Part shown: piece after piece, positions 1 through 64,000 of the stretch | Layout: each line of letters opens with the position of its first letter | Position numbering within the stretch: position 1 is the first letter of the stretch | Assembly: GCA_017431745.1 (NCBI GenBank) | Contig: JAFRKK010000010.1 | Span: 124,001 to 188,000, forward strand | DNA length: 64,000 bases | Direction: 5' to 3' | Origin: Candidatus Saccharimonadota bacterium | GTDB lineage: Bacteria; Patescibacteriota; Saccharimonadia; Saccharimonadales; Saccharimonadaceae | Position numbers and translations under genes: made by a program | The notes under the pieces: generated by a model | The model's database searches: none | Told to the model about the DNA's origin: nothing | Seen by the model: the letters and a program-made list of their open reading frames with translations, nothing else

Positions 1-144
1 GAGGTCTCTTTGATTATTTCGACATTTAGGTCACCGTTTTCGGATAGAAGTTATATTGGAGTTTTGGGGCCGACTAGGCAGAATTATTCTAGAGTAATGT
101 CGTTAGTGAAATATACGGGCAAAATGTTAGAGGAAGTATTATAA
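1..144 (+). CDS. hrcA: Heat-inducible transcription repressor HrcA, C-terminal end (partial)
   Basis: The window opens inside this gene. Frame 1 reads 47 codons and ends with TAA at 142-144. The segment IGVLGPTRQNYSRVMSLVKY is the conserved C-terminal block of HrcA, the dimeric repressor that binds CIRCE operators in front of heat-shock genes. The gene is followed after 10 bases by grpE, which matches the usual hrcA-grpE order and supports the call. Only the last part of the protein is visible, so the DNA-binding domain and any CIRCE site lie outside the window. Confidence 0.85.
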   Translation, partial: EVSLIISTFRSPFSDRSYIGVLGPTRQNYSRVMSLVKYTGKMLEEVL

Positions 145-154
145 AAGGAGGAAA

Positions 155-601
155 ATGAAAAAAGAAAAGGCGGACACAAAAATGGAAGCGGAAAATTCCG
201 AAGCAAAGCAGGTTTTGGAATTAACAAATGATTTGCAAAGGACGCGGGCGGATTTTGAGAATTATCGTAAACAGGTGGAAACACAAAAGTTAGCGGAAAA
301 AAAGATGGTGGAGCTGGCGACAGTTTATAAAGTATTGCCGTTAATTGACGATATTGATAGAGCGATTATGAGTTATGCAGAGCTAAAGCCGCTCGAGAAA
401 TCGCTTGAGAAGACTTTGAAAGGATTGGGGCTGGGGCGGATTTCATCAGAGACAGATGTGGATTTTAACCCGGATTTGCATGAGGCAGTCATGGTGGAAG
501 GTGATGGTGAAAAGGAAGTAATTGCGGAAACTCTAAGGCCCGGATACTATTACAATGGGGAAGTTTTGCGCCCAGCTATGGTCAAAGTTAAAAAAATATG
601 A
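155..601 (+). CDS. grpE: Nucleotide exchange factor GrpE (short form)
   Basis: GrpE is the cytosolic co-chaperone that drives ADP release from DnaK. The 148-residue product has a charged, helical N-terminal half (about residues 10-60, a likely coiled coil), the family signature DFENYRKQVE near residue 35, and the C-terminal beta-domain ending in GYYYNGEVLRPAMVKV. It is about 50 residues shorter than the E. coli protein, mostly at the N-terminus. The start is fixed by an AAAGGAGG ribosome binding site at 144-151. It follows hrcA as an apparent operon, but dnaK does not come next: rplY does, behind its own promoter. Confidence 0.92.
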   Translation: MKKEKADTKMEAENSEAKQVLELTNDLQRTRADFENYRKQVETQKLAEKKMVELATVYKVLPLIDDIDRAIMSYAELKPLEKSLEKTLKGLGLGRISSETDVDFNPDLHEAVMVEGDGEKEVIAETLRPGYYYNGEVLRPAMVKVKKI

Positions 602-607
602 TATAAT
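602..607 (+). promoter_or_regulatory. -10 element for rplY
   Basis: TATAAT is preceded by TGA at 599-601 (extended -10). The predicted transcript has a short leader with a GAAAGGA ribosome binding site near 620-626, so unlike many genes here rplY should be translated in the usual SD-led way. Confidence 0.6.
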
Positions 608-635
608 TAATTAAATTAGAGAAAGGATTTATTAA

Positions 636-1343
636 ATGGCTGAATATAAGCTGACGCTGGAGAAGCGTGAAGTGACAGGAAAAAAGTTGAAAGATTTAAG
701 AGCGACTGGAATGATCCCGTCGGTGGTTTATGGTGGCGGTAAAGAGCCAGAATTGATGGCTTCAGAGTATGTGGCGACGGAGAAGGTGCTTTTAGGCGCT
801 GGTTATCACTCGCCGATTGATTTGACGGTAGATGGTAAGAAAAAATTAGCAATCGTAAAGGAAGTAGATATTGATCCGGTAACGCGGAAGATTATGAATA
901 TTGAGTTCCAGGCGATTTCGGCGAAGGAAGCAGTGGTGGCAACTACTCCAGTGGTAGTGGTGAACTTCGAGGAGTCAGAGGCTTCGAAGACTTACCACTT
1001 TGCGATGAATTTGTTGATTGACGAGATTGATGTAAAAGCAAAGCCGGCTGATTTGCCAAAAGAACTTACGATTGATGCTTCTGGACTGGTGAACGTAGAT
1101 GATAAATTGACTTTGGCGGCAATTAAACTGCCAGAGGGAGTAGAATATGCAGATAAGGAAATTGACTTAGAGCAGGCAGTGGTGTCATTATATGATCCGG
1201 CGGCAGAAGCCGAGAAACGGGCAGCGGAAGAAGCAGCAGAGGCGGCAGCAGCTGAAGCGGCAGCAACCGAAGAAAATGCTGAAGAAGCTTCCGAAGAAAC
1301 TTCGGTTGAAGAAAAAACTGAGCCTACTGAAGAGGAAAAGTAA
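636..1343 (+). CDS. rplY: Large ribosomal subunit protein bL25 (Ctc type) with acidic tail
   Basis: This is the 5S rRNA-binding protein bL25 in the two-domain Ctc/TL5 form. The N-terminal 5S-binding domain (about residues 1-95) opens with EKREVTGKKLKDLRATGMIP, and the C-terminal beta domain runs to about 185. The last 45-50 residues are an Ala/Glu-rich low-complexity tail that is strongly acidic and not part of the conserved fold. The start ATG follows a GAAAGGA sequence. A long hairpin follows downstream. The call is firm; the function of the tail is unknown. Confidence 0.95.
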   Translation: MAEYKLTLEKREVTGKKLKDLRATGMIPSVVYGGGKEPELMASEYVATEKVLLGAGYHSPIDLTVDGKKKLAIVKEVDIDPVTRKIMNIEFQAISAKEAVVATTPVVVVNFEESEASKTYHFAMNLLIDEIDVKAKPADLPKELTIDASGLVNVDDKLTLAAIKLPEGVEYADKEIDLEQAVVSLYDPAAEAEKRAAEEAAEAAAAEAAATEENAEEASEETSVEEKTEPTEEEK

Positions 1344-1381
1344 ATATCTAGTAATTCTCAACGATAAAATTTCGCCAAGAT

Positions 1382-1452
1382 AAAAATTACAACACCAGTC
1401 GGACCTCGACTTGGGACTATCCAAGATCTCGGTCCGTGGAGTTGTAATTTTT
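1382..1452 (+). terminator. Long hairpin terminator after rplY
   Basis: The arms AAAAATTACAAC and GTTGTAATTTTT pair across an inner, less perfect stem built from GTCGGACC... and ...CGGTCCG. It ends in a T-run. It separates rplY from the convergent aldolase gene and may stop transcription from both sides. Confidence 0.7.
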
Positions 1453-1491
1453 ATATGGGTAATTTTATATGTTTCGAATTATAGATATTTA

Positions 1492-3303
1492 CTATTCTTT
1501 TAGTGCCTCGGTATTAGCGATAAGCCTGTCAAGGAAAGCTTGGCGGGCTTTTTCGGTATTGTCGTTATCACCATTCCAAGCGTAAAGGGCGGGATCTTGA
1601 AGGGCGCGAGCGAAACTAAAGGTGACTGGCCAAGGATAAGGACCGTTTTTGGTGATTTCGCGAAGATTATTGGTGGCTTGTTCTGGTGTTTGACCGCCAG
1701 ACAAGAAAACAACGCCGGCGAGATCTTCGGGAATATGGTTTTTTAGAATTTCTGCGGTTTTTTTGCCAACTTCCTCGGGAGTGGATTGTTGTTCTTGCTG
1801 TTTGCCGGCAAGAATCATATTAACTTTTAGAATACAGGCACGAAGATTAACATGGTAGTCGGCGAGTTTACGGAAGAGTTCGTCGAGAATTTTGCCGGTG
1901 ATTAAAGCAGATTGATTAATGTCGTAGTTACCGTCGTAAACCAGTTCTGGCTCGACAATTGGAACGAGGCCGGCGGATTGACAGGCGCTGGCGTATTCGG
2001 CGAGGATGCGGGCGTTTTCTTCTATAGCGTGGTCGGTTGGAGTGAGAATGTGGCCTTGTTCGTCTAAGCGAATTTCGAAGGCAGCGCGCCATTTGGCAAA
2101 GCGTAAGCCCAATCGATAGTATTCGCGGAGACGGGCGTCGAGGTTTTCCAAGCCTTTAGTGTAGGTTTCTTCAGAATTTTCGAATTTCTCGAGACCTTGA
2201 TCGACTTTGATGCCAGGAATGATGCGGCGGGAAATTAAGAAATCGACGAAATTTTGACCGTTGTCAGCGAATTGGCGAGCGGTTTCGTCGAATAGGATGA
2301 TGCCGTTGACGTGATTTTCGAGGTCTTTGGTGGTGAAGAAAATGTTGCGGTAATCGCGACGGTTTTCGTAGGTATCAGCGATATTTAGCTGTTCGAATTT
2401 TTTGTGAATGGAACCGCCGGATTCGTCAGCAGCAAGGATACCTTTTTTGGGTAAAACTAGATTGGCAGCGATGAGTTCAAGGTTTTCCTCGGGACTGGCC
2501 TTATCGGAAATTTCTTGAAGCTCCGCTAGATTTAAAGTAGAATTGAGGAAAGAGTTTTCGACATTGATGCGGGCAAGGCGTAAACTTTCCTCGACGGATT
2601 TACCAAGGATAAAGCTTCCCAGGACAGTAGCGGCAGCGATGGAATAAGCAGAAAGATGGGTAAGTACGTCAATGCGTTCGACAGAGACTTTTTCGTGAAT
2701 GTTTTGATACGATAGGCAAGTTTCGGAAACATGAATTAGTTTTTCGGGCGGAAGGTTTGGTTTTTTAGTTTCGTAAAAGACTAAATCAGCTTGGGGGACG
2801 AGTTGATTTAAGTTTTGGTCGTTTTGGTTTTCGAGATAGATGATTAGTTTGGTGTTTTTGGAGAGGTCAAGATAGGAGGATATTTTGCTGATGGAAGAGG
2901 GGCTGAGCCTAGCGGAACGGTCAATATAAACATAGTCGTAAAAATCATCTGGGGTAGCGAAGTGAGTGAGCTCGTGGCTTGATGGAGCAAAATAACATGG
3001 ACTGCCATCAGCGATGAGAATATAACGATAAGTTTTGGCCGGTTGGTCGGTGACGAGGCCGTCGGGGGTCATTTTGAGGTCAGAATTGGTGAGGGTAGCC
3101 TTAAGGCCTAATCGGGAAAGAACCTCCAGGGTAACAGCGGCGCCACCAAAACTAGACTCGCGGTTAAAGAAAAAATGTTCTTCGGCGTTAAAGGCGAGAT
3201 TTAACCATTTAGTGTGGTTTTTGTCAGATTCGAATTTTTCGGTGCGGGAATCAAGATTTAAATAAATGTCTTTTAAACAATTGCCCACCACTAAGATATT
3301 CAT
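1492..3303 (-). CDS. Class I fructose-bisphosphate aldolase fused to an N-terminal PfkB-like pseudokinase domain
   Basis: The 603-residue product has two parts. Residues about 1-270 look like a ribokinase/PfkB fold: an N-terminal NILVVGNCLKDIYLNLD strand, then SFGGAAVTLEVLSRLG (the substrate-binding GG region). Where PfkB enzymes carry GAGD, with its catalytic Asp, this protein reads THLSAYSIAAATVLGSFILG, so the base is missing. Residues about 285-603 are a class I aldolase: KGILAADESGGSIHKKF, the PIVEPELV block, and ACILKVNMILAGK with the likely Schiff-base Lys. It should cleave fructose 1,6-bisphosphate in glycolysis. The ATG at 3303 is chosen over the GTG at 3309 because it lies exactly 7 nt after a TGC-TATAAT -10 box. 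Confidence 0.85.
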   Translation of the reverse strand: MNILVVGNCLKDIYLNLDSRTEKFESDKNHTKWLNLAFNAEEHFFFNRESSFGGAAVTLEVLSRLGLKATLTNSDLKMTPDGLVTDQPAKTYRYILIADGSPCYFAPSSHELTHFATPDDFYDYVYIDRSARLSPSSISKISSYLDLSKNTKLIIYLENQNDQNLNQLVPQADLVFYETKKPNLPPEKLIHVSETCLSYQNIHEKVSVERIDVLTHLSAYSIAAATVLGSFILGKSVEESLRLARINVENSFLNSTLNLAELQEISDKASPEENLELIAANLVLPKKGILAADESGGSIHKKFEQLNIADTYENRRDYRNIFFTTKDLENHVNGIILFDETARQFADNGQNFVDFLISRRIIPGIKVDQGLEKFENSEETYTKGLENLDARLREYYRLGLRFAKWRAAFEIRLDEQGHILTPTDHAIEENARILAEYASACQSAGLVPIVEPELVYDGNYDINQSALITGKILDELFRKLADYHVNLRACILKVNMILAGKQQEQQSTPEEVGKKTAEILKNHIPEDLAGVVFLSGGQTPEQATNNLREITKNGPYPWPVTFSFARALQDPALYAWNGDNDNTEKARQAFLDRLIANTEALKE

Positions 3304-3309
3304 ATTCAC

Positions 3310-3318
3310 ATTATAGCA
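3310..3318 (-). promoter_or_regulatory. Extended -10 promoter, leaderless type, for the aldolase fusion
   Basis: On the minus strand this reads TGC-TATAAT, and the last T is 7 nt from the ATG. No ribosome binding site can fit between the predicted transcript start and the start codon. Confidence 0.65.
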
Positions 3319-3321
3319 TAA

Positions 3322-4134
3322 TTATAATTGGTTGAGGTTGATTTCGGGAAAGTTGGTACGGATGTGCTCGGCGTAACCATTATCGATATGCTGCCAAGCG
3401 AGTTTCATACGTTTGATTTCTTCGTTGTCGTTGAAGTATTTAAGGAAGGCCTGTTCGAACTCTTCTGGAGCAGGACGGGAAACCATGCGGGCGACGTCCA
3501 TGTTGGGGTTACCGGTGCCAGCGAAACAAAAATCGATAAAGCCGATAACTTTATCGTTTTCGTCAAGAAGAATGTTGCCGAGGTTGAGGTCGCCGTGGAC
3601 GAGTTTTTGAAGCTCGGTTTTTTTGATGTAACTATGGTCGGCGTCGATGTGGTTGTTGTAATGTTCATAGTCTAGTTCGTGGAGGAAGTCGGAAAGAGGA
3701 TATTTGACCTCGCTTGGTGCGTTTGAAAGGTCGATGCTGGAAAGTTCTTTGATGAATTTAGCGACATCATAAGCCACACCGGTGATGGCGGTATGAGACA
3801 AGTGGTAAATGCGGTCACCAAGGGTGTAGCCTTCGATTTTTTGGTGGACGGAGAAAGGGCGGTTTTGGTTGTCATAACAAAGTTTCATTTGGGGAGTGTA
3901 GTAGCTAGTTTTGCCGTCGACAAAATTGCAAACTTTGGCGTCTTTCACTATCATTTTGGACCAGAAAGGGTTGCGGGGGAACCGGAAAAAGTAGGCGCCT
4001 TTGTTAGTTGTAACCTCGATAACGATATTGGTCCAGCCAGTAAGGATGTGTTCGGTTTTTTGGATTTTTTCATTCGGCAAGGTGTCCGCGATGATTTTAT
4101 CCAAGGGGTCCTTAGTCGTAAAAAAGTTACTCAT
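3322..4134 (-). CDS. Aminoglycoside/choline kinase-family phosphotransferase
   Basis: The 270-residue product has the APH/choline-kinase catalytic signature: LVHGDLNLGNILLDENDKV (HGDxxxxN, catalytic Asp and Asn) followed by GFIDFCFAGTGNPNMDVAR (metal-binding Asp). An N-terminal lobe with beta strands (TNIVIEVTTNKGAYFFRFPR) fits nucleotide binding. Members phosphorylate small hydroxyl substrates such as choline, homoserine, sugars or aminoglycosides; the substrate here cannot be read from the sequence. It is divergent from the kinase gene at 4151, and the two starts are only 16 bp apart. It should not be read as an antibiotic-resistance gene without testing. Confidence 0.75.
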   Translation of the reverse strand: MSNFFTTKDPLDKIIADTLPNEKIQKTEHILTGWTNIVIEVTTNKGAYFFRFPRNPFWSKMIVKDAKVCNFVDGKTSYYTPQMKLCYDNQNRPFSVHQKIEGYTLGDRIYHLSHTAITGVAYDVAKFIKELSSIDLSNAPSEVKYPLSDFLHELDYEHYNNHIDADHSYIKKTELQKLVHGDLNLGNILLDENDKVIGFIDFCFAGTGNPNMDVARMVSRPAPEEFEQAFLKYFNDNEEIKRMKLAWQHIDNGYAEHIRTNFPEINLNQL

Positions 4135-4135
4135 A

Positions 4136-4151
4136 TGTTATAATGATAGCA
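4136..4151. promoter_or_regulatory. Interlocked divergent -10 boxes between 4134 (-) and 4151 (+)
   Basis: The plus strand has TGT-TATAAT at 4136-4144, ending 7 nt before the ATG at 4151. The minus strand has TGC-TATCAT at 4143-4151, ending 9 nt before the ATG at 4134. The two promoters share bases, so polymerase binding in one direction should block the other, and both mRNAs would be leaderless or nearly so. Confidence 0.6.
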
Positions 4152-4717
4152 TGGATAATACAAAAATACTAGCAATTGTGGGGATGAGTGGTTCTGGAAA
4201 ATCAGTGATAGTGGACCATTTAACAGATAAGGGATACCCGAAGGTTTACTTTGGAGGGATGATTTATAAGGAAATGGAGAAGCGAGGGATTGAGCGGACG
4301 GAAGATGGTGAAAGCGAGAAAAAGTTTCGTGAGATGATTCGAGAAACTGAAGGTAAAGATTGGGTGGTGCGCCAGGTGATTGAGGAAACGAAAGACTTGA
4401 TTGATGCGGGGCAGAAACGGATTATTTTAGATGGGGTATATTCGTGGACGGAGTATAAGATTTTGAAACATGAATTTCCGAAAATGATGACGTTTCTTGC
4501 GGTAGTGGTGGATAAGCATTTGAGATATGAGCGAGTGGCGAAACGGCCGGGAAGGTCGTTTGACGCGGCGGCGATTAGAGAAAGAGACCGCTCGGAGATT
4601 GAGAATTTAGAAAAAGGTGGGCCGATTGTGGCGGCGGATTATTATGTGTTGAATAATGGTTCTATTGAAACGTTATGTGAGGATGTGGATAAAGTACTGA
4701 AGGAGATTGATTTTTGA
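4151..4717 (+). CDS. P-loop nucleoside/dephospho-CoA kinase-like protein
   Basis: The 188-residue product starts with a Walker A motif, IVGMSGSGKS, and has a later RERDRSEIENLEKGG segment that resembles the lid region of adenylate/dephospho-CoA kinase-like proteins, then a C-terminal ADYYVLNNGS block typical of these enzymes. It probably phosphorylates a small nucleotide-like molecule; the exact substrate is not clear. The start is set by the -10 box 7 nt upstream. Its TGA overlaps the TTG start of polA (TTGA), so the two are translationally linked. Confidence 0.7.
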   Translation: MDNTKILAIVGMSGSGKSVIVDHLTDKGYPKVYFGGMIYKEMEKRGIERTEDGESEKKFREMIRETEGKDWVVRQVIEETKDLIDAGQKRIILDGVYSWTEYKILKHEFPKMMTFLAVVVDKHLRYERVAKRPGRSFDAAAIRERDRSEIENLEKGGPIVAADYYVLNNGSIETLCEDVDKVLKEIDF

Positions 4718-7110
4718 AAAGACTGGTACTAATTGACGGGAAATCAGTGTTTTATAGGGGGTATTATGCGATGGGGGCTCTTAGCTTGGCGGATGGGACG
4801 CCGACGGGCGGGGTGTACGGATTTGCAGCGATTGCAATGGAGATTGTACGGAAGTTGAATCCGACGAAGGTGGTGGTAGCTTGGGATTCGAAAAGTTCGA
4901 CATCGAAAAGACGAGCGATTTATCCAGAATATAAGGCTGGGCGGGTAAAGCCAGGGGAAGATTTTTACGCTCAAATTCCTTTACTGAAAGAGTTGGTATT
5001 AGATCTTGGATGGAATTTTGTGGAGATTGAGGATTATGAAGCGGATGATATTATTGGAACTTTGAGTTTACAGGCGGATGAGGCGGGCGACTGGGATACT
5101 TATATTATTTCGTCGGACCTTGATATGCTACAAATTGTGGATGCGAATACGCATATGTGGCGAATTTTGAAAGGGTTTTCAAATATTGAAGAGATTGACG
5201 TGCCAGAGGTAGAGGCAAAATATGGAATAAAAAAATCGCAGTTTTTGGATTTGAAAGCTTTGAAAGGAGATGCGTCGGATAATATTCCGGGAGTCGCTGG
5301 GGTTGGTGAAAAAACCGCGGCGAAACTTTTGAATGAATATGGTGATTTAGATGGGGTTTATGAGAATTTGGATAAGATTACTGGTTCGGTACACGATAAG
5401 TTAGAAGCAGGACGCGAGTCGGCGTATATGTCGCGGGGTTTGGCTAAGATTATGTTTGATGCCCCGGTGAAACTTAAGGACTTGAAGGATTTTGTGTTTG
5501 ATAAAGAAAAGGTTGTTGATGGGCTTAAAAAATTAGAGTTTAACTCTTTGATTCGCAGGATTAATGCTAGCGAATTTGGAAATAGTGTTGCTCGAGGGCT
5601 TTCGGAGGTTACGACCGAGAATGAGGGCTTTGGGTCCGTGACGACGGGAGCGAGCGACCCGTCCCGAGAGAACACTATTTTAAAATCGCTAGGAGATATG
5701 ATTATCGATTGGGATGTTAAATCTTTAATGCATCGGGATGAGAAGGTGGCGGAAGAGATTTTGGAGGGGAAAGAATACTGGGATTTGGGGCAAGGTGCTT
5801 TCTTGCTGAACCCATTAGCGCGGGAGGAGCCGCGACTGGTGGTTTTGGGGGAGGAATATCAACGGCAGCGAGCGGAGTTTGAGAAGTATCCGAAACTTTT
5901 AAAGATTTATCAGGAATTTGATTTACCGTTGATACCAGTGTTGTATAAAATGGAAAAAAAGGGAATGTTGATTGACCGAGAATACTTCACGAAATTGCGA
6001 AAGGAATATACGGCGGAGGTTGCAAAATTAGAGCAGGAGATTTGGAAACTAGCGGGGCGGGAATTTAACGTGAATTCGCCGATACAGTTGTCGGAAGTAT
6101 TATTTGTGGATTTGCGATTGCCGGTGAAAGGGATTAAGAAAACCACACGAGGTTATTCAACTGGGGCGAAGGAATTGGCAAAATTATTTGATTTGCACCC
6201 GATTGTTCCGAAACTAGTAGAATACCGGGAGGCGGCGAAGCTACTTTCTACCTATATTGTTCCGATACCGGAATTGGCGGATGCGGAAGGGCGGATTCAT
6301 ACAACTTTTACGCAAAATGTGACGGCGACGGGAAGACTCAGCTCGAAAGATCCGAATTTGCAGAATATTCCAGTGCGAACAGAAGAGGGAAAGCGGATTC
6401 GGACGGGATTTGTGGCAGCTGATGGCAAGGTGTTGGTTTCGGCAGACTATTCACAGTTTGAGCTGAGACTCGCGGCGATTTTAAGTGATGATACTGATTT
6501 GATTCAGGACTTTAATAACGGAGTGGATATTCACACGAAGACCGCTTCGGAAGCCTTTGGTGTGTCAATCGGTGAGGTAACGAAGGAACAGCGACGAGCA
6601 GCGAAGGTGATTAATTTTGGAATATTATATGGAATGAGCGTGAAGGGATTAGCGGAGGCGGCAGGAATGCCAATTGCGGAGGCGAAGGAATTTATCGATA
6701 ATTACTTTGAGCTAAGGGCGCCGATTAAGAAAAAGTTAGAAGCGATTTTGAAGCAGGCGAAGGAAGAAGGATTTGTAGAAACTTATTATGGGCGGCGACG
6801 ACCAACGCCAGATGTGAGATCTACTAATTTTGTGATACGACAAGCGGCAATTCGGGCGGCGGAGAATATGCCAATTCAGGGGACGGAAGCGGATTTAATG
6901 AAGCGGGCGATGATTAGGGTAGATAAAAAATTGCCAAAGGGTGCGGATTTGATTATGCAGGTGCATGATTCGTTGATTGTGGAATGTGATAAAGGAAAGG
7001 TCGAAGAGGTGAAAAAAATATTGAAACAGGAAATGGAAGCAGTAGCGCCGGAGCTTAAGATAAAGCTGGCGGTGGACGTGACTACGGGACGGAATTGGGG
7101 AGAATTGTAA
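4714..7110 (+). CDS. polA: DNA polymerase I, without a 3'-5' proofreading site, with palindromic in-frame insert
   Basis: The 798-residue PolA starts at TTG and overlaps the upstream stop by 4 bp. Residues 1-285 are the 5' nuclease: EADDIIGT, ISSDLDMLQI, LKGDASDNIPGVAGVGEKTA. The polymerase domain (about 400-798) has motif A DYSQFELRLAAI, motif B RRAAKVINFGILYG and motif C QVHDSLIVEC. Between them the 3'-5' exonuclease region is reduced and shows no DxE active site, so proofreading is not expected. Residues about 290-322 come from a palindromic element (5581-5679) placed in the linker after the nuclease domain. The enzyme should serve in Okazaki fragment processing and repair with ligA. Confidence 0.95.
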   Translation: MKRLVLIDGKSVFYRGYYAMGALSLADGTPTGGVYGFAAIAMEIVRKLNPTKVVVAWDSKSSTSKRRAIYPEYKAGRVKPGEDFYAQIPLLKELVLDLGWNFVEIEDYEADDIIGTLSLQADEAGDWDTYIISSDLDMLQIVDANTHMWRILKGFSNIEEIDVPEVEAKYGIKKSQFLDLKALKGDASDNIPGVAGVGEKTAAKLLNEYGDLDGVYENLDKITGSVHDKLEAGRESAYMSRGLAKIMFDAPVKLKDLKDFVFDKEKVVDGLKKLEFNSLIRRINASEFGNSVARGLSEVTTENEGFGSVTTGASDPSRENTILKSLGDMIIDWDVKSLMHRDEKVAEEILEGKEYWDLGQGAFLLNPLAREEPRLVVLGEEYQRQRAEFEKYPKLLKIYQEFDLPLIPVLYKMEKKGMLIDREYFTKLRKEYTAEVAKLEQEIWKLAGREFNVNSPIQLSEVLFVDLRLPVKGIKKTTRGYSTGAKELAKLFDLHPIVPKLVEYREAAKLLSTYIVPIPELADAEGRIHTTFTQNVTATGRLSSKDPNLQNIPVRTEEGKRIRTGFVAADGKVLVSADYSQFELRLAAILSDDTDLIQDFNNGVDIHTKTASEAFGVSIGEVTKEQRRAAKVINFGILYGMSVKGLAEAAGMPIAEAKEFIDNYFELRAPIKKKLEAILKQAKEEGFVETYYGRRRPTPDVRSTNFVIRQAAIRAAENMPIQGTEADLMKRAMIRVDKKLPKGADLIMQVHDSLIVECDKGKVEEVKKILKQEMEAVAPELKIKLAVDVTTGRNWGEL
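5581..5679. repeat. Palindromic element, subfamily A, in frame inside polA
   Basis: The outer arms are AATAGTGTT (5581-5589) and AACACTATT (5671-5679). The core at 5636-5662 is the exact reverse complement of 27 bases at 55635-55661 in the element before ligA, and a second block (TTCTCGGTCGT.ACCTCCGAAA in the other orientation) is also shared. The element keeps the polA frame open and adds about 33 residues to the linker after the 5' nuclease domain. Confidence 0.85.
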
Positions 7111-7120
7111 TTAATAATAA

Positions 7121-7172
7121 AAAATAATGCTTCTTTAAAGCGTTCACCGCTCATTAGAAGCATTATTTTTTT
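7121..7172. terminator. Bidirectional terminator between polA and the ATP-cone gene
   Basis: The arms AAATAATGCTTCT and AGAAGCATTATTT flank a 20-base loop region, with A-runs before and T-runs after, so it can terminate both convergent genes. Confidence 0.8.
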
Positions 7173-7174
7173 GA

Positions 7175-7612
7175 TTAGTGGCTATATGCTACATTATGTT
7201 CCATAGCTTGAGTTTCAAGCATAACAAGCCTAGTGGCATCGTCGACTGAAGAGTTAACGCTGTGTTTGACACGGGCATGCTCCTCGGCCTTCTTGGCGTC
7301 GTTCCAACGGTCTAGAGTGCCGACAAGGTAGCCGGTGATGCGGCGGAGACGCTCAAATTTGCCTTCGTCGAACCAAACGGCTTGTTCATTGAAGTATTCT
7401 TTAGCGGCCTCTTCACCGGATTTTTCGGCGATGAGCTTTAAGGCGACTTCAGCTAAGCAAGAAACATGCATAGTTTCATATTGATCGAATTCTTTTAGAG
7501 CTTCTTTAATTTCCTTTTCGGACACTTTCGCATAACGGGCGATGGATTTTTCGAACCTTTTGAGATCGAAATTCTCGACTTCGTTGGGACTGCGATAAAT
7601 AATCTTTTTCAT
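7175..7612 (-). CDS. Small ATP-cone-like protein with an NrdD C-terminal-like segment
   Basis: The 145-residue protein does not match a well-known full-length family. The N-terminal 90 residues (IYRSPNEVENFDLKRFEKSI... through ...EEAAKEYF) look like an ATP-cone, the nucleotide-sensing domain of ribonucleotide reductases and NrdR. Residues about 110-130 (ITGYLVGTLDRWNDAKKAEE) followed by HARVKH resemble the C-terminal segment of anaerobic ribonucleotide reductase NrdD, but the zinc-binding cysteines are absent. It lacks the NrdR zinc ribbon. The start is set by a GAAAGG sequence before the ATG. It lies behind a consensus promoter that overlaps NrdR-box-like repeats, which fits a role in dNTP control; the role is inferred. 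Confidence 0.5.
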   Translation of the reverse strand: MKKIIYRSPNEVENFDLKRFEKSIARYAKVSEKEIKEALKEFDQYETMHVSCLAEVALKLIAEKSGEEAAKEYFNEQAVWFDEGKFERLRRITGYLVGTLDRWNDAKKAEEHARVKHSVNSSVDDATRLVMLETQAMEHNVAYSH

Positions 7613-7654
7613 GATTTAACCTTTCTTTATGTTTATAAGCGTTACCTGCAATCT

Positions 7655-7683
7655 ATTATAGACGCTATATGTGGGGGTGTCAA
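7655..7683 (-). promoter_or_regulatory. Consensus promoter of the ATP-cone gene
   Basis: On the minus strand the -35 TTGACA (7678-7683) and -10 TATAAT (7655-7660) are separated by exactly 17 bp. It is one of only three full consensus -35/-10 promoters noticed here; most housekeeping genes use a -10-only form. Confidence 0.85.
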
Positions 7684-7710
7684 GGACTTTTTTAACACTA
7701 AATGTGGGGT
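7662..7710 (-). promoter_or_regulatory. Tandem NrdR-box-like operators
   Basis: Two 16-mers, ACGCTATATGTGGGGG (7662-7677) and ACACTAAATGTGGGGT (7695-7710), match 11 and 12 of 16 positions of the NrdR consensus ACACTATATATAGTGT. They are 33 bp apart start to start, about three helical turns, as expected for NrdR box pairs. The first fills the promoter spacer and the second lies just upstream of the -35, so a bound repressor would block polymerase. Confidence 0.6.
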
Positions 7711-7741
7711 GTTTTCCACAGTTTGACGGAATTAACAGATA

Positions 7742-7750
7742 TGGTATAAT
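7742..7750 (+). promoter_or_regulatory. Extended -10 promoter for the phospholipase-C-like gene
   Basis: TGG-TATAAT ends 9 nt before the ATG at 7759; another in-sequence ATG lies at 7752, too close to the box to be the start. Confidence 0.55.
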
Positions 7751-7758
7751 TATGGATA

Positions 7759-8403
7759 ATGCCAGGTTGGAATATTCATCTAGAAGCGGGGGAAAGGGTG
7801 GCGAAAAAACTAAAACTTACGGGCTTGAAACGTAGAGAGTTTTTGCTGGGGTGTATTTTGCCGGATATTAATAATGGGTATATTAATCGGGTAAAACGGC
7901 GAAAACATCATAAGGAAACGCACTATGCATATAACCAAAAGTCGTCCTTGAATTTTTATGCGGAAAACCGGGGTAAAATTGAGGAAAGAGACCCGATATT
8001 TTTGGGCTATTTGTTCCATCTTTATACGGATGGATTTTTTAACTATGATTTTTATCGAACGATTAAAAGGAGTAAGCCCCATGAAGAGTTGAGCCATGAT
8101 GAGAAAAGTGAGATTAAACATCATGATTTTTGGCTGTATGATTTGAATTTTCATCATGAATTAGGGGTGAAACATGGAGAGCTTCGGCAATTGGCTAGGC
8201 GCTCGAACCTAGTACCGATGGTGGAAATTACGCCAGAAGAGATTGAAGAAGTGGAAGGGATCTTGATAGCGGATGATTTGAATAATGATTTGAGAGGGTC
8301 GACATACTTGTTTTATAGTCGAAAGCGATTAGATGAACTGATGGAAGATATGATTGATAGTTTTATGAATGATTATGTGTATAAGAGGGGACGAAATGCC
8401 TGA
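7759..8403 (+). CDS. Zinc-dependent phospholipase C-like domain protein
   Basis: The 214-residue cytosolic protein resembles the zinc-dependent phospholipase C/nuclease P1-like fold: an early NIHLEAGERVAKKL helix, GCILPDINNG (metal-binding Asp), KHHKETHY (clustered His), and GYLFHLYTDGFFN (HxxxD), all likely zinc ligands. No signal peptide is seen. Related proteins are common in Firmicutes and CPR, but their substrate is unknown. The last 8 bp overlap the start of mutM, so the two are co-transcribed. The fold is likely; activity is not shown. Confidence 0.6.
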   Translation: MPGWNIHLEAGERVAKKLKLTGLKRREFLLGCILPDINNGYINRVKRRKHHKETHYAYNQKSSLNFYAENRGKIEERDPIFLGYLFHLYTDGFFNYDFYRTIKRSKPHEELSHDEKSEIKHHDFWLYDLNFHHELGVKHGELRQLARRSNLVPMVEITPEEIEEVEGILIADDLNNDLRGSTYLFYSRKRLDELMEDMIDSFMNDYVYKRGRNA

Positions 8404-9322
8404 GCTTCCTGAGGTAGAAACTATTAAACGAGGGCTTTTGAAGTTTATCGTGGGGAAGAAACTGGTAGATACGGAGATTTTGTGTGAAAAATCGTTTATT
8501 GGGGAGCCGGTGAGTGGTAAGGTGCTGGGACTTCGACGGTATGGGAAGGCGTTGGTGATTGACTTAGATTCGAGACATTCCTTGATGGTGCATTTAAGAA
8601 TGACTGGACAGCTGATCTGGTGGGACTCTTCTTTTAAAAAAGAAGAGTCCCAACGAGAAGAAAATAGAGTAATTTCAAAATCGAAAAGCGCGGTTTCCGA
8701 TTTTGAAATCGAACATAAACCCAGCTTCGCTGGGGGACATCCGAGTGACAACTTCATTTCCAGATTACCTAACAAACAAACGAGAGTAATTTTAAGGTTT
8801 GATAATGGAACTTTATTCTTTAATGACCAGCGGAAATTTGGATTTATTAAGGTGATGTCGACTGATGAAGTAGAGGAGGATGGGTTTATTAGAAAATTGG
8901 CGAAAGAGCCATGGAAGATGGGGGCGGAGGAGTTTTATGAAAAGTTACAGAAGCATAAGAATTCTATGATTAAGGCGATAATTTTGGACCAGACAGTGGT
9001 GTGCGGGCTGGGGAATATCTATGCGGATGAGGCTTTGTTTCAGGCGGGGATTCACCCAGAAAGAAGATGCGGAAAAGTGAGCTTGAGGGAGGCAGAGCAG
9101 TTGTTGGTGGCAGCGAGAGAAGTGATGGAGCGTTCGATTGATTCAGGAGGATCGACGATGGCGACTTATGTGAAAGCGGATGGAACGAGGGGGGACTATC
9201 TGGAATTATTTGCGCAAGTTTTTGGACGGACTGGAAAGCCCTGCGTAAAATGTGGGAATGAAATTGTAAAAATTCGAGTGGCGGGGCGAGGAACACATAT
9301 TTGTAGGAGGTGTCAGAAATGA
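8396..9322 (+). CDS. mutM: Formamidopyrimidine-DNA glycosylase with a palindromic in-frame insert
   Basis: MutM/Fpg removes 8-oxoguanine and FaPy lesions. The start at 8396 is required because the mature protein must begin PELPEVETI, whose Pro is the catalytic nucleophile. Other hallmarks are MVHLRMTGQL, the helix-two-turn-helix region with GLGNIYADEALF, and a C-terminal zinc finger CVKCGNEI...HICRRC. Residues about 76-122, between GQLIWW and TRVILRFDNG, are extra relative to the family and are encoded by three hairpins (8622-8734). At 308 residues it is about 35-40 longer than usual. It overlaps the gene before by 8 bp and holA by 3 bp. Confidence 0.95.
   Translation: MPELPEVETIKRGLLKFIVGKKLVDTEILCEKSFIGEPVSGKVLGLRRYGKALVIDLDSRHSLMVHLRMTGQLIWWDSSFKKEESQREENRVISKSKSAVSDFEIEHKPSFAGGHPSDNFISRLPNKQTRVILRFDNGTLFFNDQRKFGFIKVMSTDEVEEDGFIRKLAKEPWKMGAEEFYEKLQKHKNSMIKAIILDQTVVCGLGNIYADEALFQAGIHPERRCGKVSLREAEQLLVAAREVMERSIDSGGSTMATYVKADGTRGDYLELFAQVFGRTGKPCVKCGNEIVKIRVAGRGTHICRRCQK
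8622..8734. repeat. Three-hairpin insert, subfamily D, in frame inside mutM
   Basis: Hairpin 1 (8622-8651) pairs GGGACTCTTCTTTT with AAAAGAAGAGTCCC. Hairpin 2 (8672-8709) pairs ATTTCAAAATCG with CGATTTTGAAAT. Hairpin 3 (8720-8734) is CCCAGC-TTC-GCTGGG. The order of a CTTT-type hairpin followed by a second hairpin about 20-40 bases later recurs between genes at 12341-12420 and 19780-19856. Confidence 0.75.
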
Positions 9323-9924
9323 TCAAGATATTTACTGGCGAAGACAGAGTGAAGGCGGGGCGTGAAATTGAGCGGGAGCTAGGTGCTAGTTATGAGGTGA
9401 TTGAAGGGGCGGATTTGGCTACGGGGGATTTGCCGAGCATTTTTCGAGGGGCTTCGTTATTTGATGAGAAGAGGCGGATTTTAATTCGGGACTTATCACC
9501 TAATAAAGCGGTGTTTGAGGAGTTGGTGAACTATATTGATACGCCGCACCAGGTGATTATTTTGGAGTTGAAGTTGGATAAGCGAGCAAAAGCATATAAA
9601 GATTTGAAAGATAAGGTTGAGATTCGGGAATTTAAATTGGCTACGAACCAAAATTATGGGTTGGTGTTTGATATTTATCGAACGGCGAAGCGAGATGGTA
9701 AGCGTGCAGTTGAGATGTTAGGCAAGATTAAACAAGATGAAGAACCAATTCGGTTTTGTGGTTTATTAATTTCGCAGGCGTTGAAGGATTATGCGAGAAA
9801 TCCGGGGGCAAAAGAAAAGAGAGCTTTGAAAGAGCTCTCTAGGTTAGATTTGGATTTGAAATCTACTTCTTACTCGCCTTGGCTGTTGATTGAGGCTTTT
9901 TTGCTGCGGGTTTCTTCGCTGTAG
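9319..9924 (+). CDS. holA: DNA polymerase III delta subunit-like protein (HolA, short)
   Basis: The 201-residue product begins MIKIFTGEDRVKAGREIERE and has an N-terminal domain reading GASLFDEKRRILIRDLS, similar to the start of HolA, the clamp-loader subunit that opens the sliding clamp. Mid-protein helices and ISQALKDYAR fit domain III. It is much shorter than usual (about 330 residues). Its neighbour rpsT is a frequent partner of holA in bacteria, which supports the call. The ATG at 9319 has AGGAGG at 9305-9310 and overlaps the mutM stop. Its 3' end overlaps the convergent rpsT by 62 bp. Confidence 0.65.
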   Translation: MIKIFTGEDRVKAGREIERELGASYEVIEGADLATGDLPSIFRGASLFDEKRRILIRDLSPNKAVFEELVNYIDTPHQVIILELKLDKRAKAYKDLKDKVEIREFKLATNQNYGLVFDIYRTAKRDGKRAVEMLGKIKQDEEPIRFCGLLISQALKDYARNPGAKEKRALKELSRLDLDLKSTSYSPWLLIEAFLLRVSSL

Positions 9925-10222
9925 CTTTTTTTGCAGCTGGCTTTTTCGCAGCTGGTTTTTTGGCAGATTTTTCCAACTTAACGCCGGCAGCTTTGGCAAT
10001 TTCGTGTAATTTAGCTTTGCGACGAGCAGCGGTGTTTTTCTTGAGTAAATCTTTTTTGACAGCTTTATCGTATTCAGATTGAGCTTTGCTTAAAGTTTTG
10101 GCAGAAGGGTTTTTCTTGAAAGCTTTAAGAGCAGCCTTGATGTCTTTCTTGATTTGTTCGTTGTGCTCGGTGCGCTTTTCAGCCTGACGAGCAGCCTTTT
10201 TGGCAGATTTAATAATCGGCAT
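9863..10222 (-). CDS. rpsT: Small ribosomal subunit protein bS20 with Lys/Ala tail
   Basis: This 16S rRNA-binding protein starts MPIIKSAKKAARQAEKR and keeps the three-helix S20 body to about residue 85. Residues about 86-119 are a low-complexity tail of AKKPA-type repeats not present in the standard 85-90-residue protein; it is highly basic and may add rRNA contacts. The gene overlaps the 3' end of holA by 62 bp, so the tail is encoded opposite the holA C-terminus. The start follows AGGAAG. Confidence 0.93.
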   Translation of the reverse strand: MPIIKSAKKAARQAEKRTEHNEQIKKDIKAALKAFKKNPSAKTLSKAQSEYDKAVKKDLLKKNTAARRKAKLHEIAKAAGVKLEKSAKKPAAKKPAAKKATAKKPAAKKPQSTAKASKK

Positions 10223-10357
10223 TTTCTTCCTATATGATTAAAATTAATTAGTTTTAGTCATTATACCGCATTTTAATGAAAAAGTAAAGGGTAAACTCGG
10301 TAATAAACTCTTGCGATTTTGAAACGCTCGTGCTAATATGGTAGAAGAAGGATAAAA

Positions 10358-12334
10358 ATGCCAGAAGATAATACAGCTGCTACACCAAGTATTCCACCGG
10401 TAGATCCTGCGGTTGCTACGCCGGATGTTAACTCTGTGTCGGAAGCCAATGCTGCGCCGGTTCAGTCGGCAGCGCCAGCTGATTCAGTGGTGGTTGACCC
10501 AACGGTAATGTCGGAAGCGCCGGCGCCGGTTGAGGATGGTCGTAAGGATATTTATACGGAGGTAGCTGGAAAAATTCGTGATTCGAAAAATGTTTTAATT
10601 GCGCTATCTTCGGACCCGTCGGTAGATGAAATGGCGGCAGCGATTGGGCTGTCGTTATATTTGGATAAACTAGGCAAAAGAGCGACGGCGATTTATTCTG
10701 GTACGACGCCGAATGCTTTGGAATTTTTGAAGCCAGAAGAAACTTTTGAATCTTCTGCGGACACTTTGCAGGATTTTGTGATTGCGCTTTCTAAAGACAA
10801 GGCGGACCATTTACGGTATAAATTAGATGGTGATTATGTGAAAATTTACATTACGCCATATAAGGCGCGGATTTCAGAAGAAGATTTGGAATTCTCGTAT
10901 GGTGATTATAATGTAGATTTGGTGCTGGCGCTAGATGTAGCGAATGGAATTGATTTAGATGCGGCGCTTAGGGAACATGGGCGGATTATGCATGATGCGG
11001 TAATTATTAATGTGACGACGGGAAATCCAGGGAAATTTGGTGAAATAGAATGGAGCGATAAGCACGCTAGTTCAGTTTCGGAGATGATTGCCAAGTTGCT
11101 TTATAATGTATCAGGGGCGGAAGTTAGCAAAGAAGAAGCGACGGCGTTTTTGACTGGTATTGTGGCAGCGACGAATAGGTTTTCAAATGCTGGAACAACG
11201 CCGGAGACGATGCAAATTGCCTCGAAGTTGATGAAATCTGGAGCAAATCAACAGTTAGTATCAAAGAATATTACACCAGATATCGAAAATGAAATGATGT
11301 CTTTGTCTGATGAAGGTGATGAAACTGATGAGATTACGGAAATTAATGAGGCTGATGTGGCTGACGAGAAGTCTTCGGAAAAGGACGATGCGGCAAGTTT
11401 AGATATTGAGCACAAGAGCAATGATGAAGCTGAGGATGTTGATAGGGTTGAGAGTACTGATAAGGTTGAGAGTGCTGAGGGTGACTTAGCTGATGAAAAT
11501 AAAGAACCACAGGATAAAGCCAGTGAAGATTTAAAGGCCAAGGCGGAACCCGAGAATGATAAGAGTGAGCAAAAGGATGAATCCGCTGAATCTGGCGAGG
11601 ATAATTCTTTGTTAGATGATTTGAAAGCGGCAGAGGAGAGTTTGTCGTACGCGGGAGCGGAGGCGGTACCAGAGACGAAGAAAGAGACAGTAAAAATTGA
11701 CAGCGAGAATGGCACATCGAATATGGATGAGGTAAAGCCTGAGGTTGCGCCAGCTAACCCTGAGGAACAGGCGGTAGAGGCACCGGCCGGTGAGAAGGTG
11801 TTAAAACCGAGCGATGATTTTGATTCAACTCCGATGACGGTAGAAGACGAAAACAAATACGGGAAAATGTTAGAGGATGCACTAGGAAGCGTGAATGGTA
11901 CAGAGAGTGCACCAGAGGCTTCTACGGCTACTGATGCGGCAACTGCTGATGCGGCAGCACCAGTTGAGAATCCGGCAGCGACGGCAGCGCCAGCAGTTCC
12001 GGAAAATCCAGAAATTAACGGTGTACCAGAGATGAATTATATGCCAATGCCAGATGAGCAGATTTTGCCACCACCGCCAGCTCCGCCGATTGATATGTCG
12101 GGGGTAATGCCGGCGAGTGAACCAGTAGTACCGGCGACTCCAGCTGAATCGGTTGCTCAACCCGTGGCGTCAGCTACGCCGACCGAACCAGTAACGCCGA
12201 TTGAACCAGCTGCACCGGCAGCAGAATCTGAGCCAACTTCACTTGGTGAACAGCCAGCGATGCAGGATCAAGTGTATAATCCGCAAGCAGCACAGGGCGC
12301 TGATCCAGGGGCATTCAAGATTCCGGGAATGTAA
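10358..12334 (+). CDS. Degenerate DHH-family phosphoesterase with long acidic, Pro/Ala-rich extensions
   Basis: The 658-residue product has a Pro/Ala/Val-rich N-terminus (1-60), a DHH-like domain (about 65-315), an acidic Glu/Asp/Ser-rich stretch (about 320-470) and a Pro/Ala-rich C-terminus. In the domain, KNVLIALSSDPSVDEMAAAI lines up with the first metal motif of DHH enzymes and DLVLALDVANG with the second, but the DHH triad itself is replaced (INVTTGNPGKFG), so catalysis is doubtful. Such degenerate DHH proteins occur in CPR genomes; their role is unknown. It has a GAAGGA ribosome binding site and is followed by two hairpins. Confidence 0.6.
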   Translation: MPEDNTAATPSIPPVDPAVATPDVNSVSEANAAPVQSAAPADSVVVDPTVMSEAPAPVEDGRKDIYTEVAGKIRDSKNVLIALSSDPSVDEMAAAIGLSLYLDKLGKRATAIYSGTTPNALEFLKPEETFESSADTLQDFVIALSKDKADHLRYKLDGDYVKIYITPYKARISEEDLEFSYGDYNVDLVLALDVANGIDLDAALREHGRIMHDAVIINVTTGNPGKFGEIEWSDKHASSVSEMIAKLLYNVSGAEVSKEEATAFLTGIVAATNRFSNAGTTPETMQIASKLMKSGANQQLVSKNITPDIENEMMSLSDEGDETDEITEINEADVADEKSSEKDDAASLDIEHKSNDEAEDVDRVESTDKVESAEGDLADENKEPQDKASEDLKAKAEPENDKSEQKDESAESGEDNSLLDDLKAAEESLSYAGAEAVPETKKETVKIDSENGTSNMDEVKPEVAPANPEEQAVEAPAGEKVLKPSDDFDSTPMTVEDENKYGKMLEDALGSVNGTESAPEASTATDAATADAAAPVENPAATAAPAVPENPEINGVPEMNYMPMPDEQILPPPPAPPIDMSGVMPASEPVVPATPAESVAQPVASATPTEPVTPIEPAAPAAESEPTSLGEQPAMQDQVYNPQAAQGADPGAFKIPGM

Positions 12335-12340
12335 CTTCTT

Positions 12341-12420
12341 GGACTTTCTTTGTAAAGAAAGTCCAGCAAAGAAACTTTAGCAAGAAAAACGAATTGGAAG
12401 TGAATTCCAATTCGTTTTTT
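12341..12420. repeat. Two-hairpin cassette, subfamily D, with terminator
   Basis: Hairpin 1 is GGACTTTCTTTG-TAAAGAAAGTCC (12341-12364). Hairpin 2 (12387-12420) has the apex GGAAGTGAATTCC, arms ACGAATT/AATTCGT and a T-run. The spacer AGCAAAGAAACTTTAGCAAG is echoed at 19800. It probably terminates the DHH gene. Confidence 0.75.
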
Positions 12421-12453
12421 GATTATAATGAAATAGTTGGTTCCGAACAGATT

Positions 12454-12530
12454 TGGCGGATCCGACGAGACTCGAACTCGCGACCTCTGCCGTGACAGGG
12501 CAGCGCTCTAACCAACTGAGCTACGAATCC
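12454..12530 (-). tRNA. tRNA-Asp (GTC)
   Basis: The minus strand folds into a full cloverleaf: acceptor GGATTCG/CGGATCC, D arm GCTCAGTTGGTTAGAGC, anticodon loop CTGTCAC (GTC), T arm with TTCGAGTC, discriminator G and an encoded CCA. Confidence 0.97.
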
Positions 12531-12579
12531 AACCTACTTGGTATTATAACGTATTTTAGATGAGAAATCAAGAGCAAAA

Positions 12580-13347
12580 CTACTTAATAACACCGAGGAT
12601 GCCGCGTAGAGCGTAGGCGGTATCTTCGTGACTTCGGACGGTGATGGTGTCGATACCCATTTCGACTACTGGATAATCATTGCCGCCGGGCTGGGTCATG
12701 TCACCGAAGTAAAGAATGTCTTCTTTTTTGACGTTTAGCTCTTCGAGCAGGTGAGTCATGCCGAAGACTTTGTTCATACCAGGAGTGATGGCGTTAATTG
12801 AAGTGGTGCCACCGATTTCATAATCAAATTCAGGGGCGAGTTCTTTGCAGCGGGCAACGATTTTTTCGCGTTTTTTACAGTCGGGGTCCCAGGCATATTT
12901 TTCTTCGGTACCAGCTTTTTGGCCAAGGGCCGAGAAGGTGACTTGGGAAAGACGATTTTCGATGATTTCGTCGCCTGGCTGAAGTTTATCCTCTTCCCAA
13001 TAACCGAGCTCTTTGGCGGATTGCTCGATGGTTTTGCTGATTTTTTGGACTTGTTCGTCGGTCAAGGGGTAATTATAAACTTGAACCCAGTCGTTTTTTT
13101 CGATGTCAAATTTGTAGTATTGAGTGCCCTGGGCGACGAATAAATGGAGATGAGAGAGTTGTTCGGGGATAGGATTAGGAAGCCTGTCGACGATTTGAAT
13201 TAAAAATTGGTCAAATTTTTGGCCGGAGATTGGGCAAATCTCAAAATGGTCGAGACATTTAACTAGTAGTTCAGCGATATCGTCTGTGATGGGCGTTTTC
13301 GCTACATTTAAGGTTTGGTCTATGTCGAATGATAATACTTTTTTCAT
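12580..13347 (-). CDS. HAD-IIB family phosphatase, eukaryotic phosphomannomutase-like
   Basis: The 255-residue protein starts KVLSFDIDQTLN (HAD motif I, DxDxT), has CPISGQKFDQF (motif II Ser), ENRLSQVTFSALGQKA, GGTTSINAITPGMNK (motif III Lys) and YFGDMTQPGGND (motif IV Asp). The ENRLSQVTFS and TTSINAITP blocks are closest to eukaryotic-type phosphomannomutase (PMM), so mannose/glucose phosphate isomerisation is one possibility and sugar-phosphate hydrolysis another. The start is 10 nt from a TATAAT box, with GGAGGT in between. It is divergent from tpiA. Confidence 0.75.
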   Translation of the reverse strand: MKKVLSFDIDQTLNVAKTPITDDIAELLVKCLDHFEICPISGQKFDQFLIQIVDRLPNPIPEQLSHLHLFVAQGTQYYKFDIEKNDWVQVYNYPLTDEQVQKISKTIEQSAKELGYWEEDKLQPGDEIIENRLSQVTFSALGQKAGTEEKYAWDPDCKKREKIVARCKELAPEFDYEIGGTTSINAITPGMNKVFGMTHLLEELNVKKEDILYFGDMTQPGGNDYPVVEMGIDTITVRSHEDTAYALRGILGVIK

Positions 13348-13365
13348 AATACCTCCATTATATCA

Positions 13366-13374
13366 TGTTATAAT
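13366..13374 (+). promoter_or_regulatory. Extended -10, leaderless-type promoter for tpiA
   Basis: TGT-TATAAT ends 7 nt before the tpiA ATG; there is no ribosome binding site. Confidence 0.65.
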
Positions 13375-13380
13375 AAGGCT

Positions 13381-14151
13381 ATGAAAACATATGTAGTGGG
13401 CAATTGGAAGCTGAATTTTACAGTTGGTGAGGCTTCCATCTATCTTCACAAACTGTTAAAAGCAATGCCAAATTATCGAGATATGGAAGTGGTGGTAGCG
13501 CCTTCTTTGATTGCGCTTCAACCGTTGTCTTTGCAGGTGGATCGGCATAAAATGAAATTGGCCGCTCAAAATGGATTTTACCGCGATTATGGAGCGTTTA
13601 CAGGGGAAGTGTCGTTTTCGCAACTGAGGGGGATTGTGGATTATGCAATTATTGGGCACTCGGAAAGACGCTATATTTTGCGCGAGGACGATAAAATGAT
13701 TGCGAAAAAAGTGGCGGCCTCAGTCCGAAATAAGATTAAGCCGATTTTATGTATTGGGGAGACAGAGAGCGAGCGAGCATTTGGTGAAACGAAAGACGTG
13801 ATTCGGGATCAGTTACTTGGCGGATTATCGGAAATCGGTGATGATATGGTGGAAAAAGTGATAATTGCCTATGAACCAGTATGGGCGATTTCTTCTGGAA
13901 AAGAAGCTAAACTAGCTTCGCCAGACGAGATTTCTGAGGTAGTAAAGTTGATTCGGAAAATATTAACTGATACTTATGGAAAGAAAGTGGCAGAAAATGT
14001 GCCGGTGTTGTTTGGTGGGAGCGTGAATCCATCAAATGCGGGAGGTTACTTGACGGTGCCAGGGGTGAACGGCTTGTTGGTTGGGGGTGCAAGTTTGATT
14101 TTGAGCGAGTTTACTGATATAATAGAGACAGCTAAACGAGTGAGAGCATGA
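13381..14151 (+). CDS. tpiA: Triosephosphate isomerase
   Basis: The 256-residue glycolytic enzyme interconverts dihydroxyacetone phosphate and glyceraldehyde 3-phosphate. It has the active-site Lys in GNWKLN (residue 8), the His in IGHSERR, the catalytic Glu in AYEPVWAISSGK and the phosphate-binding GGSVNPSNAG. The length is normal. The start lies 7 nt after the -10 box, predicting a leaderless mRNA. The stop overlaps the next start by 4 bp (ATGA). Confidence 0.97.
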   Translation: MKTYVVGNWKLNFTVGEASIYLHKLLKAMPNYRDMEVVVAPSLIALQPLSLQVDRHKMKLAAQNGFYRDYGAFTGEVSFSQLRGIVDYAIIGHSERRYILREDDKMIAKKVAASVRNKIKPILCIGETESERAFGETKDVIRDQLLGGLSEIGDDMVEKVIIAYEPVWAISSGKEAKLASPDEISEVVKLIRKILTDTYGKKVAENVPVLFGGSVNPSNAGGYLTVPGVNGLLVGGASLILSEFTDIIETAKRVRA

Positions 14152-14867
14152 ATAAAAGATACATAGATTTTGTACCAGCAAAAAAAGCTTCGGGCAAACC
14201 TAAGGGGCAAGCAGTGCGTGTTAAGGTGGCGCAGCCGCGAGCGGCAATGGTGACTAGAACTACGGTAACCAAAACAGTAGTGGCCGGAGCGGTGGCAGAG
14301 CCAGCTCCAGTGAAGCCGGTGGCACGGGAAGTAGTACCGCGGAGAGTAGCGCAATCTGTTCCGCAGATGACAGAGCCAGCAATACACAAGATGCCGACAG
14401 AGAAAAAACCAGTGCTGGGAGTGGTAGAAGATTTGAATTCGCATTTCGTGGAAACTAATGTGCCGAAACGGCCACTAAGCGAGAAACCAGTTGTAAGGGC
14501 TAAGGCGACAGAGGCGAAGCAGCAAAAAGTAAAGGCTAGAGTGCTTAGGCCAGCAGCTAAACCAAAGGCAAAGCCTGTAGCCAAACTGACCCCTGTTAAG
14601 CCGGTGGAAAAGCCGGTGGAAAACTCTACCTATAAACCGCCGAAATCACCGTTTATTAACCAGAATAAAGTAGTGAAAAGACCGCTTTCTGGGAACATTT
14701 ATAAAAAGCAGATTACAGAGGCAGTAAAAGAAGAACCGAAGGGTCCGGTGACGATTATTGCGAAGCCAGAAAAAGATAGACACATTGGAATTATTGTGAC
14801 GATTATTATTACGATTATTTTGGGGGCGGCTGCAGGGACTGTTGCGTTTCTGTTGTTGCCAAAATAG
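14148..14867 (+). CDS. Basic, Pro/Lys-rich protein with a C-terminal membrane anchor
   Basis: The 239-residue product belongs to no family I recognise. Residues 1-200 are low-complexity, rich in Lys, Pro, Ala and Val, with PVKPVEKPVE-type stretches. Residues about 205-236 (HIGIIVTIIITIILGAAAG...) form a single membrane helix at the very C-terminus, with the basic part likely in the cytosol (tail-anchored topology). It overlaps tpiA by 4 bp and should be co-expressed with it; the function is unknown. Confidence 0.65.
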   Translation: MNKRYIDFVPAKKASGKPKGQAVRVKVAQPRAAMVTRTTVTKTVVAGAVAEPAPVKPVAREVVPRRVAQSVPQMTEPAIHKMPTEKKPVLGVVEDLNSHFVETNVPKRPLSEKPVVRAKATEAKQQKVKARVLRPAAKPKAKPVAKLTPVKPVEKPVENSTYKPPKSPFINQNKVVKRPLSGNIYKKQITEAVKEEPKGPVTIIAKPEKDRHIGIIVTIIITIILGAAAGTVAFLLLPK

Positions 14868-14895
14868 GGGAGAATGTGATATAATTGGTGGGTAT

Positions 14896-14973
14896 GGTGG
14901 GATTAGCTCAGATGGTTAGAGCGTCTGATTGTGGTCCAGAAGGTCACCGGTTCAATCCCGGTATCCCACCCCA
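14896..14973 (+). tRNA. tRNA-His (GTG)
   Basis: The acceptor GTGGGAT/ATCCCAC, anticodon loop TTGTGGT (GTG), T arm GGTTCAATCC and encoded CCA are all visible. The extra G at 14896 can pair with C73, the G-1 identity element of tRNA-His. A TGATATAAT -10 box lies upstream at about 14878. Confidence 0.97.
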
Positions 14974-14990
14974 TAAAGGTATTTTTGCTA

Positions 14991-15065
14991 GCGGGTGTAG
15001 TACAGCGGTTAGTATGCAAGTTTTCCAAACTTGAGATAGGGTTTCGACTACCCTCACCCGCACCA
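14991..15065 (+). tRNA. tRNA-Gly (TCC)
   Basis: The acceptor GCGGGTG/CACCCGC, anticodon loop TTTCCAA (TCC), T arm GGTTTCGACTACC, discriminator A and encoded CCA form a normal cloverleaf. It lies 17 bp after tRNA-His and is probably co-transcribed. Confidence 0.95.
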
Positions 15066-15070
15066 ATTGA

Positions 15071-15096
15071 AAAGGCACGTTTAAGTGCTTTTTTTG
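15071..15096 (+). terminator. Terminator after the tRNA-His/tRNA-Gly pair
   Basis: AAAGGCAC-GTTT-AAGTGCTTTTTTT forms a short hairpin followed by a T-run. Confidence 0.75.
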
Positions 15097-15115
15097 TGGG
15101 AATATGTTATAACTA

Positions 15116-15144
15116 TTGACAAAACATAAGAAGTGTGCTATAAT
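15116..15144 (+). promoter_or_regulatory. Full consensus promoter, copy 1
   Basis: TTGACA (15116-15121), a 17-bp spacer and TATAAT (15139-15144). It shares ACTATTGACA at its start and AGTGTG just before the -10 with the promoter at 16223, so the two genes are likely co-regulated. Confidence 0.85.
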
Positions 15145-15207
15145 GGGGGCAATCCGTACGTTAACATGTTTTGCTTCGATCACGAATTTGAAGGGAAGGT
15201 GAACAAA

Positions 15208-16128
15208 ATGGCAAAAAAGGATCATTTAAGATGGAATAAGAAGGAAGCTGTATCTGATGAAGTTATCGATGTTCCAGAGGTTGAGGTGGAAACCAATAAT
15301 GAACCTACTGGAATCGAGGCTCGCTTGAGAGAGGAGCGCGAGAAATGTGAGGCAATGCCGAACGACGAACTCATAGATTACACGCTTCAGACTCTGGAGA
15401 ACCTTTGGTCTTCTCATGAACAGAGAGAAAAGCTCGCAGAGAGCATTAGGCCTCTGGAGGATAAGGTCAAGGAGCAGTCTATTCAAATTTCGGATGATGA
15501 AAAAGATAAGAAAGAGCTGATAGACAAGATAACCGAACTGAAGGAAAAGATTGGAAATCTTGAGCGAAAGGCTGCTTTGGTCGATAAGCTTGAGGAGCAA
15601 GTTTCGGATCTTCAGGGTGAGATAAAAGATAAGGATGATGCTATGGACACCATGAAGGTGAACTATGGTTCTTCCGTTGAAAAGCTGGAGTCAGAACTCG
15701 CTGCCACTAAGACCGAAAATGCAACGCTGCAGGAAGAGAATGAAAAATTTCTGAATACGATCAACCATCTCAATGACGAACTCGATGTTGCCGTGAGAGC
15801 AAATTTTGCTGGATTGAATATCCGTTCTATAACAGGCGATATGGAGCAGAGGCTGTCTGACGTAAGAAAGAAGTATAAGAAAGTTCTTATGCAGGACGTC
15901 GAGAATATGGTGGAAGATATGTTCAATGCATCTACTGATGCAATCGCGGCCGCAGACGATTCAATTAAGGGTCAGGAAGAAGCGGCGAAGGCTCTCGAGG
16001 CAGCAGAAGAAGAACTCAAGAAGCGCAAGACAATAAGTGAGCTGAACGAGTATTCTGTAGAAGAAGCTGAAAAAGCCGTAGAAGCAGCTAGAAGAAACTA
16101 TGAAAAGGTCCAATCGAAGCAGAAATAG
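15208..16128 (+). CDS. Cytosolic coiled-coil protein
   Basis: The 306-residue product is highly charged and helical. A long coiled coil runs from about residue 60 to 205 (repeated E/K/L heptads), followed by a second helical block (about 225-306). No signal peptide or membrane helix is seen. It resembles SMC- or tropomyosin-like coiled coils only by composition; no enzymatic motif is present. The ATG at 15208 has GGGAAGGTG upstream, so the longer frame from 15133 is rejected. Codon use is more balanced (more AAG, CTC, GAG) than in housekeeping genes, similar to the gene at 16437. The function is unknown. Confidence 0.7.
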   Translation: MAKKDHLRWNKKEAVSDEVIDVPEVEVETNNEPTGIEARLREEREKCEAMPNDELIDYTLQTLENLWSSHEQREKLAESIRPLEDKVKEQSIQISDDEKDKKELIDKITELKEKIGNLERKAALVDKLEEQVSDLQGEIKDKDDAMDTMKVNYGSSVEKLESELAATKTENATLQEENEKFLNTINHLNDELDVAVRANFAGLNIRSITGDMEQRLSDVRKKYKKVLMQDVENMVEDMFNASTDAIAAADDSIKGQEEAAKALEAAEEELKKRKTISELNEYSVEEAEKAVEAARRNYEKVQSKQK

Positions 16129-16142
16129 GACTAATGTACGGG

Positions 16143-16170
16143 GAAAGGTCGACCATAGGTCGGCCTTTTT
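16143..16170 (+). terminator. Terminator after the coiled-coil gene
   Basis: AAAGGTCGACC-ATA-GGTCGGCCTTTTT is a strong stem followed by a T-run. Confidence 0.85.
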
Positions 16171-16222
16171 CATGTTTTAAACATAAGCGGGTTGCTTTGT
16201 TGTGGAATACCTTGTAAAACTA

Positions 16223-16251
16223 TTGACAAATAAGCGAAAGTGTGATACAAT
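16223..16251 (+). promoter_or_regulatory. Full consensus promoter, copy 2
   Basis: TTGACA (16223-16228), 17 bp, TACAAT (16246-16251). The flank ACTATTGACA and spacer end AGTGTG match copy 1 at 15116. Confidence 0.85.
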
Positions 16252-16257
16252 TAAAGT

Positions 16258-16436
16258 AGTCTGAGTTTTCGGTGTGTTTTCGTAAAATACAGAGGAAACT
16301 TAACAACCAAATCATCTCAGATTTCAAATAGATTGAGATCTGTGAACATATATGCTATCAAACCCTACTAGTTTACGCCCCAGGAATATCTGGAGGCGTG
16401 GCCTCCAGATTGAATTATAGATTGGAGGTCTAAATT
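16258..16436 (+). promoter_or_regulatory. Structured 180-nt leader with a possible SD-masking switch
   Basis: This is the unusually long 5' leader of the gene at 16437. Hairpin ATCTGGAGGC-GTG-GCCTCCAGAT (16388-16410) is perfect. The CCTCCA in its 3' arm can instead pair with TGGAGG at 16423-16428, the ribosome binding site of the next gene, so two mutually exclusive folds are possible. Upstream, CTCAGATTTCAAATAGATTGAG forms another small stem. No known riboswitch class was recognised. Confidence 0.45.
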
Positions 16437-18203
16437 ATGTTTACAAACATAATGATGGTAATAGTGATTGCGGCAATTGTTGCAACCATGGCAGTCCATT
16501 TCATAGATTTGGATGAAAGTGATATGTCTAAGCAGACGGAAGAAAGCTTAGACATAAAAGCGAAACTGAAGTTGAAACTGAAGAATATGAACACTGAGCA
16601 GGTGCTGAAAATAGCGATAGAAAGCTTAGGAGTAGGCATTGGTCTGGTGATACTGAAACATGTAGCACTAAGGCACCCTGAGTTTTCCTGGTTGTGCTTG
16701 ATAATACTGGTGGCCTTTATTATTGGCTTGATGTATCAATGGCACAAACAGGGGAGTGACCCGGGAGAGTTTGTGTGTTTTACTGCGCTGACTCTGATAG
16801 CTGGTGGAATTGCTTGTGTGGCGGCGGCTAATTATGCTTCTGCTACGATAATTCCACTCTTGGCAGTGATATTACTGTCGATTTTTGCGATAGGATTTTA
16901 TGGTTTTACAGCATTTAAATTCTATCGTGAAATTAATATGCTTGACGATGATGAGAGAGCGGAATTGTTGGAAAAGAAGGAGAACGACACGGTGAAGGAA
17001 ATGGATAAGAAGGTTGGCCGTTTCAATAGGCTAATGGCAGCGGTGGCAGTAGCCACTCTGATAGCACTGGCTGGAACGACTGGCGTAGTACTGGGAATGG
17101 CTGATAGTGGTTATTTCAAGGGTGGTCCGGATTTGAGCGCTAATGTTGAGAAAACCACTATTGCTATGACGGATACGGTGAATGCGGCAACGGACACTAA
17201 AACGAAGAGTGATACTAAAACAACCGCAACGAACTGGCATTTTTATAATAATGATGTCCAGGGCGGAAATGCGGAAGATGATTTCAACTTCGGTCCGACA
17301 CCAAAAGCCAATTCAGCAACGGAGTATGATAAAGATTTCCGCAAGAGGCTCGAGAATGACCCAGCACTTGGTGCTGCGGACATGGCTTGGGCTGATGCAT
17401 GGCTCGGAACGCGCTATCTTGGCGAATTCTATGAGTCCTGCAACAAGGACTGGGCAAAGACAATTAACGCAGCTAAAGAAGCCTGGATCAAGGATCCAGA
17501 AGCTTACAAGGCTACGTTGGATGCTTTCTTCCAGTTCTTGAACACAGCGGAAGTTAAAGTTACAGCGGGCAGTGGTCTGGAAGACCAGATGTACATGAAC
17601 CCTTATACGGTTGATGGTACGCCTGATGTGATAGTGCTGGCTACACCTGACCATACCGGGAAATTCTTGACGTACTATTTTACGATTAAGGGTACTGGTA
17701 AGGTGAAGGTCTCGTATCGCGTTGAGTGTGGCTACCAGCCTACAAACGTGGAGGAGATAATGGGAATTACTCCTCAGACCAAGCCTTCAAATCCTGGAAA
17801 TACTCCAGGAAAAGGAGACAATCCGACACCGACGCCAACTCCAACACCGAAGCCGACACCAACTCCGTCGTACTCGAAGAATCCGAGTGAAGACCCGGTA
17901 AATAAGGGCAACGCTCAGAAGGGCGGAGGCCAGAATAAGTCAACTGATGGGTCAGGAGAAAATCAGCCTGTTGACCCGCGGACAGAGCATCCGACTGGTT
18001 CGGGAAACGACAATAACCATGGTTACTCCGATCCGTCGACAGTAACTCCGTCGAATCCTTCGTCAACAAAGTCGGAACCGGTAGTTACGGATTCAAATCC
18101 AATGGATTACAAACCTGACCCGGTTACGAATAACGGGCCGACTGATTCTTCAAAGAAGCCAACGAGTTCCGGAGGAGATGGAGAGTTCACTCCTTCGGAT
18201 TGA
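16437..18203 (+). CDS. Multi-pass membrane protein with extracellular domain and Pro/Thr-rich C-terminus
   Basis: The 588-residue product starts with an uncleaved membrane helix (residues 3-22), followed by further helices at about 52-70, 80-98, 107-155 (two) and 200-222. After that comes a folded ectodomain (about 280-450, with NDPALGAADMAWADAW and SYRVECGY) and a long Pro/Thr/Ser/Asn-rich tail with a PTPTPTPTP tract (about 460-588). It is likely displayed on the cell surface, where the tail could span the envelope or act as a stalk. Codon use is unlike the housekeeping genes and like that of 15208. No family was recognised; the ribosome binding site is TTGGAGGT. Confidence 0.65.
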   Translation: MFTNIMMVIVIAAIVATMAVHFIDLDESDMSKQTEESLDIKAKLKLKLKNMNTEQVLKIAIESLGVGIGLVILKHVALRHPEFSWLCLIILVAFIIGLMYQWHKQGSDPGEFVCFTALTLIAGGIACVAAANYASATIIPLLAVILLSIFAIGFYGFTAFKFYREINMLDDDERAELLEKKENDTVKEMDKKVGRFNRLMAAVAVATLIALAGTTGVVLGMADSGYFKGGPDLSANVEKTTIAMTDTVNAATDTKTKSDTKTTATNWHFYNNDVQGGNAEDDFNFGPTPKANSATEYDKDFRKRLENDPALGAADMAWADAWLGTRYLGEFYESCNKDWAKTINAAKEAWIKDPEAYKATLDAFFQFLNTAEVKVTAGSGLEDQMYMNPYTVDGTPDVIVLATPDHTGKFLTYYFTIKGTGKVKVSYRVECGYQPTNVEEIMGITPQTKPSNPGNTPGKGDNPTPTPTPTPKPTPTPSYSKNPSEDPVNKGNAQKGGGQNKSTDGSGENQPVDPRTEHPTGSGNDNNHGYSDPSTVTPSNPSSTKSEPVVTDSNPMDYKPDPVTNNGPTDSSKKPTSSGGDGEFTPSD

Positions 18204-18272
18204 TGGGAATGATAGCGCGTCAGTAATTTACTGACAGGAAGAGGTTGGGGTGGGGCCTAGCACTTTATTAGT

Positions 18273-18300
18273 CCCAGCGACTTTTAGTCGCTGGGCTCTT
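18273..18300 (+). terminator. Hairpin after the PT-rich membrane protein
   Basis: CCCAGCGACT-TTT-AGTCGCTGGG followed by CTCTT; a strong stem but a weak T-run. The surrounding 221 bp (18204-18424) otherwise hold only the upstream region of the next gene. Confidence 0.6.
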
Positions 18301-18424
18301 CCAGGATTTAAATTGAAATTTGAGATGATTTGGTTGTGGGCAGACGAAAATTAACAATTCGGCTAGCAAAGAGAGTTTTAATTTTCGTATTAATTTTAAT
18401 ATTTTTAGAAAGGATTATTATATT

Positions 18425-19768
18425 ATGAAAACTATCTATAAATCTATTTTAGGTGTGTCGGCGGCCGCGATGGTTGTCGGTGCGACTGTTGCTCCGGCGT
18501 TAGTGAGTGCTTGGGGCAATGCGGGGGCGAATCGTAGAACTTATACGATTGCAGAAATTAATAGTGGAGCTCTTGGCGATAATATCGTCTTTAACTCCAT
18601 TAAAGATACTGATGCGAATTTATCGCAGAAGGATAAAGAAGCTGGTGTGATTATGCCACTAACTGATGAGAGAAATTTCGTTGGGGCGCGGGATAAGGCA
18701 ACTGGCAATAATGGTAAAAACAATGTATGGGACGGTAATCAGATCACTGTGGAAGAGGGCAAAACTTACATAGTGCGTCTTTACGTTCATAACAATAACC
18801 CAAAGGGTGAAGCTGCGACTGCGGAAAATGTGAAGGTTTCCTTCCAAATTCCGGAGATGATTTCGGCGACACCACGAATTAATGGTTATATTGATGCGCC
18901 GGGTACGGCAATCAGCTCTTACTGGGACTATGTCGATTTTAAGAGTGCTGATGGTCGAGCTTTTTACCTTGACTATATTGAAGGTTCAGCTTTGATTGAA
19001 AATAACCATTATGGTGCTGGCGGTGGTAAGACCGTGAGTGACGCGATTGTGTCAAATAATGGCGTAAAAGCTAGCTATAAGGCTAACGGTGATGGTAAAG
19101 TTCCGGGCTGCTATGGTTATGCTTCTTACTACACGATTGAAGTAAAGCCGGTATTTGAATCGACTTCGGTTCAGAAAACGGTTCGCAAAGAAGGTGAAAA
19201 GGATTGGAAAGAATCGGTTGACGCTAAGGTAGGCGACAAAGTTGAGTTTCAAATCCATTACAAGAACTTGAATGCTTCGAAGGTGGATAATGTGATGATT
19301 CGTGATTCTTTGCCAAATAATTTGAAGTATGTTCAGGGTTCGGCAAAGTTGCTTAACGCATCAAATCCGAATGGTCTAGCTTATAATGACCCAACGGCGG
19401 CAGCAGTGAATGTTGGTAGCTACAAAGTAAATGGTGATGCTTATCTACGTTTCACGGCTGAGGTGGTGGATAAAGATTTGGCTTGTAATAAGACAAATCA
19501 ATTGGTAAACTGGGCGAAGGTATCGGTGAATGGTTTTGCATTACAAGACTCGGCACAGGTGTATGTGGCGAAAACTTGTGATGAACCTACCCCGACTCCA
19601 ACTCCTACCCCAACTCCAACACCAACTCCTACTCCGGATAATCCGGGTGAGACTCCAACCACGATTGTTAATACCGGTGCAGGTACGATTGTGACTGGTG
19701 CGATTGGCGCTGGTTCAGTAGTGACTGCGCTTGGTTACTATCTTGCTAGCCGTAAGAAGTTAATGTAA
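18425..19768 (+). CDS. DUF11-like surface protein with C-terminal wall-anchor-like signal
   Basis: The 447-residue product has a signal peptide (residues 1-29, ending ALVSAWG), a middle part of beta-rich repeats, and a DUF11-like domain (about 240-380: GDKVEFQIHYKNLNASKVDN, VMIRDSLPNNLKYV) typical of surface adhesins. A Pro/Thr spacer (about 390-405) leads to a C-terminal block TTIVNTGAGTIVTGAIGAG, a hydrophobic helix and a basic end SRKKLM. This is the layout of a sortase signal, but IVNTG stands where LPxTG is expected. It is probably a cell-wall or membrane-held adhesin on the episymbiont surface. The start has AGAAAGGA upstream. Confidence 0.8.
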   Translation: MKTIYKSILGVSAAAMVVGATVAPALVSAWGNAGANRRTYTIAEINSGALGDNIVFNSIKDTDANLSQKDKEAGVIMPLTDERNFVGARDKATGNNGKNNVWDGNQITVEEGKTYIVRLYVHNNNPKGEAATAENVKVSFQIPEMISATPRINGYIDAPGTAISSYWDYVDFKSADGRAFYLDYIEGSALIENNHYGAGGGKTVSDAIVSNNGVKASYKANGDGKVPGCYGYASYYTIEVKPVFESTSVQKTVRKEGEKDWKESVDAKVGDKVEFQIHYKNLNASKVDNVMIRDSLPNNLKYVQGSAKLLNASNPNGLAYNDPTAAAVNVGSYKVNGDAYLRFTAEVVDKDLACNKTNQLVNWAKVSVNGFALQDSAQVYVAKTCDEPTPTPTPTPTPTPTPTPDNPGETPTTIVNTGAGTIVTGAIGAGSVVTALGYYLASRKKLM

Positions 19769-19779
19769 GAGCTTGAACT

Positions 19780-19856
19780 TTCTTTTCATAAAAGGGAAGT
19801 TTAGCAAAGAAAACGAGTTTTGTAGCTAAATCGGAATTCACTTCCGATTTAGCTAC
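19780..19856. repeat. Two-hairpin cassette, subfamily D, between surface genes
   Basis: A CTTTCTTTT...AAAAGGGAAG stem is followed by AGCAAAGAAAACGAG and then a perfect 15-bp hairpin, GTAGCTAAATCGGAA / TTCCGATTTAGCTAC (19822-19856) with loop TTCAC. The apex GGAATTCACTTCC is the reverse complement of the apex at 12396-12408, but the stems are unrelated. Confidence 0.8.
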
Positions 19857-19892
19857 TGACTACGAGTAGGGTTGGGGGCCGCTTCACGAGAA

Positions 19893-19924
19893 AATGAGTT
19901 TCTGTAAAAAGAGCTCATTTTTTG
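19893..19924 (+). terminator. Terminator before the VirB6-like operon
   Basis: AAAATGAG and CTCATTTTTT flank a loop of about 14 bases; the last bases form a T-run. Confidence 0.6.
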
Positions 19925-19947
19925 TGTTGCGAAAGTTGAAATGCTTA

Positions 19948-19956
19948 TGGTATAAT
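19948..19956 (+). promoter_or_regulatory. Extended -10 promoter for the gene at 19967
   Basis: TGG-TATAAT overlaps the upstream ATG at 19955, which rules that codon out as a start and supports the ATG at 19967, 11 nt after the box. Confidence 0.55.
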
Positions 19957-19966
19957 GGATTTATAT

Positions 19967-20866
19967 ATGGATCCGTCATATTCTAGTCCTGCTCCTTCTG
20001 CGGGTGCTGGTGGGCAACCACAGCAGACCGTTTTTGGGGCTGGCGATATGCAAGCACCGGTTAGCTCGGGGACTGGCGATATCGTGCTGGCACCAGAAAA
20101 GAAGTCACGTAAAGGGGTGGTGATTGCTTTGATTGTGGGACTATTAATAATTGGTGGAATTTTTGCGGCGATATTCTTAATGCGCGGTGGCGGAGGAAGC
20201 GTTAATGTAAATGAAGACACGAAGCTTGCGTTTAATAAATATGCTAATTATTTGTTGTATGGTGAGGATTCGGATCAGGCGCTGAGTGAGGAATATGAAG
20301 GTGATGAAGAAAAAGGGATTTATGCGATGTTGGGAGCGGAGTCTGATCAGGCAAAACCTTATGCAGACACTTTAAACGCGTTGTGGGATGATTTTACGGA
20401 CAGAACAAACAATTTTTCATTTGGCAATGATGGTTTGGTTCGTGATGATTATGGTGAAAGGGTGAAATTTATTTCGGTTTATCTTATTAATAATTCAAAA
20501 TTAGATGAAGAAAAAATAATGACATTGGCGCAAACCGACGCCAGTAAGACTGTTGATGATTATTTTAAGCTTTATCAAGGATTTAATTTTGAGGAAGCAA
20601 AAGAGTATGTAGAGAATGGGAGATTATATTTTGAAAATTTAGTGAGAATAATGGAAATTATTAAAGGATTAGGATGTTACAGTAATGAAGAAGGTATAAA
20701 CGATAATGGAAACTGTAATGAAGAAGCCATATTTAATGATGATGAGGAATATAAAAATTTAGATGCTTACTATTTGAATATGGATAGAGCAATTTACGAT
20801 GTGGCCGATTACTTAGTGATAGATAGTAGAGAAATTAGTAAATTGCTAAATGGAGATTTGCAATGA
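19967..20866 (+). CDS. Single-pass membrane protein upstream of the VirB6/TrbL-like gene
   Basis: The 299-residue product has a Pro/Ser/Gly-rich cytosolic N-terminus (1-45), a basic stop-transfer region (EKKSRKG), one membrane helix (about 50-72, VVIALIVGLLIIGGIFAAIF) and an acidic, helical outer domain (about 80-299) with two Cys (GCYSNEEG, NGNCNEE). No family was recognised. It overlaps the next start by 4 bp, so it is co-translated with the VirB6/TrbL-like protein and may belong to the same envelope complex. Confidence 0.65.
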   Translation: MDPSYSSPAPSAGAGGQPQQTVFGAGDMQAPVSSGTGDIVLAPEKKSRKGVVIALIVGLLIIGGIFAAIFLMRGGGGSVNVNEDTKLAFNKYANYLLYGEDSDQALSEEYEGDEEKGIYAMLGAESDQAKPYADTLNALWDDFTDRTNNFSFGNDGLVRDDYGERVKFISVYLINNSKLDEEKIMTLAQTDASKTVDDYFKLYQGFNFEEAKEYVENGRLYFENLVRIMEIIKGLGCYSNEEGINDNGNCNEEAIFNDDEEYKNLDAYYLNMDRAIYDVADYLVIDSREISKLLNGDLQ

Positions 20867-23292
20867 GTAAGAGAAGGATCGGATCATTTTTATTATTTGC
20901 TGTGGTTGCGATAGTTGGGATAGTATTGTGGTCATCCCAGAATGCTAGTGCGTATTATGCGAAGAATGATTATGGAGATTATTGTTATGCGATACAATAC
21001 GAAGGCATAACTGATCATGAGAGTGCCCAAACGAGCGAAATTAGGGGTGATGTTTTTTCTACAAAGCGGCTATGCTTTGATAGTAAGGGTGGTTTGTATA
21101 CGGATGAACGTCCTGCTAACGCTTCATCTACTTATAGCCGACCTAAATTTGACATTCTAACTGCTAGGAGTGTGAGAGTGACATATTGCAATAAAGGAGC
21201 GATGCTTCCGCATAGTGTAGCGTGTGTTAATAACACGAAGAAAGATTTCGATTTGGATTCTTATGGTGGGAATTTCAAAACAATGGCACAAGCGATTAAT
21301 GATGAAATAGCAGCCAACGGGGCTTTAGCTACTTTGAATTATACTGGTACTACGGAAACGTTAGTGGCACTTGATGATAATAATGCATCTAGGGATAGGG
21401 CAAAAGAGCAATATGATGAAACTACAGCAGAAAATATAGAAGAACAAATAGAAGCACGAGCGCAAAACTCGGCGTGCTATGATGCGTCTGGACATCTAGG
21501 GTGGATATTTTGTCCGTTGATTCAAGGCATTGGAGATGCTATGGGAGATTTGTACGACGGGATAATCCAGCCATTTTTGGTGATTGAGCCAGAGTTAGTA
21601 TCAGGAGACGGAACATATTTAGCATGGGATATATTTAGGAATTTTGCTAACATTGCTTTTGTGATATTGTTCTTAGTAGTGATATTTTCGCAACTTACTG
21701 GCGTAGGAATTGACAATTATGGTATAAAGAGAATGTTGCCAAAACTAATTGTAGCTGCTATTTTGATTAATCTATCGTATGTGATATGTCAATTAGCGGT
21801 GGACTTATCAAACATTCTAGGTAGTAGTTTGGAATCGCTATTCATTAATATTGCGAAGCAAATAGATAGCAATGCAGCGTCGCCAGCGGATTATTTTTCT
21901 GGGTTGGTAAGTACGGCGGGAACAGCTATTGGTATTGTGGGGCTTGGCGGGGAAGCCTTAGTGACGTTGGCTCCCCTAGCTGCTATGGGCTTTGCGGCGA
22001 TTATACCGATACTTTTGGGGCTTCTTTCGGCAATAGTATCTGTGCTATTCATGTTCGTGATACTATTTGTGAGAAAGGCAATAGCGATATTATTGGTGGC
22101 TGTGGCACCATTGGCATTCGTATCATACATTATGCCAAATACCAAGAAATTACTTTTTGATAAATGGTTGAATATTTTTAAGGGGGTATTAACAGTTTAT
22201 CCTTTGGCGGGTATGTTGGTGGGTGGCGGAGTGCTTGCATCGTCAATCATCGTAGCGGCAGCAGCAAACCAAGCAGCAAGTGGAGACGCTGATTTAGGCA
22301 CATTTCTTTTGTATATGGGCGCGTTATTGATACAAGTAGTGCCATTCTTCTTCTTGCCGAAATTATTTAGAGGTTCACTTAGCGCGGTGGGGAATCTTGG
22401 CAATGCGATTGCTGATCGTGGCAGGCGATTTAGCAACAGGGCGCGAGGTGCAGTGGAAGGATCGGAAAGAGTGCAGGATTGGCAGAATCGCCAAAAAGAA
22501 AATGCAGCACTTGGTAGGGCTAATAGGACATTGAATAGGTTGCAAGGTCGGGCAGATAGGGGAGAGCTTACCGCTGGACAACGGAGAAGGTTCGCTAGGG
22601 CAACGAATATTAAAGATAGGATTGGGCAACAACGTAGTAATGAGAACTTGATAGCGGCGGAGACTGAGTATGCTAATAAAGGGCAGAACGATATTATGGA
22701 TGATTGGAATAAGGCTTTTGATAATAATGATGCTGATAAATTGGATATGTTGACGAACTTGTTGAATAAAAGATATGGGGCAGCTGCTGCTAGTGACATA
22801 GGAAAAGCTTTAGAGGGTAAGAATATAGTTGAAAATGCTAATCATCGATCTTCGTTGAATACGTTGCGACGGACTATGGCTAATAATTCAGATTTTGCTG
22901 GGAATATGCGAAATAAATCTTCGGATGCTTTCCAAATGATAGGTAATGGTGGTATGGATAAAGGTGGCACTTTGCAAAACTTGTCACACTTTTCTAAGAA
23001 TAATGGTATTTGTACGAGCGCGAAAGATTGGGCTACGCAGTCTGCTGCTACGTTGGATCGTGCGATTAAAGCTGGTAAATTAGATGAGGAGATGATTAAG
23101 AATCTTTTGAATAGTACAGCGCCAGATATTCAGTCTGGTATACAAACAGATAAAGATAAGGTTGAAGTATTGAGAAGAGGATTAAGTAGTATGGGGGCAA
23201 GTGGTGGGGGTAGTGGAGGCGGTGTGGGAACGATACAACCGGTAGTAGAAGAGAGAGATAGTGGGTTAATTATAACACACGGAATAAAATAG
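20863..23292 (+). CDS. VirB6/TrbL-like polytopic membrane protein
   Basis: The 809-residue product begins with a signal-like helix (about 9-30, cleavable after NASA), then an outer domain with several Cys (about 35-240). Six or so membrane helices follow between about 255 and 510, including NIAFVILFLVVIFSQLTGVG, LIVAAILINLSYVICQLAVD and RKAIAILLVAVAPLAFVSYI, the central region typical of VirB6/TrbL channel proteins of type IV secretion and conjugation systems. The C-terminal 300 residues are polar, with basic helices and a Gly/Ser stretch near the end. In CPR bacteria such proteins sit with T4SS-like and type IV pilus genes used in host contact. No VirB4 ATPase is in the window. Confidence 0.7.
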   Translation: MSKRRIGSFLLFAVVAIVGIVLWSSQNASAYYAKNDYGDYCYAIQYEGITDHESAQTSEIRGDVFSTKRLCFDSKGGLYTDERPANASSTYSRPKFDILTARSVRVTYCNKGAMLPHSVACVNNTKKDFDLDSYGGNFKTMAQAINDEIAANGALATLNYTGTTETLVALDDNNASRDRAKEQYDETTAENIEEQIEARAQNSACYDASGHLGWIFCPLIQGIGDAMGDLYDGIIQPFLVIEPELVSGDGTYLAWDIFRNFANIAFVILFLVVIFSQLTGVGIDNYGIKRMLPKLIVAAILINLSYVICQLAVDLSNILGSSLESLFINIAKQIDSNAASPADYFSGLVSTAGTAIGIVGLGGEALVTLAPLAAMGFAAIIPILLGLLSAIVSVLFMFVILFVRKAIAILLVAVAPLAFVSYIMPNTKKLLFDKWLNIFKGVLTVYPLAGMLVGGGVLASSIIVAAAANQAASGDADLGTFLLYMGALLIQVVPFFFLPKLFRGSLSAVGNLGNAIADRGRRFSNRARGAVEGSERVQDWQNRQKENAALGRANRTLNRLQGRADRGELTAGQRRRFARATNIKDRIGQQRSNENLIAAETEYANKGQNDIMDDWNKAFDNNDADKLDMLTNLLNKRYGAAAASDIGKALEGKNIVENANHRSSLNTLRRTMANNSDFAGNMRNKSSDAFQMIGNGGMDKGGTLQNLSHFSKNNGICTSAKDWATQSAATLDRAIKAGKLDEEMIKNLLNSTAPDIQSGIQTDKDKVEVLRRGLSSMGASGGGSGGGVGTIQPVVEERDSGLIITHGIK

Positions 23293-23340
23293 TTTGATTT
23301 ATTGATTAGTTAGTTGGGTATGAAGATTGATGAGCGACTA

Positions 23341-24132
23341 TTAATTTTGGTTGGTGGTGCTTTGAATGACGTGATCAAAGAGGCAAGTGACGGTGAGGGG
23401 GCCGACACCGCCTTTTGTTGGAGTAATGGCGGTGAGATCCTTTCTGTCTCGGACCTCTTCGGCAAGGTCGCCTTTTAAGACGCCGTCTTCGGAGGCGGTA
23501 CCAGCGTCAATAATACAGGCGCCGGGTTTAACGTGAGAATTAGTAATTAGCCCCGGGGCGCCCGTGGCTGTGATTATTATATCATATTCTTTTAGTTCTG
23601 TCAAGTCATCACCTCGGTGGAAGAGTTTGACATTGTAATTTGAGTCAGTAAACATCTTGTAGAGTGGTTGGCCAACGAGTTTGCCGCGGCCAACGATGGC
23701 GATTTTTTGATTGTCTAGTTTGATGTCGTAGCCGGACAATAACCACAAAATAGCGGTGGCGGTGGCGGAGTCAAATTTGGCATTTTGGCCGAGACCGTCG
23801 ACGTCCTTTGCGGGTGTGATAAGGTTGCAGAGTTCATCGGTTTTGGATTTATCAAGCAATGGGAGCTGGATGATGATACCAGAAATTTCAGAATCTATAT
23901 TAGCGGATTTAATTTTTTCGGAAATATCTTTAGCATCTTTAGCATGGTAATCTTCGACCGTTATACCGATATCTTTACCGTATTGGATTTTGAGATCAAC
24001 GTATTTCATAATGACTGGATTATCGCTGTCGCGAATGATGAGGAGTTTGGGCTTTTTGGTCATAGCACGGACTTGGTGAGCTTGACGTTCTTTAATAAAG
24101 CCAGCGAGCTCAGTGCCGTTTAGGATTTTCAT
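23341..24132 (-). CDS. folD: Methylenetetrahydrofolate dehydrogenase/cyclohydrolase (FolD)
   Basis: The 263-residue cytosolic enzyme interconverts 5,10-methylene- and 10-formyl-tetrahydrofolate. It has the catalytic Tyr/Lys pair in KYVDLKIQYGKD, IIIQLPLLD (Gln), PAKDVDGLG (folate-site Asp) and the NADP-binding loop VGRGKLVGQPLYKMF, with GGVGPLTVTCLF at the end. The length is slightly under the usual 280-290. It overlaps murB by 4 bp. Folate one-carbon genes are often sparse in this group, so its retention may serve purine or fMet-tRNA supply. Confidence 0.92.
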   Translation of the reverse strand: MKILNGTELAGFIKERQAHQVRAMTKKPKLLIIRDSDNPVIMKYVDLKIQYGKDIGITVEDYHAKDAKDISEKIKSANIDSEISGIIIQLPLLDKSKTDELCNLITPAKDVDGLGQNAKFDSATATAILWLLSGYDIKLDNQKIAIVGRGKLVGQPLYKMFTDSNYNVKLFHRGDDLTELKEYDIIITATGAPGLITNSHVKPGACIIDAGTASEDGVLKGDLAEEVRDRKDLTAITPTKGGVGPLTVTCLFDHVIQSTTNQN

Positions 24133-25253
24133 TGATTACTCCCAGTGGTAAACATACCGGGCTTGATGGGAGGGTTGATGATTTCAACGGGTTCTTGCTT
24201 TAGCCAATAGCCGAATTTGTCGTAGACTGCGCTGGCGATTTCGTCACGGGCTTTGGCAAGGTCATCAAAAGATTTGGCAGATTCGTTGATTAAAACTAGA
24301 GGGGCCTTATCGCTGACGCGAATGCCATGGAGGAGTTTGCCTTTGAAGCCGGCTTGTTCAATTAGCCAAGCGGAACTTAATTTATTGCCGTCAGAACCGC
24401 GGTGGAGTGGGTAATTTTTGCTTTCGGCGATTTCAGCTTCGGCGTCGGTGAGGTAAATGTTGTGGAAAAAGGAGCCGGAGCTGGCTTTTTCTAGGGGATC
24501 TGGGAGTTTGTCGGCGCGGAGAATGGAGACAATGTTGCGGATGCCTTTAGGACTGAGGTCGACGAGGTCGTGTTCTTTGATGTAGCGTTCGATGGAATTG
24601 TAAAATGGGCGTTGCATCTGACCTTCTTTTAATTCCAGGGTGATAGAAATGACGAAATAACGGCCTCTTTCGGAAGTGTTGAGAATGCTATGGCGATAGG
24701 TAAATTGTAGGTCGGCTTTGGATAAGGTTTTGTAGGTGCCGGTGTAGGAGTCGTAGACTTCGATTTCGGTTAAGGTGTCGGAAATTTGTTGGCCATAGGC
24801 ACCGATGTTTTGAACGGGAGCGGCACAGGCAAGTCCGGGGATTTTGGATAATGCTTCGATACCGGTGAGGTTTTTATTTACAGCATACTCAACGACGTTG
24901 TCCCAGTATTCACCGCCCATGATTTTGAGTTTTGTTGATGGATGGTCAGATATGTCTTCCTCGGACACGCTTAAGGGCGCTTGCCCAAGCTTACGGTCCT
25001 CAGAAGGTGTATCCTGACCATCTATTGCAATACCCTTCATGCGATTGATGATAATAACGCCGTTGAAACCGTCGTCGTGACCTAAGGTGTTTGCGCCGTA
25101 GCCGAGGACAAAGGTGGGTAGGCCGAATTGGGCGGCAAAGCCGTAGGCGTCGGCAACTTCAGAAGGATTTTCAACTTCTAAAACATAGCGGGCAGGGCCG
25201 CCAAGGCGCATAGTAGTCAAGCTAGAAATCAAGATATTTTCGTTAACTCGCAT
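24129..25253 (-). CDS. murB: UDP-N-acetylenolpyruvoylglucosamine reductase with palindromic insert
   Basis: MurB reduces UDP-GlcNAc-enolpyruvate to UDP-MurNAc in peptidoglycan synthesis. The protein has the FAD-binding start NILISSLTTMRLGGPARYVL, LGYGANTLGHDDGFNGVII, the PGLACAAPVQNIGAYGQQI block, YRHSILN, and SSGSFFHNI (active-site Ser and neighbours). Residues about 77-104, before IMGGEYWDN, are encoded by the palindromic element at 24941-25022. The length of 374 is larger than the usual 300-345. The ATG lies 7 nt after TGC-TATAAT (leaderless type). It is paired with folD by a 4-bp overlap. Confidence 0.95.
   Translation of the reverse strand: MRVNENILISSLTTMRLGGPARYVLEVENPSEVADAYGFAAQFGLPTFVLGYGANTLGHDDGFNGVIIINRMKGIAIDGQDTPSEDRKLGQAPLSVSEEDISDHPSTKLKIMGGEYWDNVVEYAVNKNLTGIEALSKIPGLACAAPVQNIGAYGQQISDTLTEIEVYDSYTGTYKTLSKADLQFTYRHSILNTSERGRYFVISITLELKEGQMQRPFYNSIERYIKEHDLVDLSPKGIRNIVSILRADKLPDPLEKASSGSFFHNIYLTDAEAEIAESKNYPLHRGSDGNKLSSAWLIEQAGFKGKLLHGIRVSDKAPLVLINESAKSFDDLAKARDEIASAVYDKFGYWLKQEPVEIINPPIKPGMFTTGSNQ
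24941..25022. repeat. Palindromic element, subfamily B, in frame inside murB
   Basis: The outer arms are GATGGTCAG (24941-24949) and CTGACCATC (25014-25022). The core block CCAAGCTTACGGTCCTCAGA (24985-25004) is identical to 26873-26892 in recX. The genes lie on opposite strands, so the same core is translated in opposite directions. Confidence 0.88.
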
Positions 25254-25259
25254 GGGATT

Positions 25260-25268
25260 ATTATAGCA
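25260..25268 (-). promoter_or_regulatory. Extended -10, leaderless-type promoter for murB
   Basis: Minus-strand TGC-TATAAT ends 7 nt before the ATG. Confidence 0.65.
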
Positions 25269-25318
25269 TTTTTAGTGGGGGGTTGCAATTTGATTTGCCC
25301 TATGATATATAGGTGCGC

Positions 25319-25500
25319 AGAAGATAGGGTTTGGCGTAGTTTTAAAACATGGTCAGGAGAAAGGAGGTTTATGGAAGTTGAAATTGAAGACGCAAAGTTG
25401 ACAATTAAACTAAAAATTACTCCCGCTAAGAAGCGGAAGTAATTACCAAAACTAAATTGATTCTACCATACAAAATTGTGAAAGTCAACCCTATCTTCAT
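25319..25500 (+). ncRNA. Short transcription unit closed by a long-range stem
   Basis: GAAGATAGGGTT near 25320 and AACCCTATCTTC near 25488 are exact inverted repeats 155 bp apart, enclosing a micro-ORF (25371-25442). Upstream is TTTAGTGGGGGGTTGCAA (25268-25290), which recurs at 43976 before another micro-ORF. It could be a structured small RNA, a peptide gene or both; it matches no RNA class I know. Confidence 0.35.
25371..25442 (+). CDS. Possible 23-residue basic micro-protein
   Basis: An ATG with an excellent ribosome binding site (AGAAAGGAGG, 6-7 nt upstream) opens 23 codons, starting MEVEIEDAKLTIKLKI and ending in a basic PAKKRK tail. A hairpin (AATTACT.CCGCT / AGCGG.AGTAATT) covers the last codons and the stop. 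The unit resembles the one at 44141 in promoter, size, basic end and stop-overlapping hairpin. It lies upstream of recA but recA has its own promoter. Confidence 0.4.
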   Translation: MEVEIEDAKLTIKLKITPAKKRK

Positions 25501-25544
25501 TTTATAAAATAATGTATAATTGTCAATAGAAAGGTAATACTATT

Positions 25545-26579
25545 ATGGCAAAAAAGGATGTGGTGGAGAAGAAAACCAAAGGGGCGGAGAAGGCTAGTGA
25601 TGGAAAATCTGAAGCGTTGAAGCTTGCGATGGCGCAGATTACGAAGCAATTTGGCGATGGCTCAATTATGAAACTAGGTGAGGCACCGAAGATGGATGTG
25701 GAGCTTTTGCCGTCGGGGTCACTTAGTTTAGATTTGGCGCTAGGTGGTGGATGGCCAAAGGGGCGAATTATTGAAATATATGGGCCGGAATCTTCGGGTA
25801 AAACGACATTGGCTCTTCATGCAATTGCGGAAATGCAAAAGCAAGGTGGGCAAGCGGCGTTTATCGATGCGGAGCATGCTTTGGACCCGGCTTATGCGAA
25901 GAAAATTGGGGTGGATACGGCGAATTTGTTAATTTCGCAGCCGGATAATGGTGAGCAAGCGCTGGAGATTTGTGAGACTTTGGTGCGGTCAAATGCGGTA
26001 GATTTGATTGTAGTAGATTCGGTAGCGGCATTAGTGCCACAGGCCGAGATCGACGGTGATATGGGCGACGCGCAGATGGGTTTGCAGGCTAGGTTGATGT
26101 CACAGGCGATGCGTAAATTAACTGGGATTATTTCAAAATCGCGGGCGACAGTGATATTTATTAACCAGATTCGGATGAAGATTGGTGTGATGTTTGGTAA
26201 TCCGGAGACAACAACGGGTGGTAATGCGTTGAAATTCTATGCTTCGGTACGAGTGGATATTCGGCGGATTGGGCAGATAAAGGAGGGTGATAATGTTTCT
26301 GGTAACCGGACGAAGATCAAGGTAGTGAAGAATAAGATTGCGGCACCGTTTAGGACGGCAGAGTTTGATATTATGTACAATGAGGGGATATCGAAACCGG
26401 GTGATGTGTTGGATTTAGGAGTTTTGTATGGAATTTTGGAAAAATCCGGGGCGTTTATTAAGTATAATGGTGAGACTTTGGGGCAGGGGCGTGAAGCGGT
26501 GAAGAAGTTGTTCCGTGAGAAACCGGAGCTGATGGCGGAAATCGAGGCTAAAGTGCGCGAGCGTGCGGCGGCGGAATGA
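25545..26579 (+). CDS. recA: Recombinase RecA
   Basis: The 344-residue RecA has a Lys-rich N-terminus, Walker [11 protein letters not shown], the Walker B-like [12 protein letters not shown], the L1 loop [17 protein letters not shown], and [20 protein letters not shown]. It forms the strand-exchange filament used in repair. TATAAT at 25515-25520 and an AAAGG ribosome binding site precede the ATG. It overlaps recX by 4 bp (ATGA), the standard recA-recX operon. No LexA-like operator was seen. Confidence 0.98.
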
Positions 26580-27226
26580 TTATAACTGAATTGAAGCAGG
26601 GGGTGAAGAATCCAAATCGGGTGAATGTGTTTGTCGACTCGAAATACGCTTTTTCGTTGGATGTGGTGCAGGTGGTGGATTATAAGTTGAAGGTGGGGCG
26701 GGAAATTACTGGTGATGAGCTGGCAGAATTAAAGAAAGCTTCGGAGTTTGGGAAGTTGTATCAGAGGGCGCTAGAGAAGGCTTTGACAAGGCCTCATTCG
26801 GAGCGGGAGATGCGAGATTATCTTTTTAGAAAACTCAAAAACTCCTCTTCGGACACACTCAAGGCCGTTCGGCCAAGCTTACGGTCCTCAGAGGAGTTTT
26901 CTGAGTTTTCTGATGCAATACTTCAGCGACTTATCTCAAAAGGATATGTCAATGATCGGCGGTTTGCGGAGTTTTGGGTGGAGAATCGGTTTGTGAAAAA
27001 GGGAGTGTCTAAAAAAAGATTATCGATGGAATTAATGAAGAAGGGGGTGGCGCGGGATATTATCGACGAGGTTCTAGATGGACGAAATGATGAGGAAGAG
27101 ATTTTGAAAATTATTGCAAAAAAACGCAATAAATACGATGATGAGAAACTAATTAGTTATCTTGTGCGTCAGGGATTTTCGTATCAGTTGGCGCAAAGCC
27201 AGGTTCGTGAGTACGGAAAGGATTGA
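26576..27226 (+). CDS. recX: RecA regulator RecX with palindromic insert
   Basis: RecX binds and limits the RecA filament. The 216-residue protein has the helical repeats of the family: [44 protein letters not shown] and [16 protein letters not shown], with a terminal repeat [13 protein letters not shown]. Residues about 85-111 (between YLFRKL and DAILQRL) are encoded by the palindromic element at 26830-26909. Its last 74 bp overlap the convergent PRC-barrel gene, so the two 3' ends are antisense to each other. Confidence 0.9.
26830..26909. repeat. Palindromic element, subfamily B, in frame inside recX
   Basis: The left arm AAAACTCAAAAACTCCTC (26830-26847) pairs with GAGGAGTTTTCTGAGTTTT (26891-26909) with one bulge. 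The core CCAAGCTTACGGTCCTCAGA (26873-26892) is identical to murB, but the arms are unrelated to those in murB. Confidence 0.88.
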
Positions 27227-27758
27227 CAAAATTCGGAATAAAGTCCTCTTTTTTGGCTTTTTCTTTTAAGACTTTTTCTTCGTCTTTGATGATAACTTTG
27301 TAATCGGTGATTTCGACGATTTCGTTACGGGAAATGGTGAGTTCAGGGTCGATGAAAGCTTTGACGGCGGGACGCTTGACGATGATTTGTTGGACGATGA
27401 AATCTTCGGAAGTGACGGTAAAATCTTGAACTTTACCTAGCTTGCTACCTTTTTTAGTCTCGACTTTGAGGCCAATGAGATTGAAATTAAGTTTTAAAAT
27501 TTCGCTGATTTTAATGACATCATCTTCACTGACTAGTTCGTCGACATTATCGATAACGAAGCCATAATTAGAATACTCACGAACGGAACGGACGTCGAGG
27601 AGGTTTTGCTGTCTATTAATCATTGGACCTTCTAGACGGAAAGCGATAACTTTGAGGTCATTGGGATCTATGATGGTACTAGTGATTTTACCAATAGCCC
27701 CGCCAGCTTGAACACTTAAGACTGGCGCGCCGATAAGGCGTGAGTTCATGACTAACAT
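27153..27758 (-). CDS. Tandem PRC-barrel domain protein
   Basis: The 201-residue cytosolic protein has two PRC-barrel repeats: residues about 5-75 (SRLIGAPVLSVQAGGAIGKI ... DPNDLKVIAFRLEG) and about 90-165 (NLIGLKVETKKGSKLGKVQD). PRC barrels act in RNA processing (RimM) and photosynthetic or signalling proteins; the role here is unknown. The C-terminus is polar. The ATG lies 7 nt after TGC-TACAAT (leaderless type). Its 3' end overlaps recX by 74 bp. Confidence 0.7.
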   Translation of the reverse strand: MLVMNSRLIGAPVLSVQAGGAIGKITSTIIDPNDLKVIAFRLEGPMINRQQNLLDVRSVREYSNYGFVIDNVDELVSEDDVIKISEILKLNFNLIGLKVETKKGSKLGKVQDFTVTSEDFIVQQIIVKRPAVKAFIDPELTISRNEIVEITDYKVIIKDEEKVLKEKAKKEDFIPNFVNPFRTHEPGFAPTDTKIPDAQDN

Positions 27759-27764
27759 AACTAT

Positions 27765-27773
27765 ATTGTAGCA
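27765..27773 (-). promoter_or_regulatory. Extended -10, leaderless-type promoter for the PRC-barrel gene
   Basis: Minus-strand TGC-TACAAT ends 7 nt before the ATG at 27758. Confidence 0.6.
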
Positions 27774-27775
27774 TA

Positions 27776-28522
27776 TTATTTGGTGAAGTGGGAGAGGGGA
27801 AGGGCGTCTTTAATGTCGTAAGTGCCGATTTTAATGCGGCGAAGTTCTGTAAGATAGGCGCCGGTGCCGAGTTTTTGGCCGATGTCTTCAGCGAGAGTAC
27901 GAATATAAGTGCCGGAACTGCAGTGGACTTTGATTTTGAGTTCGGGGTAGGCGTAGTTTAAGATGTCGATGGAATAGATTTTGACTTCGCGACTGGGGAT
28001 TTCGAAGTCTTGGCCTTTGCGGGCAAGTTTGTAGGCGCGCTGGCCGTTTATTTTGATGGCGGAAAACTTGGGTGGAGTTTGGGTAATTTTACCAATAAAA
28101 CTGTGAAGCACCAGAGATACATCTTTCTCGGAACGCTCCCTCGCGCCTGTCGTTACAGGGCTCGGTCGCTCCTGTTGCTCGCCGTCCTCGCAAAGGCTCC
28201 TCGAAAGAGTATCTTCTGGTGCTTCATTTCCATTGACATATTGTTGTATTTCTCCTTCGGGGTCGCCGGTGGTGGAAGTGTAGCCGAGTTTTAAGGTGGC
28301 TTCGTAGACTTTGTCGAGTTTTAAAAATTCGGAGGATTTTTTGGTCATTTTGCCGGTGAGAAGAATAAGGAGGCCGGTGGCGAAGGGGTCTAGAGTGCCA
28401 GTGTGGCCGACTTTGACTTTGTGGCCAAATTTTGTTTTTAGATAGCCGCGGACTTTAGCAACGACACCAAAACTAGAAATGCCGGCGGGCTTGTCGATGA
28501 GAATAATTTGTGATTCATCCAT
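27776..28522 (-). CDS. truB: tRNA pseudouridine-55 synthase TruB with palindromic insert
   Basis: TruB makes pseudouridine 55 in the tRNA T loop. The protein opens ILIDKPAGISSFGVV, has the catalytic Asp in KVGHTGTLDPFATGLL and the later PPKFSAIKINGQRAYKLAR and SGTYIRTLAEDIG blocks. Residues about 99-140 are encoded by the palindromic element at 28104-28226, between the catalytic core and HSFIGKITQTPPKFSA. The ATG at 28522 lies 7 nt after TGT-TATAAT; the longer frame to 28744 runs antisense into rpsO and is rejected. It is divergent from rpsO (34-bp gap), the classic truB-rpsO neighbourhood inverted. Confidence 0.95.
   Translation of the reverse strand: MDESQIILIDKPAGISSFGVVAKVRGYLKTKFGHKVKVGHTGTLDPFATGLLILLTGKMTKKSSEFLKLDKVYEATLKLGYTSTTGDPEGEIQQYVNGNEAPEDTLSRSLCEDGEQQERPSPVTTGARERSEKDVSLVLHSFIGKITQTPPKFSAIKINGQRAYKLARKGQDFEIPSREVKIYSIDILNYAYPELKIKVHCSSGTYIRTLAEDIGQKLGTGAYLTELRRIKIGTYDIKDALPLSHFTK
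28104..28226. repeat. Palindromic element in frame inside truB
   Basis: The outer arms are TGAAGCACCAGA (28104-28115) and TCTGGTGCTTCA (28215-28226), extended by GATAC..CTTTC / GAAAG..TATC. The GC-rich core contains CGTTACAGGGCTCGGTCGCTC, loosely similar to subfamily A (CGTCACGGGGCTCGCG), so it may be a distant A copy. Confidence 0.8.
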
Positions 28523-28528
28523 TGCGTT

Positions 28529-28550
28529 ATTATAACAGATATGATATAAT
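28529..28550. promoter_or_regulatory. Divergent leaderless-type promoters for truB (-) and rpsO (+)
   Basis: Minus-strand TGT-TATAAT (28529-28537) ends 7 nt before truB; plus-strand TGA-TATAAT (28542-28550) ends 7 nt before rpsO. The boxes face away from each other's genes and are only 4 bp apart. Confidence 0.65.
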
Positions 28551-28556
28551 GGGGCA

Positions 28557-28823
28557 ATGATAACAAAAGAGAATAAGACCAAGGCTATTGCCCGCGTTGC
28601 TCGTAATAAAGCGGACGTTGGTTCTCCTGAAGTACAAGTTTCTATCTTGACGGAACGCATCAAAGAGGTGACGGAACATGTCAAGAATAACAAACATGAC
28701 TTTATGGCCAAAAGAGGTTTAATGCAAATGGTGGGGAAACGCAAGAGATTACTGCGTTATCTAGAAGAGACCGATTTTGAGCTGTATAAGAAGACTGTAA
28801 AGAAACTAGGCCTCAGGAAGTAA
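28557..28823 (+). CDS. rpsO: Small ribosomal subunit protein uS15
   Basis: The 88-residue uS15 has the normal length and the conserved GSPEVQVSILTERIKEVTEH and KNDFM-like NKHDFMAKRGLMQMVGKRKRL segment (16S rRNA contact). It begins 7 nt after TGA-TATAAT, so even this ribosomal protein is predicted to be made from a leaderless mRNA. A strong terminator follows directly. Confidence 0.97.
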   Translation: MITKENKTKAIARVARNKADVGSPEVQVSILTERIKEVTEHVKNNKHDFMAKRGLMQMVGKRKRLLRYLEETDFELYKKTVKKLGLRK

Positions 28824-28833
28824 TATTTGGCAA

Positions 28834-28866
28834 GAAAAAACCCGCTTAAAACTAAGCGGGTTTTTG
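28834..28866. terminator. Terminator after rpsO
   Basis: AAAAAACCCGCTTA-AAAC-TAAGCGGGTTTTTT is a strong, probably bidirectional terminator between convergent genes. Confidence 0.9.
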
Positions 28867-28872
28867 GTGAAA

Positions 28873-29469
28873 CTACTTATTAAACAACACTGCATCAAGC
28901 TCTTTTTTGGCTTTTGCAAACCTTGATTTATTCTTGTTTCTCCTCTTTAAGTCGGCGTTGGTTTTGACGCCGATGGAGATGAGGAACGAATCAAACATTT
29001 GATTACATTCTTCGATTGCTGCTTCGATAGCGACCTGACGCTCATTTTCAGATTCGTAGAAATTATTGGCTACGAAATTTATGTGTTCGATATGCTTGAG
29101 ATAGGCTGAGTAACCTTGTTCCTTGTCGTCCATAAAGCATTCAACCACATCGATGAATAATGTCATCTGTCTTTCGAAGGTTTCGTCGAACCGATGGAGT
29201 ACTTTATTGATCCTTGCTTCCTCGTCATTGCAATCGTAGCAATTCGGGTGGAAGCTTCCCGTTATAGTCCCTTTTTCAGGGAAGTCATACAGGAACGTTC
29301 CGGTTACCTGAATGCCAAATTGTTCAGCGTTTCGCTTTCTGCAACTTGAATAAATTTTGCCTAGCGGCGCGTAATAATGGCATTCTTCTAGAGGTAAGCC
29401 AGTTATTGTTAGTACTCCGCTTCCATCTTTTGCAATCAGTTTGTAGTTTCTTGGATTTAAGTTACCCAT
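28873..29469 (-). CDS. Hypothetical cytosolic protein with Cys pairs
   Basis: The 198-residue product matches no family I know. The N-terminal half (about 1-85) is beta-rich with GLPLEECHYY, KIYSSCRKRN and SFHPNCYDCNDEE, the last a possible metal-binding Cys pair. The C-terminal half (about 90-198) is helical (a likely coiled coil or four-helix bundle) with a basic region RRNKNKSRFAKAKKE. A very strong ribosome binding site (AGGAGGGGG) and a TGA-TATAAT box about 60 bp upstream are present. Codon use is balanced, like the accessory genes at 15208 and 16437, so it may be accessory. Confidence 0.6.
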   Translation of the reverse strand: MGNLNPRNYKLIAKDGSGVLTITGLPLEECHYYAPLGKIYSSCRKRNAEQFGIQVTGTFLYDFPEKGTITGSFHPNCYDCNDEEARINKVLHRFDETFERQMTLFIDVVECFMDDKEQGYSAYLKHIEHINFVANNFYESENERQVAIEAAIEECNQMFDSFLISIGVKTNADLKRRNKNKSRFAKAKKELDAVLFNK

Positions 29470-29648
29470 GTTTTATTCCCCCTCCTTTAGGCTGTATAAA
29501 CATGTAAAAACAACGTATGTACTTATTATATCACATTTTGCGAAAAAAAGCAAGATTTGGTATAATAAAAGTAGTAAATTAACATGGGAAGACGGCAGAT
29601 ATGGGTAAAGGGGTCCGTATCTGGAGTTTTCCCGGGAAAGGAATTTTT

Positions 29649-31820
29649 ATGGATATTATTAACCCTAATGGCAAGAAAACTATTTCGGTGTCAACGGAAT
29701 GGCTAGGGCGGAAACTAACACTAGAGGTAAACCGAGTAGGGTTTCGGTCAACTTCTTCGGTATTGGTGACTTATGGGGATACTGTAGTACTGGGCTCAGT
29801 AGTGGTGGGGACGAAGCCGGTAGTACTCGATTATTTCCCGCTTTCAGTAGATTATGAAGAAAAATGGTATGCGGCGGGGAAAATTAGTGGCTCAAGATTT
29901 ATTAAGCGCGAGGGTAAACCGACAGATGAAGCAGTGTTGGTGGGGCGTTTAATTGATCGTCCGATTAGACCGTTGTTCCCTAAAGGATATCGGCAGGAAA
30001 TTCAGGTTGTGTGTACGGTGCTATCGATGGACCCGTCGTTTAGACCAGATTGTGTAGCGATGATTGCGGCGTCTTCGGCGCTTATGAACGCAGGGGTGCC
30101 GTTTGATGGACCAGTAGCTGGAATTCGGATTGGGCAAATTGATGGTAAATATAAAGGATTTTTGTCAGCGGAAGAACGTGAAGCTTCGCCGATGGATTTA
30201 GTGGTAGCTTGCAAAGATGGTAAGGTGATGATGGTGGAAGCTGGCATGAAAGAAGTGCCAGAGGAAACCATTATTGATGCTATGAAATGGGCAGTGAAAA
30301 ATGTACAACCGGTACTAGATTTGCAACGTGAACTGAGCAAACAGGTAGATGCGCCAGAACAGGAATATGAATTAGTTTTGCCATCAGAGGAGGTGATTGA
30401 GGAAGTAGCGAAATGGACGAATGGTAAATTTGGCTCAAAAATCCGGGGAAATGTAATGGAACGAGCACAAATGTTGGATGACTTGAAATATGCGATGCAC
30501 GATGAATTTGCGCTAGAGAAAGGTGAAGGCGAAACGGATAATGAAAAAGTAGAATGGTATGATGATAATTTGCGTGATGTATATGATCAGGCATTTGAAT
30601 TAGCGGTATTTAAAGAGGTGCGTAGAGGGATTGTAGAAGAAGGAGTGCGGCCAGATGGGCGAAAGTTAGACGAAGTACGACCGCTTAGTTCACAGGTATC
30701 TTTATTGCCGAGGGTACATGGGTCATCGCTGTTCACAAGGGGTGTGACTCAGGCGATGAATATTGTAACACTAGCACCTTTGTCATATTCTCAAGAGGTA
30801 GATACGATGGAAGTGACGGAGGGTAAAAGGCGGTATATGCACCACTATAATGCGCCATCTTATACGGTGGGAGAGCCTGGTAGGATGGGTTCACCGGGGC
30901 GACGTGAGATTGGGCATGGGTATTTAGCAGAACGGGCTTTGACTCCAGTACTTCCTTCGGAAGAGGAATTTCCTTATGCAATTCGCAGCGTAACTGAAAT
31001 TATGTCGCAAAATGGTTCGACTTCGATGGCGGCAACTTGTTCTTCTTGTATGGCTTTGATGGATGCGGGTGTGCCACTTAAACGGCCAGTTTCCGGTGTA
31101 GCAATGGGATTAATGGTAGATGTGCCAAAAGGAACGGCGATTGAGGCGAAAGATATTGATAAGGCGTATGTATTGACTGATTTGATGGATGCGGAAGATT
31201 TTGCTGGCGATATGGACTTTAAAGTAACTGGAACTAAGCAAGGTGTGACAGCGCTTCAGATGGATATGAAAGTGCATGGTTTGCCAGTAGAAATAATGGA
31301 AAAGGCTTTGAAACAATCACATGCAGGGCGAATGTTTATTTTGGACCATATTGTGTCGATAATTCCTGAACCAAGAGCGACGATTTCGGAATATGCACCA
31401 CGAATTGAAAAAATTATGGTAAAACCGGAGAAAATTGGTTCGATTATTGGTAAAGGTGGTGAAACGATTAATAAAATTACGACGGAAACTGGGGCAGAAG
31501 TAGATATTGAAGATTCAGGACTTGTAACAGTGTCAGGTAGTGATCCGGAAAAGATTGCAAAAGCGGTGGAATGGATTAAGTCTTTGGTGGAAGAGCCGGA
31601 AGTAGGAAAAGTCTATGAAGGGACGGTAGTATCGATTAAAGATTTTGGGGCGTTTGTAAATATTATGCCTGGGATTGACGGGATGCTACATATTTCACAG
31701 ATTGTGGAGGGGAGAAGGTTGAAAAAAGTTGAGGAAGTACTGCATGTGGGCGATAAAGTAAAAGTTCGGTTGGTAGCGATTGATCATGGGAAATTGTCGT
31801 TATCGATGATTGGTGTTTAA
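29649..31820 (+). CDS. pnp: Polyribonucleotide nucleotidyltransferase (PNPase)
   Basis: The 723-residue exoribonuclease degrades RNA by phosphorolysis. It has two RNase PH domains (about 10-240 and 325-560; FTRGVTQAMNIVTLAP, MSQNGSTSMAATCSSCMALM, with KVTGTKQGVTALQMDMK), a KH domain (about 570-630, KIGSIIGKGGETINKI) and an S1 domain (about 640-715, KVYEGTVVSIKDFGAFVN). The ATG at 29649 has GGGAAAGGA upstream and is chosen over 29601. TGG-TATAAT lies near 29560. It touches lepA directly and is likely co-transcribed. Confidence 0.97.
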   Translation: MDIINPNGKKTISVSTEWLGRKLTLEVNRVGFRSTSSVLVTYGDTVVLGSVVVGTKPVVLDYFPLSVDYEEKWYAAGKISGSRFIKREGKPTDEAVLVGRLIDRPIRPLFPKGYRQEIQVVCTVLSMDPSFRPDCVAMIAASSALMNAGVPFDGPVAGIRIGQIDGKYKGFLSAEEREASPMDLVVACKDGKVMMVEAGMKEVPEETIIDAMKWAVKNVQPVLDLQRELSKQVDAPEQEYELVLPSEEVIEEVAKWTNGKFGSKIRGNVMERAQMLDDLKYAMHDEFALEKGEGETDNEKVEWYDDNLRDVYDQAFELAVFKEVRRGIVEEGVRPDGRKLDEVRPLSSQVSLLPRVHGSSLFTRGVTQAMNIVTLAPLSYSQEVDTMEVTEGKRRYMHHYNAPSYTVGEPGRMGSPGRREIGHGYLAERALTPVLPSEEEFPYAIRSVTEIMSQNGSTSMAATCSSCMALMDAGVPLKRPVSGVAMGLMVDVPKGTAIEAKDIDKAYVLTDLMDAEDFAGDMDFKVTGTKQGVTALQMDMKVHGLPVEIMEKALKQSHAGRMFILDHIVSIIPEPRATISEYAPRIEKIMVKPEKIGSIIGKGGETINKITTETGAEVDIEDSGLVTVSGSDPEKIAKAVEWIKSLVEEPEVGKVYEGTVVSIKDFGAFVNIMPGIDGMLHISQIVEGRRLKKVEEVLHVGDKVKVRLVAIDHGKLSLSMIGV

Positions 31821-33725
31821 ATGGAAAAAATCCGGAATTTTTGTATTATCGCACATATTGACCACGGGAAATCGACGATTGCAGATCGGATGATGGAATT
31901 AACTGGGACGGTGTCGAAGCGAGAGATGAAATCGCAGCTTCTTGATTCGATGGAGCTTGAACAGGAAAAAGGGATTACGATTAAGTTGGCACCAGTAACG
32001 ATGGAATGGAAAGGGTATACTTTAAATCTGATCGACACGCCGGGGCATGTGGATTTTTCGTATGAGGTGTCACGGTCTTTGCAAGCGGTAGAAATTGCGG
32101 TGCTTGTGGTTGATGCGACGCAGGGAATTCAGGCACAGACTTTGGCAAATGTATATTTAGCTTTGGAGCAAGATTTGACGATAATTCCGGTGATAAATAA
32201 GATTGATCTTCCGGCGGCGGATGTGGAATCGGTTTCAGCGCAGATTATGAATTTGCTTGGATGTAAACGTGAAGATATTATAGAAGTCTCTGGTAAAACT
32301 GGACAAAATGTGGATAAAATATTAGATGCGGTAACAGAAACTAAACCAGTACTTTCTTCATCGGGACTTGAATTTTTAAGCACGTCATACACTGGGACGC
32401 CGGCAGAACCGTCCCTTCGGGACGAACCTGTCGGGTCCGTCAGGAATATACGTGTTAAAAATTCAAATCAATTTTATGATTCAGAAAATACTGGTTTAGT
32501 TTCTCCTACCAGGGCGCTGATATTTGATTCGTATTTTGACGATTATCGGGGAGTGGTGCTGTATGTACGGATTTTTAGTGGAGAGATTTTTAAGAATGAT
32601 GAGATATTAATGATGGCGGCGGGAACGAAAGGATTGGCGCTTGAAGTTGGGGTATTAACGCCAAAAATGACGCCGCGTGATTCATTGAAAGCTGGTGAAA
32701 TTGGTTATATTGTGACGAATTTGAAAACAACGCGAGAAGCGAAGGTGGGTGACACGGTGACTTTGGTGAAAAATCCTGCTAATGAGGCTTTGCCGGGGTA
32801 TAAAAATGTTTTGCCGTTTGTGTATGCGGGTTTTTTTCCGATTTCGAATGATCAATACAAAGAGCTGAAGGAAGCAATTGAAAAACTAAGTTTATCGGAC
32901 TCGGCACTTCGATTTGAGCCGGAAAATTCGCCAGTTTTAGGGTTTGGACTTCGAATTGGGTTTTTGGGACTACTTCATATGGATATTATTCGGGAACGAT
33001 TGGAGAGAGAATTTGGACTAGATTTAATCGTAACAAACCCATCGACGAACTATGAAGTAGTGATGAATAACGGTGAGGTATGTGAAATAAAATCGGCGGC
33101 GGATTTGCCGGACGTGTCAGAGATTCAGGAAATTCGGGAGCCGTGGGTGAAAGGCGAGATTATTTTGCCAAAAAGCATGATCGGCGGAGTATTAAACCTA
33201 ATCAACAGTAAGCGTGGGCACCAGACAAATTTGAATTATATTGAAGATCGGGCCGTGATTGATTTTGAGGCGCCGATGGCAAATTTGCTGACGGATTTTT
33301 ATGATCAATTAAAATCGGTGACTTCGGGATACGCGTCGTTTAATTATGAGCTTGACGGTTATCGGGCGGAAGATTTAGTGAGAGTGGATTTTTTGGTGGG
33401 TGGACACAAAATGGATGCTTTGTCGGTAATGGCGCATAGGTCGGAAGCTGAGGCAATTGGCCGGGAGGTGACAAAAAAACTCAAAGAAGTGATACCGCGG
33501 CAAAACTGGGAAGTGGCACTGCAAGCAGCAATTGGAGCGAGAATAATTGCTAGGGAAACGATTGGTGCGTATCGTAAAGACGTGACAGTAAAGATTCATA
33601 CGGGAGATAGGGACCGGAAAGCGAAGTTGCTTGCGAAGCAAAAGCGTGGAAAAGCACGGATGAAAAGATTTGGGAAAATTGATATTCCGTCGGAAGCGTT
33701 TACTGTAATGTTGAAACGTGACTAG
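31821..33725 (+). CDS. lepA: Elongation factor 4 (LepA) with palindromic insert
   Basis: LepA is the ribosome-bound GTPase that can back-translocate. It has G1 AHIDHGKSTIADRM, G2/G3 QEKGITIK and DTPGHVDF, G4 NKIDLP, and the C-terminal LepA domain ending RGKARMKRFGKIDIP. Residues about 174-226, between the GTPase domain and TRALIFDSYFDDYRG, are encoded by the palindromic element at 32341-32499. At 634 residues it is about 35 longer than usual. The start directly follows the pnp stop. Confidence 0.96.
   Translation: MEKIRNFCIIAHIDHGKSTIADRMMELTGTVSKREMKSQLLDSMELEQEKGITIKLAPVTMEWKGYTLNLIDTPGHVDFSYEVSRSLQAVEIAVLVVDATQGIQAQTLANVYLALEQDLTIIPVINKIDLPAADVESVSAQIMNLLGCKREDIIEVSGKTGQNVDKILDAVTETKPVLSSSGLEFLSTSYTGTPAEPSLRDEPVGSVRNIRVKNSNQFYDSENTGLVSPTRALIFDSYFDDYRGVVLYVRIFSGEIFKNDEILMMAAGTKGLALEVGVLTPKMTPRDSLKAGEIGYIVTNLKTTREAKVGDTVTLVKNPANEALPGYKNVLPFVYAGFFPISNDQYKELKEAIEKLSLSDSALRFEPENSPVLGFGLRIGFLGLLHMDIIRERLEREFGLDLIVTNPSTNYEVVMNNGEVCEIKSAADLPDVSEIQEIREPWVKGEIILPKSMIGGVLNLINSKRGHQTNLNYIEDRAVIDFEAPMANLLTDFYDQLKSVTSGYASFNYELDGYRAEDLVRVDFLVGGHKMDALSVMAHRSEAEAIGREVTKKLKEVIPRQNWEVALQAAIGARIIARETIGAYRKDVTVKIHTGDRDRKAKLLAKQKRGKARMKRFGKIDIPSEAFTVMLKRD
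32341..32499. repeat. Palindromic element, subfamily C, in frame inside lepA
   Basis: The outer arms are CTAAACCAGTA (32341-32351) and TACTGGTTTAG (32489-32499), continued by TTTCT/AGAAA. The inner stem pairs GAATTTTTAA with TTAAAAATTC. Blocks TTAAGCACGTCATACACTGG (32376-32395) and the 23 bases 32438-32460 recur exactly at 36213-36232 and 36276-36298. Confidence 0.88.
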
Positions 33726-33727
33726 TG

Positions 33728-33736
33728 TGTTATAAT
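33728..33736 (+). promoter_or_regulatory. Extended -10, leaderless-type promoter for the gene at 33743
   Basis: TGT-TATAAT ends 7 nt before the ATG. Confidence 0.6.
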
Positions 33737-33742
33737 CATTAT

Positions 33743-34237
33743 ATGAAACGATTTTTGGTGATGTTTTTTCCTCTGGTATTGAGCTTGGTAACAGTGCCGT
33801 GTTTGGCAATTACCGAAAATCAAGAAAAAGTAATAGTGAGCAAATGTAGCGAAATAAAAGAGCAATTAAAGACGTTGCAGAAAAACGATGCAAGAACTCG
33901 AGTGCATTTGGGAGGACGATACGAAACGATTTTGACGAAATTTATGACGCCTTTGAATGTGCGGCTTTTAGAAAATAATTTGTCGAATGTGGAATTAGTG
34001 GAAAATCAGAATGATTTTGCAGGGGCGAAGACTTTGTTTAATAATGATTATATTAATTACCAGCAAGATTTGGAAGAATTGGTGTCGATGGACTGCAAAA
34101 AAGAGCCGGCGGCTTTTTATGAAAAGCTGGATAAGGTGCGGCAAAAGCGGAAAATTGTGGAACAGGATGTGTTGAAGCTGAGGAGTTTGATCTCGACACA
34201 CGTGAGATTGGTGACGAGTTTGAGGAGTAAAGTATGA
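33743..34237 (+). CDS. Small secreted helical protein
   Basis: The 164-residue product has a clean signal peptide (residues 1-20, MKRFLVMFFPLVLSLVTVPC, cleavage near LAI) and a mature part that is almost all helical and charged with two Cys (SKCSEIK, MDCKKEPA), a likely extracellular helical bundle. No family was recognised. It overlaps the next gene by 4 bp and forms a three-gene envelope operon with 34234 and 34671. Confidence 0.65.
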   Translation: MKRFLVMFFPLVLSLVTVPCLAITENQEKVIVSKCSEIKEQLKTLQKNDARTRVHLGGRYETILTKFMTPLNVRLLENNLSNVELVENQNDFAGAKTLFNNDYINYQQDLEELVSMDCKKEPAAFYEKLDKVRQKRKIVEQDVLKLRSLISTHVRLVTSLRSKV

Positions 34238-34623
34238 CAGAAGATAAGAAAGTAAGCGTAGATGCGCAAGCGCCAAAAAAGAAACTGAATCGAGGAGGGC
34301 GAAATTTGATAATTTTGGGTGTGGCGGCGGTGCTAATTGCAGCGATAACGAGTGGGGTGAGTTTAGTGATTTATCATAATTCGGGTGACATATATTTAGA
34401 CCGATCACGACCAGGATTTTTGCCGGATGAAGAGGAAATTGAGGAAGAGACTGAGGATGAAGAGGAATATAGTTTTAGCAAGACCGGGCCAATTGATTTG
34501 ACGGTGCTCGAAGAATATTTGAATGAATTGCAAGTAGAGGTTGAGGCAGTGGATGCGTATGAAAAACCGTTTGAAGAGAAAATTTTGTCGGATGAGAGTT
34601 TTGGGATTCCAAAAGCAGAGTAG
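34234..34623 (+). CDS. Single-pass membrane protein with acidic outer domain
   Basis: The 129-residue product has a basic cytosolic start (1-25), one membrane helix (about 26-47, NLIILGVAAVLIAAITSGVS) and an outer region rich in Glu/Asp (about 60-80). It resembles no known family. Position and 4-bp overlap suggest it works with its neighbours in the envelope. Confidence 0.6.
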   Translation: MTEDKKVSVDAQAPKKKLNRGGRNLIILGVAAVLIAAITSGVSLVIYHNSGDIYLDRSRPGFLPDEEEIEEETEDEEEYSFSKTGPIDLTVLEEYLNELQVEVEAVDAYEKPFEEKILSDESFGIPKAE

Positions 34624-34670
34624 GGTTGATTTTTGAATGAAAAAAGCATATACTTAAAGTGGAGAATGAT

Positions 34671-35813
34671 ATGAAAAAGCAGAAAAAGTCACGACAATTG
34701 GGGATGATAGCGCTAGTAACGTTCATGGCGGCTGTGGTGTTAATGGTCGTGGGGCTTTCTGCCACAATGAATGCGATTGACGAGATTGCGATATCAAAGT
34801 CACCTACGGCGATATTGGCGAGTGCGGGGTTATCGGAAGATAAGAATGTGTTTTTGTCGGTGGCGTATTTTGACCGAAAGTCGGATGAGTGTGTGAACAT
34901 GTATGATGCGGGAGCAAAGGAAGGTTTGAAAACACGGCAATTTGAGTGGAGCAAGTGTAAATATTATAATAAAGAAATCGAAAAGGGTTTGGCAAAATAT
35001 GAACTATCGGAAGAGTATTTGCCGGTAGCAACTGGCAATGGTAAAATGACGCCGAACCAAGGTTTGAGTAATTTTGACGGATGGTTTGAGGCGGTGGAGG
35101 GAAAAAGCGCTAATTATACTGGCGCTTTGAAACTGGAATACCAGGCGGATGGAGCAGAGTTTGTGTTTCATCATGATCAGTTTTATCCTTTAGACGGAGC
35201 GGAATTTAGTGAGGGCGATGAAGTAAATAAAGATGGGCATAATCATTTATGGACGATGAGTTTTGCGGCGCCGTTTACGGTGTTAGCGAGTGGTGAAGAA
35301 GGATTTGCGATTCGGGCAGACGATGACACGTTTGTGTATATCGGAGATAAATTGGCGATTGATATGGGCGGGATACACGATGCGACAACAGGGCGTTTTA
35401 TGATTAATGAGGAAGGGGAAGTATATGCGGCGGTGGAAGGTGAAGAATTAGCTTATTCAGGAATTAAGCTAAATGCGGGAGATGGTTCGATTGTGAGAAT
35501 ATTCCACGCGGATCGTGATTCGGCAGATTCGGTATTTGAGGTGAGGTTTGCGGGGATGAGTTTAAGTATAACTGATGCAAAATTAGCAAATCGAGAAGGC
35601 GATGGGGTACAGATTGCTTATGACCCGACAGACCCAGCATATGTGGCGCCACTTGGTGAGACTTCAGTGGTAAAGCCAGATGGTACAAAAGGTTTTATCG
35701 TGATGGCGACAGTGGAAGGCGTGATGGTGGTAGTATTTTCAGTTTTGATGGCGGCAGCAATTCGGAGTGTTTTGCGACGAAAAATGGCAGCGCGAGAAAC
35801 CGAGAAGAAATAA
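34671..35813 (+). CDS. Fibro-slime domain surface protein
   Basis: The 380-residue product has an N-terminal membrane helix (about 12-38), a beta-rich outer domain and a C-terminal membrane helix (about 338-360) followed by a basic end. The outer domain carries a fibro-slime signature: FDGWFEAVEG, then ADDDTFVYIGDKLAIDMGGIH (compare DDDVWVFINGKLAVDLGGVH in the family) and RIFHADRDSADS. Fibro-slime/PA14-like domains bind carbohydrates or build surface matrices, so a host-contact adhesin is plausible. The ATG at 34671 has GGAG upstream and is preferred over the GTG at 34659. Confidence 0.75.
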   Translation: MKKQKKSRQLGMIALVTFMAAVVLMVVGLSATMNAIDEIAISKSPTAILASAGLSEDKNVFLSVAYFDRKSDECVNMYDAGAKEGLKTRQFEWSKCKYYNKEIEKGLAKYELSEEYLPVATGNGKMTPNQGLSNFDGWFEAVEGKSANYTGALKLEYQADGAEFVFHHDQFYPLDGAEFSEGDEVNKDGHNHLWTMSFAAPFTVLASGEEGFAIRADDDTFVYIGDKLAIDMGGIHDATTGRFMINEEGEVYAAVEGEELAYSGIKLNAGDGSIVRIFHADRDSADSVFEVRFAGMSLSITDAKLANREGDGVQIAYDPTDPAYVAPLGETSVVKPDGTKGFIVMATVEGVMVVVFSVLMAAAIRSVLRRKMAARETEKK

Positions 35814-36146
35814 TTATTTGACAGGTTTTGAAATGTTAGCGGCGTGGCCGTAGTTGGGGATGATTTGGTCGTGTTTTTTGCCTTCGTGGTCATAGAGAGG
35901 GATTTTTAATTCGTGAGCTAGGGTGTTGACTAGACAAGCGCCGATTCTGAGGCCGGTGAAAGAGCCGGGGCCAGACATAAATTCAATTTCGGTGATATCT
36001 TGCCAGGTGTAGTCGTTTTCTGCTAATTTGTCTTTGATGAATTTTAAGAGTTTTTCGGCTAAATCATTAGCAAATGGATATCTGTATTCTTTGTCGTCTA
36101 GTTTTAGGATTGTTTCAGGAGCACTAGTATCTAAATATAGTTTCAT
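35814..36146 (-). CDS. tsaB: tRNA threonylcarbamoyladenosine protein TsaB, truncated form
   Basis: The 110-residue product keeps the N-terminal actin-like half of TsaB (LYLDTSAPETILKL, and FMSGPGSFTGLRIGACLVNTLA, the conserved GPGSFTGLRIG) but lacks the usual second half (family about 220 residues). TsaB partners TsaD and TsaE in making t6A37 of tRNA. The missing half may mean a reduced dimer interface or loss after the hairpin element inserted just upstream. tsaE lies 170 bp away on the same strand. Confidence 0.85.
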   Translation of the reverse strand: MKLYLDTSAPETILKLDDKEYRYPFANDLAEKLLKFIKDKLAENDYTWQDITEIEFMSGPGSFTGLRIGACLVNTLAHELKIPLYDHEGKKHDQIIPNYGHAANISKPVK

Positions 36147-36162
36147 AAGATAGATTATAGCA

Positions 36163-36352
36163 TGAAACGGGTCCTGCCCGAACCTATTTTTTCAACAGCG
36201 GGACTTGAAATTTTAAGCACGTCATACACTGGCAAGCCGGGAAAGATTGCCCTTACAGGGCAACTTTCTCGGTTGCGTCAGGAATATACGTGTTAAAATT
36301 TCAAATCATTTTATGCTATTGAAAAAATAGGTTTCGGCCACCCGTTTCAGTG
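36163..36352. repeat. Palindromic element, subfamily C, between tsaB and tsaE
   Basis: The core blocks match the lepA copy exactly (36213-36232 and 36276-36298). The outer arms are long: the left starts TGAAACGGGT (36163) and continues ACCTATTTTTTCAA; the right arm is its inverted copy, TTGAAAAAATAGGT then ACCCGTTTCA, and lies within the end of tsaE (stop at 36316). The left arm thus repeats the tsaE 3' end in inverted form. Confidence 0.85.
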
Positions 36353-36723
36353 TATTCTATTTTAACAACAGCTCTATCATCAGGTAGAATATCGATGGCG
36401 GTGTTGCCCCATTCGATGATTGTTAAAGTATTTTTGTTGTTGATTGATTCGTTTAGGTCATCGAGCATGAGGCCAGGGTCGGGGAGGCGGTAGAAATCGT
36501 AGTGGACGAGGTGTTTATTGTTGGGTAGGGCGTAGGATTTTGAAATGGTAAAGCTAGGGCTGGTGATAGGCTCCTTGACACCGAGGCCTTCGGCGAGGCC
36601 GCGAGTAAAAGTGGTTTTACCGGCGCCAACATCGCCAATTAATTCAATTACCATGGGAAATTTGATTTTTTTGGCAAATTCACGACCGTAGTTCAACATT
36701 TCTTGTTCAGAATTGATTTTCAT
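36316..36723 (-). CDS. tsaE: tRNA threonylcarbamoyladenosine ATPase TsaE
   Basis: The 135-residue P-loop protein has Walker A GDVGAGKTTF, LAEGLGVKEPITSPSFTI and HYDFYRL, all typical of TsaE, which powers t6A synthesis with TsaB/TsaD. Its final codons form one arm of the palindromic element. The start is 10 nt from a minus-strand TATAAT that interlocks with the murC promoter. Confidence 0.93.
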   Translation of the reverse strand: MKINSEQEMLNYGREFAKKIKFPMVIELIGDVGAGKTTFTRGLAEGLGVKEPITSPSFTISKSYALPNNKHLVHYDFYRLPDPGLMLDDLNESINNKNTLTIIEWGNTAIDILPDDRAVVKIEYTETGGRNLFFQ

Positions 36724-36725
36724 TG

Positions 36726-36738
36726 TATAATAATTATA
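36726..36738. promoter_or_regulatory. Perfectly symmetric bidirectional promoter between tsaE and murC
   Basis: TATAATAATTATA is a perfect 13-bp palindrome giving TATAAT on both strands. Each -10 is 10 nt from its own start codon (36741 +, 36723 -). The two starts are only 18 bp apart, so the -10 boxes are interlocked and transcription must be mutually exclusive. Confidence 0.65.
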
Positions 36739-36740
36739 TC

Positions 36741-38027
36741 ATGAATATTTATATTTCTGGGATATCAGGGACGGGGATGGGTCCGCTGGCATTGATGACA
36801 AAAAAAGCCGGGTTTAATGTCAGTGGGTCGGATTTGACGCGAGGGGCGATTTATGACGAATTGGTTGCTGAAGGAATTGAGGTTGAAATTGGTGAACAGA
36901 ATGGCGAACTGTTGGCTAAAAAACTGAAAGAGGGGGTGGATTGGTTTGTGTATACTTCGGCGCTCCCGGATACGCATGCGGAACTTGTGATGGCACGAGA
37001 AGCGGGGGTAAAATGTACGAAACGGGATGATTTTACGACATTTTTGGTGGAAAAATTGGAATTAAAAATGGTAGCGGTGGCAGGGACGCATGGCAAAACA
37101 ACTACTACCGCAATGATTATTTGGGCGTGTTTGAAGCTTGGGCTTCCGGTTTCGTATATTGTGGGGACGACGCTTGGTTTTGCTCCTTCGGGGGCCTATC
37201 ATTCGGGTGACAGGTATTTTATTTATGAGGCGGATGAATATGATAGGAATTTTTTGAAATATCATCCGTGGTTAGCGGTAATTCCGGCGGTTTCTTATGA
37301 TCATCCAGATATTTATCCGACACGAGAGGATTATGAAAAAGCGTTTTCGCAGTTTGAAGCGCAGAGTGAGAATGTAATTGAAATTGTTGATGGTGAAGTT
37401 AAACGACGGGATGGCGGTAGAACGATGTTTAAGAAGGATAGTTTTAGCTTGGCGGGGGAGGTGAGGAAACAAGATGCGGCGCTCGCGGCTGAGGCCGTGA
37501 TGAAAATACAATTTGAAGAGTATATTAGAAAAGGAATGATAGTTGATTATAATTTTATGGAGTTAGCGGAAATCTTGAATGAATTTCCAGGTGTGGGACG
37601 AAGATTTGAAAAAATAGCGGATGGGGTGTACACGGATTATGCGCACCATCCGGAAGAAATTGCGGCGACGGTAGAGATTGCTAAAGAAGAAGCGAAGTTG
37701 AAAGGATTAAAAGGCGTAGTGGTAGTTTATCAGCCACATCAGAATATTCGGCAGCATGAAGTGAAAGATGATTACAAAGAATCTTTTGTGGGTGCAGATA
37801 AATTGTTTTGGTTGCCGACATATTTGGTGCGAGAGGACCCGAATTTAGCAGTGATTACGCCAGAAGAATTTGTGGCGGGGCTTTCCAATAAGGAAGTAGC
37901 GGAAGCAGCAGAAATGAATGATGATTTAGCGAAAAAACTGTGGGGATATGTAGACGAGGGGTATTTAGTGGTTTTGATGACGGCTGGCCCAGCGGACGAA
38001 TGGTTTAGGAAAATATTTGATTTTTGA
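36741..38027 (+). CDS. murC: UDP-N-acetylmuramate-L-alanine ligase (MurC)
   Basis: The 428-residue ligase adds L-Ala to UDP-MurNAc. It opens IYISGISGTGMGPLALM (Rossmann Gly-rich loop), has the ATP loop GTHGKTTTTAM, EADEYDRNFL, SYDHPDIYPT, and the C-terminal DYAHHPEEIAAT and YQPHQNIRQHEV typical of MurC. Mpl is a less likely alternative. The length is slightly under the usual 450-490. The start follows the symmetric promoter. Confidence 0.92.
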   Translation: MNIYISGISGTGMGPLALMTKKAGFNVSGSDLTRGAIYDELVAEGIEVEIGEQNGELLAKKLKEGVDWFVYTSALPDTHAELVMAREAGVKCTKRDDFTTFLVEKLELKMVAVAGTHGKTTTTAMIIWACLKLGLPVSYIVGTTLGFAPSGAYHSGDRYFIYEADEYDRNFLKYHPWLAVIPAVSYDHPDIYPTREDYEKAFSQFEAQSENVIEIVDGEVKRRDGGRTMFKKDSFSLAGEVRKQDAALAAEAVMKIQFEEYIRKGMIVDYNFMELAEILNEFPGVGRRFEKIADGVYTDYAHHPEEIAATVEIAKEEAKLKGLKGVVVVYQPHQNIRQHEVKDDYKESFVGADKLFWLPTYLVREDPNLAVITPEEFVAGLSNKEVAEAAEMNDDLAKKLWGYVDEGYLVVLMTAGPADEWFRKIFDF

Positions 38028-38036
38028 TAATGGTTA

Positions 38037-38045
38037 TGATAAAAT
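38037..38045 (+). promoter_or_regulatory. Extended -10, leaderless-type promoter for the gene at 38052
   Basis: TGA-TAAAAT ends 7 nt before the ATG. Confidence 0.5.
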
Positions 38046-38051
38046 GGGGAT

Positions 38052-38714
38052 ATGGAAAATGGTGGTGATAAGAACAATAAGCTGCTCATGGGTATTTTGG
38101 GCGGTCTATTATTGATTATAATAGGTTTAACGGTGGGGGTCGTAATAATGAATATAAATAAAAACGACGGAACTGATGTCGCGAGAAACGATGATGAAGA
38201 AATAGTCGTGAACGAAGATGATTTGCTTGAAGGCGAAACGATGGAAGAAGCAAAGATAAGGTTGACTCAGGATCGGGAGTGGGACGGAATTAAGAAAGAC
38301 ATTGAAAACAAAGTTGATGAGTTATTAAATAGTAATTCTGTTGATATTGATGCCGTGAACAAGATTTATAACGAAGGCATAGAAAAAGCAACCGAGTGGA
38401 ATAGACACGATTACGTTGTAGATTTAGTTGTTTCGAGAACAAATAAGTATTCGGCAAAAGGCTTAGAGCGCGAGGCTTTGGATGCACTACTGGCGGTTGA
38501 TCCGGAAATACTGGATAATGTTGAAAAGTACTATTATTATACAAGTGCCATTGATTTAGCTACAAAATTGAATGAGCAAAATCTCGTAAACGAATTGATT
38601 GCAAAAAGAAGTGCGATAGAAGCAGACTTTATTGAGCAAAGTGATAGCATTAGAAGATTTACTGAAGCAGTGGGGGCTGAGGCTGAATCATATGTTGGAA
38701 AGGAAACAAAATGA
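38052..38714 (+). CDS. Single-pass membrane protein with helical outer domain
   Basis: The 220-residue product has one membrane helix (about 13-35, LLMGILGGLLLIIIGLTVGV) and a charged helical outer domain that looks like TPR-type pairs (KDIENKVDELLNSNSVDIDA, REALDALLAVDPEILDNVEK). No family is certain. It overlaps the next gene by 4 bp, so it probably helps localise or assemble the large secreted protein. Confidence 0.6.
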   Translation: MENGGDKNNKLLMGILGGLLLIIIGLTVGVVIMNINKNDGTDVARNDDEEIVVNEDDLLEGETMEEAKIRLTQDREWDGIKKDIENKVDELLNSNSVDIDAVNKIYNEGIEKATEWNRHDYVVDLVVSRTNKYSAKGLEREALDALLAVDPEILDNVEKYYYYTSAIDLATKLNEQNLVNELIAKRSAIEADFIEQSDSIRRFTEAVGAEAESYVGKETK

Positions 38715-41437
38715 TTTCTAACAAACTAAAAGTATTAATAACCATATTGTCCTTTGCCTTTTTTGGGGGACTATTTTCAAATGGGGCCTATGCGGCAATT
38801 CCGGTAAGCGGAGTTGGTGGTATTATAAAAAATCTTACAAATATGACATATGATGGGTCGTCGCAGTGGAATTGTCAGGGTAACTTCCAGCCTACTTTTG
38901 AATTTGGCAATAGATGTAATGGCGGTATTTGCGGGAAGGCTATTCGGCATTTTAAGTGTATTAGTGCTGGGGTGCACGGTTGTGCAACAGAAGATGAAAC
39001 GTTGAGCGTAAAAGTTGAGCTCATGTCGGCTGCTGAAGCGAATGCGTGGAGAGATCCAGATGGCGAGAATGTCTTTATTAGTGGCCATCCGAACCATGCT
39101 AAATATGAGTACTATAGGGTAACTTTGTATACAGAAAACGACCTTCAGAACGTGCAAGGTGTCGTGTATAGAAGGAAAAAATATAATGTGACGGTGAAGT
39201 CGATTGATACGAGTGGGCGGTCACTGGCTAACGTTCCTGGACTAGGGGATATTTCAAGGGAAGTGGATGGTGGAGCTACTGCAACGGTTACGCATGGTAA
39301 CACTTCTGCTGGTTTTACGTTTAAATATTGGCGGGCGTCGAACGGTGCAAATCTAGGAAATGGAAATTCCTATAGTATTTCGTCGGATGTCGACATAGTA
39401 ATCTATGCAGTGTATGAGGCGTTTAACTCTACGTCTACGTTAGATATAAAAGTGAAGAATAGTTCCGTGGCCAAATACAATAGTTATCGAGATGATACGA
39501 TTTACGCTAAACCAACTGATGTGATTAAATATCAAATTGTCTATAGGCCATTAGCACAGGGTGGTTATTCACTAAGGCCACAGCGAATTAGTGTTGATGG
39601 AGGAGGTGCTTGGGGTATTAATACGACTCTAGGTCAGGCGTTGTCTGGATGGAGTAACTCGTTTAATATTGGTAGCGTAGTCAGCAATAGTTATAGTTAT
39701 CAGAATGGTGATACTGGACAGAAAACTGAATACAGTAAAGATTATATTGTGTCGAAGGATAAAGCAGGCTCAGAATTACCTGAAACGGCGTCGCTTCGTA
39801 ATGATTCTGCCAGAACCCCGAAAAAAGTACAAATTGATTTGGATGGTTCTGGATATAGTATAGGAAGAGTATACACTGGTTTGAGTGATACCGTGAAGAT
39901 GATTGTGCCGTATAACTTTGATAACAAAACGCACAAACCGTCGAAACCGGGCGAAAAAAATGTTAATGACAATGATGATTATAATAAGAGCGACGATGAG
40001 TTAATCACGGACAATAAAATAGTTTATGCCGGTGAAGAGGATTACTTTAACTACATGATGGATGTTAACCCAAAGAAGAATAATGTGACGGAGGGAGAAT
40101 ATGCTACTGTTGTGAGGGAGGCTAAGTGGCGACTTGAGCTATGTTATGATGCTGATTGTGCTCGTGGAGTTTATAGTCCTTCGGAAGAGCGTACTGGTAT
40201 GCTTAATCAGAACGGAAACCTTGCTGGCCAACAAAATATAAAGAGCGATTCTCATCGAATTAGTATTCCAGATAGATATGCTGGCTCAAGAATTTGTATC
40301 AGGTCAGCGATGTATCCGGCGAATAGTGGTTCGGACACGAATACGAATGTGAATGGTAATGGCCAGTGGGCGTATTCTAACCGTTCATGTTACCTTATCG
40401 CTAAGAGACCGTCTACTCAAGTTTGGGGAGGTAATATTTATTCGCAGAGTAAGATTGACGCGCAACCAAGCGTTAAAAATAACTTGTATGGTTATTCGGA
40501 ATACGCTTATGATGCGAACGCAAAGAACAGAAAGAGCTTGTTTGTCTTTGGGTCGTGGGGCGAGTTAGGTGTAGTCGGAAATGATCTGATTAGTGGCTTT
40601 GGCAGTGGCGCAAGTATGGGTTATGCTAAAAATGAAGGTAGTGAACTTGATGGCAGAGTCAAGACTTGGCCAAGCTATAGCCCAGCGAACGGAGCGGGGA
40701 ATAATGCCTTTATCGTGAATAAGGATGTGACGCCGCCAGGTGGTAGTGTGATATCAGCTTTCTGCGGTCGTGTACCGCTAACTATTCCGAATTCCCCGTG
40801 CGGAACTTCTGTAGGAAGCCTTAGTTCGACGGTTAGTACGACGAAGGCTGCCAGTGAAAAAGCATCGATTATTGATTTGTTGATTTCGGGTCAGGATTCT
40901 GCTAGCCACATTAATAATCCTACTGGAGGAGTGAATATGGGCTTAGTGGGTAACATAATCGAAGGTAATACAACCAAGGTAGTAAGTAGCGATGATGATT
41001 TAGTGGTGAATGGTGATTTGATTTATCTTGATAAAGTTTACCTAAACTATGAGCAAATGCCGAAATTGGTGATTTATTCCAAGAAAAATATTTACATTGA
41101 TTGTGCTGTAAGTAGGATAGACGCTTTGATAATTGCTGAAAATACTGTGGTGACTTGTAATAACTTTGAGGGGAACCTAACTGACGAAAATGTTACTAAG
41201 CATATTAATGATCCAGCTAACTCTAATCAGCTGTATATTAATGGGACGATAATTGCTAGTAGGCTAATTGCTAACCGAACCTATGGTGCGGCGACGGGAG
41301 CAAATTCGATTGTGCCAGCTGAGGTTATTAACTTTGACCCAACCCTATATCGATTTGGGGGAAGTGCAGCAGCAGACGATGATACGACGGGTAGATTAGA
41401 TGTGACTTATATGCATGAGCTAGCTCCAAGATTATAG
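38711..41437 (+). CDS. Large secreted surface protein with an InlB-type repeat
   Basis: The 908-residue product has a signal peptide (1-28, ...FSNGAYA), several Cys near the N-terminus, an InlB B-like repeat (about 157-237: YNVTVKSIDTSG ... FTFKYWRASNG ... IVIYAVYE), a long beta-rich middle and a C-terminal block with LYINGTIIASRLIANRTYGA that I recall as common in Saccharibacteria surface proteins. No C-terminal anchor is seen, so it may be held by its partner at 38052 or released. It is a likely host-contact factor. A hairpin with the subfamily-D apex follows. Confidence 0.7.
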   Translation: MISNKLKVLITILSFAFFGGLFSNGAYAAIPVSGVGGIIKNLTNMTYDGSSQWNCQGNFQPTFEFGNRCNGGICGKAIRHFKCISAGVHGCATEDETLSVKVELMSAAEANAWRDPDGENVFISGHPNHAKYEYYRVTLYTENDLQNVQGVVYRRKKYNVTVKSIDTSGRSLANVPGLGDISREVDGGATATVTHGNTSAGFTFKYWRASNGANLGNGNSYSISSDVDIVIYAVYEAFNSTSTLDIKVKNSSVAKYNSYRDDTIYAKPTDVIKYQIVYRPLAQGGYSLRPQRISVDGGGAWGINTTLGQALSGWSNSFNIGSVVSNSYSYQNGDTGQKTEYSKDYIVSKDKAGSELPETASLRNDSARTPKKVQIDLDGSGYSIGRVYTGLSDTVKMIVPYNFDNKTHKPSKPGEKNVNDNDDYNKSDDELITDNKIVYAGEEDYFNYMMDVNPKKNNVTEGEYATVVREAKWRLELCYDADCARGVYSPSEERTGMLNQNGNLAGQQNIKSDSHRISIPDRYAGSRICIRSAMYPANSGSDTNTNVNGNGQWAYSNRSCYLIAKRPSTQVWGGNIYSQSKIDAQPSVKNNLYGYSEYAYDANAKNRKSLFVFGSWGELGVVGNDLISGFGSGASMGYAKNEGSELDGRVKTWPSYSPANGAGNNAFIVNKDVTPPGGSVISAFCGRVPLTIPNSPCGTSVGSLSSTVSTTKAASEKASIIDLLISGQDSASHINNPTGGVNMGLVGNIIEGNTTKVVSSDDDLVVNGDLIYLDKVYLNYEQMPKLVIYSKKNIYIDCAVSRIDALIIAENTVVTCNNFEGNLTDENVTKHINDPANSNQLYINGTIIASRLIANRTYGAATGANSIVPAEVINFDPTLYRFGGSAAADDDTTGRLDVTYMHELAPRL

Positions 41438-41456
41438 TTAAGTAGGAATTTGCAGG

Positions 41457-41491
41457 AAAATTAACTTGGAAGTAGATTCCAAGTTAATTTT
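41457..41491. repeat. Single hairpin with conserved GGAA...TTCC apex
   Basis: AAAATTAACTTGGAA / TTCCAAGTTAATTTT is a perfect 15-bp stem with loop GTAGA. The apex GGAAGTAGATTCC is one or two bases from the apices at 12396 and 19833, while the stem is unrelated. It doubles as a terminator, directly before the radA promoter. Confidence 0.75.
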
Positions 41492-41499
41492 GATATAAT
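41491..41499 (+). promoter_or_regulatory. Extended -10, leaderless-type promoter for radA
   Basis: TGA-TATAAT ends 7 nt before the ATG at 41506 and abuts the hairpin. Confidence 0.6.
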
Positions 41500-41505
41500 A
41501 TATGT

Positions 41506-42864
41506 ATGAAGGGAAAAACACAATTTGTTTGCCAACAGTGTGGGGCAAGTTATCGGAAGTGGATGGGACAGTGCTCTAATTGTTCGGCGTGGAATTCTTT
41601 GGTAGAGCAGGTGGTCTCTGATGATGGTGGAGGCGGTGGCGGAAAGTCGGCTTTAGCGAAAGGGCAAGCATCGGGCAAGAAACTAGATTTTGTGAAAATA
41701 GCGACGATTCAGCCAAGTGATGCGAAGGCGAGACTTTTGACGGAGTTTGCGGATTTAAATATAGTGTTAGGAGGTGGCATATTGATGGGGTCGGTATTGT
41801 TGCTTGCGGGACAGCCAGGGATTGGTAAATCTACTTTGTTGATGCAGATTTGTGCTGAAGTAGCGAAGAAACATAATGTGTTGTATGTTTCAGGTGAGGA
41901 AAGTGCTGGACAGGTGAAGTTAAGGGCGGTGAGGTTGGGAGCGGAATCGGATAGATTGTCGTTTGCAGCTTCGACGTCGGCGAATGATATTGCGAAGACG
42001 ATTGAGTCGGATGAATTTGACCTCGTGATTGTGGATTCAATTCAGACACTGGCGATGGATGAGGTTTCATCGGCGCCGGGGACGGTATCGCAAGTGACGA
42101 ATTCGGGAAATTTGATAATTCGAGCGGCGAAGCGTACCGATACGGCGGTGGTGATTGTGGGTCATGTGACGAAGGAAGGAACTTTGGCTGGGCCAAAAGT
42201 GCTAGAGCATTTAGTGGATGTGGTTTTGCAGTTTGAAGGCGATAGGTATGGTGGGTTTAAAACGGTGCGGGCGGTGAAAAACCGGTTTGGTTCGACAAAC
42301 GAGGTGGCAATTTTTGAAATGCTGGGTTCAGGACTACATGAGGTGGAGAACCCGTCGGCGGCACTACTCGCGGAACGGACAAATACGGATGGTTCGGTGA
42401 TTTTAGCCACTTTGAACGGGAATCGGCCGATTTTGGTGGAAATACAGGCGTTAGCAACAAAAACGAATTTTGGTTATCCGAAACGGACGGCGAGTGGGTT
42501 TGATTTAAATCGGTTGAATTTGTTGATTGCGGTATTAGAAAAACGGACGAAACTAAAATTATCAGATAAGGATATATTCATTAATGTAGTAGGCGGGATG
42601 AAACTGGCTGATTCGGCGGCGGATCTTGCGGTTTGTATGGCGATTGCGTCGGCGGTGGCGGGGAGAAAGTTAGGCGAAGAATATGTGGTATTTGGTGAGG
42701 TGGGGCTAGGCGGTGAAATTCGTTCGGCGTTTCGAGCAGACCAAAGAATTGCGGAGGCGAAGAAGTTAGGGTTTAAGCACGCGATTGCGCCTTCTACAAT
42801 TCGCGACAAGTTTGTGGTACCGGTGAAAGATTTACGGGAAACATTAATCAGGTATGTAAAATGA
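41506..42864 (+). CDS. radA: DNA repair protein RadA
   Basis: The 452-residue RadA/Sms promotes branch migration in recombination. It has the N-terminal zinc finger CQQCGASYRKWMGQCSNC, Walker A GQPGIGKSTLL, the RadA-specific KNRFG, and a C-terminal Lon-like domain (KDIFINVVGGMKLADSAADL, VFGEVGLGGEIR) without a protease Ser. It overlaps ruvC by 4 bp, forming a radA-ruvC-ruvA repair operon. Confidence 0.96.
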   Translation: MKGKTQFVCQQCGASYRKWMGQCSNCSAWNSLVEQVVSDDGGGGGGKSALAKGQASGKKLDFVKIATIQPSDAKARLLTEFADLNIVLGGGILMGSVLLLAGQPGIGKSTLLMQICAEVAKKHNVLYVSGEESAGQVKLRAVRLGAESDRLSFAASTSANDIAKTIESDEFDLVIVDSIQTLAMDEVSSAPGTVSQVTNSGNLIIRAAKRTDTAVVIVGHVTKEGTLAGPKVLEHLVDVVLQFEGDRYGGFKTVRAVKNRFGSTNEVAIFEMLGSGLHEVENPSAALLAERTNTDGSVILATLNGNRPILVEIQALATKTNFGYPKRTASGFDLNRLNLLIAVLEKRTKLKLSDKDIFINVVGGMKLADSAADLAVCMAIASAVAGRKLGEEYVVFGEVGLGGEIRSAFRADQRIAEAKKLGFKHAIAPSTIRDKFVVPVKDLRETLIRYVK

Positions 42865-43379
42865 AAATATTAGGGATTGACCCGGGACTAGGTCGGTGTG
42901 GATTTGGATTAATAGATGCAGTGAATCGTTCGGGCGCTAAAGCGTTGGATTATGGTGTGGTAACGACGACAGTGGATGCGCCACTACCTGCGCGTTTAAA
43001 AGAATTATACGATTCCCTGAATGAAGTATTTGACCAAACTCAGCCGGAAGTAGTAGCAGTAGAAAAATTATTCTTTTCCAAAAATATTACAACCGGTATT
43101 GCTGTAGCGGAGGCTAGGGGAATTGTGTTGCTCGTTGCAGAGCAACGCGGATTATTGGTGTACGAATATTCACCGAATGAAATTAAGAAAACTTTGACCG
43201 GATATGGTGCAGCAGAAAAAGGTCAAATCCAAGAAATGGTACGCGTTCATTTAGGTTTAGATAAAAAACCACGACCGGATGATGCGGCGGATGCTCTTGC
43301 TGCAGCGATTACTTGTAGTTTCCTGTATGAATACGGGCAGAATGATGAATATAAGTTTTCTAATAATCGGAGAAAGTGA
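42861..43379 (+). CDS. ruvC: Holliday junction endonuclease RuvC
   Basis: The 172-residue nuclease resolves Holliday junctions. The acidic active site is visible: D in GIDPGLGRCGFG, E in VVAVEKLFFSKN, and the pair in PRPDDAADALAAA. The length is standard. It overlaps radA by 4 bp and is followed by ruvA after 12 bp; ruvB is not in the window. Confidence 0.96.
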   Translation: MKILGIDPGLGRCGFGLIDAVNRSGAKALDYGVVTTTVDAPLPARLKELYDSLNEVFDQTQPEVVAVEKLFFSKNITTGIAVAEARGIVLLVAEQRGLLVYEYSPNEIKKTLTGYGAAEKGQIQEMVRVHLGLDKKPRPDDAADALAAAITCSFLYEYGQNDEYKFSNNRRK

Positions 43380-43385
43380 TAGAAT
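43377..43385 (+). promoter_or_regulatory. Extended -10, leaderless-type promoter for ruvA
   Basis: TGA-TAGAAT overlaps the ruvC stop and ends 7 nt before the ruvA ATG, suggesting an internal leaderless start in the operon. Confidence 0.5.
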
Positions 43386-43391
43386 AATAAT

Positions 43392-43973
43392 ATGATTGCG
43401 CATATCAAGGGTAAGGTAGAGGAAAAATTTGGTCTAAATGGCCTGATTATAGATGTTAATGGTGTAGGTTATGAAATGTTGGTGCCAGCGCCAGATTTTG
43501 AGAGCGTTAATTTAGGCGAGGGAAAAAAGTTTTTCACTTACCATCAAGTGCGCGAAAACGCGGAAGAATTGTATGGGTTTTCATCGCTGACAGCCAAGAA
43601 GATTTTTGAACTGTTAATTTCGGTACAAGGTGTAGGACCAAAGGCTGGAATTGCGATTATGTCGCTTGCGGAAGCGGAAGAAGTACGTAATGCAATCGCT
43701 AATGCGGATGCGGTGTTTATTAGTAAAGCCGCTGGCGTGGGCAAAAAATCTGCCGAGCGAGTAATTGTGGACTTGAAGGATAAAGTAGGGATTCCGAGCC
43801 GTTATGGCGCCACAGAAATTAAAACTAATTCAGTAACAACTGAACCAGACGAAGCCCTAGATGCGCTTATAGCCTTAGGCTTCCCATTGAAAGAAGCTAC
43901 AGCAGCACTAGAAAAAGTTGATAACAACTTGCCAGTCGAAGACCGCATCCGCGCGGCTCTAAAAAACCGATAA
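43392..43973 (+). CDS. ruvA: Holliday junction DNA helicase subunit RuvA
   Basis: RuvA binds the four-way junction and loads RuvB. The 193-residue protein has the N-terminal OB fold (IAHIKGKVEEKFGLNGLIID), two helix-hairpin-helix motifs (LISVQGVGPKAGIAIMS and KAAGVGKKSAERVIVDLKDK) and the C-terminal domain III (ALDALIALGFPLKEATAAL) that contacts RuvB. The length is standard. Confidence 0.96.
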   Translation: MIAHIKGKVEEKFGLNGLIIDVNGVGYEMLVPAPDFESVNLGEGKKFFTYHQVRENAEELYGFSSLTAKKIFELLISVQGVGPKAGIAIMSLAEAEEVRNAIANADAVFISKAAGVGKKSAERVIVDLKDKVGIPSRYGATEIKTNSVTTEPDEALDALIALGFPLKEATAALEKVDNNLPVEDRIRAALKNR

Positions 43974-44140
43974 AATTTAGTGGGGGGTTGCAAAATTTTA
44001 AAGGGTATGCTAGAGTGCTGGCAGGGTTGTTCTTTGGGAGTTAGTGAGTAAAAATTCACGAGCTGCTCTCGGTTCGTGGGCGGAGAGAGGCTCACTAAAC
44101 GGCTTTTCTAGGGTAGTTAAAGTTGCCTCAGAAAGGATAT
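43974..44140 (+). ncRNA. Structured intergenic RNA candidate
   Basis: Starting with TTTAGTGGGGGGTTGCAA (-35-like TTGCAA and TAGAGT 17 bp later), the region holds nested stems: TTAGTGAG (44041-44048) with CTCACTAA (44091-44098), enclosing CACGA (44057-44061) with TCGTG (44074-44078). The loop CTCTC (44066-44070) can pair with GAGAG (44083-44087) outside the inner stem, a possible pseudoknot. It matches no riboswitch, SRP, 6S or tmRNA pattern I know. Confidence 0.4.
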
Positions 44141-44215
44141 ATGGTACAGATTGCTCTGTTTATCATAAATCGTAATGAACGAGATGATGAACCAAAGAAA
44201 AAATCTGTTAAGTAG
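44141..44215 (+). CDS. Possible 24-residue basic micro-protein
   Basis: ATG preceded by AGAAAGGA opens 24 codons: MVQIALFIINRNERDD then EPKKKSVK. A perfect 12-bp hairpin overlaps its last codons and stop. It has the same plan as the micro-ORF at 25371 (shared promoter block, similar size, basic end, hairpin over the stop). It could be a real peptide, a leader peptide or a chance frame in a small RNA. Confidence 0.4.
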   Translation: MVQIALFIINRNERDDEPKKKSVK

Positions 44216-44230
44216 AAATACTTAACAGAT
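44203..44230 (+). terminator. Hairpin over the micro-ORF stop
   Basis: ATCTGTTAAGTA-GAAA-TACTTAACAGAT, a 12-bp perfect stem with a GNRA loop, followed by AACCCTTTTT. Confidence 0.7.
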
Positions 44231-44240
44231 AACCCTTTTT

Positions 44241-44269
44241 AAAAGAAGTCTTCCTAGAGGGCTTCTTTT
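44241..44269 (+). terminator. Second hairpin before the FISUMP gene
   Basis: AAAAGAAG.C and G.CTTCTTTT pair across TTCCTAGAG. The rest of the gap to 44431 (about 160 bp) shows only AT-rich upstream DNA and an AAAGGAGG ribosome binding site. Confidence 0.65.
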
Positions 44270-44431
44270 GTAGTTTTATTATAACAAATATGTGGGAAAA
44301 ATCAATAGTGGAGTGGGAATGTGTATGGAAATTTGGGGGAAAGTGGTATTGCTTTTTGTGGGGAAGTGGTGTAGAATTAGAGTAATCGGGGAGGGATTAG
44401 GTCACAAATAAAGGTCACAAAGGAGGAAGAA

Positions 44432-45988
44432 GTGATTTTTACTATCACGAAGAAGTTGATGAAGCGCGCTGGGCTGATGATGATTATAATGCTTAGCGTG
44501 ATTTTTAGTGTGGTGGCAGGAGAGGTAAATGGAGTTTGGGCTACAACTTCTACGCTGACCATTAGCGTAACAGATAGCGTATCTCTCAACATCCTCCCTA
44601 ACGGCACAACTGGCACCTTTGCCACTTCAGACACTAGTACTAATAATATTAGTGTTAGTACCACTAATGGTACTGGTTATACACTAGGCATTAAAGCCAG
44701 TACAGAAGGTAGTAACGCCCTAAATGGAGCAAATAGTACTAGCATCCCCTCCCACACCATTACATCAGGCGTTAGTGAAACTAACTATAATGATGATACC
44801 TATGCCTCTACTAATAACCTAAATAATACTTGGGGTTATAGACCAAGTAAACTAAACTCCACAGCAAACTCTAACTATCTCCCAGGCCCTACTAGTGCTA
44901 GTACAGCTATCACTCTAGATAAGACTACTTCAGCTAACCCATCTACAGCTAATAACTATAATCTAGCTATTGGCGTAAGAGTTGATGGTAATACTGTTGC
45001 AGGAGCTTATTCTAATACCTTTATCATAACCGTAGTAGCTAACCCATCAATCTATTCCATCACCTACAATAAGAACACTACAGACACCGTATCAGGCATG
45101 CCAACTAACGTAGTAAACCAAGAAACATCTAGTGAAACAGTCACCCTAGCAAATAATACTCCAACTAGAACTGGCTACACTTTCCAAGACTGGTGTACAG
45201 TACAAGTAGCAGACGGAGCTGATTGTACTGGTACATCCTACTCGGCTGGTGACAACTGGACTATTGACCAAACACAAGCCTCAAATTCTCTGTCGCTATA
45301 TGCTAGATGGAAAGCAAGTACTAACCAATACTGCACTAACTGGGCCACCTGTATGCAAAATACCGAAACTCCACCAGCCTGCGGTACTACCATGACTGAT
45401 GGCCGTGATGGTAATACCTACACCACTGCCACTATAGGCAGTAAATGCTGGATGACCCAAAACTTAAGGTTTAACGGCACCGAACTTAAAGTAGGAGAGT
45501 CAAATGTCACTAGCAACATAACTATATCACAGTATTATAGCTTAGATTCAGCCGATTCAAGCTATGCTAACCATTGCGATAACACCAATGGTTACAACTA
45601 TCCTTGCATCAAGACTTCAACTGACACTAATTATGGTACCTATTACAACTATTGTGCAGCCAGCGCTAATGAAGTCTGTAATAATAGCCAACAAAAAGAT
45701 GCATCCAGAAGCGTCTGCCCAGCTGGCTGGACCTTACCTACCCAAGCAAACTTAAATGCAGTACCTCAAAAAGATTCCCACTTTACAGCCGCTGCCGGCC
45801 TCGCCGGGATCTACAACAGCGGTTCGCTGAACTACGCTGGCACGGGCGGTAACTGGTGGGCCTCTACAGCAGGTAGTGCTACGAGTCAGTACAGCCTCTA
45901 CTACAGCAGCGACAACGGCGGCTTCTGGCGCGTCAACCGCTACTACAAGTACCGCGGGAGTTCAGTTAGGTGTGTTAGGGCTGCTTAG
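44432..45988 (+). CDS. FISUMP-domain surface protein with a possible hypervariable C-terminus
   Basis: The 518-residue product starts at GTG behind AAAGGAGG, with a signal peptide (about 1-38). Then come a Thr/Asn/Ser-rich beta region (about 40-210), an InlB-type repeat (about 212-290: SITYNKNTTDTVSGMP, GYTFQDWCT, LYARWK) and a FISUMP domain (about 315-518: TDGRDGNTYTTATIGSKCWM, then GNWWASTA and the ending SSVRCVRAA). Base use is unlike neighbours: C-rich, G-poor codons for most of the gene, then an abrupt switch near 45790 to GC-rich codons (GGC, TAC, AGC, AAC, CGC). It is a likely surface ligand-binding protein. Confidence 0.75.
   Translation: MIFTITKKLMKRAGLMMIIMLSVIFSVVAGEVNGVWATTSTLTISVTDSVSLNILPNGTTGTFATSDTSTNNISVSTTNGTGYTLGIKASTEGSNALNGANSTSIPSHTITSGVSETNYNDDTYASTNNLNNTWGYRPSKLNSTANSNYLPGPTSASTAITLDKTTSANPSTANNYNLAIGVRVDGNTVAGAYSNTFIITVVANPSIYSITYNKNTTDTVSGMPTNVVNQETSSETVTLANNTPTRTGYTFQDWCTVQVADGADCTGTSYSAGDNWTIDQTQASNSLSLYARWKASTNQYCTNWATCMQNTETPPACGTTMTDGRDGNTYTTATIGSKCWMTQNLRFNGTELKVGESNVTSNITISQYYSLDSADSSYANHCDNTNGYNYPCIKTSTDTNYGTYYNYCAASANEVCNNSQQKDASRSVCPAGWTLPTQANLNAVPQKDSHFTAAAGLAGIYNSGSLNYAGTGGNWWASTAGSATSQYSLYYSSDNGGFWRVNRYYKYRGSSVRCVRAA
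45793..45970 (+). other. GC-rich segment resembling a DGR variable repeat
   Basis: This 3' part of the FISUMP gene is GC-richer than the rest and full of NNC codons for Tyr, Ser, Asn, Asp and Arg (residues ...SLYYSSDNGGFWRVNRYYKY...). A perfect 12-13-bp hairpin (46027-46054) follows the stop. In diversity-generating retroelements the variable repeat lies at the end of a ligand-binding domain with a hairpin downstream. No reverse transcriptase or template repeat is visible here. Confidence 0.35.
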
Positions 45989-46026
45989 GCTCGCGCCCTC
46001 CTGTCCTCCACCGGACGAGTGAGTGA

Positions 46027-46054
46027 GCCAATATGAAATACTTGTATTTCATAT
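46027..46054. repeat. Perfect hairpin downstream of the FISUMP gene
   Basis: CAATATGAAATAC / GTATTTCATATTG with 2 unpaired bases (or 12 bp with a 4-nt loop). A second small hairpin, AGACGC-AAA-GCGTCT, lies near 46074-46088. It could be a cruciform, terminator or homing hairpin. Confidence 0.7.
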
Positions 46055-46123
46055 TGCGAGCCACGAGGAACGGAAGACGCAAAGCGTCTACCGGAGAAAC
46101 TTTCGTTCTGGCCTGGGGTTGGA

Positions 46124-47092
46124 TTAGGTGAGGGGGAGGTGGGTGATTTTGAGGGAATCTGGGTTTTCGAGGTTGCCAGTGACAGAGGCGGCGGCGAGGA
46201 GGGGCTCAAGGTTTTTGAATTTAGCGTTTTGATATTTGAGATAGCTTAATGCTGCAAATTGCATTTGTTGGTGTTTTTCTTTTGTGATGGCGTCTAGTGG
46301 TGTGCCGTGAATGCTGGATTTGCGGTATTTTACTTCAGTGAAATAAATGTAGTTGTCTTTGGTAGAAATAATATCAATTTCGTAAAAATGGGTTTTGTGA
46401 TTTTTTGCAATGATGGTGTGGCCGAGGTTTGTTAGATAATCTGCGACGGCTTGTTCGGCTTTTTTGCCAATAGTAGTAGTGTTTTTATGAATGGGTTTGA
46501 TGGGTTCAAAACCAGAAAGAGATTTACAAGGCTCGAAGGATTGGCGATGTTCGGGGGTGAGGCCATATTGATAGATGGCTTCGACGTGGGATTTAGTGCC
46601 GTAGCCGACGTGGTTGTTGAATCCGTATTTTGGGTATTTTTCGGCAAGTTTAATCATATAGTTATCTCGAGCGACTTTGGCGATGATGGAGGCGGCAGAG
46701 ATTTCGCGAATTTTATTGTCGCCTTTGATGCAGGTGGTGGTGAATTTTTCTAGCGGAGTGTTCTTTAGAAAGTTGACTTTGCCGTCGATGATAATCTGGG
46801 AAAAAGGCGTGTGAAGCGATTGAACTTGCTTCACGGCTTTTTTGGTAGCGAGGATGAGGGCTTTTGAAATGCCGAGATTATCGAGCTGATTTGCGGAAAT
46901 CCAGCCGAGGCCGGTGGCGGAATTTTCGAGAATCAACTTGTTTAGTTCTTCACGTTTTTTGGCGGTGAGTTTTTTGGAGTCTTTAAGTTCGCTGAACCAA
47001 GGTTGTTCTGTTTCGGGGAGGATTACGGCGCCCACAACAAGCGGGCCCGCCAAGGGCCCGCGTCCAACTTCATCGATACCGAGAATTGCCAT
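46124..47092 (-). CDS. rnhB: Ribonuclease HII fused to a YraN-like nuclease domain
   Basis: Residues 1-200 are RNase HII, which removes RNA primers and misincorporated ribonucleotides: ILGIDEVGRGPLAGPLVVGA, ELKDSKKLT, IIIDGKVNF and SIIAKVARD carry the acidic site. Residues about 205-322 are a YraN (UPF0102) domain: GKKAEQAVADYLTNLGH, YEIDIIS and YFTEVKYRKS show the E-(x)D-ExK layout of a PD-(D/E)XK-like nuclease. In most bacteria these are adjacent genes (rnhB-yraN); here they are joined. It overlaps rplS by 1 bp. Confidence 0.9.
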   Translation of the reverse strand: MAILGIDEVGRGPLAGPLVVGAVILPETEQPWFSELKDSKKLTAKKREELNKLILENSATGLGWISANQLDNLGISKALILATKKAVKQVQSLHTPFSQIIIDGKVNFLKNTPLEKFTTTCIKGDNKIREISAASIIAKVARDNYMIKLAEKYPKYGFNNHVGYGTKSHVEAIYQYGLTPEHRQSFEPCKSLSGFEPIKPIHKNTTTIGKKAEQAVADYLTNLGHTIIAKNHKTHFYEIDIISTKDNYIYFTEVKYRKSSIHGTPLDAITKEKHQQMQFAALSYLKYQNAKFKNLEPLLAAASVTGNLENPDSLKITHLPLT

Positions 47093-47556
47093 TAAGCTTC
47101 CTTCGCGGGAGCTTTTGATTCCTCTTCCGGGGTTTCTTTGGTTGTTTCGGTTGGTTGTTTCACTTCTTCCTCTGGCACTGTGACGTCATTTACGGCAGTG
47201 CGGTCAAAATCTTTGCCGCGGAGGCGAGCAGATTTACCACTACGTTCGCGGAGGTAGCTCAAATTGTTACGACGAACTTTCGAGCGCTTGGTGATAACGA
47301 TTTTCTCGACAAGTGGGGAGTGAATGAGGTAGGATTTCTCCACGCCAACACCGGAGGTGACTTTGCGAACAACGATGCGAGCGGTGTGAGAATCTTTGCG
47401 ATCAACACGAATTACGACACCCTCAAAAGTCTGAGAGCGGAACTTGTTACCTTCTTTAATCTTTTGGGTGACTCGGACAGTATCACCGGAGCGAACGTCG
47501 ACTACGGCTTTCTTTTTCTGGGCGTCACCGATTTGCTTTAAAATATTAACACTCAT
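47092..47556 (-). CDS. rplS: Large ribosomal subunit protein bL19 with acidic tail
   Basis: bL19 sits at the ribosomal subunit interface. The first 115 residues are normal (VRSGDTVRVTQKIKEGNKFR, GVGVEKSYLIHSPLVEKI, VRRNNLSYLRERSGKSARL). The last 40 form a Glu/Thr/Pro/Lys-rich low-complexity tail (EEEVKQPTETTKE...). The standard protein is about 115 residues, so the tail is an addition like those on bL25 and bS20 here. Confidence 0.95.
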   Translation of the reverse strand: MSVNILKQIGDAQKKKAVVDVRSGDTVRVTQKIKEGNKFRSQTFEGVVIRVDRKDSHTARIVVRKVTSGVGVEKSYLIHSPLVEKIVITKRSKVRRNNLSYLRERSGKSARLRGKDFDRTAVNDVTVPEEEVKQPTETTKETPEEESKAPAKEA

Positions 47557-47630
47557 ATTTACCTTTATTATTTAACGATTAGTAGCTATTTTATCATATA
47601 ATCTGTAAAATATCAAGGGTTTTATAGGAA

Positions 47631-48620
47631 TTAGACGTTGAATTTGAATTCAACGACATCGCCGTCTTGCATAATGTAAGTTTTGCCCTCTAGCCGGAGC
47701 TTGCCGGCGGCTTTGACAGCTTGTTCGGAGCCGAGTTCTTTGAGGTCGTCGTAGTTTGCGATTTGGGCAGCAATGAAGCCGCGTTCGAAATCGGTGTGGA
47801 TGGTGCCGGCGGCTTCGGGAGCGGTGGAACCTTTTTTGATGGTCCAGGCGCGACATTCCTTTTTGCCGGCGGTGAGGAAGGATTGGAGGTTTAATGTATC
47901 GTAGGCGGCTTTGATGAGTTCTTCCAAGGCATCGTGTTCAACACCGTAGCTCTTTAAGAATTCTTTACGTTCTTCACGGGACATGCCGGACATTTCTTCT
48001 TCGAGTTTGGCGTTGACAAAGATTGCTTTTGCGGGTTTGACGAGGTCTTTTAGTTTTGCCTGTAGAGCTTGATCTGCGAGCCCTTGTTCATCGACATTAA
48101 ACATGTATATTACTGGTTTGTCGGTGAGGAATGGGATGTTTTCGTCATTTGGGTCCTTTTTGCGTTTGGCTTCAATTTTGGCTTTGGTTTCTTCGTCGGC
48201 GAGTTGGAGTTCTAGATTGATGATATCGATGTCGTCTTTGGCTTGTTTTAAAATGTCATCTTCGGGCTTATTGTCGGCACGAACGATATCGTCGTTTTTG
48301 AAGGCGCGAACAACGTGGCAAATAGCCTGACATTCGCGGATGTGAGCGAGGAATTTGTTGCCGAGACCTTCGCCCTTGGATGCGCCCGCGACTAAGCCAG
48401 CGATATCAACGAATTCAACAGTGGCAGGGACGACTTTGTCGGTGTCGTACATTTTGGCGAGGACATTTAGACGTTCGTCGGGGACTGGAACAATGCCGAC
48501 ATTTGGCTCGATGGTTGCAAAAGGATAGTTGGCGGCAAGTGCGCCAGCGTTCGTCAAGGCATTAAATAGTGTAGATTTGCCAACATTTGGCAAGCCGACG
48601 ATTCCGATCTTTAAATTCAT
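47631..48620 (-). CDS. ychF: Redox-regulated ATPase YchF
   Basis: The 329-residue Obg-family ATPase binds ribosomes and ATP. It has G1 GIVGLPNVGKSTLFNALT, G3 DIAGLVAGASKGEG, the altered G4 FNVDEQ typical of YchF (ATP rather than GTP), a helical insert and a C-terminal TGS domain (AWTIKKGSTAPEAAGTIH, YIMQDGDVVEFKFNV). ATG 48620 is preferred over the in-frame TTG at 48626. Copies of its first codons and upstream DNA recur at 49621 and 50511. Confidence 0.96.
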   Translation of the reverse strand: MNLKIGIVGLPNVGKSTLFNALTNAGALAANYPFATIEPNVGIVPVPDERLNVLAKMYDTDKVVPATVEFVDIAGLVAGASKGEGLGNKFLAHIRECQAICHVVRAFKNDDIVRADNKPEDDILKQAKDDIDIINLELQLADEETKAKIEAKRKKDPNDENIPFLTDKPVIYMFNVDEQGLADQALQAKLKDLVKPAKAIFVNAKLEEEMSGMSREERKEFLKSYGVEHDALEELIKAAYDTLNLQSFLTAGKKECRAWTIKKGSTAPEAAGTIHTDFERGFIAAQIANYDDLKELGSEQAVKAAGKLRLEGKTYIMQDGDVVEFKFNV

Positions 48621-48684
48621 AACCAACCTATGTATCTGTTATATTGTCTATAATTATAGCATATTTTAGTGTATAATTTACGAT

Positions 48685-49047
48685 ATGGATATTGTGGATG
48701 CGGTTTTGAAGAAGGTTGAGAATCCTTATGGTCGGCCGACTGATATAATTGGTTTTGCTTCAGAAGGAAGGAATATTGCAGATGCTCTTTTACCTATGGT
48801 AGGTCAAAAAGAGATATGTTTTTTTGACGAAAAATTGAAATCAGATTTAACTTTTCATTACCTTGATTTTGCTGATATGCTAGAAAAAACTGAAATCATG
48901 ATTTTTACCATCGAATTACCAAACGAATATTATAATCAACTAAATAAACTAAATAAGGAAGTAAAAATTTTTATTCCAAAAAACTTAGTGAGAACAATTA
49001 CAATTCTAGAAGAAAAGCAGTTTGGTAATAACTTGGTCTTACTCTAA
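48685..49047 (+). CDS. Small Rossmann-like protein in the accessory slot
   Basis: The 120-residue product has alternating beta strands and helices (TDIIGFASEGRNIADALLP, KEICFFDEKLK, EIMIFTIELP, EVKIFIPKNL), suggesting a small Rossmann fold with some similarity to the N-terminal domain of MurD-like ligases; this is a fold guess only. The ATG lies 8 nt after TATAAT. It is convergent with the nuclease-like gene at 49122, so the two are not an operon. Confidence 0.5.
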   Translation: MDIVDAVLKKVENPYGRPTDIIGFASEGRNIADALLPMVGQKEICFFDEKLKSDLTFHYLDFADMLEKTEIMIFTIELPNEYYNQLNKLNKEVKIFIPKNLVRTITILEEKQFGNNLVLL

Positions 49048-49121
49048 CAAAAAAGAAAGCCCCGAACCTGTGCATATCCATCACTGCCTGGCGGACTTTC
49101 GATATCTTTATTATATTATAC

Positions 49122-49511
49122 TTATCTGAAAATTTCAACTATATTTTTCTGCTTATCTATTAAGAGTAGTCGTTTGATTTGTTTATTTTTCTTGATTTCA
49201 GCGGAAAGGTGACTTTTTATCTTTGAAATGTGGATTTTCGAGAATCGTGCGTCAATGATGATATATTGAGATTGCTTGATAGCTCGGCTTATAGTATGTT
49301 GCAGATTACGCTTTCCGCTGCCCGTAGGTGCTTTTAACTCCCATTCAATACGATTAATCAATAAATCGGGAGTTCTGCAATTATTTCTCGGAATGAATAT
49401 TACATCTGCCTTAAAATAATCTAACAGAATATATGCGGCTGACATCTCTTTTTTTTCTGGTTTTGGAAAAACATCTCTTGGAATGATAACTGAATAATTT
49501 GGTTTTTGCAT
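49122..49511 (-). CDS. CdiA C-terminal tRNase-like PD-(D/E)XK protein
   Basis: The 129-residue product has a core RTPDLLINRIEWELKAPTG followed by AIKQSQYIIIDARFSK. This matches the layout of the tRNA-nuclease toxin domain found at the C-terminus of some CdiA proteins (PD-x(n)-ExK with QS..IIID), the catalytic residues being D, E and K. It stands alone, without a CdiA delivery part or signal peptide. It could be a toxin-antitoxin component, a captured toxin domain or a housekeeping nuclease. No immunity gene is recognised next to it. Confidence 0.55.
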   Translation of the reverse strand: MQKPNYSVIIPRDVFPKPEKKEMSAAYILLDYFKADVIFIPRNNCRTPDLLINRIEWELKAPTGSGKRNLQHTISRAIKQSQYIIIDARFSKIHISKIKSHLSAEIKKNKQIKRLLLIDKQKNIVEIFR

Positions 49512-49742
49512 AAAACAATTATAATTCCTTTGGTTTGGAAAGAAAAATGTCTATGTTTTTCCATTTTGGTTTTGGTAGATGAGCTTTAAATATGTGGTCA
49601 TATGTTGGTTTGAAAATTCAAGATTCCTATCTTTAAATTCATAACCAACCTTTCCTCAATTCTTATCTGTTATTATATCACAAATTATGATATAATTGAC
49701 TGGAAGTGGGAGCAGATTAACGACTTTAAGGAGGTATTTTAG

Positions 49743-50396
49743 ATGAATAATCAGGAGATTGCGCATAGCAGCTACGAAAAGTTGGTTTCTCGTTTGCCAG
49801 ATTATTTTGCTAGTCAACATGGAATTGAATATGTTTTGGATCCTAAGAAGATTCATGAATGGGAGCATACAACTGGTGAGACTATTGGTGTAATTCATGA
49901 GAGCAAATATGAGATTATGGTAGTTGATTTGATAAACAAAAATGGCGAATTAAAATCTCATGGTCGTATCATTTTACCGAATAACGGAGTAATTATTATT
50001 CCTAAGGTTGGCGACAAGTTTGTTCTTGAAGATCAATATCGTTATCCAATATGCCAAAGTTTTTTGGCTTTTCCACGTGGTCATTGTGAGCCAAATTCCG
50101 CTCCTCGAGATGATGCTATCAGGGAAGTAAAGGAAGAACTCGGTGGTGCCGATATACACAATCTGCGCTATATTGGTAAAACTTATCCTGAAACCCATTC
50201 AAACGCTTGGTTTTGTAGCGTATGGCTTGGAGAAGTTGATGAAAAGTCTCTTAAATTGCAAAAAGGGTTTGAAGGCATTGATAATTTAGTATTGCTCAGC
50301 GAATCCCAAATTAATGAAAAAATTGCAAAAGGAGAGATTAGCTGCGGTTATACCTTAGCGGCATGGGCATTATACTGCAATGCTCGATTAGATTAA
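49743..50396 (+). CDS. Nudix hydrolase
   Basis: The 217-residue product has a Nudix box at about 117-139: GHCEPNSAPRDDAIREVKEE plus LGG. The REVKEE core (metal-binding Glu) is intact, while the first Glu of the GX5E part is Ser and the last hydrophobic position is Gly. N-terminal beta strands fit ADP-ribose pyrophosphatase-type members. The substrate is unknown. The start has AAGGAGG upstream. Its place in the accessory slot suggests acquisition. Confidence 0.75.
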   Translation: MNNQEIAHSSYEKLVSRLPDYFASQHGIEYVLDPKKIHEWEHTTGETIGVIHESKYEIMVVDLINKNGELKSHGRIILPNNGVIIIPKVGDKFVLEDQYRYPICQSFLAFPRGHCEPNSAPRDDAIREVKEELGGADIHNLRYIGKTYPETHSNAWFCSVWLGEVDEKSLKLQKGFEGIDNLVLLSESQINEKIAKGEISCGYTLAAWALYCNARLD

Positions 50397-50589
50397 TCTA
50401 ACATCAAAGTCCCACATTATATGTGGGACTAACTTTTTCCATTTTGGTTTCGATAAGAGGATTTTGATTGTAAATGGGATAAAAGAAACAGGTTGGTTTA
50501 GAAATACAGGATTCCGATCTTTAAATTCATATCTGTTATTATATCATAATTGAGGTGATTTATGTGAGGAAATATGATAAACTTGAAAT

Positions 50590-51456
50590 GTGAATAGACG
50601 ACGAAACTATGTTTGGTTCGTGGGGGGGATGGTTTTGACGGTGGGGCTAGTCGCGGCATTAGCTTGGGGGTTGATGAATCGGGAATGGATTGTGGATTAT
50701 GTGCGGGGAGTGTCGTATCAACCGACTAGCGAAATGAGTGCGATTCGGGATAAATTGAAATTGACGGAGAGAGGTGAGTTTTTGTTTAATGCGACGCAGC
50801 CGGTGCTAAATGGACGAGAAACGTTTAATAATGTATGTCGAACGGCGACGGATACAGAAGTAGCAGTGCTAGGATGTTATACGGGTGGGAATATTTATAT
50901 TTATAATATAGTGTCGGATGAGCTAAAAGGGATTCGGGAGCTCACGACGGCGCATGAGCTACTACATGCGGTGTGGGCGCGGATGAGTGATGACGAACGA
51001 GTGGCGTTAACTGAGCCGTTGACGAGGGCTTTTGAGGCAAATCAGGATTTGCTAGGAAAAGAGTTGGACACTTATGATATTAAGGAAAAACAAGAAGAAT
51101 TATACGTGAGAGTGGGGACGGAAGTGGCGAATTTGCCTGATATACTTGAAAAACATTATGGGGAAGTTTTTTCGGATCAAGATTTAGTTGTAGATTTTTA
51201 TAATTCATATATTAAGACGTTTCGGGAAATTGAAACTGAGATGGATAATTTGAAGGCGGAGATGGATACACTTAGTGTAGAGATTGATAGTTTGAAGGTG
51301 GAGTTTGAGCGAGCGCCAACATGGGCTTTGTATTATAGGATTAACGCGCTGGTGGATGAATATAATGCACGGGTGGAAAAATACAATGCGGATATTGAGC
51401 GGTACGAGAGTTTGAACCAAACGGTGAATTCGAGTGTAAAAGTGGAGGGAGTGTGA
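50590..51456 (+). CDS. Secreted or membrane-anchored HExxH protein with coiled coil
   Basis: The 288-residue product starts at GTG and has a membrane helix or signal anchor (about 8-28). Its outer domain contains TTAHELLHAVWARM, an HExxH zinc-peptidase-like motif, and the last 90 residues are helical and likely coiled coil (EIETEMDNLKAEMDTLSVEI). No third ligand is certain and no family is known to me, so protease activity is an inference. It overlaps the next gene by 4 bp. Confidence 0.55.
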   Translation: MNRRRNYVWFVGGMVLTVGLVAALAWGLMNREWIVDYVRGVSYQPTSEMSAIRDKLKLTERGEFLFNATQPVLNGRETFNNVCRTATDTEVAVLGCYTGGNIYIYNIVSDELKGIRELTTAHELLHAVWARMSDDERVALTEPLTRAFEANQDLLGKELDTYDIKEKQEELYVRVGTEVANLPDILEKHYGEVFSDQDLVVDFYNSYIKTFREIETEMDNLKAEMDTLSVEIDSLKVEFERAPTWALYYRINALVDEYNARVEKYNADIERYESLNQTVNSSVKVEGV

Positions 51457-52181
51457 TGAGATTAAAAAAGCGGCGACTTTTTGCGGTACTATTTGCTTTT
51501 GGCGTTGTGGTAGTGTGGCTCATTGTAAATCCGGCGAGCTATGAAGAAGAATACACTCAGGCGGTGAATGACGGGGCGGACTGGGCGGCGGTGGCAGTGA
51601 CGGAGCCGGACGAGAACGTGCCGCTGGCTACGGAAATTTTAGATAAGCTGGAGGTGAAGGGGCGAGCGCCGAAAACGGATTATTCGAGGGAACAATTTTA
51701 CTCGGGATGGCCAAATGTGGATGGGTGTTCGCTTCGACAAAGAATAATTCGGCGGGAGTTTGGCTCGAGTGCGGTGCTTGAAGAGTGTAATGTGGTGGCA
51801 GGTGAATTTGATGAACCGTATACTGGAGAGCATTTGAAGTTTAGTGAGCGGAAGCAGATATCTGATGGGATACAGATTGATCATGTGGTGGCGCTTTCGG
51901 ATGCGTGGCAGAAGGGGGCACAGAATTTGTCTGTGGATGAGAGGTATGCCGTGGCGACGGATCCGCTGAATTTGTTGGCGGTAGACGCGGCGGCGAATAA
52001 GAAAAAATCGGATGGTGATGCGGCGACGTGGTTGCCGCCAAATAAAAAATTTCGCTGTCAATATGTGGCGCGGCAAGTGTCAGTAAAATATAAATATAGG
52101 CTATGGGTGACGGAAGCGGAGAAAAATGCGATTGCTAAAATTTTGGAGAATTGTCCGAAAGAACCGGCGGTGGGGGTATAA
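51453..52181 (+). CDS. Secreted HNH nuclease (DUF1524-like)
   Basis: The 242-residue product has an N-terminal membrane helix/signal (about 8-26) and an HNH-type domain: DGIQIDHVVALSDAWQKGAQ (DHVV) and TDPLNLLAVDAAANKKKSDG (Asn and Lys positions), followed by ATWLPPNK, as in DUF1524 secreted nucleases. It probably cleaves extracellular DNA; organisms of this group cannot make nucleotides fully and scavenge them, so nutrient supply is a likely role. It forms an operon with the HExxH protein. Confidence 0.8.
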   Translation: MMRLKKRRLFAVLFAFGVVVVWLIVNPASYEEEYTQAVNDGADWAAVAVTEPDENVPLATEILDKLEVKGRAPKTDYSREQFYSGWPNVDGCSLRQRIIRREFGSSAVLEECNVVAGEFDEPYTGEHLKFSERKQISDGIQIDHVVALSDAWQKGAQNLSVDERYAVATDPLNLLAVDAAANKKKSDGDAATWLPPNKKFRCQYVARQVSVKYKYRLWVTEAEKNAIAKILENCPKEPAVGV

Positions 52182-52225
52182 AAATTGCAGAAATGACAAA
52201 AAGTATGGTATAATTGGTTTATTGT

Positions 52226-52302
52226 GCGAGCGTAGCTCAGTTGTTTAGAGCGCTTCCTTGCCAAGGAAGAGGTCGAGAGTTAGAGTCTCTTCGCTCGCAC
52301 CA
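52226..52302 (+). tRNA. tRNA-Gly (GCC)
   Basis: The acceptor GCGAGCG/CGCTCGC, anticodon loop TTGCCAA (GCC), T arm with GAGTTAGAGTCTC, discriminator A and encoded CCA. TATAAT lies about 17 bp upstream. The T loop reads TTAGAGT rather than TTCGANT, a small deviation. Confidence 0.93.
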
Positions 52303-52329
52303 TTTTTGTGCTATAATCATAAGTACAAT

Positions 52330-53253
52330 ATGAACTGGATTATCTTTGTTATTATTGCTGTAATTGCTGATTCGCTTCGGATTTTTATTGATAATTATGT
52401 GTCAGACGTGTATTTTAAAGGACGACATGCGGTGGCGCAAAAGCTATTTGACGGATTGATGTTTGTAATCTTTGGGTTTATTATGCTAATTGCTACCGGC
52501 TTTAATCCGGGGGAGATGGGGATTGTTAGTGCTCTATTGATTGTATTGGCTGGGGTGCTACATAGTATGGCGGGGATACCGTATTATCGGGCATTGGAAT
52601 TGGATGATTCAACCAATATTGGAATTTTTACGCAGCTGGCGCCGGTTTTTTATTTAATTTTGGGTTGGTTTTTCTTGGACCAATCTTTTTCGCCGATGCA
52701 GCTGGTGGCGTTTGCCGTGATTATTTTAGCACCGATTTTGATTGTGATGACTTCCAGGAAGCGAAGCCGAAGTATTAAAATAAAAGCAGTGTTTTTTGCG
52801 TTTTTGTATGTGCTAGTTAGTGTGATTGGGAATTTGATATTTGTAAAAGTTAACACTGAGAGTATGAATTTTGTGTTTGCGATTGGAATTGTTTTGATAG
52901 GTAAAGGTTTTTCAGACATGATGATTGTGGCAAGCCAGCCAAAGCTTAGGAAAAGGTTTTTTGACGTGAACCGAAGAAGTAAACGACGGCTTTTGGTGCC
53001 GTTGGTGATGAGTAGTATTACGACGACTGTACAACAATTTACCTATCGAGCTGGGTTGATTTTGGCTCCGGCGGTGGCGATTGCGTCGGTATCTTCTGAT
53101 TCGGCTGAGCCAATTGTGATATTCTTTATGGGGCTACTTTTGACTTTGCTTTGGCCAAAGTTTGGACGAGAAAAATTGCAACGCAAAACAATCATGGTGC
53201 ATTTAGTTGCGACGATAATGGTAGTTATAGGCGTGGTCTTACTGCAAATGTGA
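52330..53253 (+). CDS. EamA/DMT-family transporter
   Basis: The 307-residue product has about ten membrane helices in two halves, the EamA layout: NWIIFVIIAVIADSLRIFID, LMFVIFGFIMLIATGF, IPYYRALELDDSTNIGIFTQ (the conserved helix 4 region), and a C-terminal half with ILAPAVAIASVSSDSAEPIV. Members export or import metabolites such as amino acids or sugars; the substrate here is unknown. The ATG at 52330 lies 13 nt after TATAAT; the longer frame into tRNA-Gly is rejected. Confidence 0.8.
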   Translation: MNWIIFVIIAVIADSLRIFIDNYVSDVYFKGRHAVAQKLFDGLMFVIFGFIMLIATGFNPGEMGIVSALLIVLAGVLHSMAGIPYYRALELDDSTNIGIFTQLAPVFYLILGWFFLDQSFSPMQLVAFAVIILAPILIVMTSRKRSRSIKIKAVFFAFLYVLVSVIGNLIFVKVNTESMNFVFAIGIVLIGKGFSDMMIVASQPKLRKRFFDVNRRSKRRLLVPLVMSSITTTVQQFTYRAGLILAPAVAIASVSSDSAEPIVIFFMGLLLTLLWPKFGREKLQRKTIMVHLVATIMVVIGVVLLQM

Positions 53254-53271
53254 TATAATATATTTGTATAT

Positions 53272-53345
53272 GGTGCTTTGGCGGAGTGGTTACGCAGCGG
53301 TCTGCAAAACCGTTTACACCGGTTCAATTCCGGTAGGCACCTCCA
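53272..53345 (+). tRNA. tRNA-Cys (GCA)
   Basis: The acceptor GGTGCTT/AGGCACC, anticodon loop CTGCAAA (GCA), T arm CCGGTTCAATTCCGG, discriminator T73 (the tRNA-Cys identity base) and encoded CCA. Confidence 0.97.
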
Positions 53346-53370
53346 TATAAACTTTAAAAGGAGATAATAT

Positions 53371-53949
53371 ATGTCAACAGGTGGTATTATAGCGATTGTG
53401 GTTGTCGTTGTGGTCGTGCTTTTGATTGCGATGGTGATTGGCGCTTATAATGGTTTGGTCAAACTGAACGAACGTGTGAACGAGGCTTGGAGTGACATTA
53501 CGGTACAACTTAAATATCGGGCAGATTTGATTCCGAATTTAGTGGAAACTGTAAAAGGTTACGCTAAGCACGAAAAAGATACTTTTAAAATGGTGACCGA
53601 GGCGCGTACTGCTTCGATGGGCGCGAAAACTGTAAAACAGGCAGCGGAAGCGGAGAAAGAAATGCAGGGTGCTTTGGGGCGTTTGCTTGCGATTGCGGAG
53701 GCATATCCGGAACTTAAGGCTAATGAAAATTTCCAAACTTTACAGACCCAGCTTCAAGACACAGAAGACAAAATTCAAGCAGCGCGTAGGTTTTATAATG
53801 CTGGCGCGAAAGAGCTTAACACGAAAATTAAAACTTTCCCAACTAATTTAATCAACAATTTTGTTGGTCATTTTAAGACGCGTGATTACTTTGAAGTTGA
53901 TGATGCTGAGAAAGCTAAAATCAAGGATGCGCCAGAAGTAAAGTTCTAA
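53371..53949 (+). CDS. lemA: LemA family protein
   Basis: The 192-residue product has an N-terminal membrane helix (about 3-24) and the conserved LemA helical domain: GLVKLNERVNEAWSDITVQL, RADLIPNLVETVKGYAKHEK, YPELKANENFQTLQTQLQDTE, ARRFYNAGAKELNTKI. LemA proteins are often next to htpX, as here. The function is unclear; roles in envelope quality control are likely. The start has AAAGGAG upstream. Confidence 0.95.
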   Translation: MSTGGIIAIVVVVVVVLLIAMVIGAYNGLVKLNERVNEAWSDITVQLKYRADLIPNLVETVKGYAKHEKDTFKMVTEARTASMGAKTVKQAAEAEKEMQGALGRLLAIAEAYPELKANENFQTLQTQLQDTEDKIQAARRFYNAGAKELNTKIKTFPTNLINNFVGHFKTRDYFEVDDAEKAKIKDAPEVKF

Positions 53950-53950
53950 A

Positions 53951-54829
53951 ATGTATAAACAGATTGCGGAAAATAAGCGGCGAACTGCATATATCATCAT
54001 TGGTTTTGTAATGATGATAGGTATGATTGCCGCGATTTTCGCGTGGGCATATAATGATCCGTGGATTGCAGTATGGACGATTGTGGTGGCAATGGTGTAT
54101 GCGTTGATTCAATATTATGCGGCAGGGTCGTTGGCGATGGCGATGACGGGAGCAAAGGAAATTGAAAAAAAGGATAATCCGAGACTATATAATATAGTGG
54201 AGAATTTGTCGATTACGACGGGATTGCCGATGCCGAAAGTTTACATCATTGACGATAAGGCGCCAAACGCTTTTGCGACGGGGCGAGACCCACAGCACGC
54301 ATCAGTGGCGGCGACGACTGGATTACTCGACGTGATGAACGATAAAGAATTAAATGCAGTGATGGCGCATGAGATGTCGCATGTGAAGAATTACGATATT
54401 AGAGTGTCAATGATTGTGTTTGGATTAGTGTGCGTGATTGGACTAATTTCGGATTTGGCGTTTCGATTTATGTTTTATGGGTCGAGGCGGCGAGATAATG
54501 AAGGAAGCCCGGTGGGGTATGTGTTGATTTTGGTAGTGGCGATTTTGTCACCGATTGTGGCGGCGCTAGCACAAATGGCAGTTTCGAGACAGCGGGAATA
54601 TTTAGCGGATGCATCAGCAGTAAATATCACACGGTATCCGGAGGGGATGATTGACGCTTTGAAGAAATTGCAATCGCATAGTGCGCCAATGAAAAGCCAA
54701 AATATTGCGACGGAAGCGATGTATATTAATAATCCTTTGAGGAAGGGATTTTTCAATAATTTATTGTCTTCACACCCGCCAATCGAGAAACGAATTGAGA
54801 GGTTGGAACATGGTAAAAAAACGTTCTAA
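53951..54829 (+). CDS. htpX: Membrane zinc metalloprotease HtpX
   Basis: The 292-residue M48 protease clears damaged membrane proteins. It has two N-terminal membrane helices, KVYIIDDKAPNAFATGRD, the zinc motif AVMAHEMSHVKNYD (HExxH), two more helices and SRQREYLADASAVNIT with the third zinc ligand Glu. The C-terminus ends SSHPPIEKRIERLE. The length is standard. It overlaps the next gene by 20 bp. Confidence 0.97.
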   Translation: MYKQIAENKRRTAYIIIGFVMMIGMIAAIFAWAYNDPWIAVWTIVVAMVYALIQYYAAGSLAMAMTGAKEIEKKDNPRLYNIVENLSITTGLPMPKVYIIDDKAPNAFATGRDPQHASVAATTGLLDVMNDKELNAVMAHEMSHVKNYDIRVSMIVFGLVCVIGLISDLAFRFMFYGSRRRDNEGSPVGYVLILVVAILSPIVAALAQMAVSRQREYLADASAVNITRYPEGMIDALKKLQSHSAPMKSQNIATEAMYINNPLRKGFFNNLLSSHPPIEKRIERLEHGKKTF

Positions 54830-55610
54830 AAAGCGCGAATCGTTTCGGCGAATTTATCGGGAAGATTTGAAGCGGGATTTAAATGTGCCGGAAATGGGAG
54901 AACACATTGTAAAAAGTTTTCAGATGATTTTTAAAAACTGGAAACTTTTTTTGCCGCTTCTTTTGATGGCGATGGTGATTTTACTTTTGACGGTGGGGAC
55001 AACGGGTTTTTTGAAAGAGGCAGCCGGGGTGTTTATAGTTTTGGTGTTTTTGATATTGTGGCTCGTGACGATATGGTTTGCAAGGCAAATTATGGCGAAA
55101 CATAAAGTAAAGTTTCGGGACGGGCTTTATAATGCTATGACGCCTTTAATTTCGACTTTTGTGGTTTTTGCAGTGGCGATAGTGGAGTGTATACCGATAT
55201 TTTTGCTTGTAATTGCGTATTCGGCGGCGATAGAAACTGGGTTCTTGACTGCGCCGTTTTATGCGCTTTTGTTTTGGGTTTTTGCAGCGTTGATGGTGAC
55301 GATATCGTGTTATTTACTATCGTCTTCTTTGATTGCATTATTAGCGGTGACGGTGCCAGGGGTTTATCCTTTTAAGGCGCTGGTGATGGCTACAGAATTG
55401 ATGCGTGGGCGAAAGGTGCGGTTTGTGTTGAGGATTTTAGTTTTAGTATTGGTGCTTGGCGTTATTTTTACAGCGATTGTACTGCCGCTTTCGGCTTTGA
55501 AAGTTCCGCCTGAAGTGCTTTCGATTATTGTTGAGTTACTGGCTTGTTTTGGAATTATTTATATGGCCACATATTTATACATATATTATAGATATCTACT
55601 AAACCAATAA
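54810..55610 (+). CDS. Polytopic membrane protein, unknown family
   Basis: The 266-residue product has a basic N-terminus (1-45) and about six membrane helices, with a pattern similar to glycerophosphoryl-type DUF membrane proteins (LFLPLLLMAMVILLLTVG, VLRILVLVLVLGVIFTAI). No catalytic motif is visible. The ATG at 54810 lies within the htpX 3' end, so the two are coupled. A palindromic element begins at its stop codon and separates it from ligA. Confidence 0.65.
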   Translation: MVKKRSKKRESFRRIYREDLKRDLNVPEMGEHIVKSFQMIFKNWKLFLPLLLMAMVILLLTVGTTGFLKEAAGVFIVLVFLILWLVTIWFARQIMAKHKVKFRDGLYNAMTPLISTFVVFAVAIVECIPIFLLVIAYSAAIETGFLTAPFYALLFWVFAALMVTISCYLLSSSLIALLAVTVPGVYPFKALVMATELMRGRKVRFVLRILVLVLVLGVIFTAIVLPLSALKVPPEVLSIIVELLACFGIIYMATYLYIYYRYLLNQ

Positions 55611-55723
55611 AATACTCAAACAGTTATTTCGGACACGGGTCGCTCGCTCCCGTCGTCACGGGGCTCGCGCCCTAATTCTCGGTCGTGACCTCCGAAATGT
55701 CCTCAATTACTGTTTGAGTATTT
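55610..55723. repeat. Palindromic element, subfamily A, between genes before ligA
   Basis: The outer arms AAATACTCAAACAGT (55610-55624) and ACTGTTTGAGTATTT (55709-55723) are perfect for 15 bp. The core contains 27 bases (55635-55661) identical to the inverted polA copy and CTAATTCTCG...CTCCGAAATG shared with the ligA copy. It starts on the last base of the upstream stop and ends 3 bp before the ligA -10. Confidence 0.88.
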
Positions 55724-55725
55724 CA

Positions 55726-57813
<2,088 letters not shown>

Positions 57814-57823
57814 CAATCTATGC

Positions 57824-57829
57824 TATAAT
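57824..57829 (+). promoter_or_regulatory. -10 for the PEGA-like gene
   Basis: TGC-TATAAT (57821-57829) ends 10 nt before the ATG; no ribosome binding site is seen. Confidence 0.5.
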
Positions 57830-57838
57830 TAAATAGTA

Positions 57839-58498
57839 ATGTTTAACTTTATTCGGAATCATAAAGTTCTTAGTTTGCTATTGTTTTTGAATGTGGTGGC
57901 GGTGCTCGTGGTGGTTTTGGTGATAGTGATTCATAATACGAAAACGGCGACGGTAGATATTATGGTGGCGCCAATGGATGCGGTAGTGGAATTGAATGGC
58001 ACAAGATACGAAAATATGAGGTCACATAATGTGGTACCGGGTGAATATCATGTAAAGATTTCGATGGATGGGATGCAAACAAAGGAATATGATATTAATT
58101 TGGAAAGAGATGGTTTTGTGAGAATTTGGGAGTATTTACTTAGTGCGGATGGGAGTTTTGACTATTATTTGAGTCATCCGGAGGACGAGGCGGTGCTAGA
58201 AAATATCATTGATGAAGATGACAGGGCGGCTCAGAATTTTATAGCTGAGTATCAAAGAATAGCAAGGATTAATGAAATATTGCCACTGGAATATTATGAT
58301 AATGAAAACCCTGCGGATCCGATTGGTATTTTTATAGAACAATCTAAAGATGTTTGTAATAATAAAATAAATTGTTTGTCTGTTTATGGTGGCGAAAAGC
58401 ATCAGGATATAGTGTTTAAACTGATAAGTGATACTGGGTATTCGCCTGATGATTTTGAAGTAGTTTTTGTGCCGGAGTCAGAAGATGTTACGCAGTAG
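57839..58498 (+). CDS. Membrane-anchored protein with PEGA-like domain
   Basis: The 219-residue product has a membrane helix (about 11-34, LLLFLNVVAVLVVVLVIVI) and an outer beta domain (about 38-85: VDIMVAPMDAVVELNGTRYE, VVPGEYHVKISMDGMQTKE) that resembles the PEGA domain of surface proteins. The C-terminal half is acidic with two Cys (DVCNNKINCLS). It overlaps the large hydrolase gene by 14 bp and forms the first gene of a four-gene envelope operon. Confidence 0.65.
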   Translation: MFNFIRNHKVLSLLLFLNVVAVLVVVLVIVIHNTKTATVDIMVAPMDAVVELNGTRYENMRSHNVVPGEYHVKISMDGMQTKEYDINLERDGFVRIWEYLLSADGSFDYYLSHPEDEAVLENIIDEDDRAAQNFIAEYQRIARINEILPLEYYDNENPADPIGIFIEQSKDVCNNKINCLSVYGGEKHQDIVFKLISDTGYSPDDFEVVFVPESEDVTQ

Positions 58499-61400
58499 GT
58501 TTGGGCTATTTGTTGTGTTTTTGGTTCTGTTATTAGGTGTTTTTTTGGGTAAAAATGTAGTGGGCGCTAAATTGACCGATGAAGAATATATGGAACGAGC
58601 TTTAAATAGCATAATTTTTCCTGAACCTTGCGAGACTGGATCTTCTGACAGTAGCACATTGAGTGGTGAAATAACCATTTCTGGAAGTACAGCTGAAGAG
58701 AAGCTTTGGAGTGGTTTAAAGAGTTTTTTGAGTGATGAGCAAGCGGCTGGTATTATGGGCAATATTGGCCAAGAGGATGGAAATTATAATCCGGTAAGGC
58801 GAGAAGTCGGACAGAGTGGCGGTCTTTATAACAGGAATGTTCAAATGGGACTTGGCTTTGTGCAATGGTCGTTTGGTAGAAGAGTAAACTTATTGGATTA
58901 CATAAAAGAACGCGATGGGTCTTTGCTGAAGTATTTTGAGGATGAAAGTTTGGCTCAAATAAGTGGAGATGATTTTATTGAGAGAGTTGGCGAGAATGAT
59001 GCGAACAAAATTTTTCAACTAGAAGTTGAATTTATAAAAAACGAAATAGATCGGAGCTACCAAAAGTATTATGATATTAAAGATATAGATGAAGCTACGG
59101 TATGGTTTAGAGAGAATTATGAAAGAGCTGGTGTTTATAGTGATTCATTCCGAAAACAAAAAGCACATGAGGCTTATGATAAATTTACTAAGAAGACTTC
59201 ACCTGTTAGTTATACACAAAGTTCGACTAGTGGAGGGGGTGGTGGTTCGAGCAGTTCATCAGAAAGCGTTAGTGGGAATGCTAAGAAGATTTCTGATACA
59301 GCAATTAGGCTGGCTTGGCCAAAGAGTGCTAGCAGCTCTGATTATAAAGAAAATCAAGGGGGTAAGCCAACTGATGCGATGCTAGATGCTTGGGAAAAAT
59401 TGGGAACGAAGGATAGAAACTTGAGCCATGGAGCAGATTGTGGTTGGTTCGTCCAGACAGTGGTTGCTGCATCAGGCGTCGACCCTGAGTATACGGAAGC
59501 TACTAAAGGAGATGCCGCTGGTCTTAATAGTTTTGAGGAATGGGTCAAGAAGAATCCTAACAAATGGGAGGAAATAAATTTTGGTAACGGTAGTGATACT
59601 TCTAAACTTAGAGCTGGCGATGTCATAATGTCGTGGGTTGGTAGCAGGGCTAATCCTAGCGGTTTTCACGGTTGGGTAATAGCGGAGCTAGATGGGGAGC
59701 TGTATGTTGTTGAAGCTGGTTATAGTGCTGGTCACAATGGTTTTTGGGGACATGTGAGTGAGAAGGTTGAGAACTATACTGTTCCTACTGATGAGCTTGT
59801 TATTTTCCGAGCTAAGGGTGGCCCTTCATGCGATTCGTGCGAGAAGGGTAGTATGAATATTAATGGTGCGGCGGTGTGTTTGGCGTGGCCACTTGGAACT
59901 GATCCTGGTAAAACACTTTGGCCAAGTGGGACGGGGACGGAATTATTCAATGATTTTTGGGCTAAGGAAGAAGGGGTGGTAAAAGGGGATGGAACAGGGG
60001 ATTGTTGGGATAAAGGCGCTTATTGTTGTGGTTTTTCAGCTGCGGCAGTACGATATTCTGGCTATGATCCGGATTTCCAAAGTGCATGTGATGTGGGTGA
60101 TGATTTAGGTGGAGGAGCAAACCAATATCTATATGTTAAAGAACATTCGGACCTTTGGGAGCTTATTCCTTGGAATGGAGATAAGGCTAAACTAAAAGGT
60201 GGCGACGTAATATATTATTCTGGTTCAGGAATGGGACATTCTTATGTGATAGTACAAGATGAAAAGGGAGAAATTTACATAGCGGAAGCTTCTATGTGTG
60301 ATTTTTACGGTCGGATTACTGAGTATAGAGCACCACCACTGGGCACTTCGGCCTATATTTTCCGAGCGAAGAATGCAAAGAATTCTAATGTTGGGGTGTC
60401 GGTGACAGATGGAGTAAAAACTTCTTCGAGGACTGGAAAATTAACTGGTGGTACAGGACAAAATAATGGCGACATTAATGCTAGTGCATTTGAATTAGCT
60501 TGGCCGGAGGGAACATCGCCCGGTGTGTACAAAAAACAGGCATATGATAAGTTTGTTGAATTCTTTAATTCATTACCACCAGAGAGTGAAAAAAGTGATG
60601 GGCAAGACTGGACAGATGGTAAATCATGTATGGTTTTCGTGAATACTGTCTTACACTATGCTGGAGCTGGTAATGCCTTATTAGAAGATGATGAAGTAGG
60701 AGAACGGTATAAAAAACTATCTTCTGTGACTTCGTCTTTGATTAAAAGTGATGAATGGGAAGAAGTTGGAGGGGAAGGTAATGATGGGGCAGGATTAACA
60801 TATGGAGATTTGGAGCCTGGAGATGTATTGTCTTATTTCGGCAATGGTGTGGCAAGTGATGGTAACGACGGGACTTATTATAAGGGGCTAGGTTTGAAGC
60901 ACGAAGCTATTTATGGAGTAAATGAAGAGGGTGAAGGTAGGGTGATTGAGGCGGGTTGGGGTGGATCTTTGAGCTCACCTTTGAATGAGTGGGGGCATGT
61001 TACTGATAAAGGCAGCGATCCTAATGAGAAAGTACTTCCTTCTTGGGCTAAAATGGTGCGAGTGTTTAGGTGGAAGAAGAATTCTAGTGGGGACGAATGT
61101 GATGTGTGTGCCGGGTCAGAAGAAGGTGGCGGAGAACTAAAGGCAGGAGGGTTTGATACAGTAGAGGAAGCGACGAAGTTTATGCAGAGCTATATTGATG
61201 CGGCGTCACCGGGCGGGCAATATTATGGGAAGAGTGGAAATATTGTGTTCGGAGTGAAGAATGGAAGCGTAGTTGATGGTGGGTGCCCTTACGGAGTATT
61301 AAATAACTGCGTGGCGTTTTCGCAATGGTTCATAAATAATTATACGACTCTTGGGCCGAATTGGCACAATTTAGGTAATGGAGTGACAATAGCAGGAAAA

Positions 61401-61679
61401 TTGGTTGAATCAGGCTTGAAACGTGGAGATAATGGTGCCGAGCCACGGCCGTATGCTGTTTTTAGTAATAAAGGGATTTCTAGTGTTGGCCATACCGGTG
61501 TGATTCTTGGTGTGAATACGACTACAAGAAAAGCAATCGTGGGTGAAGCCTACTGTAATAATGGATATGCTTTTACGGCTCCGTCAGCAAGTGAATATTC
61601 ATTTGACGAGATGAAAGATTGGTGGTACGCGTATACTGATGATGTAATATCAATGGGAGGACCTTTGAAAAATGTTTAG
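58485..61679 (+). CDS. Secreted multi-domain peptidoglycan hydrolase: lysozyme plus four Cys-His modules
   Basis: The 1064-residue product has a signal peptide (1-28) and then a phage-tail lysozyme-like domain (about 65-235: IMGNIGQEDGNYNP, GLGFVQWSFGRRVNLLDYI). Three related modules follow, each opening LAWP and carrying a Cys and a later His: about 265-440 (ADCGWFVQTVV, GFHGWVIAEL), 455-620 (AYCCGFSAAAV, MGHSYVIVQD), 655-860 (KSCMVFVNTVL, LKHEAIYGVN). A fourth, CHAP-like domain (about 885-1064) has LNNCVAFSQWF and VGHTGVILG. It probably opens host or own peptidoglycan, as VirB1-like enzymes do for secretion systems. It overlaps both neighbours. Confidence 0.8.
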   Translation: MLRSRFGLFVVFLVLLLGVFLGKNVVGAKLTDEEYMERALNSIIFPEPCETGSSDSSTLSGEITISGSTAEEKLWSGLKSFLSDEQAAGIMGNIGQEDGNYNPVRREVGQSGGLYNRNVQMGLGFVQWSFGRRVNLLDYIKERDGSLLKYFEDESLAQISGDDFIERVGENDANKIFQLEVEFIKNEIDRSYQKYYDIKDIDEATVWFRENYERAGVYSDSFRKQKAHEAYDKFTKKTSPVSYTQSSTSGGGGGSSSSSESVSGNAKKISDTAIRLAWPKSASSSDYKENQGGKPTDAMLDAWEKLGTKDRNLSHGADCGWFVQTVVAASGVDPEYTEATKGDAAGLNSFEEWVKKNPNKWEEINFGNGSDTSKLRAGDVIMSWVGSRANPSGFHGWVIAELDGELYVVEAGYSAGHNGFWGHVSEKVENYTVPTDELVIFRAKGGPSCDSCEKGSMNINGAAVCLAWPLGTDPGKTLWPSGTGTELFNDFWAKEEGVVKGDGTGDCWDKGAYCCGFSAAAVRYSGYDPDFQSACDVGDDLGGGANQYLYVKEHSDLWELIPWNGDKAKLKGGDVIYYSGSGMGHSYVIVQDEKGEIYIAEASMCDFYGRITEYRAPPLGTSAYIFRAKNAKNSNVGVSVTDGVKTSSRTGKLTGGTGQNNGDINASAFELAWPEGTSPGVYKKQAYDKFVEFFNSLPPESEKSDGQDWTDGKSCMVFVNTVLHYAGAGNALLEDDEVGERYKKLSSVTSSLIKSDEWEEVGGEGNDGAGLTYGDLEPGDVLSYFGNGVASDGNDGTYYKGLGLKHEAIYGVNEEGEGRVIEAGWGGSLSSPLNEWGHVTDKGSDPNEKVLPSWAKMVRVFRWKKNSSGDECDVCAGSEEGGGELKAGGFDTVEEATKFMQSYIDAASPGGQYYGKSGNIVFGVKNGSVVDGGCPYGVLNNCVAFSQWFINNYTTLGPNWHNLGNGVTIAGKLVESGLKRGDNGAEPRPYAVFSNKGISSVGHTGVILGVNTTTRKAIVGEAYCNNGYAFTAPSASEYSFDEMKDWWYAYTDDVISMGGPLKNV

Positions 61680-62391
61680 AATATTTTGGGAAAATTTGTC
61701 GAAAATTCAAAAGATTGGACTGGTTGCGGTGCTACAAGTGTCGATGATAGTTATTTTGGTGTTGCTAGTGCAAACATTTACTGCGGAGAAAAGTCATGTA
61801 GAAATAGAAAGCCAGTCTGTGAGTGAGGCTGGAATGCCAAAGAAAGCTGAGGAGTTTATTTCACAGAATATTTGGTCAATTATTAAGAGTAGAGTGGCTG
61901 ATGTGACGCAGAATGACATAGATGATGTGGTGATACGGGAAGGAACTTTTGAAACATCTGAGAACGAAGACGGGACCATAGCGGCTAAATTTATTGTGGA
62001 TATTGATTCTTTGAAACAAACTTTTACGGTGGGGACTGGATGGTCGAAAGACGGGAGAGAAGTATATGAGACTATCGTTGATTGCCCGCCGCTTGAGTTG
62101 ATGAAATATCCGGAAACGGTGTGTTATGGTGCATATCATAATACTTATTCGCTTGATTTGTATTTACCATATACGGTATATTCAGAAGGGCGTGGAAGCA
62201 GTAGTTCGCCATCGGCGCCAAATATTTTGATTACGGGGAATCAAGATACGAAAACTTTGAATATTATGGTATCGACATGCGACGAAGAAAGATTTAAAAA
62301 AGAGGCTTGGGAATATTTGAATACGGTACCAATTGATTTTTCAGATTACACCGTAAATTATAGAATTAATGGGGTTAATACGGAGTGTTAG
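61672..62391 (+). CDS. Membrane-anchored outer protein, paralogue 1
   Basis: The 239-residue product has a membrane helix (about 14-36, GLVAVLQVSMIVILVLLVQT) and an outer alpha/beta domain ending NTVPIDFSDYTVNYRINGVN then TEC. The ending closely matches that of the next gene (DSVPIDLSEYTVKFEI), so the two are paralogues. It has a Cys pair pattern (CPPLELMKYPETVC). No known family. It overlaps the hydrolase gene by 8 bp. Confidence 0.6.
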   Translation: MFRIFWENLSKIQKIGLVAVLQVSMIVILVLLVQTFTAEKSHVEIESQSVSEAGMPKKAEEFISQNIWSIIKSRVADVTQNDIDDVVIREGTFETSENEDGTIAAKFIVDIDSLKQTFTVGTGWSKDGREVYETIVDCPPLELMKYPETVCYGAYHNTYSLDLYLPYTVYSEGRGSSSSPSAPNILITGNQDTKTLNIMVSTCDEERFKKEAWEYLNTVPIDFSDYTVNYRINGVNTEC

Positions 62392-62955
62392 ATGGAACAG
62401 GGCTATAGTTTAAGTAACATATTTAAAAATACGACGAAAAAACAGAAGATTGGGATTGGATTGGCTTTGATGGTAATTGTGGTCTTGCTAGTGGTTTTAG
62501 TAATCTTTGTGATGAGTGGTGGCGATATGTCAGAAGGTGAAGGAGATAATAATGTTGAGCAGAAAAATGGAGTTGTAAATGTGACAGAGGATACTTATAT
62601 TAATGATAGTGGGTATACTGTTACGCAGGAAATTACCACATATGCAGATGGCAGCGAGGTGATAACAGAAACTAAAATGGATAAGTACGGAAATGTGACT
62701 ACGACTGACCCAACGTTAATTACTACCTATTTTCCGTATCAAGAGATGCGTGGACATAAGGATTCCGATTCAACTCTTCGTTATTATGTGAGAGTATATG
62801 AAGAGGATAAAACTATCGAAGCTTTTGTTGAATATTGCGATGAAGAGCAGGATAAGAATCTGGTATATAAATATATAGATTCTGTTCCGATAGATTTGTC
62901 TGAGTATACTGTGAAATTTGAAATAGCTGATATATATATATCTTGTGAAGAGTGA
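62392..62955 (+). CDS. Membrane-anchored outer protein, paralogue 2
   Basis: The 187-residue product has a membrane helix (about 20-44, IGLALMVIVVLLVVLVIFVM), an acidic linker and an outer domain with TTYFPYQEMRGHKDSD and the end DSVPIDLSEYTVKFEIADIY. It starts right after the stop of paralogue 1 (no gap). The minus-strand gene at 63268 has a similar plan (membrane helix, then YCDENATTIKF...SYHYDINYSC), so it may be a third member. Confidence 0.6.
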   Translation: MEQGYSLSNIFKNTTKKQKIGIGLALMVIVVLLVVLVIFVMSGGDMSEGEGDNNVEQKNGVVNVTEDTYINDSGYTVTQEITTYADGSEVITETKMDKYGNVTTTDPTLITTYFPYQEMRGHKDSDSTLRYYVRVYEEDKTIEAFVEYCDEEQDKNLVYKYIDSVPIDLSEYTVKFEIADIYISCEE

Positions 62956-62960
62956 AAAAA

Positions 62961-62998
62961 TGGTGACCTCACCGAGAGTAACTTCGTTTCTCTCGGCT
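62961..62998. repeat. Duplicate of the tRNA-Glu 3' end forming an imperfect palindrome
   Basis: TGGTGACCTCACCGAGAGT (62961-62979) is identical to 63039-63057, the 3' end of tRNA-Glu. It is followed by CTCTCGGCTCGTTACCA, nearly its inverted copy. It could be an attachment-site remnant or another self-copied hairpin. Confidence 0.65.
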
Positions 62999-63014
62999 CG
63001 TTACCAATAAAAAC

Positions 63015-63036
63015 AAGCCACAAGTGGCTTCTTTTT
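63015..63036. terminator. Terminator between the envelope operon and tRNA-Glu
   Basis: AAGCCAC-AA-GTGGCTT with CTTTTT on one side and A-runs on the other; it works in both directions. Confidence 0.8.
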
Positions 63037-63038
63037 AC

Positions 63039-63113
63039 TGGTGACCTCACCGAGAGTCGAACTCGGATTGTCGGGATGAAAACCCGATGTACTAACCGTT
63101 ATACTATGAGGCC
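63039..63113 (-). tRNA. tRNA-Glu (TTC)
   Basis: Minus strand: acceptor GGCCTCA/TGAGGTC, anticodon loop TTTTCAT (TTC), T arm CCGAGTTCGACTCTCGG, discriminator A and encoded CCA, all intact. Confidence 0.97.
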
Positions 63114-63120
63114 AAATTGC

Positions 63121-63239
63121 AAATGTACCTATGACTCTCGGCGAGAGGACGCTCGTTTCGCTCGCTATCCGCCTTCGGCGGGCGAACCCGCGTTGCCGGG
63201 ATGAAAACCCGATGTGTCTGCCCGTTATACGAAGAGGCC
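63121..63239 (-). pseudogene. Broken second tRNA-Glu copy
   Basis: From 63239 the minus strand reads a normal 5' part (GGCCTCTTCGTATAACGG..., anticodon loop TTTTCAT), but the T arm is shortened (GCGGGTTCG directly followed by CCCGC) and the matching 3' acceptor strand and CCA are missing. In their place lie CCGCC-TTC-GGCGG and CTCTCG-type inverted repeats (63121-63181). It looks like a tRNA gene disrupted by a hairpin-type insertion. Confidence 0.7.
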
Positions 63240-63267
63240 ACGGTAGCTTTTATTATAGCAGATTAGA

Positions 63268-63753
63268 TTAGAAATTACAAGAGTAGTTAATGTCGTAATG
63301 ATAAGATGTGCGTTCGTATGGAGGATCCATGTAGAATTTAATGGTAGTGGCGTTTTCGTCGCAGTAAGTAGTGAGATAATCGCGGTATTCGTCATTTTTT
63401 TGATTGTCGTAGAGGAGAAGATTACTTAGGCTGACAGGCGCAAGCCCATCAGTGTGATATTTTTCCATTTCGGTGTCGAGATTTTTAATCTGTTTGAATT
63501 TGTCGGAATTGATGAGGTTTTCGTAGAAGTAGTTTTCGTAATAATCAGTAGCGAGAGCGGAAATTTTAGACTTGATCACTTTTTCAGTGTTGAAGAAGAT
63601 AGTATAGATGATGCTAAAGGCGACGACAAGACTAGCAATCATAATGACTAAAAGGATAGTCTTTTTGATGGCTGGGCTAGAAAGGTTAGTGCGATAGCGG
63701 TTAGAATTGTGAATAGCGGAACTGTATTTTTTACGATTATTTGATTTAACCAT
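63268..63753 (-). CDS. Single-pass membrane protein with outer domain
   Basis: The 161-residue product has a basic cytosolic start (1-30), one membrane helix (about 31-55, TILLVIMIASLVVAFSIIYT) and an outer domain with EKVIKSKISALATDYYENYF and a C-terminal Cys pair (YCDENATT, INYSCNF). Its layout resembles the paralogues at 61672 and 62392. No family is known. The ATG lies 7 nt after TGA-TAAGAT (leaderless type). It is divergent from pyk. Confidence 0.6.
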   Translation of the reverse strand: MVKSNNRKKYSSAIHNSNRYRTNLSSPAIKKTILLVIMIASLVVAFSIIYTIFFNTEKVIKSKISALATDYYENYFYENLINSDKFKQIKNLDTEMEKYHTDGLAPVSLSNLLLYDNQKNDEYRDYLTTYCDENATTIKFYMDPPYERTSYHYDINYSCNF

Positions 63754-63759
63754 AATTAT

Positions 63760-63791
63760 ATCTTATCATATTATTAAACTTATGGTAAGAT
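63760..63791. promoter_or_regulatory. Symmetric divergent leaderless-type promoters (63753 -, pyk +)
   Basis: Minus-strand TGA-TAAGAT (63760-63768) and plus-strand TGG-TAAGAT (63783-63791) are each 7 nt from their start codon and almost mirror images: the region forms an inverted repeat TATCTTATCATA / TATGGTAAGATA. Confidence 0.6.
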
Positions 63792-63797
63792 AATAAT

Positions 63798-64000
63798 ATG
63801 AGCAAGTTTTTTAAGCGGACGAAGATTTTAGCAACTATTGGGCCGGCTACTAATTCGGCGGAAATGATTACTCAGGTAATTATGGCCGGGGTAAATGGGT
63901 GTCGTTTGAACTGCTCACACGGATCAAACGAAGAGCGTGACCAACAGATAAAGTGGATTCGTGAAGCAGCCATGAAAAAAGGTAAAAGCGTGGCAATTTT
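63798..64000 (+). CDS. pyk: Pyruvate kinase, N-terminal part (cut by the window edge)
   Basis: The first 67 codons are present. RTKILATIGPATNS and MAGVNGCRLNCSHGS are the pyruvate kinase N-terminal signatures (substrate-binding Arg, NxSHG). The enzyme makes ATP and pyruvate at the end of glycolysis, consistent with tpiA and the aldolase fusion in the same window. The start lies 7 nt after TGG-TAAGAT. The rest of the gene is beyond 64000. Confidence 0.93.
   Translation, partial: MSKFFKRTKILATIGPATNSAEMITQVIMAGVNGCRLNCSHGSNEERDQQIKWIREAAMKKGKSVAI

Follow-up and report, generated by a model that had tools for sequence, protein, structure and literature searches.

A putative remote DGR target at the 3' end of a FISUMP surface-protein gene in a Saccharibacteria genome with two DGRs

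The FISUMP-domain surface protein gene analyzed here ends in a variable-repeat-like segment, VR2, which, as read from its sequence, carries the footprint of a diversity-generating retroelement (DGR). VR2 is probably a remote DGR target that was written in the past by a TR1-type template since lost or diverged; the gene looks once-written or stranded, and present rewriting is not claimed. It lies in the window, by which we mean the whole 64,000-nt stretch of DNA that was analyzed (C1:124001-188000), and our searches covered the assembly to which the window belongs (744 kb in 13 contigs, 97% complete and not closed).

The gene end and its differences from TR1

The gene (44432-45988, + strand; positions given without a contig are those of the window) appears in the open reading frame listing as a protein of 518 aa from a GTG start, with an alternative ATG start at 44462, and its C-terminal residues are SSVRCVRAA. 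A profile search matched the protein to TIGR02145 (Fib_succ_major) at 55.7 bits, over the cut-off, in agreement with the sequence-only reading of it as a FISUMP protein. The AlphaFold model of the gene end was too poor (pLDDT 42) for a C-type-lectin fold around VR2 to be read from it, and the domain is known from the TIGR02145 match; we infer a ligand-binding role for this end. The same reading had described an abrupt switch to GC-rich codons over the last ~60 codons, which the codon counts bore out. Counted back from the end, codons 62 to 8 had a GC3 of 0.80 and a C3 of 0.59, compared with 0.34 and 0.29 for the remainder of the gene; two-fold C/T codons ended in C in 19 of 22 cases in the gene end versus 56 of 132 elsewhere in the gene (p=1e-4; all p-values given here assume independent sites, and several of the tests were made on the same repeat and are hence mutually non-independent). 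No 55-codon window of this gene ending upstream of its last 60 codons had a GC3 above 0.55. The reading frame and the NNC codons were intact, and no inactivating change was observed.

VR2 (45789-45988, + strand), which contains the GC-rich NNC codons, is homologous to TR1, the template repeat of the DGR1 cassette described below, and to VR1, the repeat of the DGR1-adjacent target. It is the best remote match of TR1 in the genome (78% over 182 nt, E 2.8e-38). VR2 differed from TR1 at 27 of the 60 sites with adenine in TR1 and at 20 of the 143 non-A sites (p=6e-6), although this A-site excess in VR2 alone could partly reflect selection on surface residues, since the adenines lie mostly at positions 1 and 2 of AAC codons. 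Fifteen of the 19 AAC/AAT codons of TR1 were changed at bases 1-2 in VR2, while the third base was kept in 18, and both AAT codons had become NNT. Where codons were changed at bases 1-2, the third base was kept in 14/15 between VR2 and TR1 versus 33/79 upstream (p=4e-4), the upstream figure being taken from the alignment of the VR1 and VR2 genes ahead of the repeat. Likewise, codons for the same amino acid were identical between these two genes in 27/30 cases in the repeat and in 95/174 upstream (p=2e-4). Codon bias was rejected as the sole cause of this silent-site preservation, as permutation within residues predicted 18.5 identical codons of 30. Third bases were retained in only 1/14, 3/15, and 3/11 codons of the FISUMP paralogues that lack the GC switch, so the preservation is not a property of the FISUMP domain. 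The A-directed signature anticipated at the gene end was thus observed.

These comparisons bear on two other explanations. In the first, the VR1 and VR2 genes would have diverged as ordinary paralogues: GC-rich codon use at the end of the gene, together with positive selection on codons for surface residues, would explain the repeat, and nothing would have retrohomed into the VR2 gene since its duplication from the DGR1 target. The VR2 gene is indeed a paralogue of that target (75% aa identity over 217 aa), and its non-A divergence could be ordinary post-duplication mutation. However, such divergence predicts equal decay along the gene, whereas the repeat was preserved better than the upstream region in both comparisons, and the codon-bias permutation failed to account for the silent sites; we therefore regard this explanation as improbable. 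In the second, gene conversion would have imported the repeat from another FISUMP gene, itself a DGR target. About 26 FISUMP genes are available as possible donors, and conversion would homogenize silent sites too; however, no near-identical VR was found elsewhere in the genome (VR1 at about 76-78%, the next best at about 75%), and conversion would have carried the variable codons along, while VR2 and VR1 differ at 27 of 59 A columns as compared with 20 of 141 others. This makes it less probable still. Recombination with another FISUMP gene, which had been offered as the alternative to a DGR, is thereby weakened for want of a near-identical donor in the genome, and retains a place as a possible route by which the repeat arrived.

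DGR cassettes and FISUMP targets elsewhere in the genome

The profile search found two RVT_1 genes over the cut-off in the genome, both outside the window: RT1 (C1:103127-104263), on the same contig and ~65 kb upstream of the VR2 gene, and RT2 on contig C6. The cassettes to which they belong, DGR1 and DGR2, are alike in gene order, with a FISUMP target, an accessory gene (267-305 aa), the RT, and then a TR on the opposite strand directly after the RT. RT1 matched the solved chain 8ub7_A (E 4.5e-24), from an entry titled as a DGR ribonucleoprotein, and both RT1 and RT2 matched phrog_1423. TR1 and VR1 showed 19 mismatches over 202 compared positions, all at adenines of TR1 and none at the 143 non-A positions. 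TR2 and VR3 showed 21 mismatches at A and four others; the first six aligned bases hold three of these four, and all four lie near the edges of the repeat or in its first third. The genome therefore has two complete DGRs. The sequence-only reading was correct that neither an RT nor a TR is present inside the window, and the genome-wide search that it proposed found them elsewhere: two RVT_1 genes, with RT1 matching a DGR structure, and TR1 as a homologous template. A genome with no DGR RT or template, which it had named as evidence against a DGR, was not what we found.

Profile searches of the accessory proteins returned no family and no sequence match. In an AlphaFold model of relatives of the accessory protein (pLDDT 83), residues ~175-286 matched Avd in 4dwl (Z 14.5) and 8ub7 (Z 14.9), scores that are to be read as a match of fold and gene order only, as helical bundles can score fairly high by chance. 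The accessory protein is thus predicted to have the Avd fold in its C-terminal half. Ahead of this half, the accessory protein (L049:9144-10001 and homologues) has an extra N-terminal part of ~170 aa, whose motif pattern recalls a MutS-like first domain, with no match in Pfam.

Relatives of RT1 in named genomes were all from Candidatus Saccharibacteria, several of them from ruminant guts, and an RT1 relative was present in 94 of 174 genomes of the genus. In 25 of the 27 distinct loci with a TR/VR pair near the RT, the TR directly followed the RT and lay antisense to it, the exceptions being L115 and L055. In the DGR loci of the genus (L097-L126, L002, L055), the target either precedes the accessory gene or lies on the far side of the TR. 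Inverted TR layouts are known from DGR surveys (PMC6642488); no description of the antisense-TR layout in Saccharibacteria was found in the literature searched, a search outside which the main CPR DGR paper falls.

Two further FISUMP genes, both on contigs other than that of DGR2, fit TR2 as trans targets: C10:22919-23554 (repeat L060, C10:22919-23104) and C1:59386-60021 (repeat L061, C1:59389-59571). The former differed from TR2 at 16 of 54 A sites with no internal non-A difference, and the latter at 24 of 58 A sites with one internal non-A difference; the remaining differences of each lie at the repeat edges. Codons for the same residue were identical to those of VR3 in 39/39 cases in the repeat versus 116/200 upstream for the C10 gene, and in 34/36 versus 114/204 for the C1 gene. 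These patterns indicate that DGR2 writes in trans in this genome.

The 744-kb genome contains about 26 FISUMP genes (loci L010-L047). Five further FISUMP genes bear a TR2-type footprint, with 14-20% divergence at non-A sites, and the gene at C11:29221 bears a TR1-type footprint at 16%; together with VR2, these form a graded series of divergence. Several FISUMP genes that are not exact targets also have GC-rich ends and differ from TR1 or TR2 with a bias toward A sites. We tentatively propose, as a possibility on the less likely side, that the ~26 genes constitute a shared repertoire of surface variation in a reduced epibiont genome, of which the two DGRs write several members in trans, and that the decayed repeats, including VR2, form a layered record of earlier templates, which later diverged or were replaced by others.

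The template of VR2 and the 3' flank

TR1 was rejected as the direct template of the present VR2, on account of its 20/143 non-A mismatches, a 3-nt insert in VR2, and a diverged 3' end. A perfect match at non-adenine sites has been used as the criterion for trans activity (PMC10907252), and TR1 is by this measure not the current template of VR2. Identity between the two declines across the final ~30 nt ahead of the stop codon, and no IMH-like 3' end common to TR1 and VR2 was found. The VR2 3' end at 45962-45988 (+ strand; TCAGTTAGGTGTGTTAGGGCTGCTTAG), where identity to TR1 falls away, is nearly common to a gene of another species (G124), the VR2-type 3' end sequence being TCAGTTAGGTG.GTTAGGGCT; it is a candidate IMH-like region of another template lineage. 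The near-identical template expected by the sequence-only reading was thus not observed, while a homologous one, TR1 at 78%, is present in the genome. No better template for VR2 was found in the assembly or in the 174 genus genomes, no third RT was found in the assembly, and viral contigs yielded no relatives of the target or of the RT.

The closest relatives of VR2 are two genes in G124, the best of them 80% identical over 201 nt. Both are closer to the VR2 3' end than is that of TR1, and one of them also has the 3-nt insert. Codons identical at silent sites between VR2 and these two genes amounted to 25/30 and 26/34 in the repeat versus 56/115 and 55/119 upstream. No RVT_1 gene was found in G124, a 99%-complete genome, and its FISUMP genes are probably stranded DGR targets. 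G124 has four related FISUMP genes (L068, L079, L082, L086), at least two of them with VR-like ends.

Since TR1 fails as the direct template and no closer one was found, we read VR2 as the product of a lost or diverged template. A DGR reverse transcriptase would have copied a TR1-type template RNA, placing random bases opposite template adenines, and the mutated cDNA would then have been written into the 3' end of the FISUMP gene. The outcome would be NNC codons varied at their first two bases, with the third bases of the template and the framework codons retained. The writing template may have been an ancestor of TR1, or a third, lost lineage that is also reflected in the VR-like genes of the second species. 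The writing in trans and the subsequent loss or divergence of the template are, in this sequence of events, what we infer.

Alternatively, VR2 might be a currently active remote target, whose TR lies outside the assembled sequence or is carried by sister strains. The intact frame and NNC codons of the gene would fit such activity, as would a 13-bp hairpin kept at the expected offset after VR2 (see below) and the apparent writing in trans by DGR2 in the same genome; the G124 genes, in their resemblance to the VR2 3' end and, in one case, the 3-nt insert, further suggest that a distinct template lineage probably existed. We nevertheless consider present activity unlikely, because neither a third RT in the assembly nor a matching TR in the 174 genus genomes was found, and the species with the closest VR-like genes was itself without RVT_1. 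The reading of VR2 as a target written in the past is therefore preferred. With regard to the original proposal of a DGR target at the gene end, the RT, the homologous template, and the A-directed footprint were found, and the near-identical template was not.

The perfect hairpin reported after the stop codon was confirmed at 46029-46056 (no strand; CAATATGAAATA-CTTG-TATTTCATATTG), with a stem of 13 bp, which drops to 12 bp when a loop of 4 nt is imposed. It begins 40 nt from the stop codon, and a GC-rich hairpin follows VR1 at 39 nt. The 46029-46056 hairpin is AT-rich and has no T-tract; it was not called by terminator prediction and was rejected as an intrinsic terminator, and also as a repeat element, being single-copy in the genome. 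The RT-adjacent targets of the Saccharibacteria DGR group often carry a hairpin 33-46 nt after the stop, with sequences that are unrelated to one another, and a hairpin at +25-50 past the stop was present in 9 of 25 RT-adjacent targets versus 5 of 72 background ORFs (p=0.001). No hairpin at a comparable offset was found in the DGR2 targets, including the adjacent one. The 46029-46056 hairpin is thus a candidate target-recognition hairpin that a DGR may use, although it is AT-rich, the DGR2 targets are without one, and gene ends have hairpins for other reasons. The target hairpin of BPP-1 follows a structure-not-sequence rule and is of a GC-rich type (PMC3240598); the offset observed here fits that rule, whereas the AT-rich composition is unlike the GC-rich type.

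Farther downstream, a second, smaller hairpin of 6 bp is located at 46075-46089 (no strand; AGACGCAAAGCGTCT), and the segment at 46087-46118 (+ strand) has a homologue immediately after VR1 (84% over 32 nt, C1:102158-102189), suggesting that the 3' flanks of the VR1 and VR2 target genes are related. The gene at 46124-47092 (- strand) encodes an RNase HII-like protein, apparently fused, as judged by eye, to a C-terminal YraN/UPF0102-like nuclease domain. Three long hairpins with a 15-bp stem and a 5-nt loop also occur in the window (12385-12419, 19822-19856, and 41457-41491); each contains the core GGAAGTRRATTCC as such, its complement, or a closely similar version, and together they constitute a recurring structured element.

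Implications and comparison with known DGR systems

Cultivated Saccharibacteria live on host cells, and in view of this lifestyle a set of surface proteins that can be rewritten is a candidate tool for attachment or evasion. Our data indicate that the DGRs of these very small genomes reach past the adjoining gene, as a single template in this genome fits genes located on two other contigs, and a set of older FISUMP repeats bears the same DGR mark without a fitting template. They also provide a simple test for stranded DGR targets, in which third codon positions are better kept than in the flanks, whereas the first two positions are scrambled.

The literature search joining FISUMP with retroelement returned no paper, although "Fib_succ_major" does occur in DGR papers. 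It is listed as a DGR target domain in human microbiomes, with nine proteins (PMC4159848), and the parts of that paper that we consulted do not report a large paralogue family within one genome. DGRs are enriched in CPR genomes, and the cellular CPR DGRs form RT clade 2 of Roux et al. 2021 (PMC8144416); RT1 and RT2 are likened to this clade as cellular CPR DGRs. By its own statement, that survey would not detect remote targets (PMC8144416).

The Saccharibacteria DGRs resemble that of Bordetella phage BPP-1 in the A-directed TR/VR relation, the DGR-type RT, the predicted Avd-fold accessory protein, the position of the VR at the 3' end of its target, and a hairpin after the VR, here a candidate for the same role. 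BPP-1 is a single-locus system, whereas the DGRs described here have a TR antisense to the RT, an extra N-terminal part in the accessory protein, and targets also on other contigs. Thiohalocapsa PB-PSB1 likewise has several DGR loci, with some trans targets matched by a TR elsewhere at all non-A sites and others with no matching TR (PMC10907252). It differs in that its targets are putative conflict-system sensors and its diversification was seen in metagenomes (PMC10907252), whereas the present analysis covered one genome per species.

In Treponema denticola, one RT/TR core serves several target genes spread over the chromosome, and some targets, either persisting in isolates devoid of this core or fitting a different TR type better than the resident one, were read as leftovers of lost DGRs (PMC4891356). 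The remote or leftover targets scattered away from the core are the point of likeness to our genome (PMC4891356). The T. denticola system has an HRDC accessory gene and lipoprotein targets (PMC4891356), whereas the Saccharibacteria genome has a predicted Avd-fold accessory gene, FISUMP targets, two DGRs in 0.74 Mb, and a TR convergent with the RT. Taken together, the VR2 gene is best read as a further member of this known class of remote or leftover DGR targets.

Follow-up and report, generated by a model that had tools for sequence, protein, structure and literature searches.

The window analysed here, a stretch of 64,000 nucleotides, comes from a tiny bacterium, probably an episymbiont of other bacteria. 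On its plus strand, an open reading frame that runs from an ATG at 58485 to 61679 without an internal stop (an in-frame TTG at 58467 provides an alternative start) encodes a putative secreted peptidoglycan hydrolase of 1064 aa and five modules. The hydrophobic N-terminus (58503..58568), a likely signal peptide with a VGA-KL-like cleavage site recognized by eye, is followed by a phage-tail-lysozyme domain, three LAWP modules and a CHAP domain. A Pfam scan of the whole protein returned Phage_lysozyme2 (7e-17) and CHAP (3.2e-8) and assigned no family to the middle of the protein. The Cys, the His and a following Glu are retained in all four peptidase modules. Together, the Pfam matches, the three LAWP modules and these catalytic-type residues confirm the original prediction that a single protein joins a lysozyme domain to four Cys-His modules. 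Searches with the hydrolase revealed no convincing sequence relative of solved structure. A phage origin was considered and rejected; neither the whole protein nor the LAWP alignment (A3) retrieved a relative from the viral contigs scanned. The counts of promoter-like (18 observed, 14.4 expected) and terminator-like sites (4 and 2.5, respectively) are uninformative.

The Phage_lysozyme2 domain (58728..59186, plus strand) matches PF18013 with 62.4 bits against a cut-off of 28.2, and its lysozyme-type glutamate, Glu97 (58773-58775), is kept in all 13 aligned sequences. At the other end of the protein, the CHAP domain (61149..61667, plus strand; Cys942, His1003 and Glu1021) reaches PF05257 with 34.4 bits, the cut-off being 26, and shows the NC...HTG...E pattern of this family; both the Cys and the His are invariant among 19 aligned CHAP modules (alignment A2). 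A CxxC at residues 872-875 precedes the CHAP domain, and another, at residues 449-452, precedes the second LAWP module.

The LAWP motif is found at residues 276, 466 and 671 of the hydrolase and marks, on the plus strand, the modules M1 (59259..59822; Cys319, His395 and Glu410), M2 (59838..60413; Cys514, His585 and Glu601) and M3 (60453..61070; Cys715, His806 and Glu822). The three are mutually homologous by blastp (M1-M2, 3.7e-12; M1-M3, 7.3e-11; M2-M3, 1.7e-10), and none of them gives a significant blastp match to the CHAP domain; M3 has the longest branch of the three copies (1.77) in a tree built from 66 of 67 LAWP modules. In an alignment of 37 LAWP modules, which also covers M2, the Cys is invariant and the His at least 90 % conserved, while relatives may have Ser, Gln, His or Asp at the third catalytic-type position. 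M1, M2 and M3 show the layout expected of the NlpC/P60-CHAP clan, namely a catalytic Cys at the start of a helix, a later His and a polar third residue. Searched by itself, M1 has no Pfam match, and the LAWP modules of the window do not reach the curated cut-off of PF00877 (NlpC/P60), a family that 10 of the 37 relatives match only weakly (best 2.9e-5). LAWP was not seen as an existing curated family in Pfam, PHROGs or NCBIfam, and a LAWP profile found no convincing relative of solved structure.

Structure prediction had been proposed as a check of the claim that the modules are papain-like, a claim that a different fold would contradict. The AF2 model of M1 (pLDDT 85.3, pTM 0.86) is papain-like, its best VIA match being the CHAP endolysin Lys2972 (Z 10.6, 3.4 A over 139 residues), followed by PlyGRCS (Z 9.5), Tae3 (Z 9.5), NlpC1/NlpC2 (Z 9.4) and Tse1 (Z 8.2); plain Foldseek gave weak matches, the best having E 7.9e-3 and none reaching E <= 0.001. 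With CHAP and NlpC/P60 enzymes as the nearest folds of the M1 model, and with M2 and M3 following by homology, the claim of papain-like wall-hydrolase modules is borne out, and LAWP is predicted to be a divergent module of the NlpC/P60-CHAP clan.

The hydrolase gene is flanked by genes for single-TM proteins, all on the plus strand; these genes (57839-58498, 61672-62391 and 62392-62955) went unmentioned in the original prediction. The upstream gene, pA (57839..58498), overlaps the start of the hydrolase gene and encodes an outward-facing protein composed of an N-terminal TM helix, a PEGA/transthyretin-like beta sandwich, a long helix and a small C-terminal alpha/beta domain (AF2 model, pLDDT 88.7). 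Residues 34-106 resemble transthyretin-like domains in both Foldseek and VIA (Z up to 7.9), and PEGA (PF08308) is detected at E<=0.1 in 33 of 41 rows of the pA family (best 6.3e-9), the window copy itself being without a match. The model thus predicts a PEGA/transthyretin-like fold for pA; the matches of the fold search are taken up by this part and not by the C-terminal domain. The downstream gene, pB (61672..62391), also overlaps the hydrolase gene and encodes an outward-facing protein with a single N-terminal TM helix, a pB-specific domain and, at the C-terminus, a domain akin to the C-terminal one of pA (hhalign, 96.5 % probability at 9 % identity between pA and pB). The product of the next gene, pC (62392..62955), has a single TM segment and resembles pB in its C-terminal 76 aa (blastp, 35.5 % over 76 aa, 2.4e-12), and pC falls outside the pairing described below. 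Profiles of pA and pB found no convincing relatives with solved structures, and the sequence searches revealed no resemblance to immunity proteins.

LAWP is present in 73 of 151 genomes of this Saccharibacteria family and, patchily, in 41 of 60 genomes of the genus. Module gain and loss between relatives, for which a strain comparison had been proposed, is real: LAWP occurs once, twice or three times per protein, is replaced in some relatives by C39 with SGNH, NlpC/P60 or Amidase_2, and in a related protein of 1200 aa accompanies Phage_lysozyme2, GDSL, GH3 and Amidase_3. The description of the array as exceptional goes too far. Five recognized modules are rare, being present in 2 of the 92 hydrolase ORFs of the fetched genus loci; the array is nevertheless not unique, and multi-domain wall hydrolases of this kind are common in the genus.

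Loci were fetched from 60 genomes of the genus, and in these the type of partner depends on which module ends the hydrolase in front of it. Genes ending in CHAP have pB directly downstream in 39 of 40 cases and pA in none, while those ending in LAWP are followed by pA in 24 of 44 cases, by pB in 5 and by neither in 15 (Fisher test of CHAP/LAWP against pB/pA, 8e-14, using only genes with a partner). After clustering of the hydrolases at 50 % identity, which is the only correction for kinship in the association tests, 29 CHAP-pB, no CHAP-pA, 11 LAWP-pA and 2 LAWP-pB clusters remain (p 2e-8). Two further sets were chosen by LAWP alone and are therefore fair samples: among the best 40 LAWP matches outside the genus, the LAWP-ending gene is followed by pA in 35, by pB in 2 and by neither in 3, and among 43 named loci the corresponding numbers are 33, 2 and 8 (one of the 8 being cut by a contig end). 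The number of partners also varies with the modules. A free upstream partner was observed for 18 of 22 CHAP genes that contain an inner papain-like module and for none of the 17 without one (17 of 21 against 0 of 9 by clusters, p 5e-5), even though additional modules (glycosidase, GDSL or Amidase_2) are present in several of these 17. This test covered 39 of the 40 CHAP genes, the contig-cut ORF G357_C34 having been dropped, with C39 assigned by a self-built profile from five Pfam-positive copies and NlpC by a sub-cutoff Pfam match. In three loci (L098, L101 and L107), LAWP, pA, CHAP and pB survive as separate genes in that order. More generally, a small TM protein follows 78 of 88 hydrolase genes and 30 of 275 other large genes, a difference biased upwards by loci that were partly fetched for holding pA or pB, and of the 22 hydrolases that end in C39 or lack a recognized full-length pA or pB downstream, 14 are followed by a different small protein whose N-terminus is strongly hydrophobic. 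As is the case for effector–immunity or protease–inhibitor pairs, the partner gene is a dedicated one that pairs with a type of catalytic module. Judged by these gene neighbourhoods, pA appears to pair mainly with LAWP, C39 and NlpC-type modules, and pB with CHAP and one LAWP subclade.

The four peptidase modules of the window protein are accompanied by two partner families, i.e. one per module type rather than one per module. The exceptions to the pairing include the five LAWP-ending genes followed by pB, a gene encoding a lysozyme domain, two LAWP modules and CHAP with no adjacent partner (G005_C25), and one with a single partner where the rule predicts two (G350_C37). Three LAWP genes have no partner (G000 C13, G003 C1 and G003 C2), one of them bearing a T4SS pilin-like domain, and behind the LAWP genes of G007 and G352 comes a gene that looks DnaJ-like by eye. 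Another case scored as an exception (G213_C12) has a split hydrolase frame, with pA directly upstream of the first piece.

The kind and number of partners follow the kinds of blade in the hydrolase, which suggests that each blade type brings its own safety catch or helper. We give about an even chance to the reading in which the locus encodes an exported multi-blade hydrolase whose module-specific membrane partners are most likely cognate inhibitors guarding the wall of the producer. The enzyme, in which a lysozyme-type blade for glycan cutting is joined by four papain-like peptidase blades, would be exported by Sec and would probably serve to breach the wall of another bacterium, either host or competitor. 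The original suggestion that the modules may adapt the attack to several wall types or host species is speculative. The outward-facing, membrane-anchored partners, each family assigned to one class of peptidase module, would keep these modules silent during their passage through the membrane and wall of the producer. The gene order of the locus is consistent with an ancestral LAWP-pA pair having fused with a second one, lysozyme/glucosaminidase-CHAP-pB, with both partners presumably retained.

A close rival to the inhibitor reading, and one that we regard as a tentative possibility, is that the partners act as foldases or activating cofactors anchored in the membrane, each required, once export is complete, to fold or switch on a single class of papain-like modules; equally class-specific pairing and tight gene coupling would then be expected. 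The layout of lipase-specific foldases is comparable to that of the membrane-anchored partners. A comparable role as activators is offered by SweC and SweD of the FtsEX-CwlO complex, which are reported to be needed for CwlO hydrolase activity and, in a section heading, to be type II integral membrane proteins, although they work via FtsEX and not directly on the hydrolase (PMC6705773). The missing partner gene beside some LAWP hydrolases argues against this role, as do the short partners (135 aa) that lack a PEGA-type domain, a domain that itself offers no hint of foldase function. A single TM helix, an outward domain and the PEGA-type domain of most pA proteins would also suit plain membrane or wall anchors that retain the hydrolase on the surface of the episymbiont after its export, and the LAWP module that is joined to a T4SS pilin-like domain lacks a partner as though already anchored. 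However, one anchor per protein should be enough, yet an inner papain-like module raises the number of partners, whereas extra glycosidase, esterase or amidase modules do not; anchoring by itself hardly accounts for the tie between the upstream partner and the inner module, and this reading is improbable.

Even less probable is a VirB1-like role, in which the protein would clear a way through the wall for the Patescibacteria T4SS and the partners would be T4SS accessory proteins. Monoderm VirB1 proteins join glycan-cutting and CHAP domains, and in S. epibionticum ML1 the genes for peptidase and lysozyme that lie downstream of virB4 are reported as essential (PMC12102498); in addition, the genome from which the window comes encodes, at another place, a LAWP protein that carries a T4SS pilin-like domain. 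On the other hand, a DNA ligase gene lies directly upstream and an HtpX-type protease gene nearby (named by eye), and no T4SS family was found among ten window proteins scanned (29.6-46 kb) and five at the locus. An ordinary autolysin for growth or separation of the cell's own wall is very unlikely: the cell seems to make peptidoglycan (a Mur ligase is encoded at 36723-38027), but the patchy distribution of LAWP, the fast module turnover and the differently built paralogues are unlike a housekeeping enzyme.

The locus may belong to an unrecognized modular system of Saccharibacteria, made up of exported wall-cutting weapons and of self-protection proteins that are membrane-anchored and specific to one kind of module, a generalization that we consider plausible though somewhat short of an even chance. 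New blades (LAWP, C39, NlpC and CHAP) would join one chain while the matching protector genes gather around it, so that the blade inventory would be recorded in the gene neighbourhood. Most Saccharibacteria genomes come from uncultured organisms. The locus bears on how ultrasmall episymbionts may breach or tap thick host walls without harming themselves, and it provides candidates for both halves of the answer, namely a family-wide set of secreted hydrolases and dedicated membrane partners. A simple prediction is that pA acts on LAWP, C39 and NlpC modules and pB on CHAP; were the partners inhibitors, this code linking modules to partners could serve to predict wall specificity and self-protection in Saccharibacteria genomes at large. 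Among the entries listed by PMC full-text searches on Saccharibacteria and Patescibacteria, none gave an account of such hydrolase-partner pairing.

The components of the locus have counterparts in known systems. CHAP and NlpC/P60 hydrolases (PF05257 and PF00877) share the papain-like fold and the conserved Cys and His and are the wall-hydrolase neighbours in fold space, whereas no Pfam family is assigned to LAWP modules as such, and these are arranged in tandem. In tail- and endolysin-type hydrolases with the phage tail lysozyme domain (PF18013), lysozyme and CHAP domains are found in one chain. The window protein joins the same two domains; unlike the phage enzymes, it is encoded by a chromosomal gene, has a Sec-type N-terminus and is accompanied by membrane partner genes, with no adjacent phage gene seen. 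The VirB1-like hydrolases of monoderm T4SSs, TraG and PrgK, likewise combine a glycan cutter and a peptidase in one exported protein (PMC12102498), but the window hydrolase has more peptidase modules, paired partners and, as scanned, no T4SS neighbours. Adjacent, co-transcribed genes for a papain-like protease and its known or predicted inhibitor are described for Staphopain/staphostatin, SpeB/Spi and the Bacteroides C10/Bfi pairs (PMC2873492). Those enzymes are general proteases, whereas the window modules are predicted wall hydrolases; the partners here are TM-anchored, have a PEGA-type or pB-specific domain and would act as putative inhibitors, and their number follows the module types. Papain-like wall hydrolases with dedicated neighbours are also known from the T6SS Tae/Tai pairs, and Tae3 and Tse1 lie near the M1 fold; the window hydrolase differs from these in carrying its blades in a single multi-blade chain.

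The wall-hydrolase array of the window is real and well conserved, and the partner genes matched to its modules are a more interesting feature than the array itself. The hydrolase gene (58485-61679, + strand) encodes a 1064-aa protein with a hydrophobic N-terminus, in which three mutually homologous LAWP modules, named after their opening motif (M1, M2 and M3 from the N-terminus; blastp 3.7e-12, 7.3e-11 and 1.7e-10; pairwise identity 26-30 %), lie between a Phage_lysozyme2 domain (LYS; 7e-17) and a C-terminal CHAP peptidase domain (3.2e-8). In all four peptidase modules a Cys and a His are kept, together with a Glu on the conserved strand that follows, and across 37 LAWP modules the Cys is invariant and the His at least 90 % conserved. 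Judged from these catalytic modules, the protein is very likely a wall hydrolase. The genome carrying it measures 744 kb (13 contigs, 97 % complete).

An AlphaFold2 model of M1, built with 55 aligned modules, reached a pLDDT of 85.3 and a pTM of 0.86. Foldseek against the PDB gave weak hits (best 4q68, E 7.9e-3) and no match at E <= 0.001. When VIA-align was applied to the Foldseek candidates, papain-like wall hydrolases headed the list, with Lys2972 (Z 10.6, 3.4 A over 139 residues) followed by PlyGRCS and Tae3 (both 9.5), NlpC2 and NlpC1 (9.4) and Tse1 (8.2). Pfam searches of the 37 modules singly returned weak NLPC_P60 matches in 10 and weak CHAP matches in five, M1 having neither. The structural neighbours and weak matches together lead us to read LAWP as a divergent member of the NlpC/P60-CHAP clan, with the folds of M2, M3 and the CHAP domain assigned by homology. 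The original prediction of papain-like wall-cutting modules is thus borne out by the M1 model, whose top VIA-align matches are papain-like, and the non-papain fold that would have refuted it was not seen.

Its description of the array as exceptional holds less well, since similar module sets occur within the genus. Matches to the LAWP profile occur in 25 of 286 genomes sampled from the phylum, 73 of 151 family genomes (34 of 61 genera) and 41 of 60 genus genomes. LAWP relatives that carry a name are nearly all labelled Candidatus Saccharibacteria, many of ruminant gut origin, and the window is accordingly assigned to a saccharibacterium. Among the genus loci, one more protein has the same LYS+LAWPx3+CHAP array, two others have LYS+LAWPx2+CHAP with both the pA and pB partners described below, and one has LAWPx3+CHAP. 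Other relatives carry GDSL/SGNH hydrolase, Peptidase_C39_2, NlpC/P60 or Amidase_2 in the middle part, and glucosaminidase can replace the N-terminal domain. In the module tree, M1 and M2 group with the first and second LAWP of one protein of genome G003 (support 97/96 and 100/91), and that part of the array is therefore older than the split; M3 lies on a long branch and its placement is uncertain. One 1200-aa relative (L047:8613-12215) combines Phage_lysozyme2, GDSL, GH3, Amidase_3 and LAWP, with one pA partner downstream. Two typical LAWP-pA loci, titled Nomurabacteria (L121) and Lachnospiraceae (L097), are likely misnamed or misbinned. On contig C13 of the window's own genome, two closely spaced genes (L033:4825-5967 and L033:6491-8302) fuse a T4SS pilin-like domain, assigned from sub-cutoff Pfam matches, to a GDSL/SGNH domain in one and a LAWP module in the other.

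The partners pA (57839-58498), pB (61672-62391) and pC (62392-62955) are encoded on the + strand around the hydrolase gene: pA overlaps its start by 14 nt, counted with an ATG start, pB overlaps its end by 8 nt, and pC begins one base after pB ends. Each is a small protein whose single N-terminal TM segment follows basic residues, an arrangement that predicts an outward-facing main domain. The pA model (pLDDT 88.7) comprises the TM segment, a transthyretin-like/PEGA-type sandwich, on which the fold-search matches fall, a long helix and a small alpha/beta domain; 33 of 41 pA family rows match PEGA at E <= 0.1, the window pA not being among them. A distant C-terminal domain is common to pA and pB (hhalign 96.5 %, 9 % identity), and pC carries the pB version (2.4e-12). 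On the - strand, 63268-63753 encodes one more small protein that has a hydrophobic segment; it is not significantly similar to pA, pB or pC, and its relatives occur in G003 and, close to a CHAP hydrolase, in G014.

The type of downstream partner follows the last module of the hydrolase. In loci fetched from the 60 genus genomes, the gene directly downstream of CHAP-ending genes is pB in 39 of 40 cases, pA in none and neither in one, whereas LAWP-ending genes are followed by pA in 24 of 44, pB in five and neither in 15 (Fisher, genes with a partner only, 8e-14). Clustering the hydrolases at 50 % identity leaves 29 CHAP-pB, no CHAP-pA, 11 LAWP-pA and two LAWP-pB pairs (p 2e-8). Two LAWP sets picked regardless of partners agree: the best 40 matches outside the genus (pA 35, pB 2, neither 3) and 43 named loci, which overlap in part with the genus and family genomes (33, 2 and 8). 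Among 22 hydrolases without a recognised full-length pA or pB downstream (21 listed plus one C39-ending gene), 14 still have a different small protein downstream whose N-terminal segment is strongly hydrophobic, and in four of the 14 this protein matches pA weakly or in part. Downstream of the gene for an 852-aa protein that matches GDSL, glucosaminidase, M23 and VanY (L183:8378-10933) come a pB partner and then another small protein whose N-terminus is hydrophobic; metallopeptidases may thus be paired in this way too.

The number of partners follows the peptidase types. The CHAP-ending genes examined were the 39 CHAP matches with E below 1e-20, a set thus independent of their neighbours, and an upstream partner was counted only if not itself downstream of another hydrolase. 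Of the 22 genes that hold a papain-like module (LAWP, C39 or NlpC) in an inner position, 18 have such a partner, against 0 of the 17 that lack one (p 1.8e-7; by hydrolase clusters 17/21 vs 0/9, p 5e-5). For 15 of these 18 genes the upstream partner is pA; for the other three it is pB, and each of the three has one LAWP of a separate clade. Domain number alone is not the explanation, as several of the 17 carry extra glucosaminidase, GDSL or Amidase_2. The four exceptions are G343_C8, with two pB genes downstream; G213_C12, with pA ahead of a split reading frame; G350_C37, with a single partner only; and G005_C25 (LYS+LAWPx2+CHAP), with no adjacent partner. In G001, where one of two adjoining hydrolases has two papain-like types and the other has three, the two come with five partner genes. 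The separate-gene order LAWP-pA-CHAP-pB in L098, L101 and L107 suggests that the window gene may have arisen by the joining of two hydrolase-partner pairs.

The partners are predicted to sit where the exported hydrolase would meet the producer's own wall. This site, the tight coupling, the count by peptidase type and known inhibitor pairs make cognate inhibition of the hydrolase modules our preferred reading, to which we give about an even chance. Inhibitor genes, known or predicted, lie beside papain-like protease genes in SpeB/Spi, staphopain/staphostatin and Bacteroides C10/Bfi, according to sections of PMC2873492. A role as foldase or activator would account for the same genomics nearly as well. 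CwlO is an NlpC/P60-type hydrolase. Membrane proteins can be required for its activity, as SweC/SweD show (PMC6705773). No description of module-matched partner genes was found in PMC full-text searches on wall hydrolases, PEGA domains and immunity proteins of Saccharibacteria/Patescibacteria. Secreted peptidoglycan hydrolases have earlier been ascribed to Patescibacteria predators, in parts of the Vampirococcus report (PMC8080830), and peptidase and lysozyme homologues beside virB4 are reported as essential in S. epibionticum in sections of PMC12102498; the portion of PMC10633639 covered, from its main text, makes no mention of lysozyme, peptidase, peptidoglycan, immunity or hydrolase.

Inside the DNA ligase gene (55741-57813), a dispersed, GC-rich repeat of ~75 bp (56245-56326) lies in frame and resembles in-frame palindromic elements; it has 15 matching places in its own genome, the ligase copy included, one of them inside a TsaD-like gene (named by eye) on contig C13. 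A tRNA at 63042-63113 has a second, partial tRNA-like copy at 63183-63215, 125 bp away. Blocks of 60 and 44 bp are repeated with the same spacing at 32344-32474 and 36181-36312, ~3.8 kb apart.
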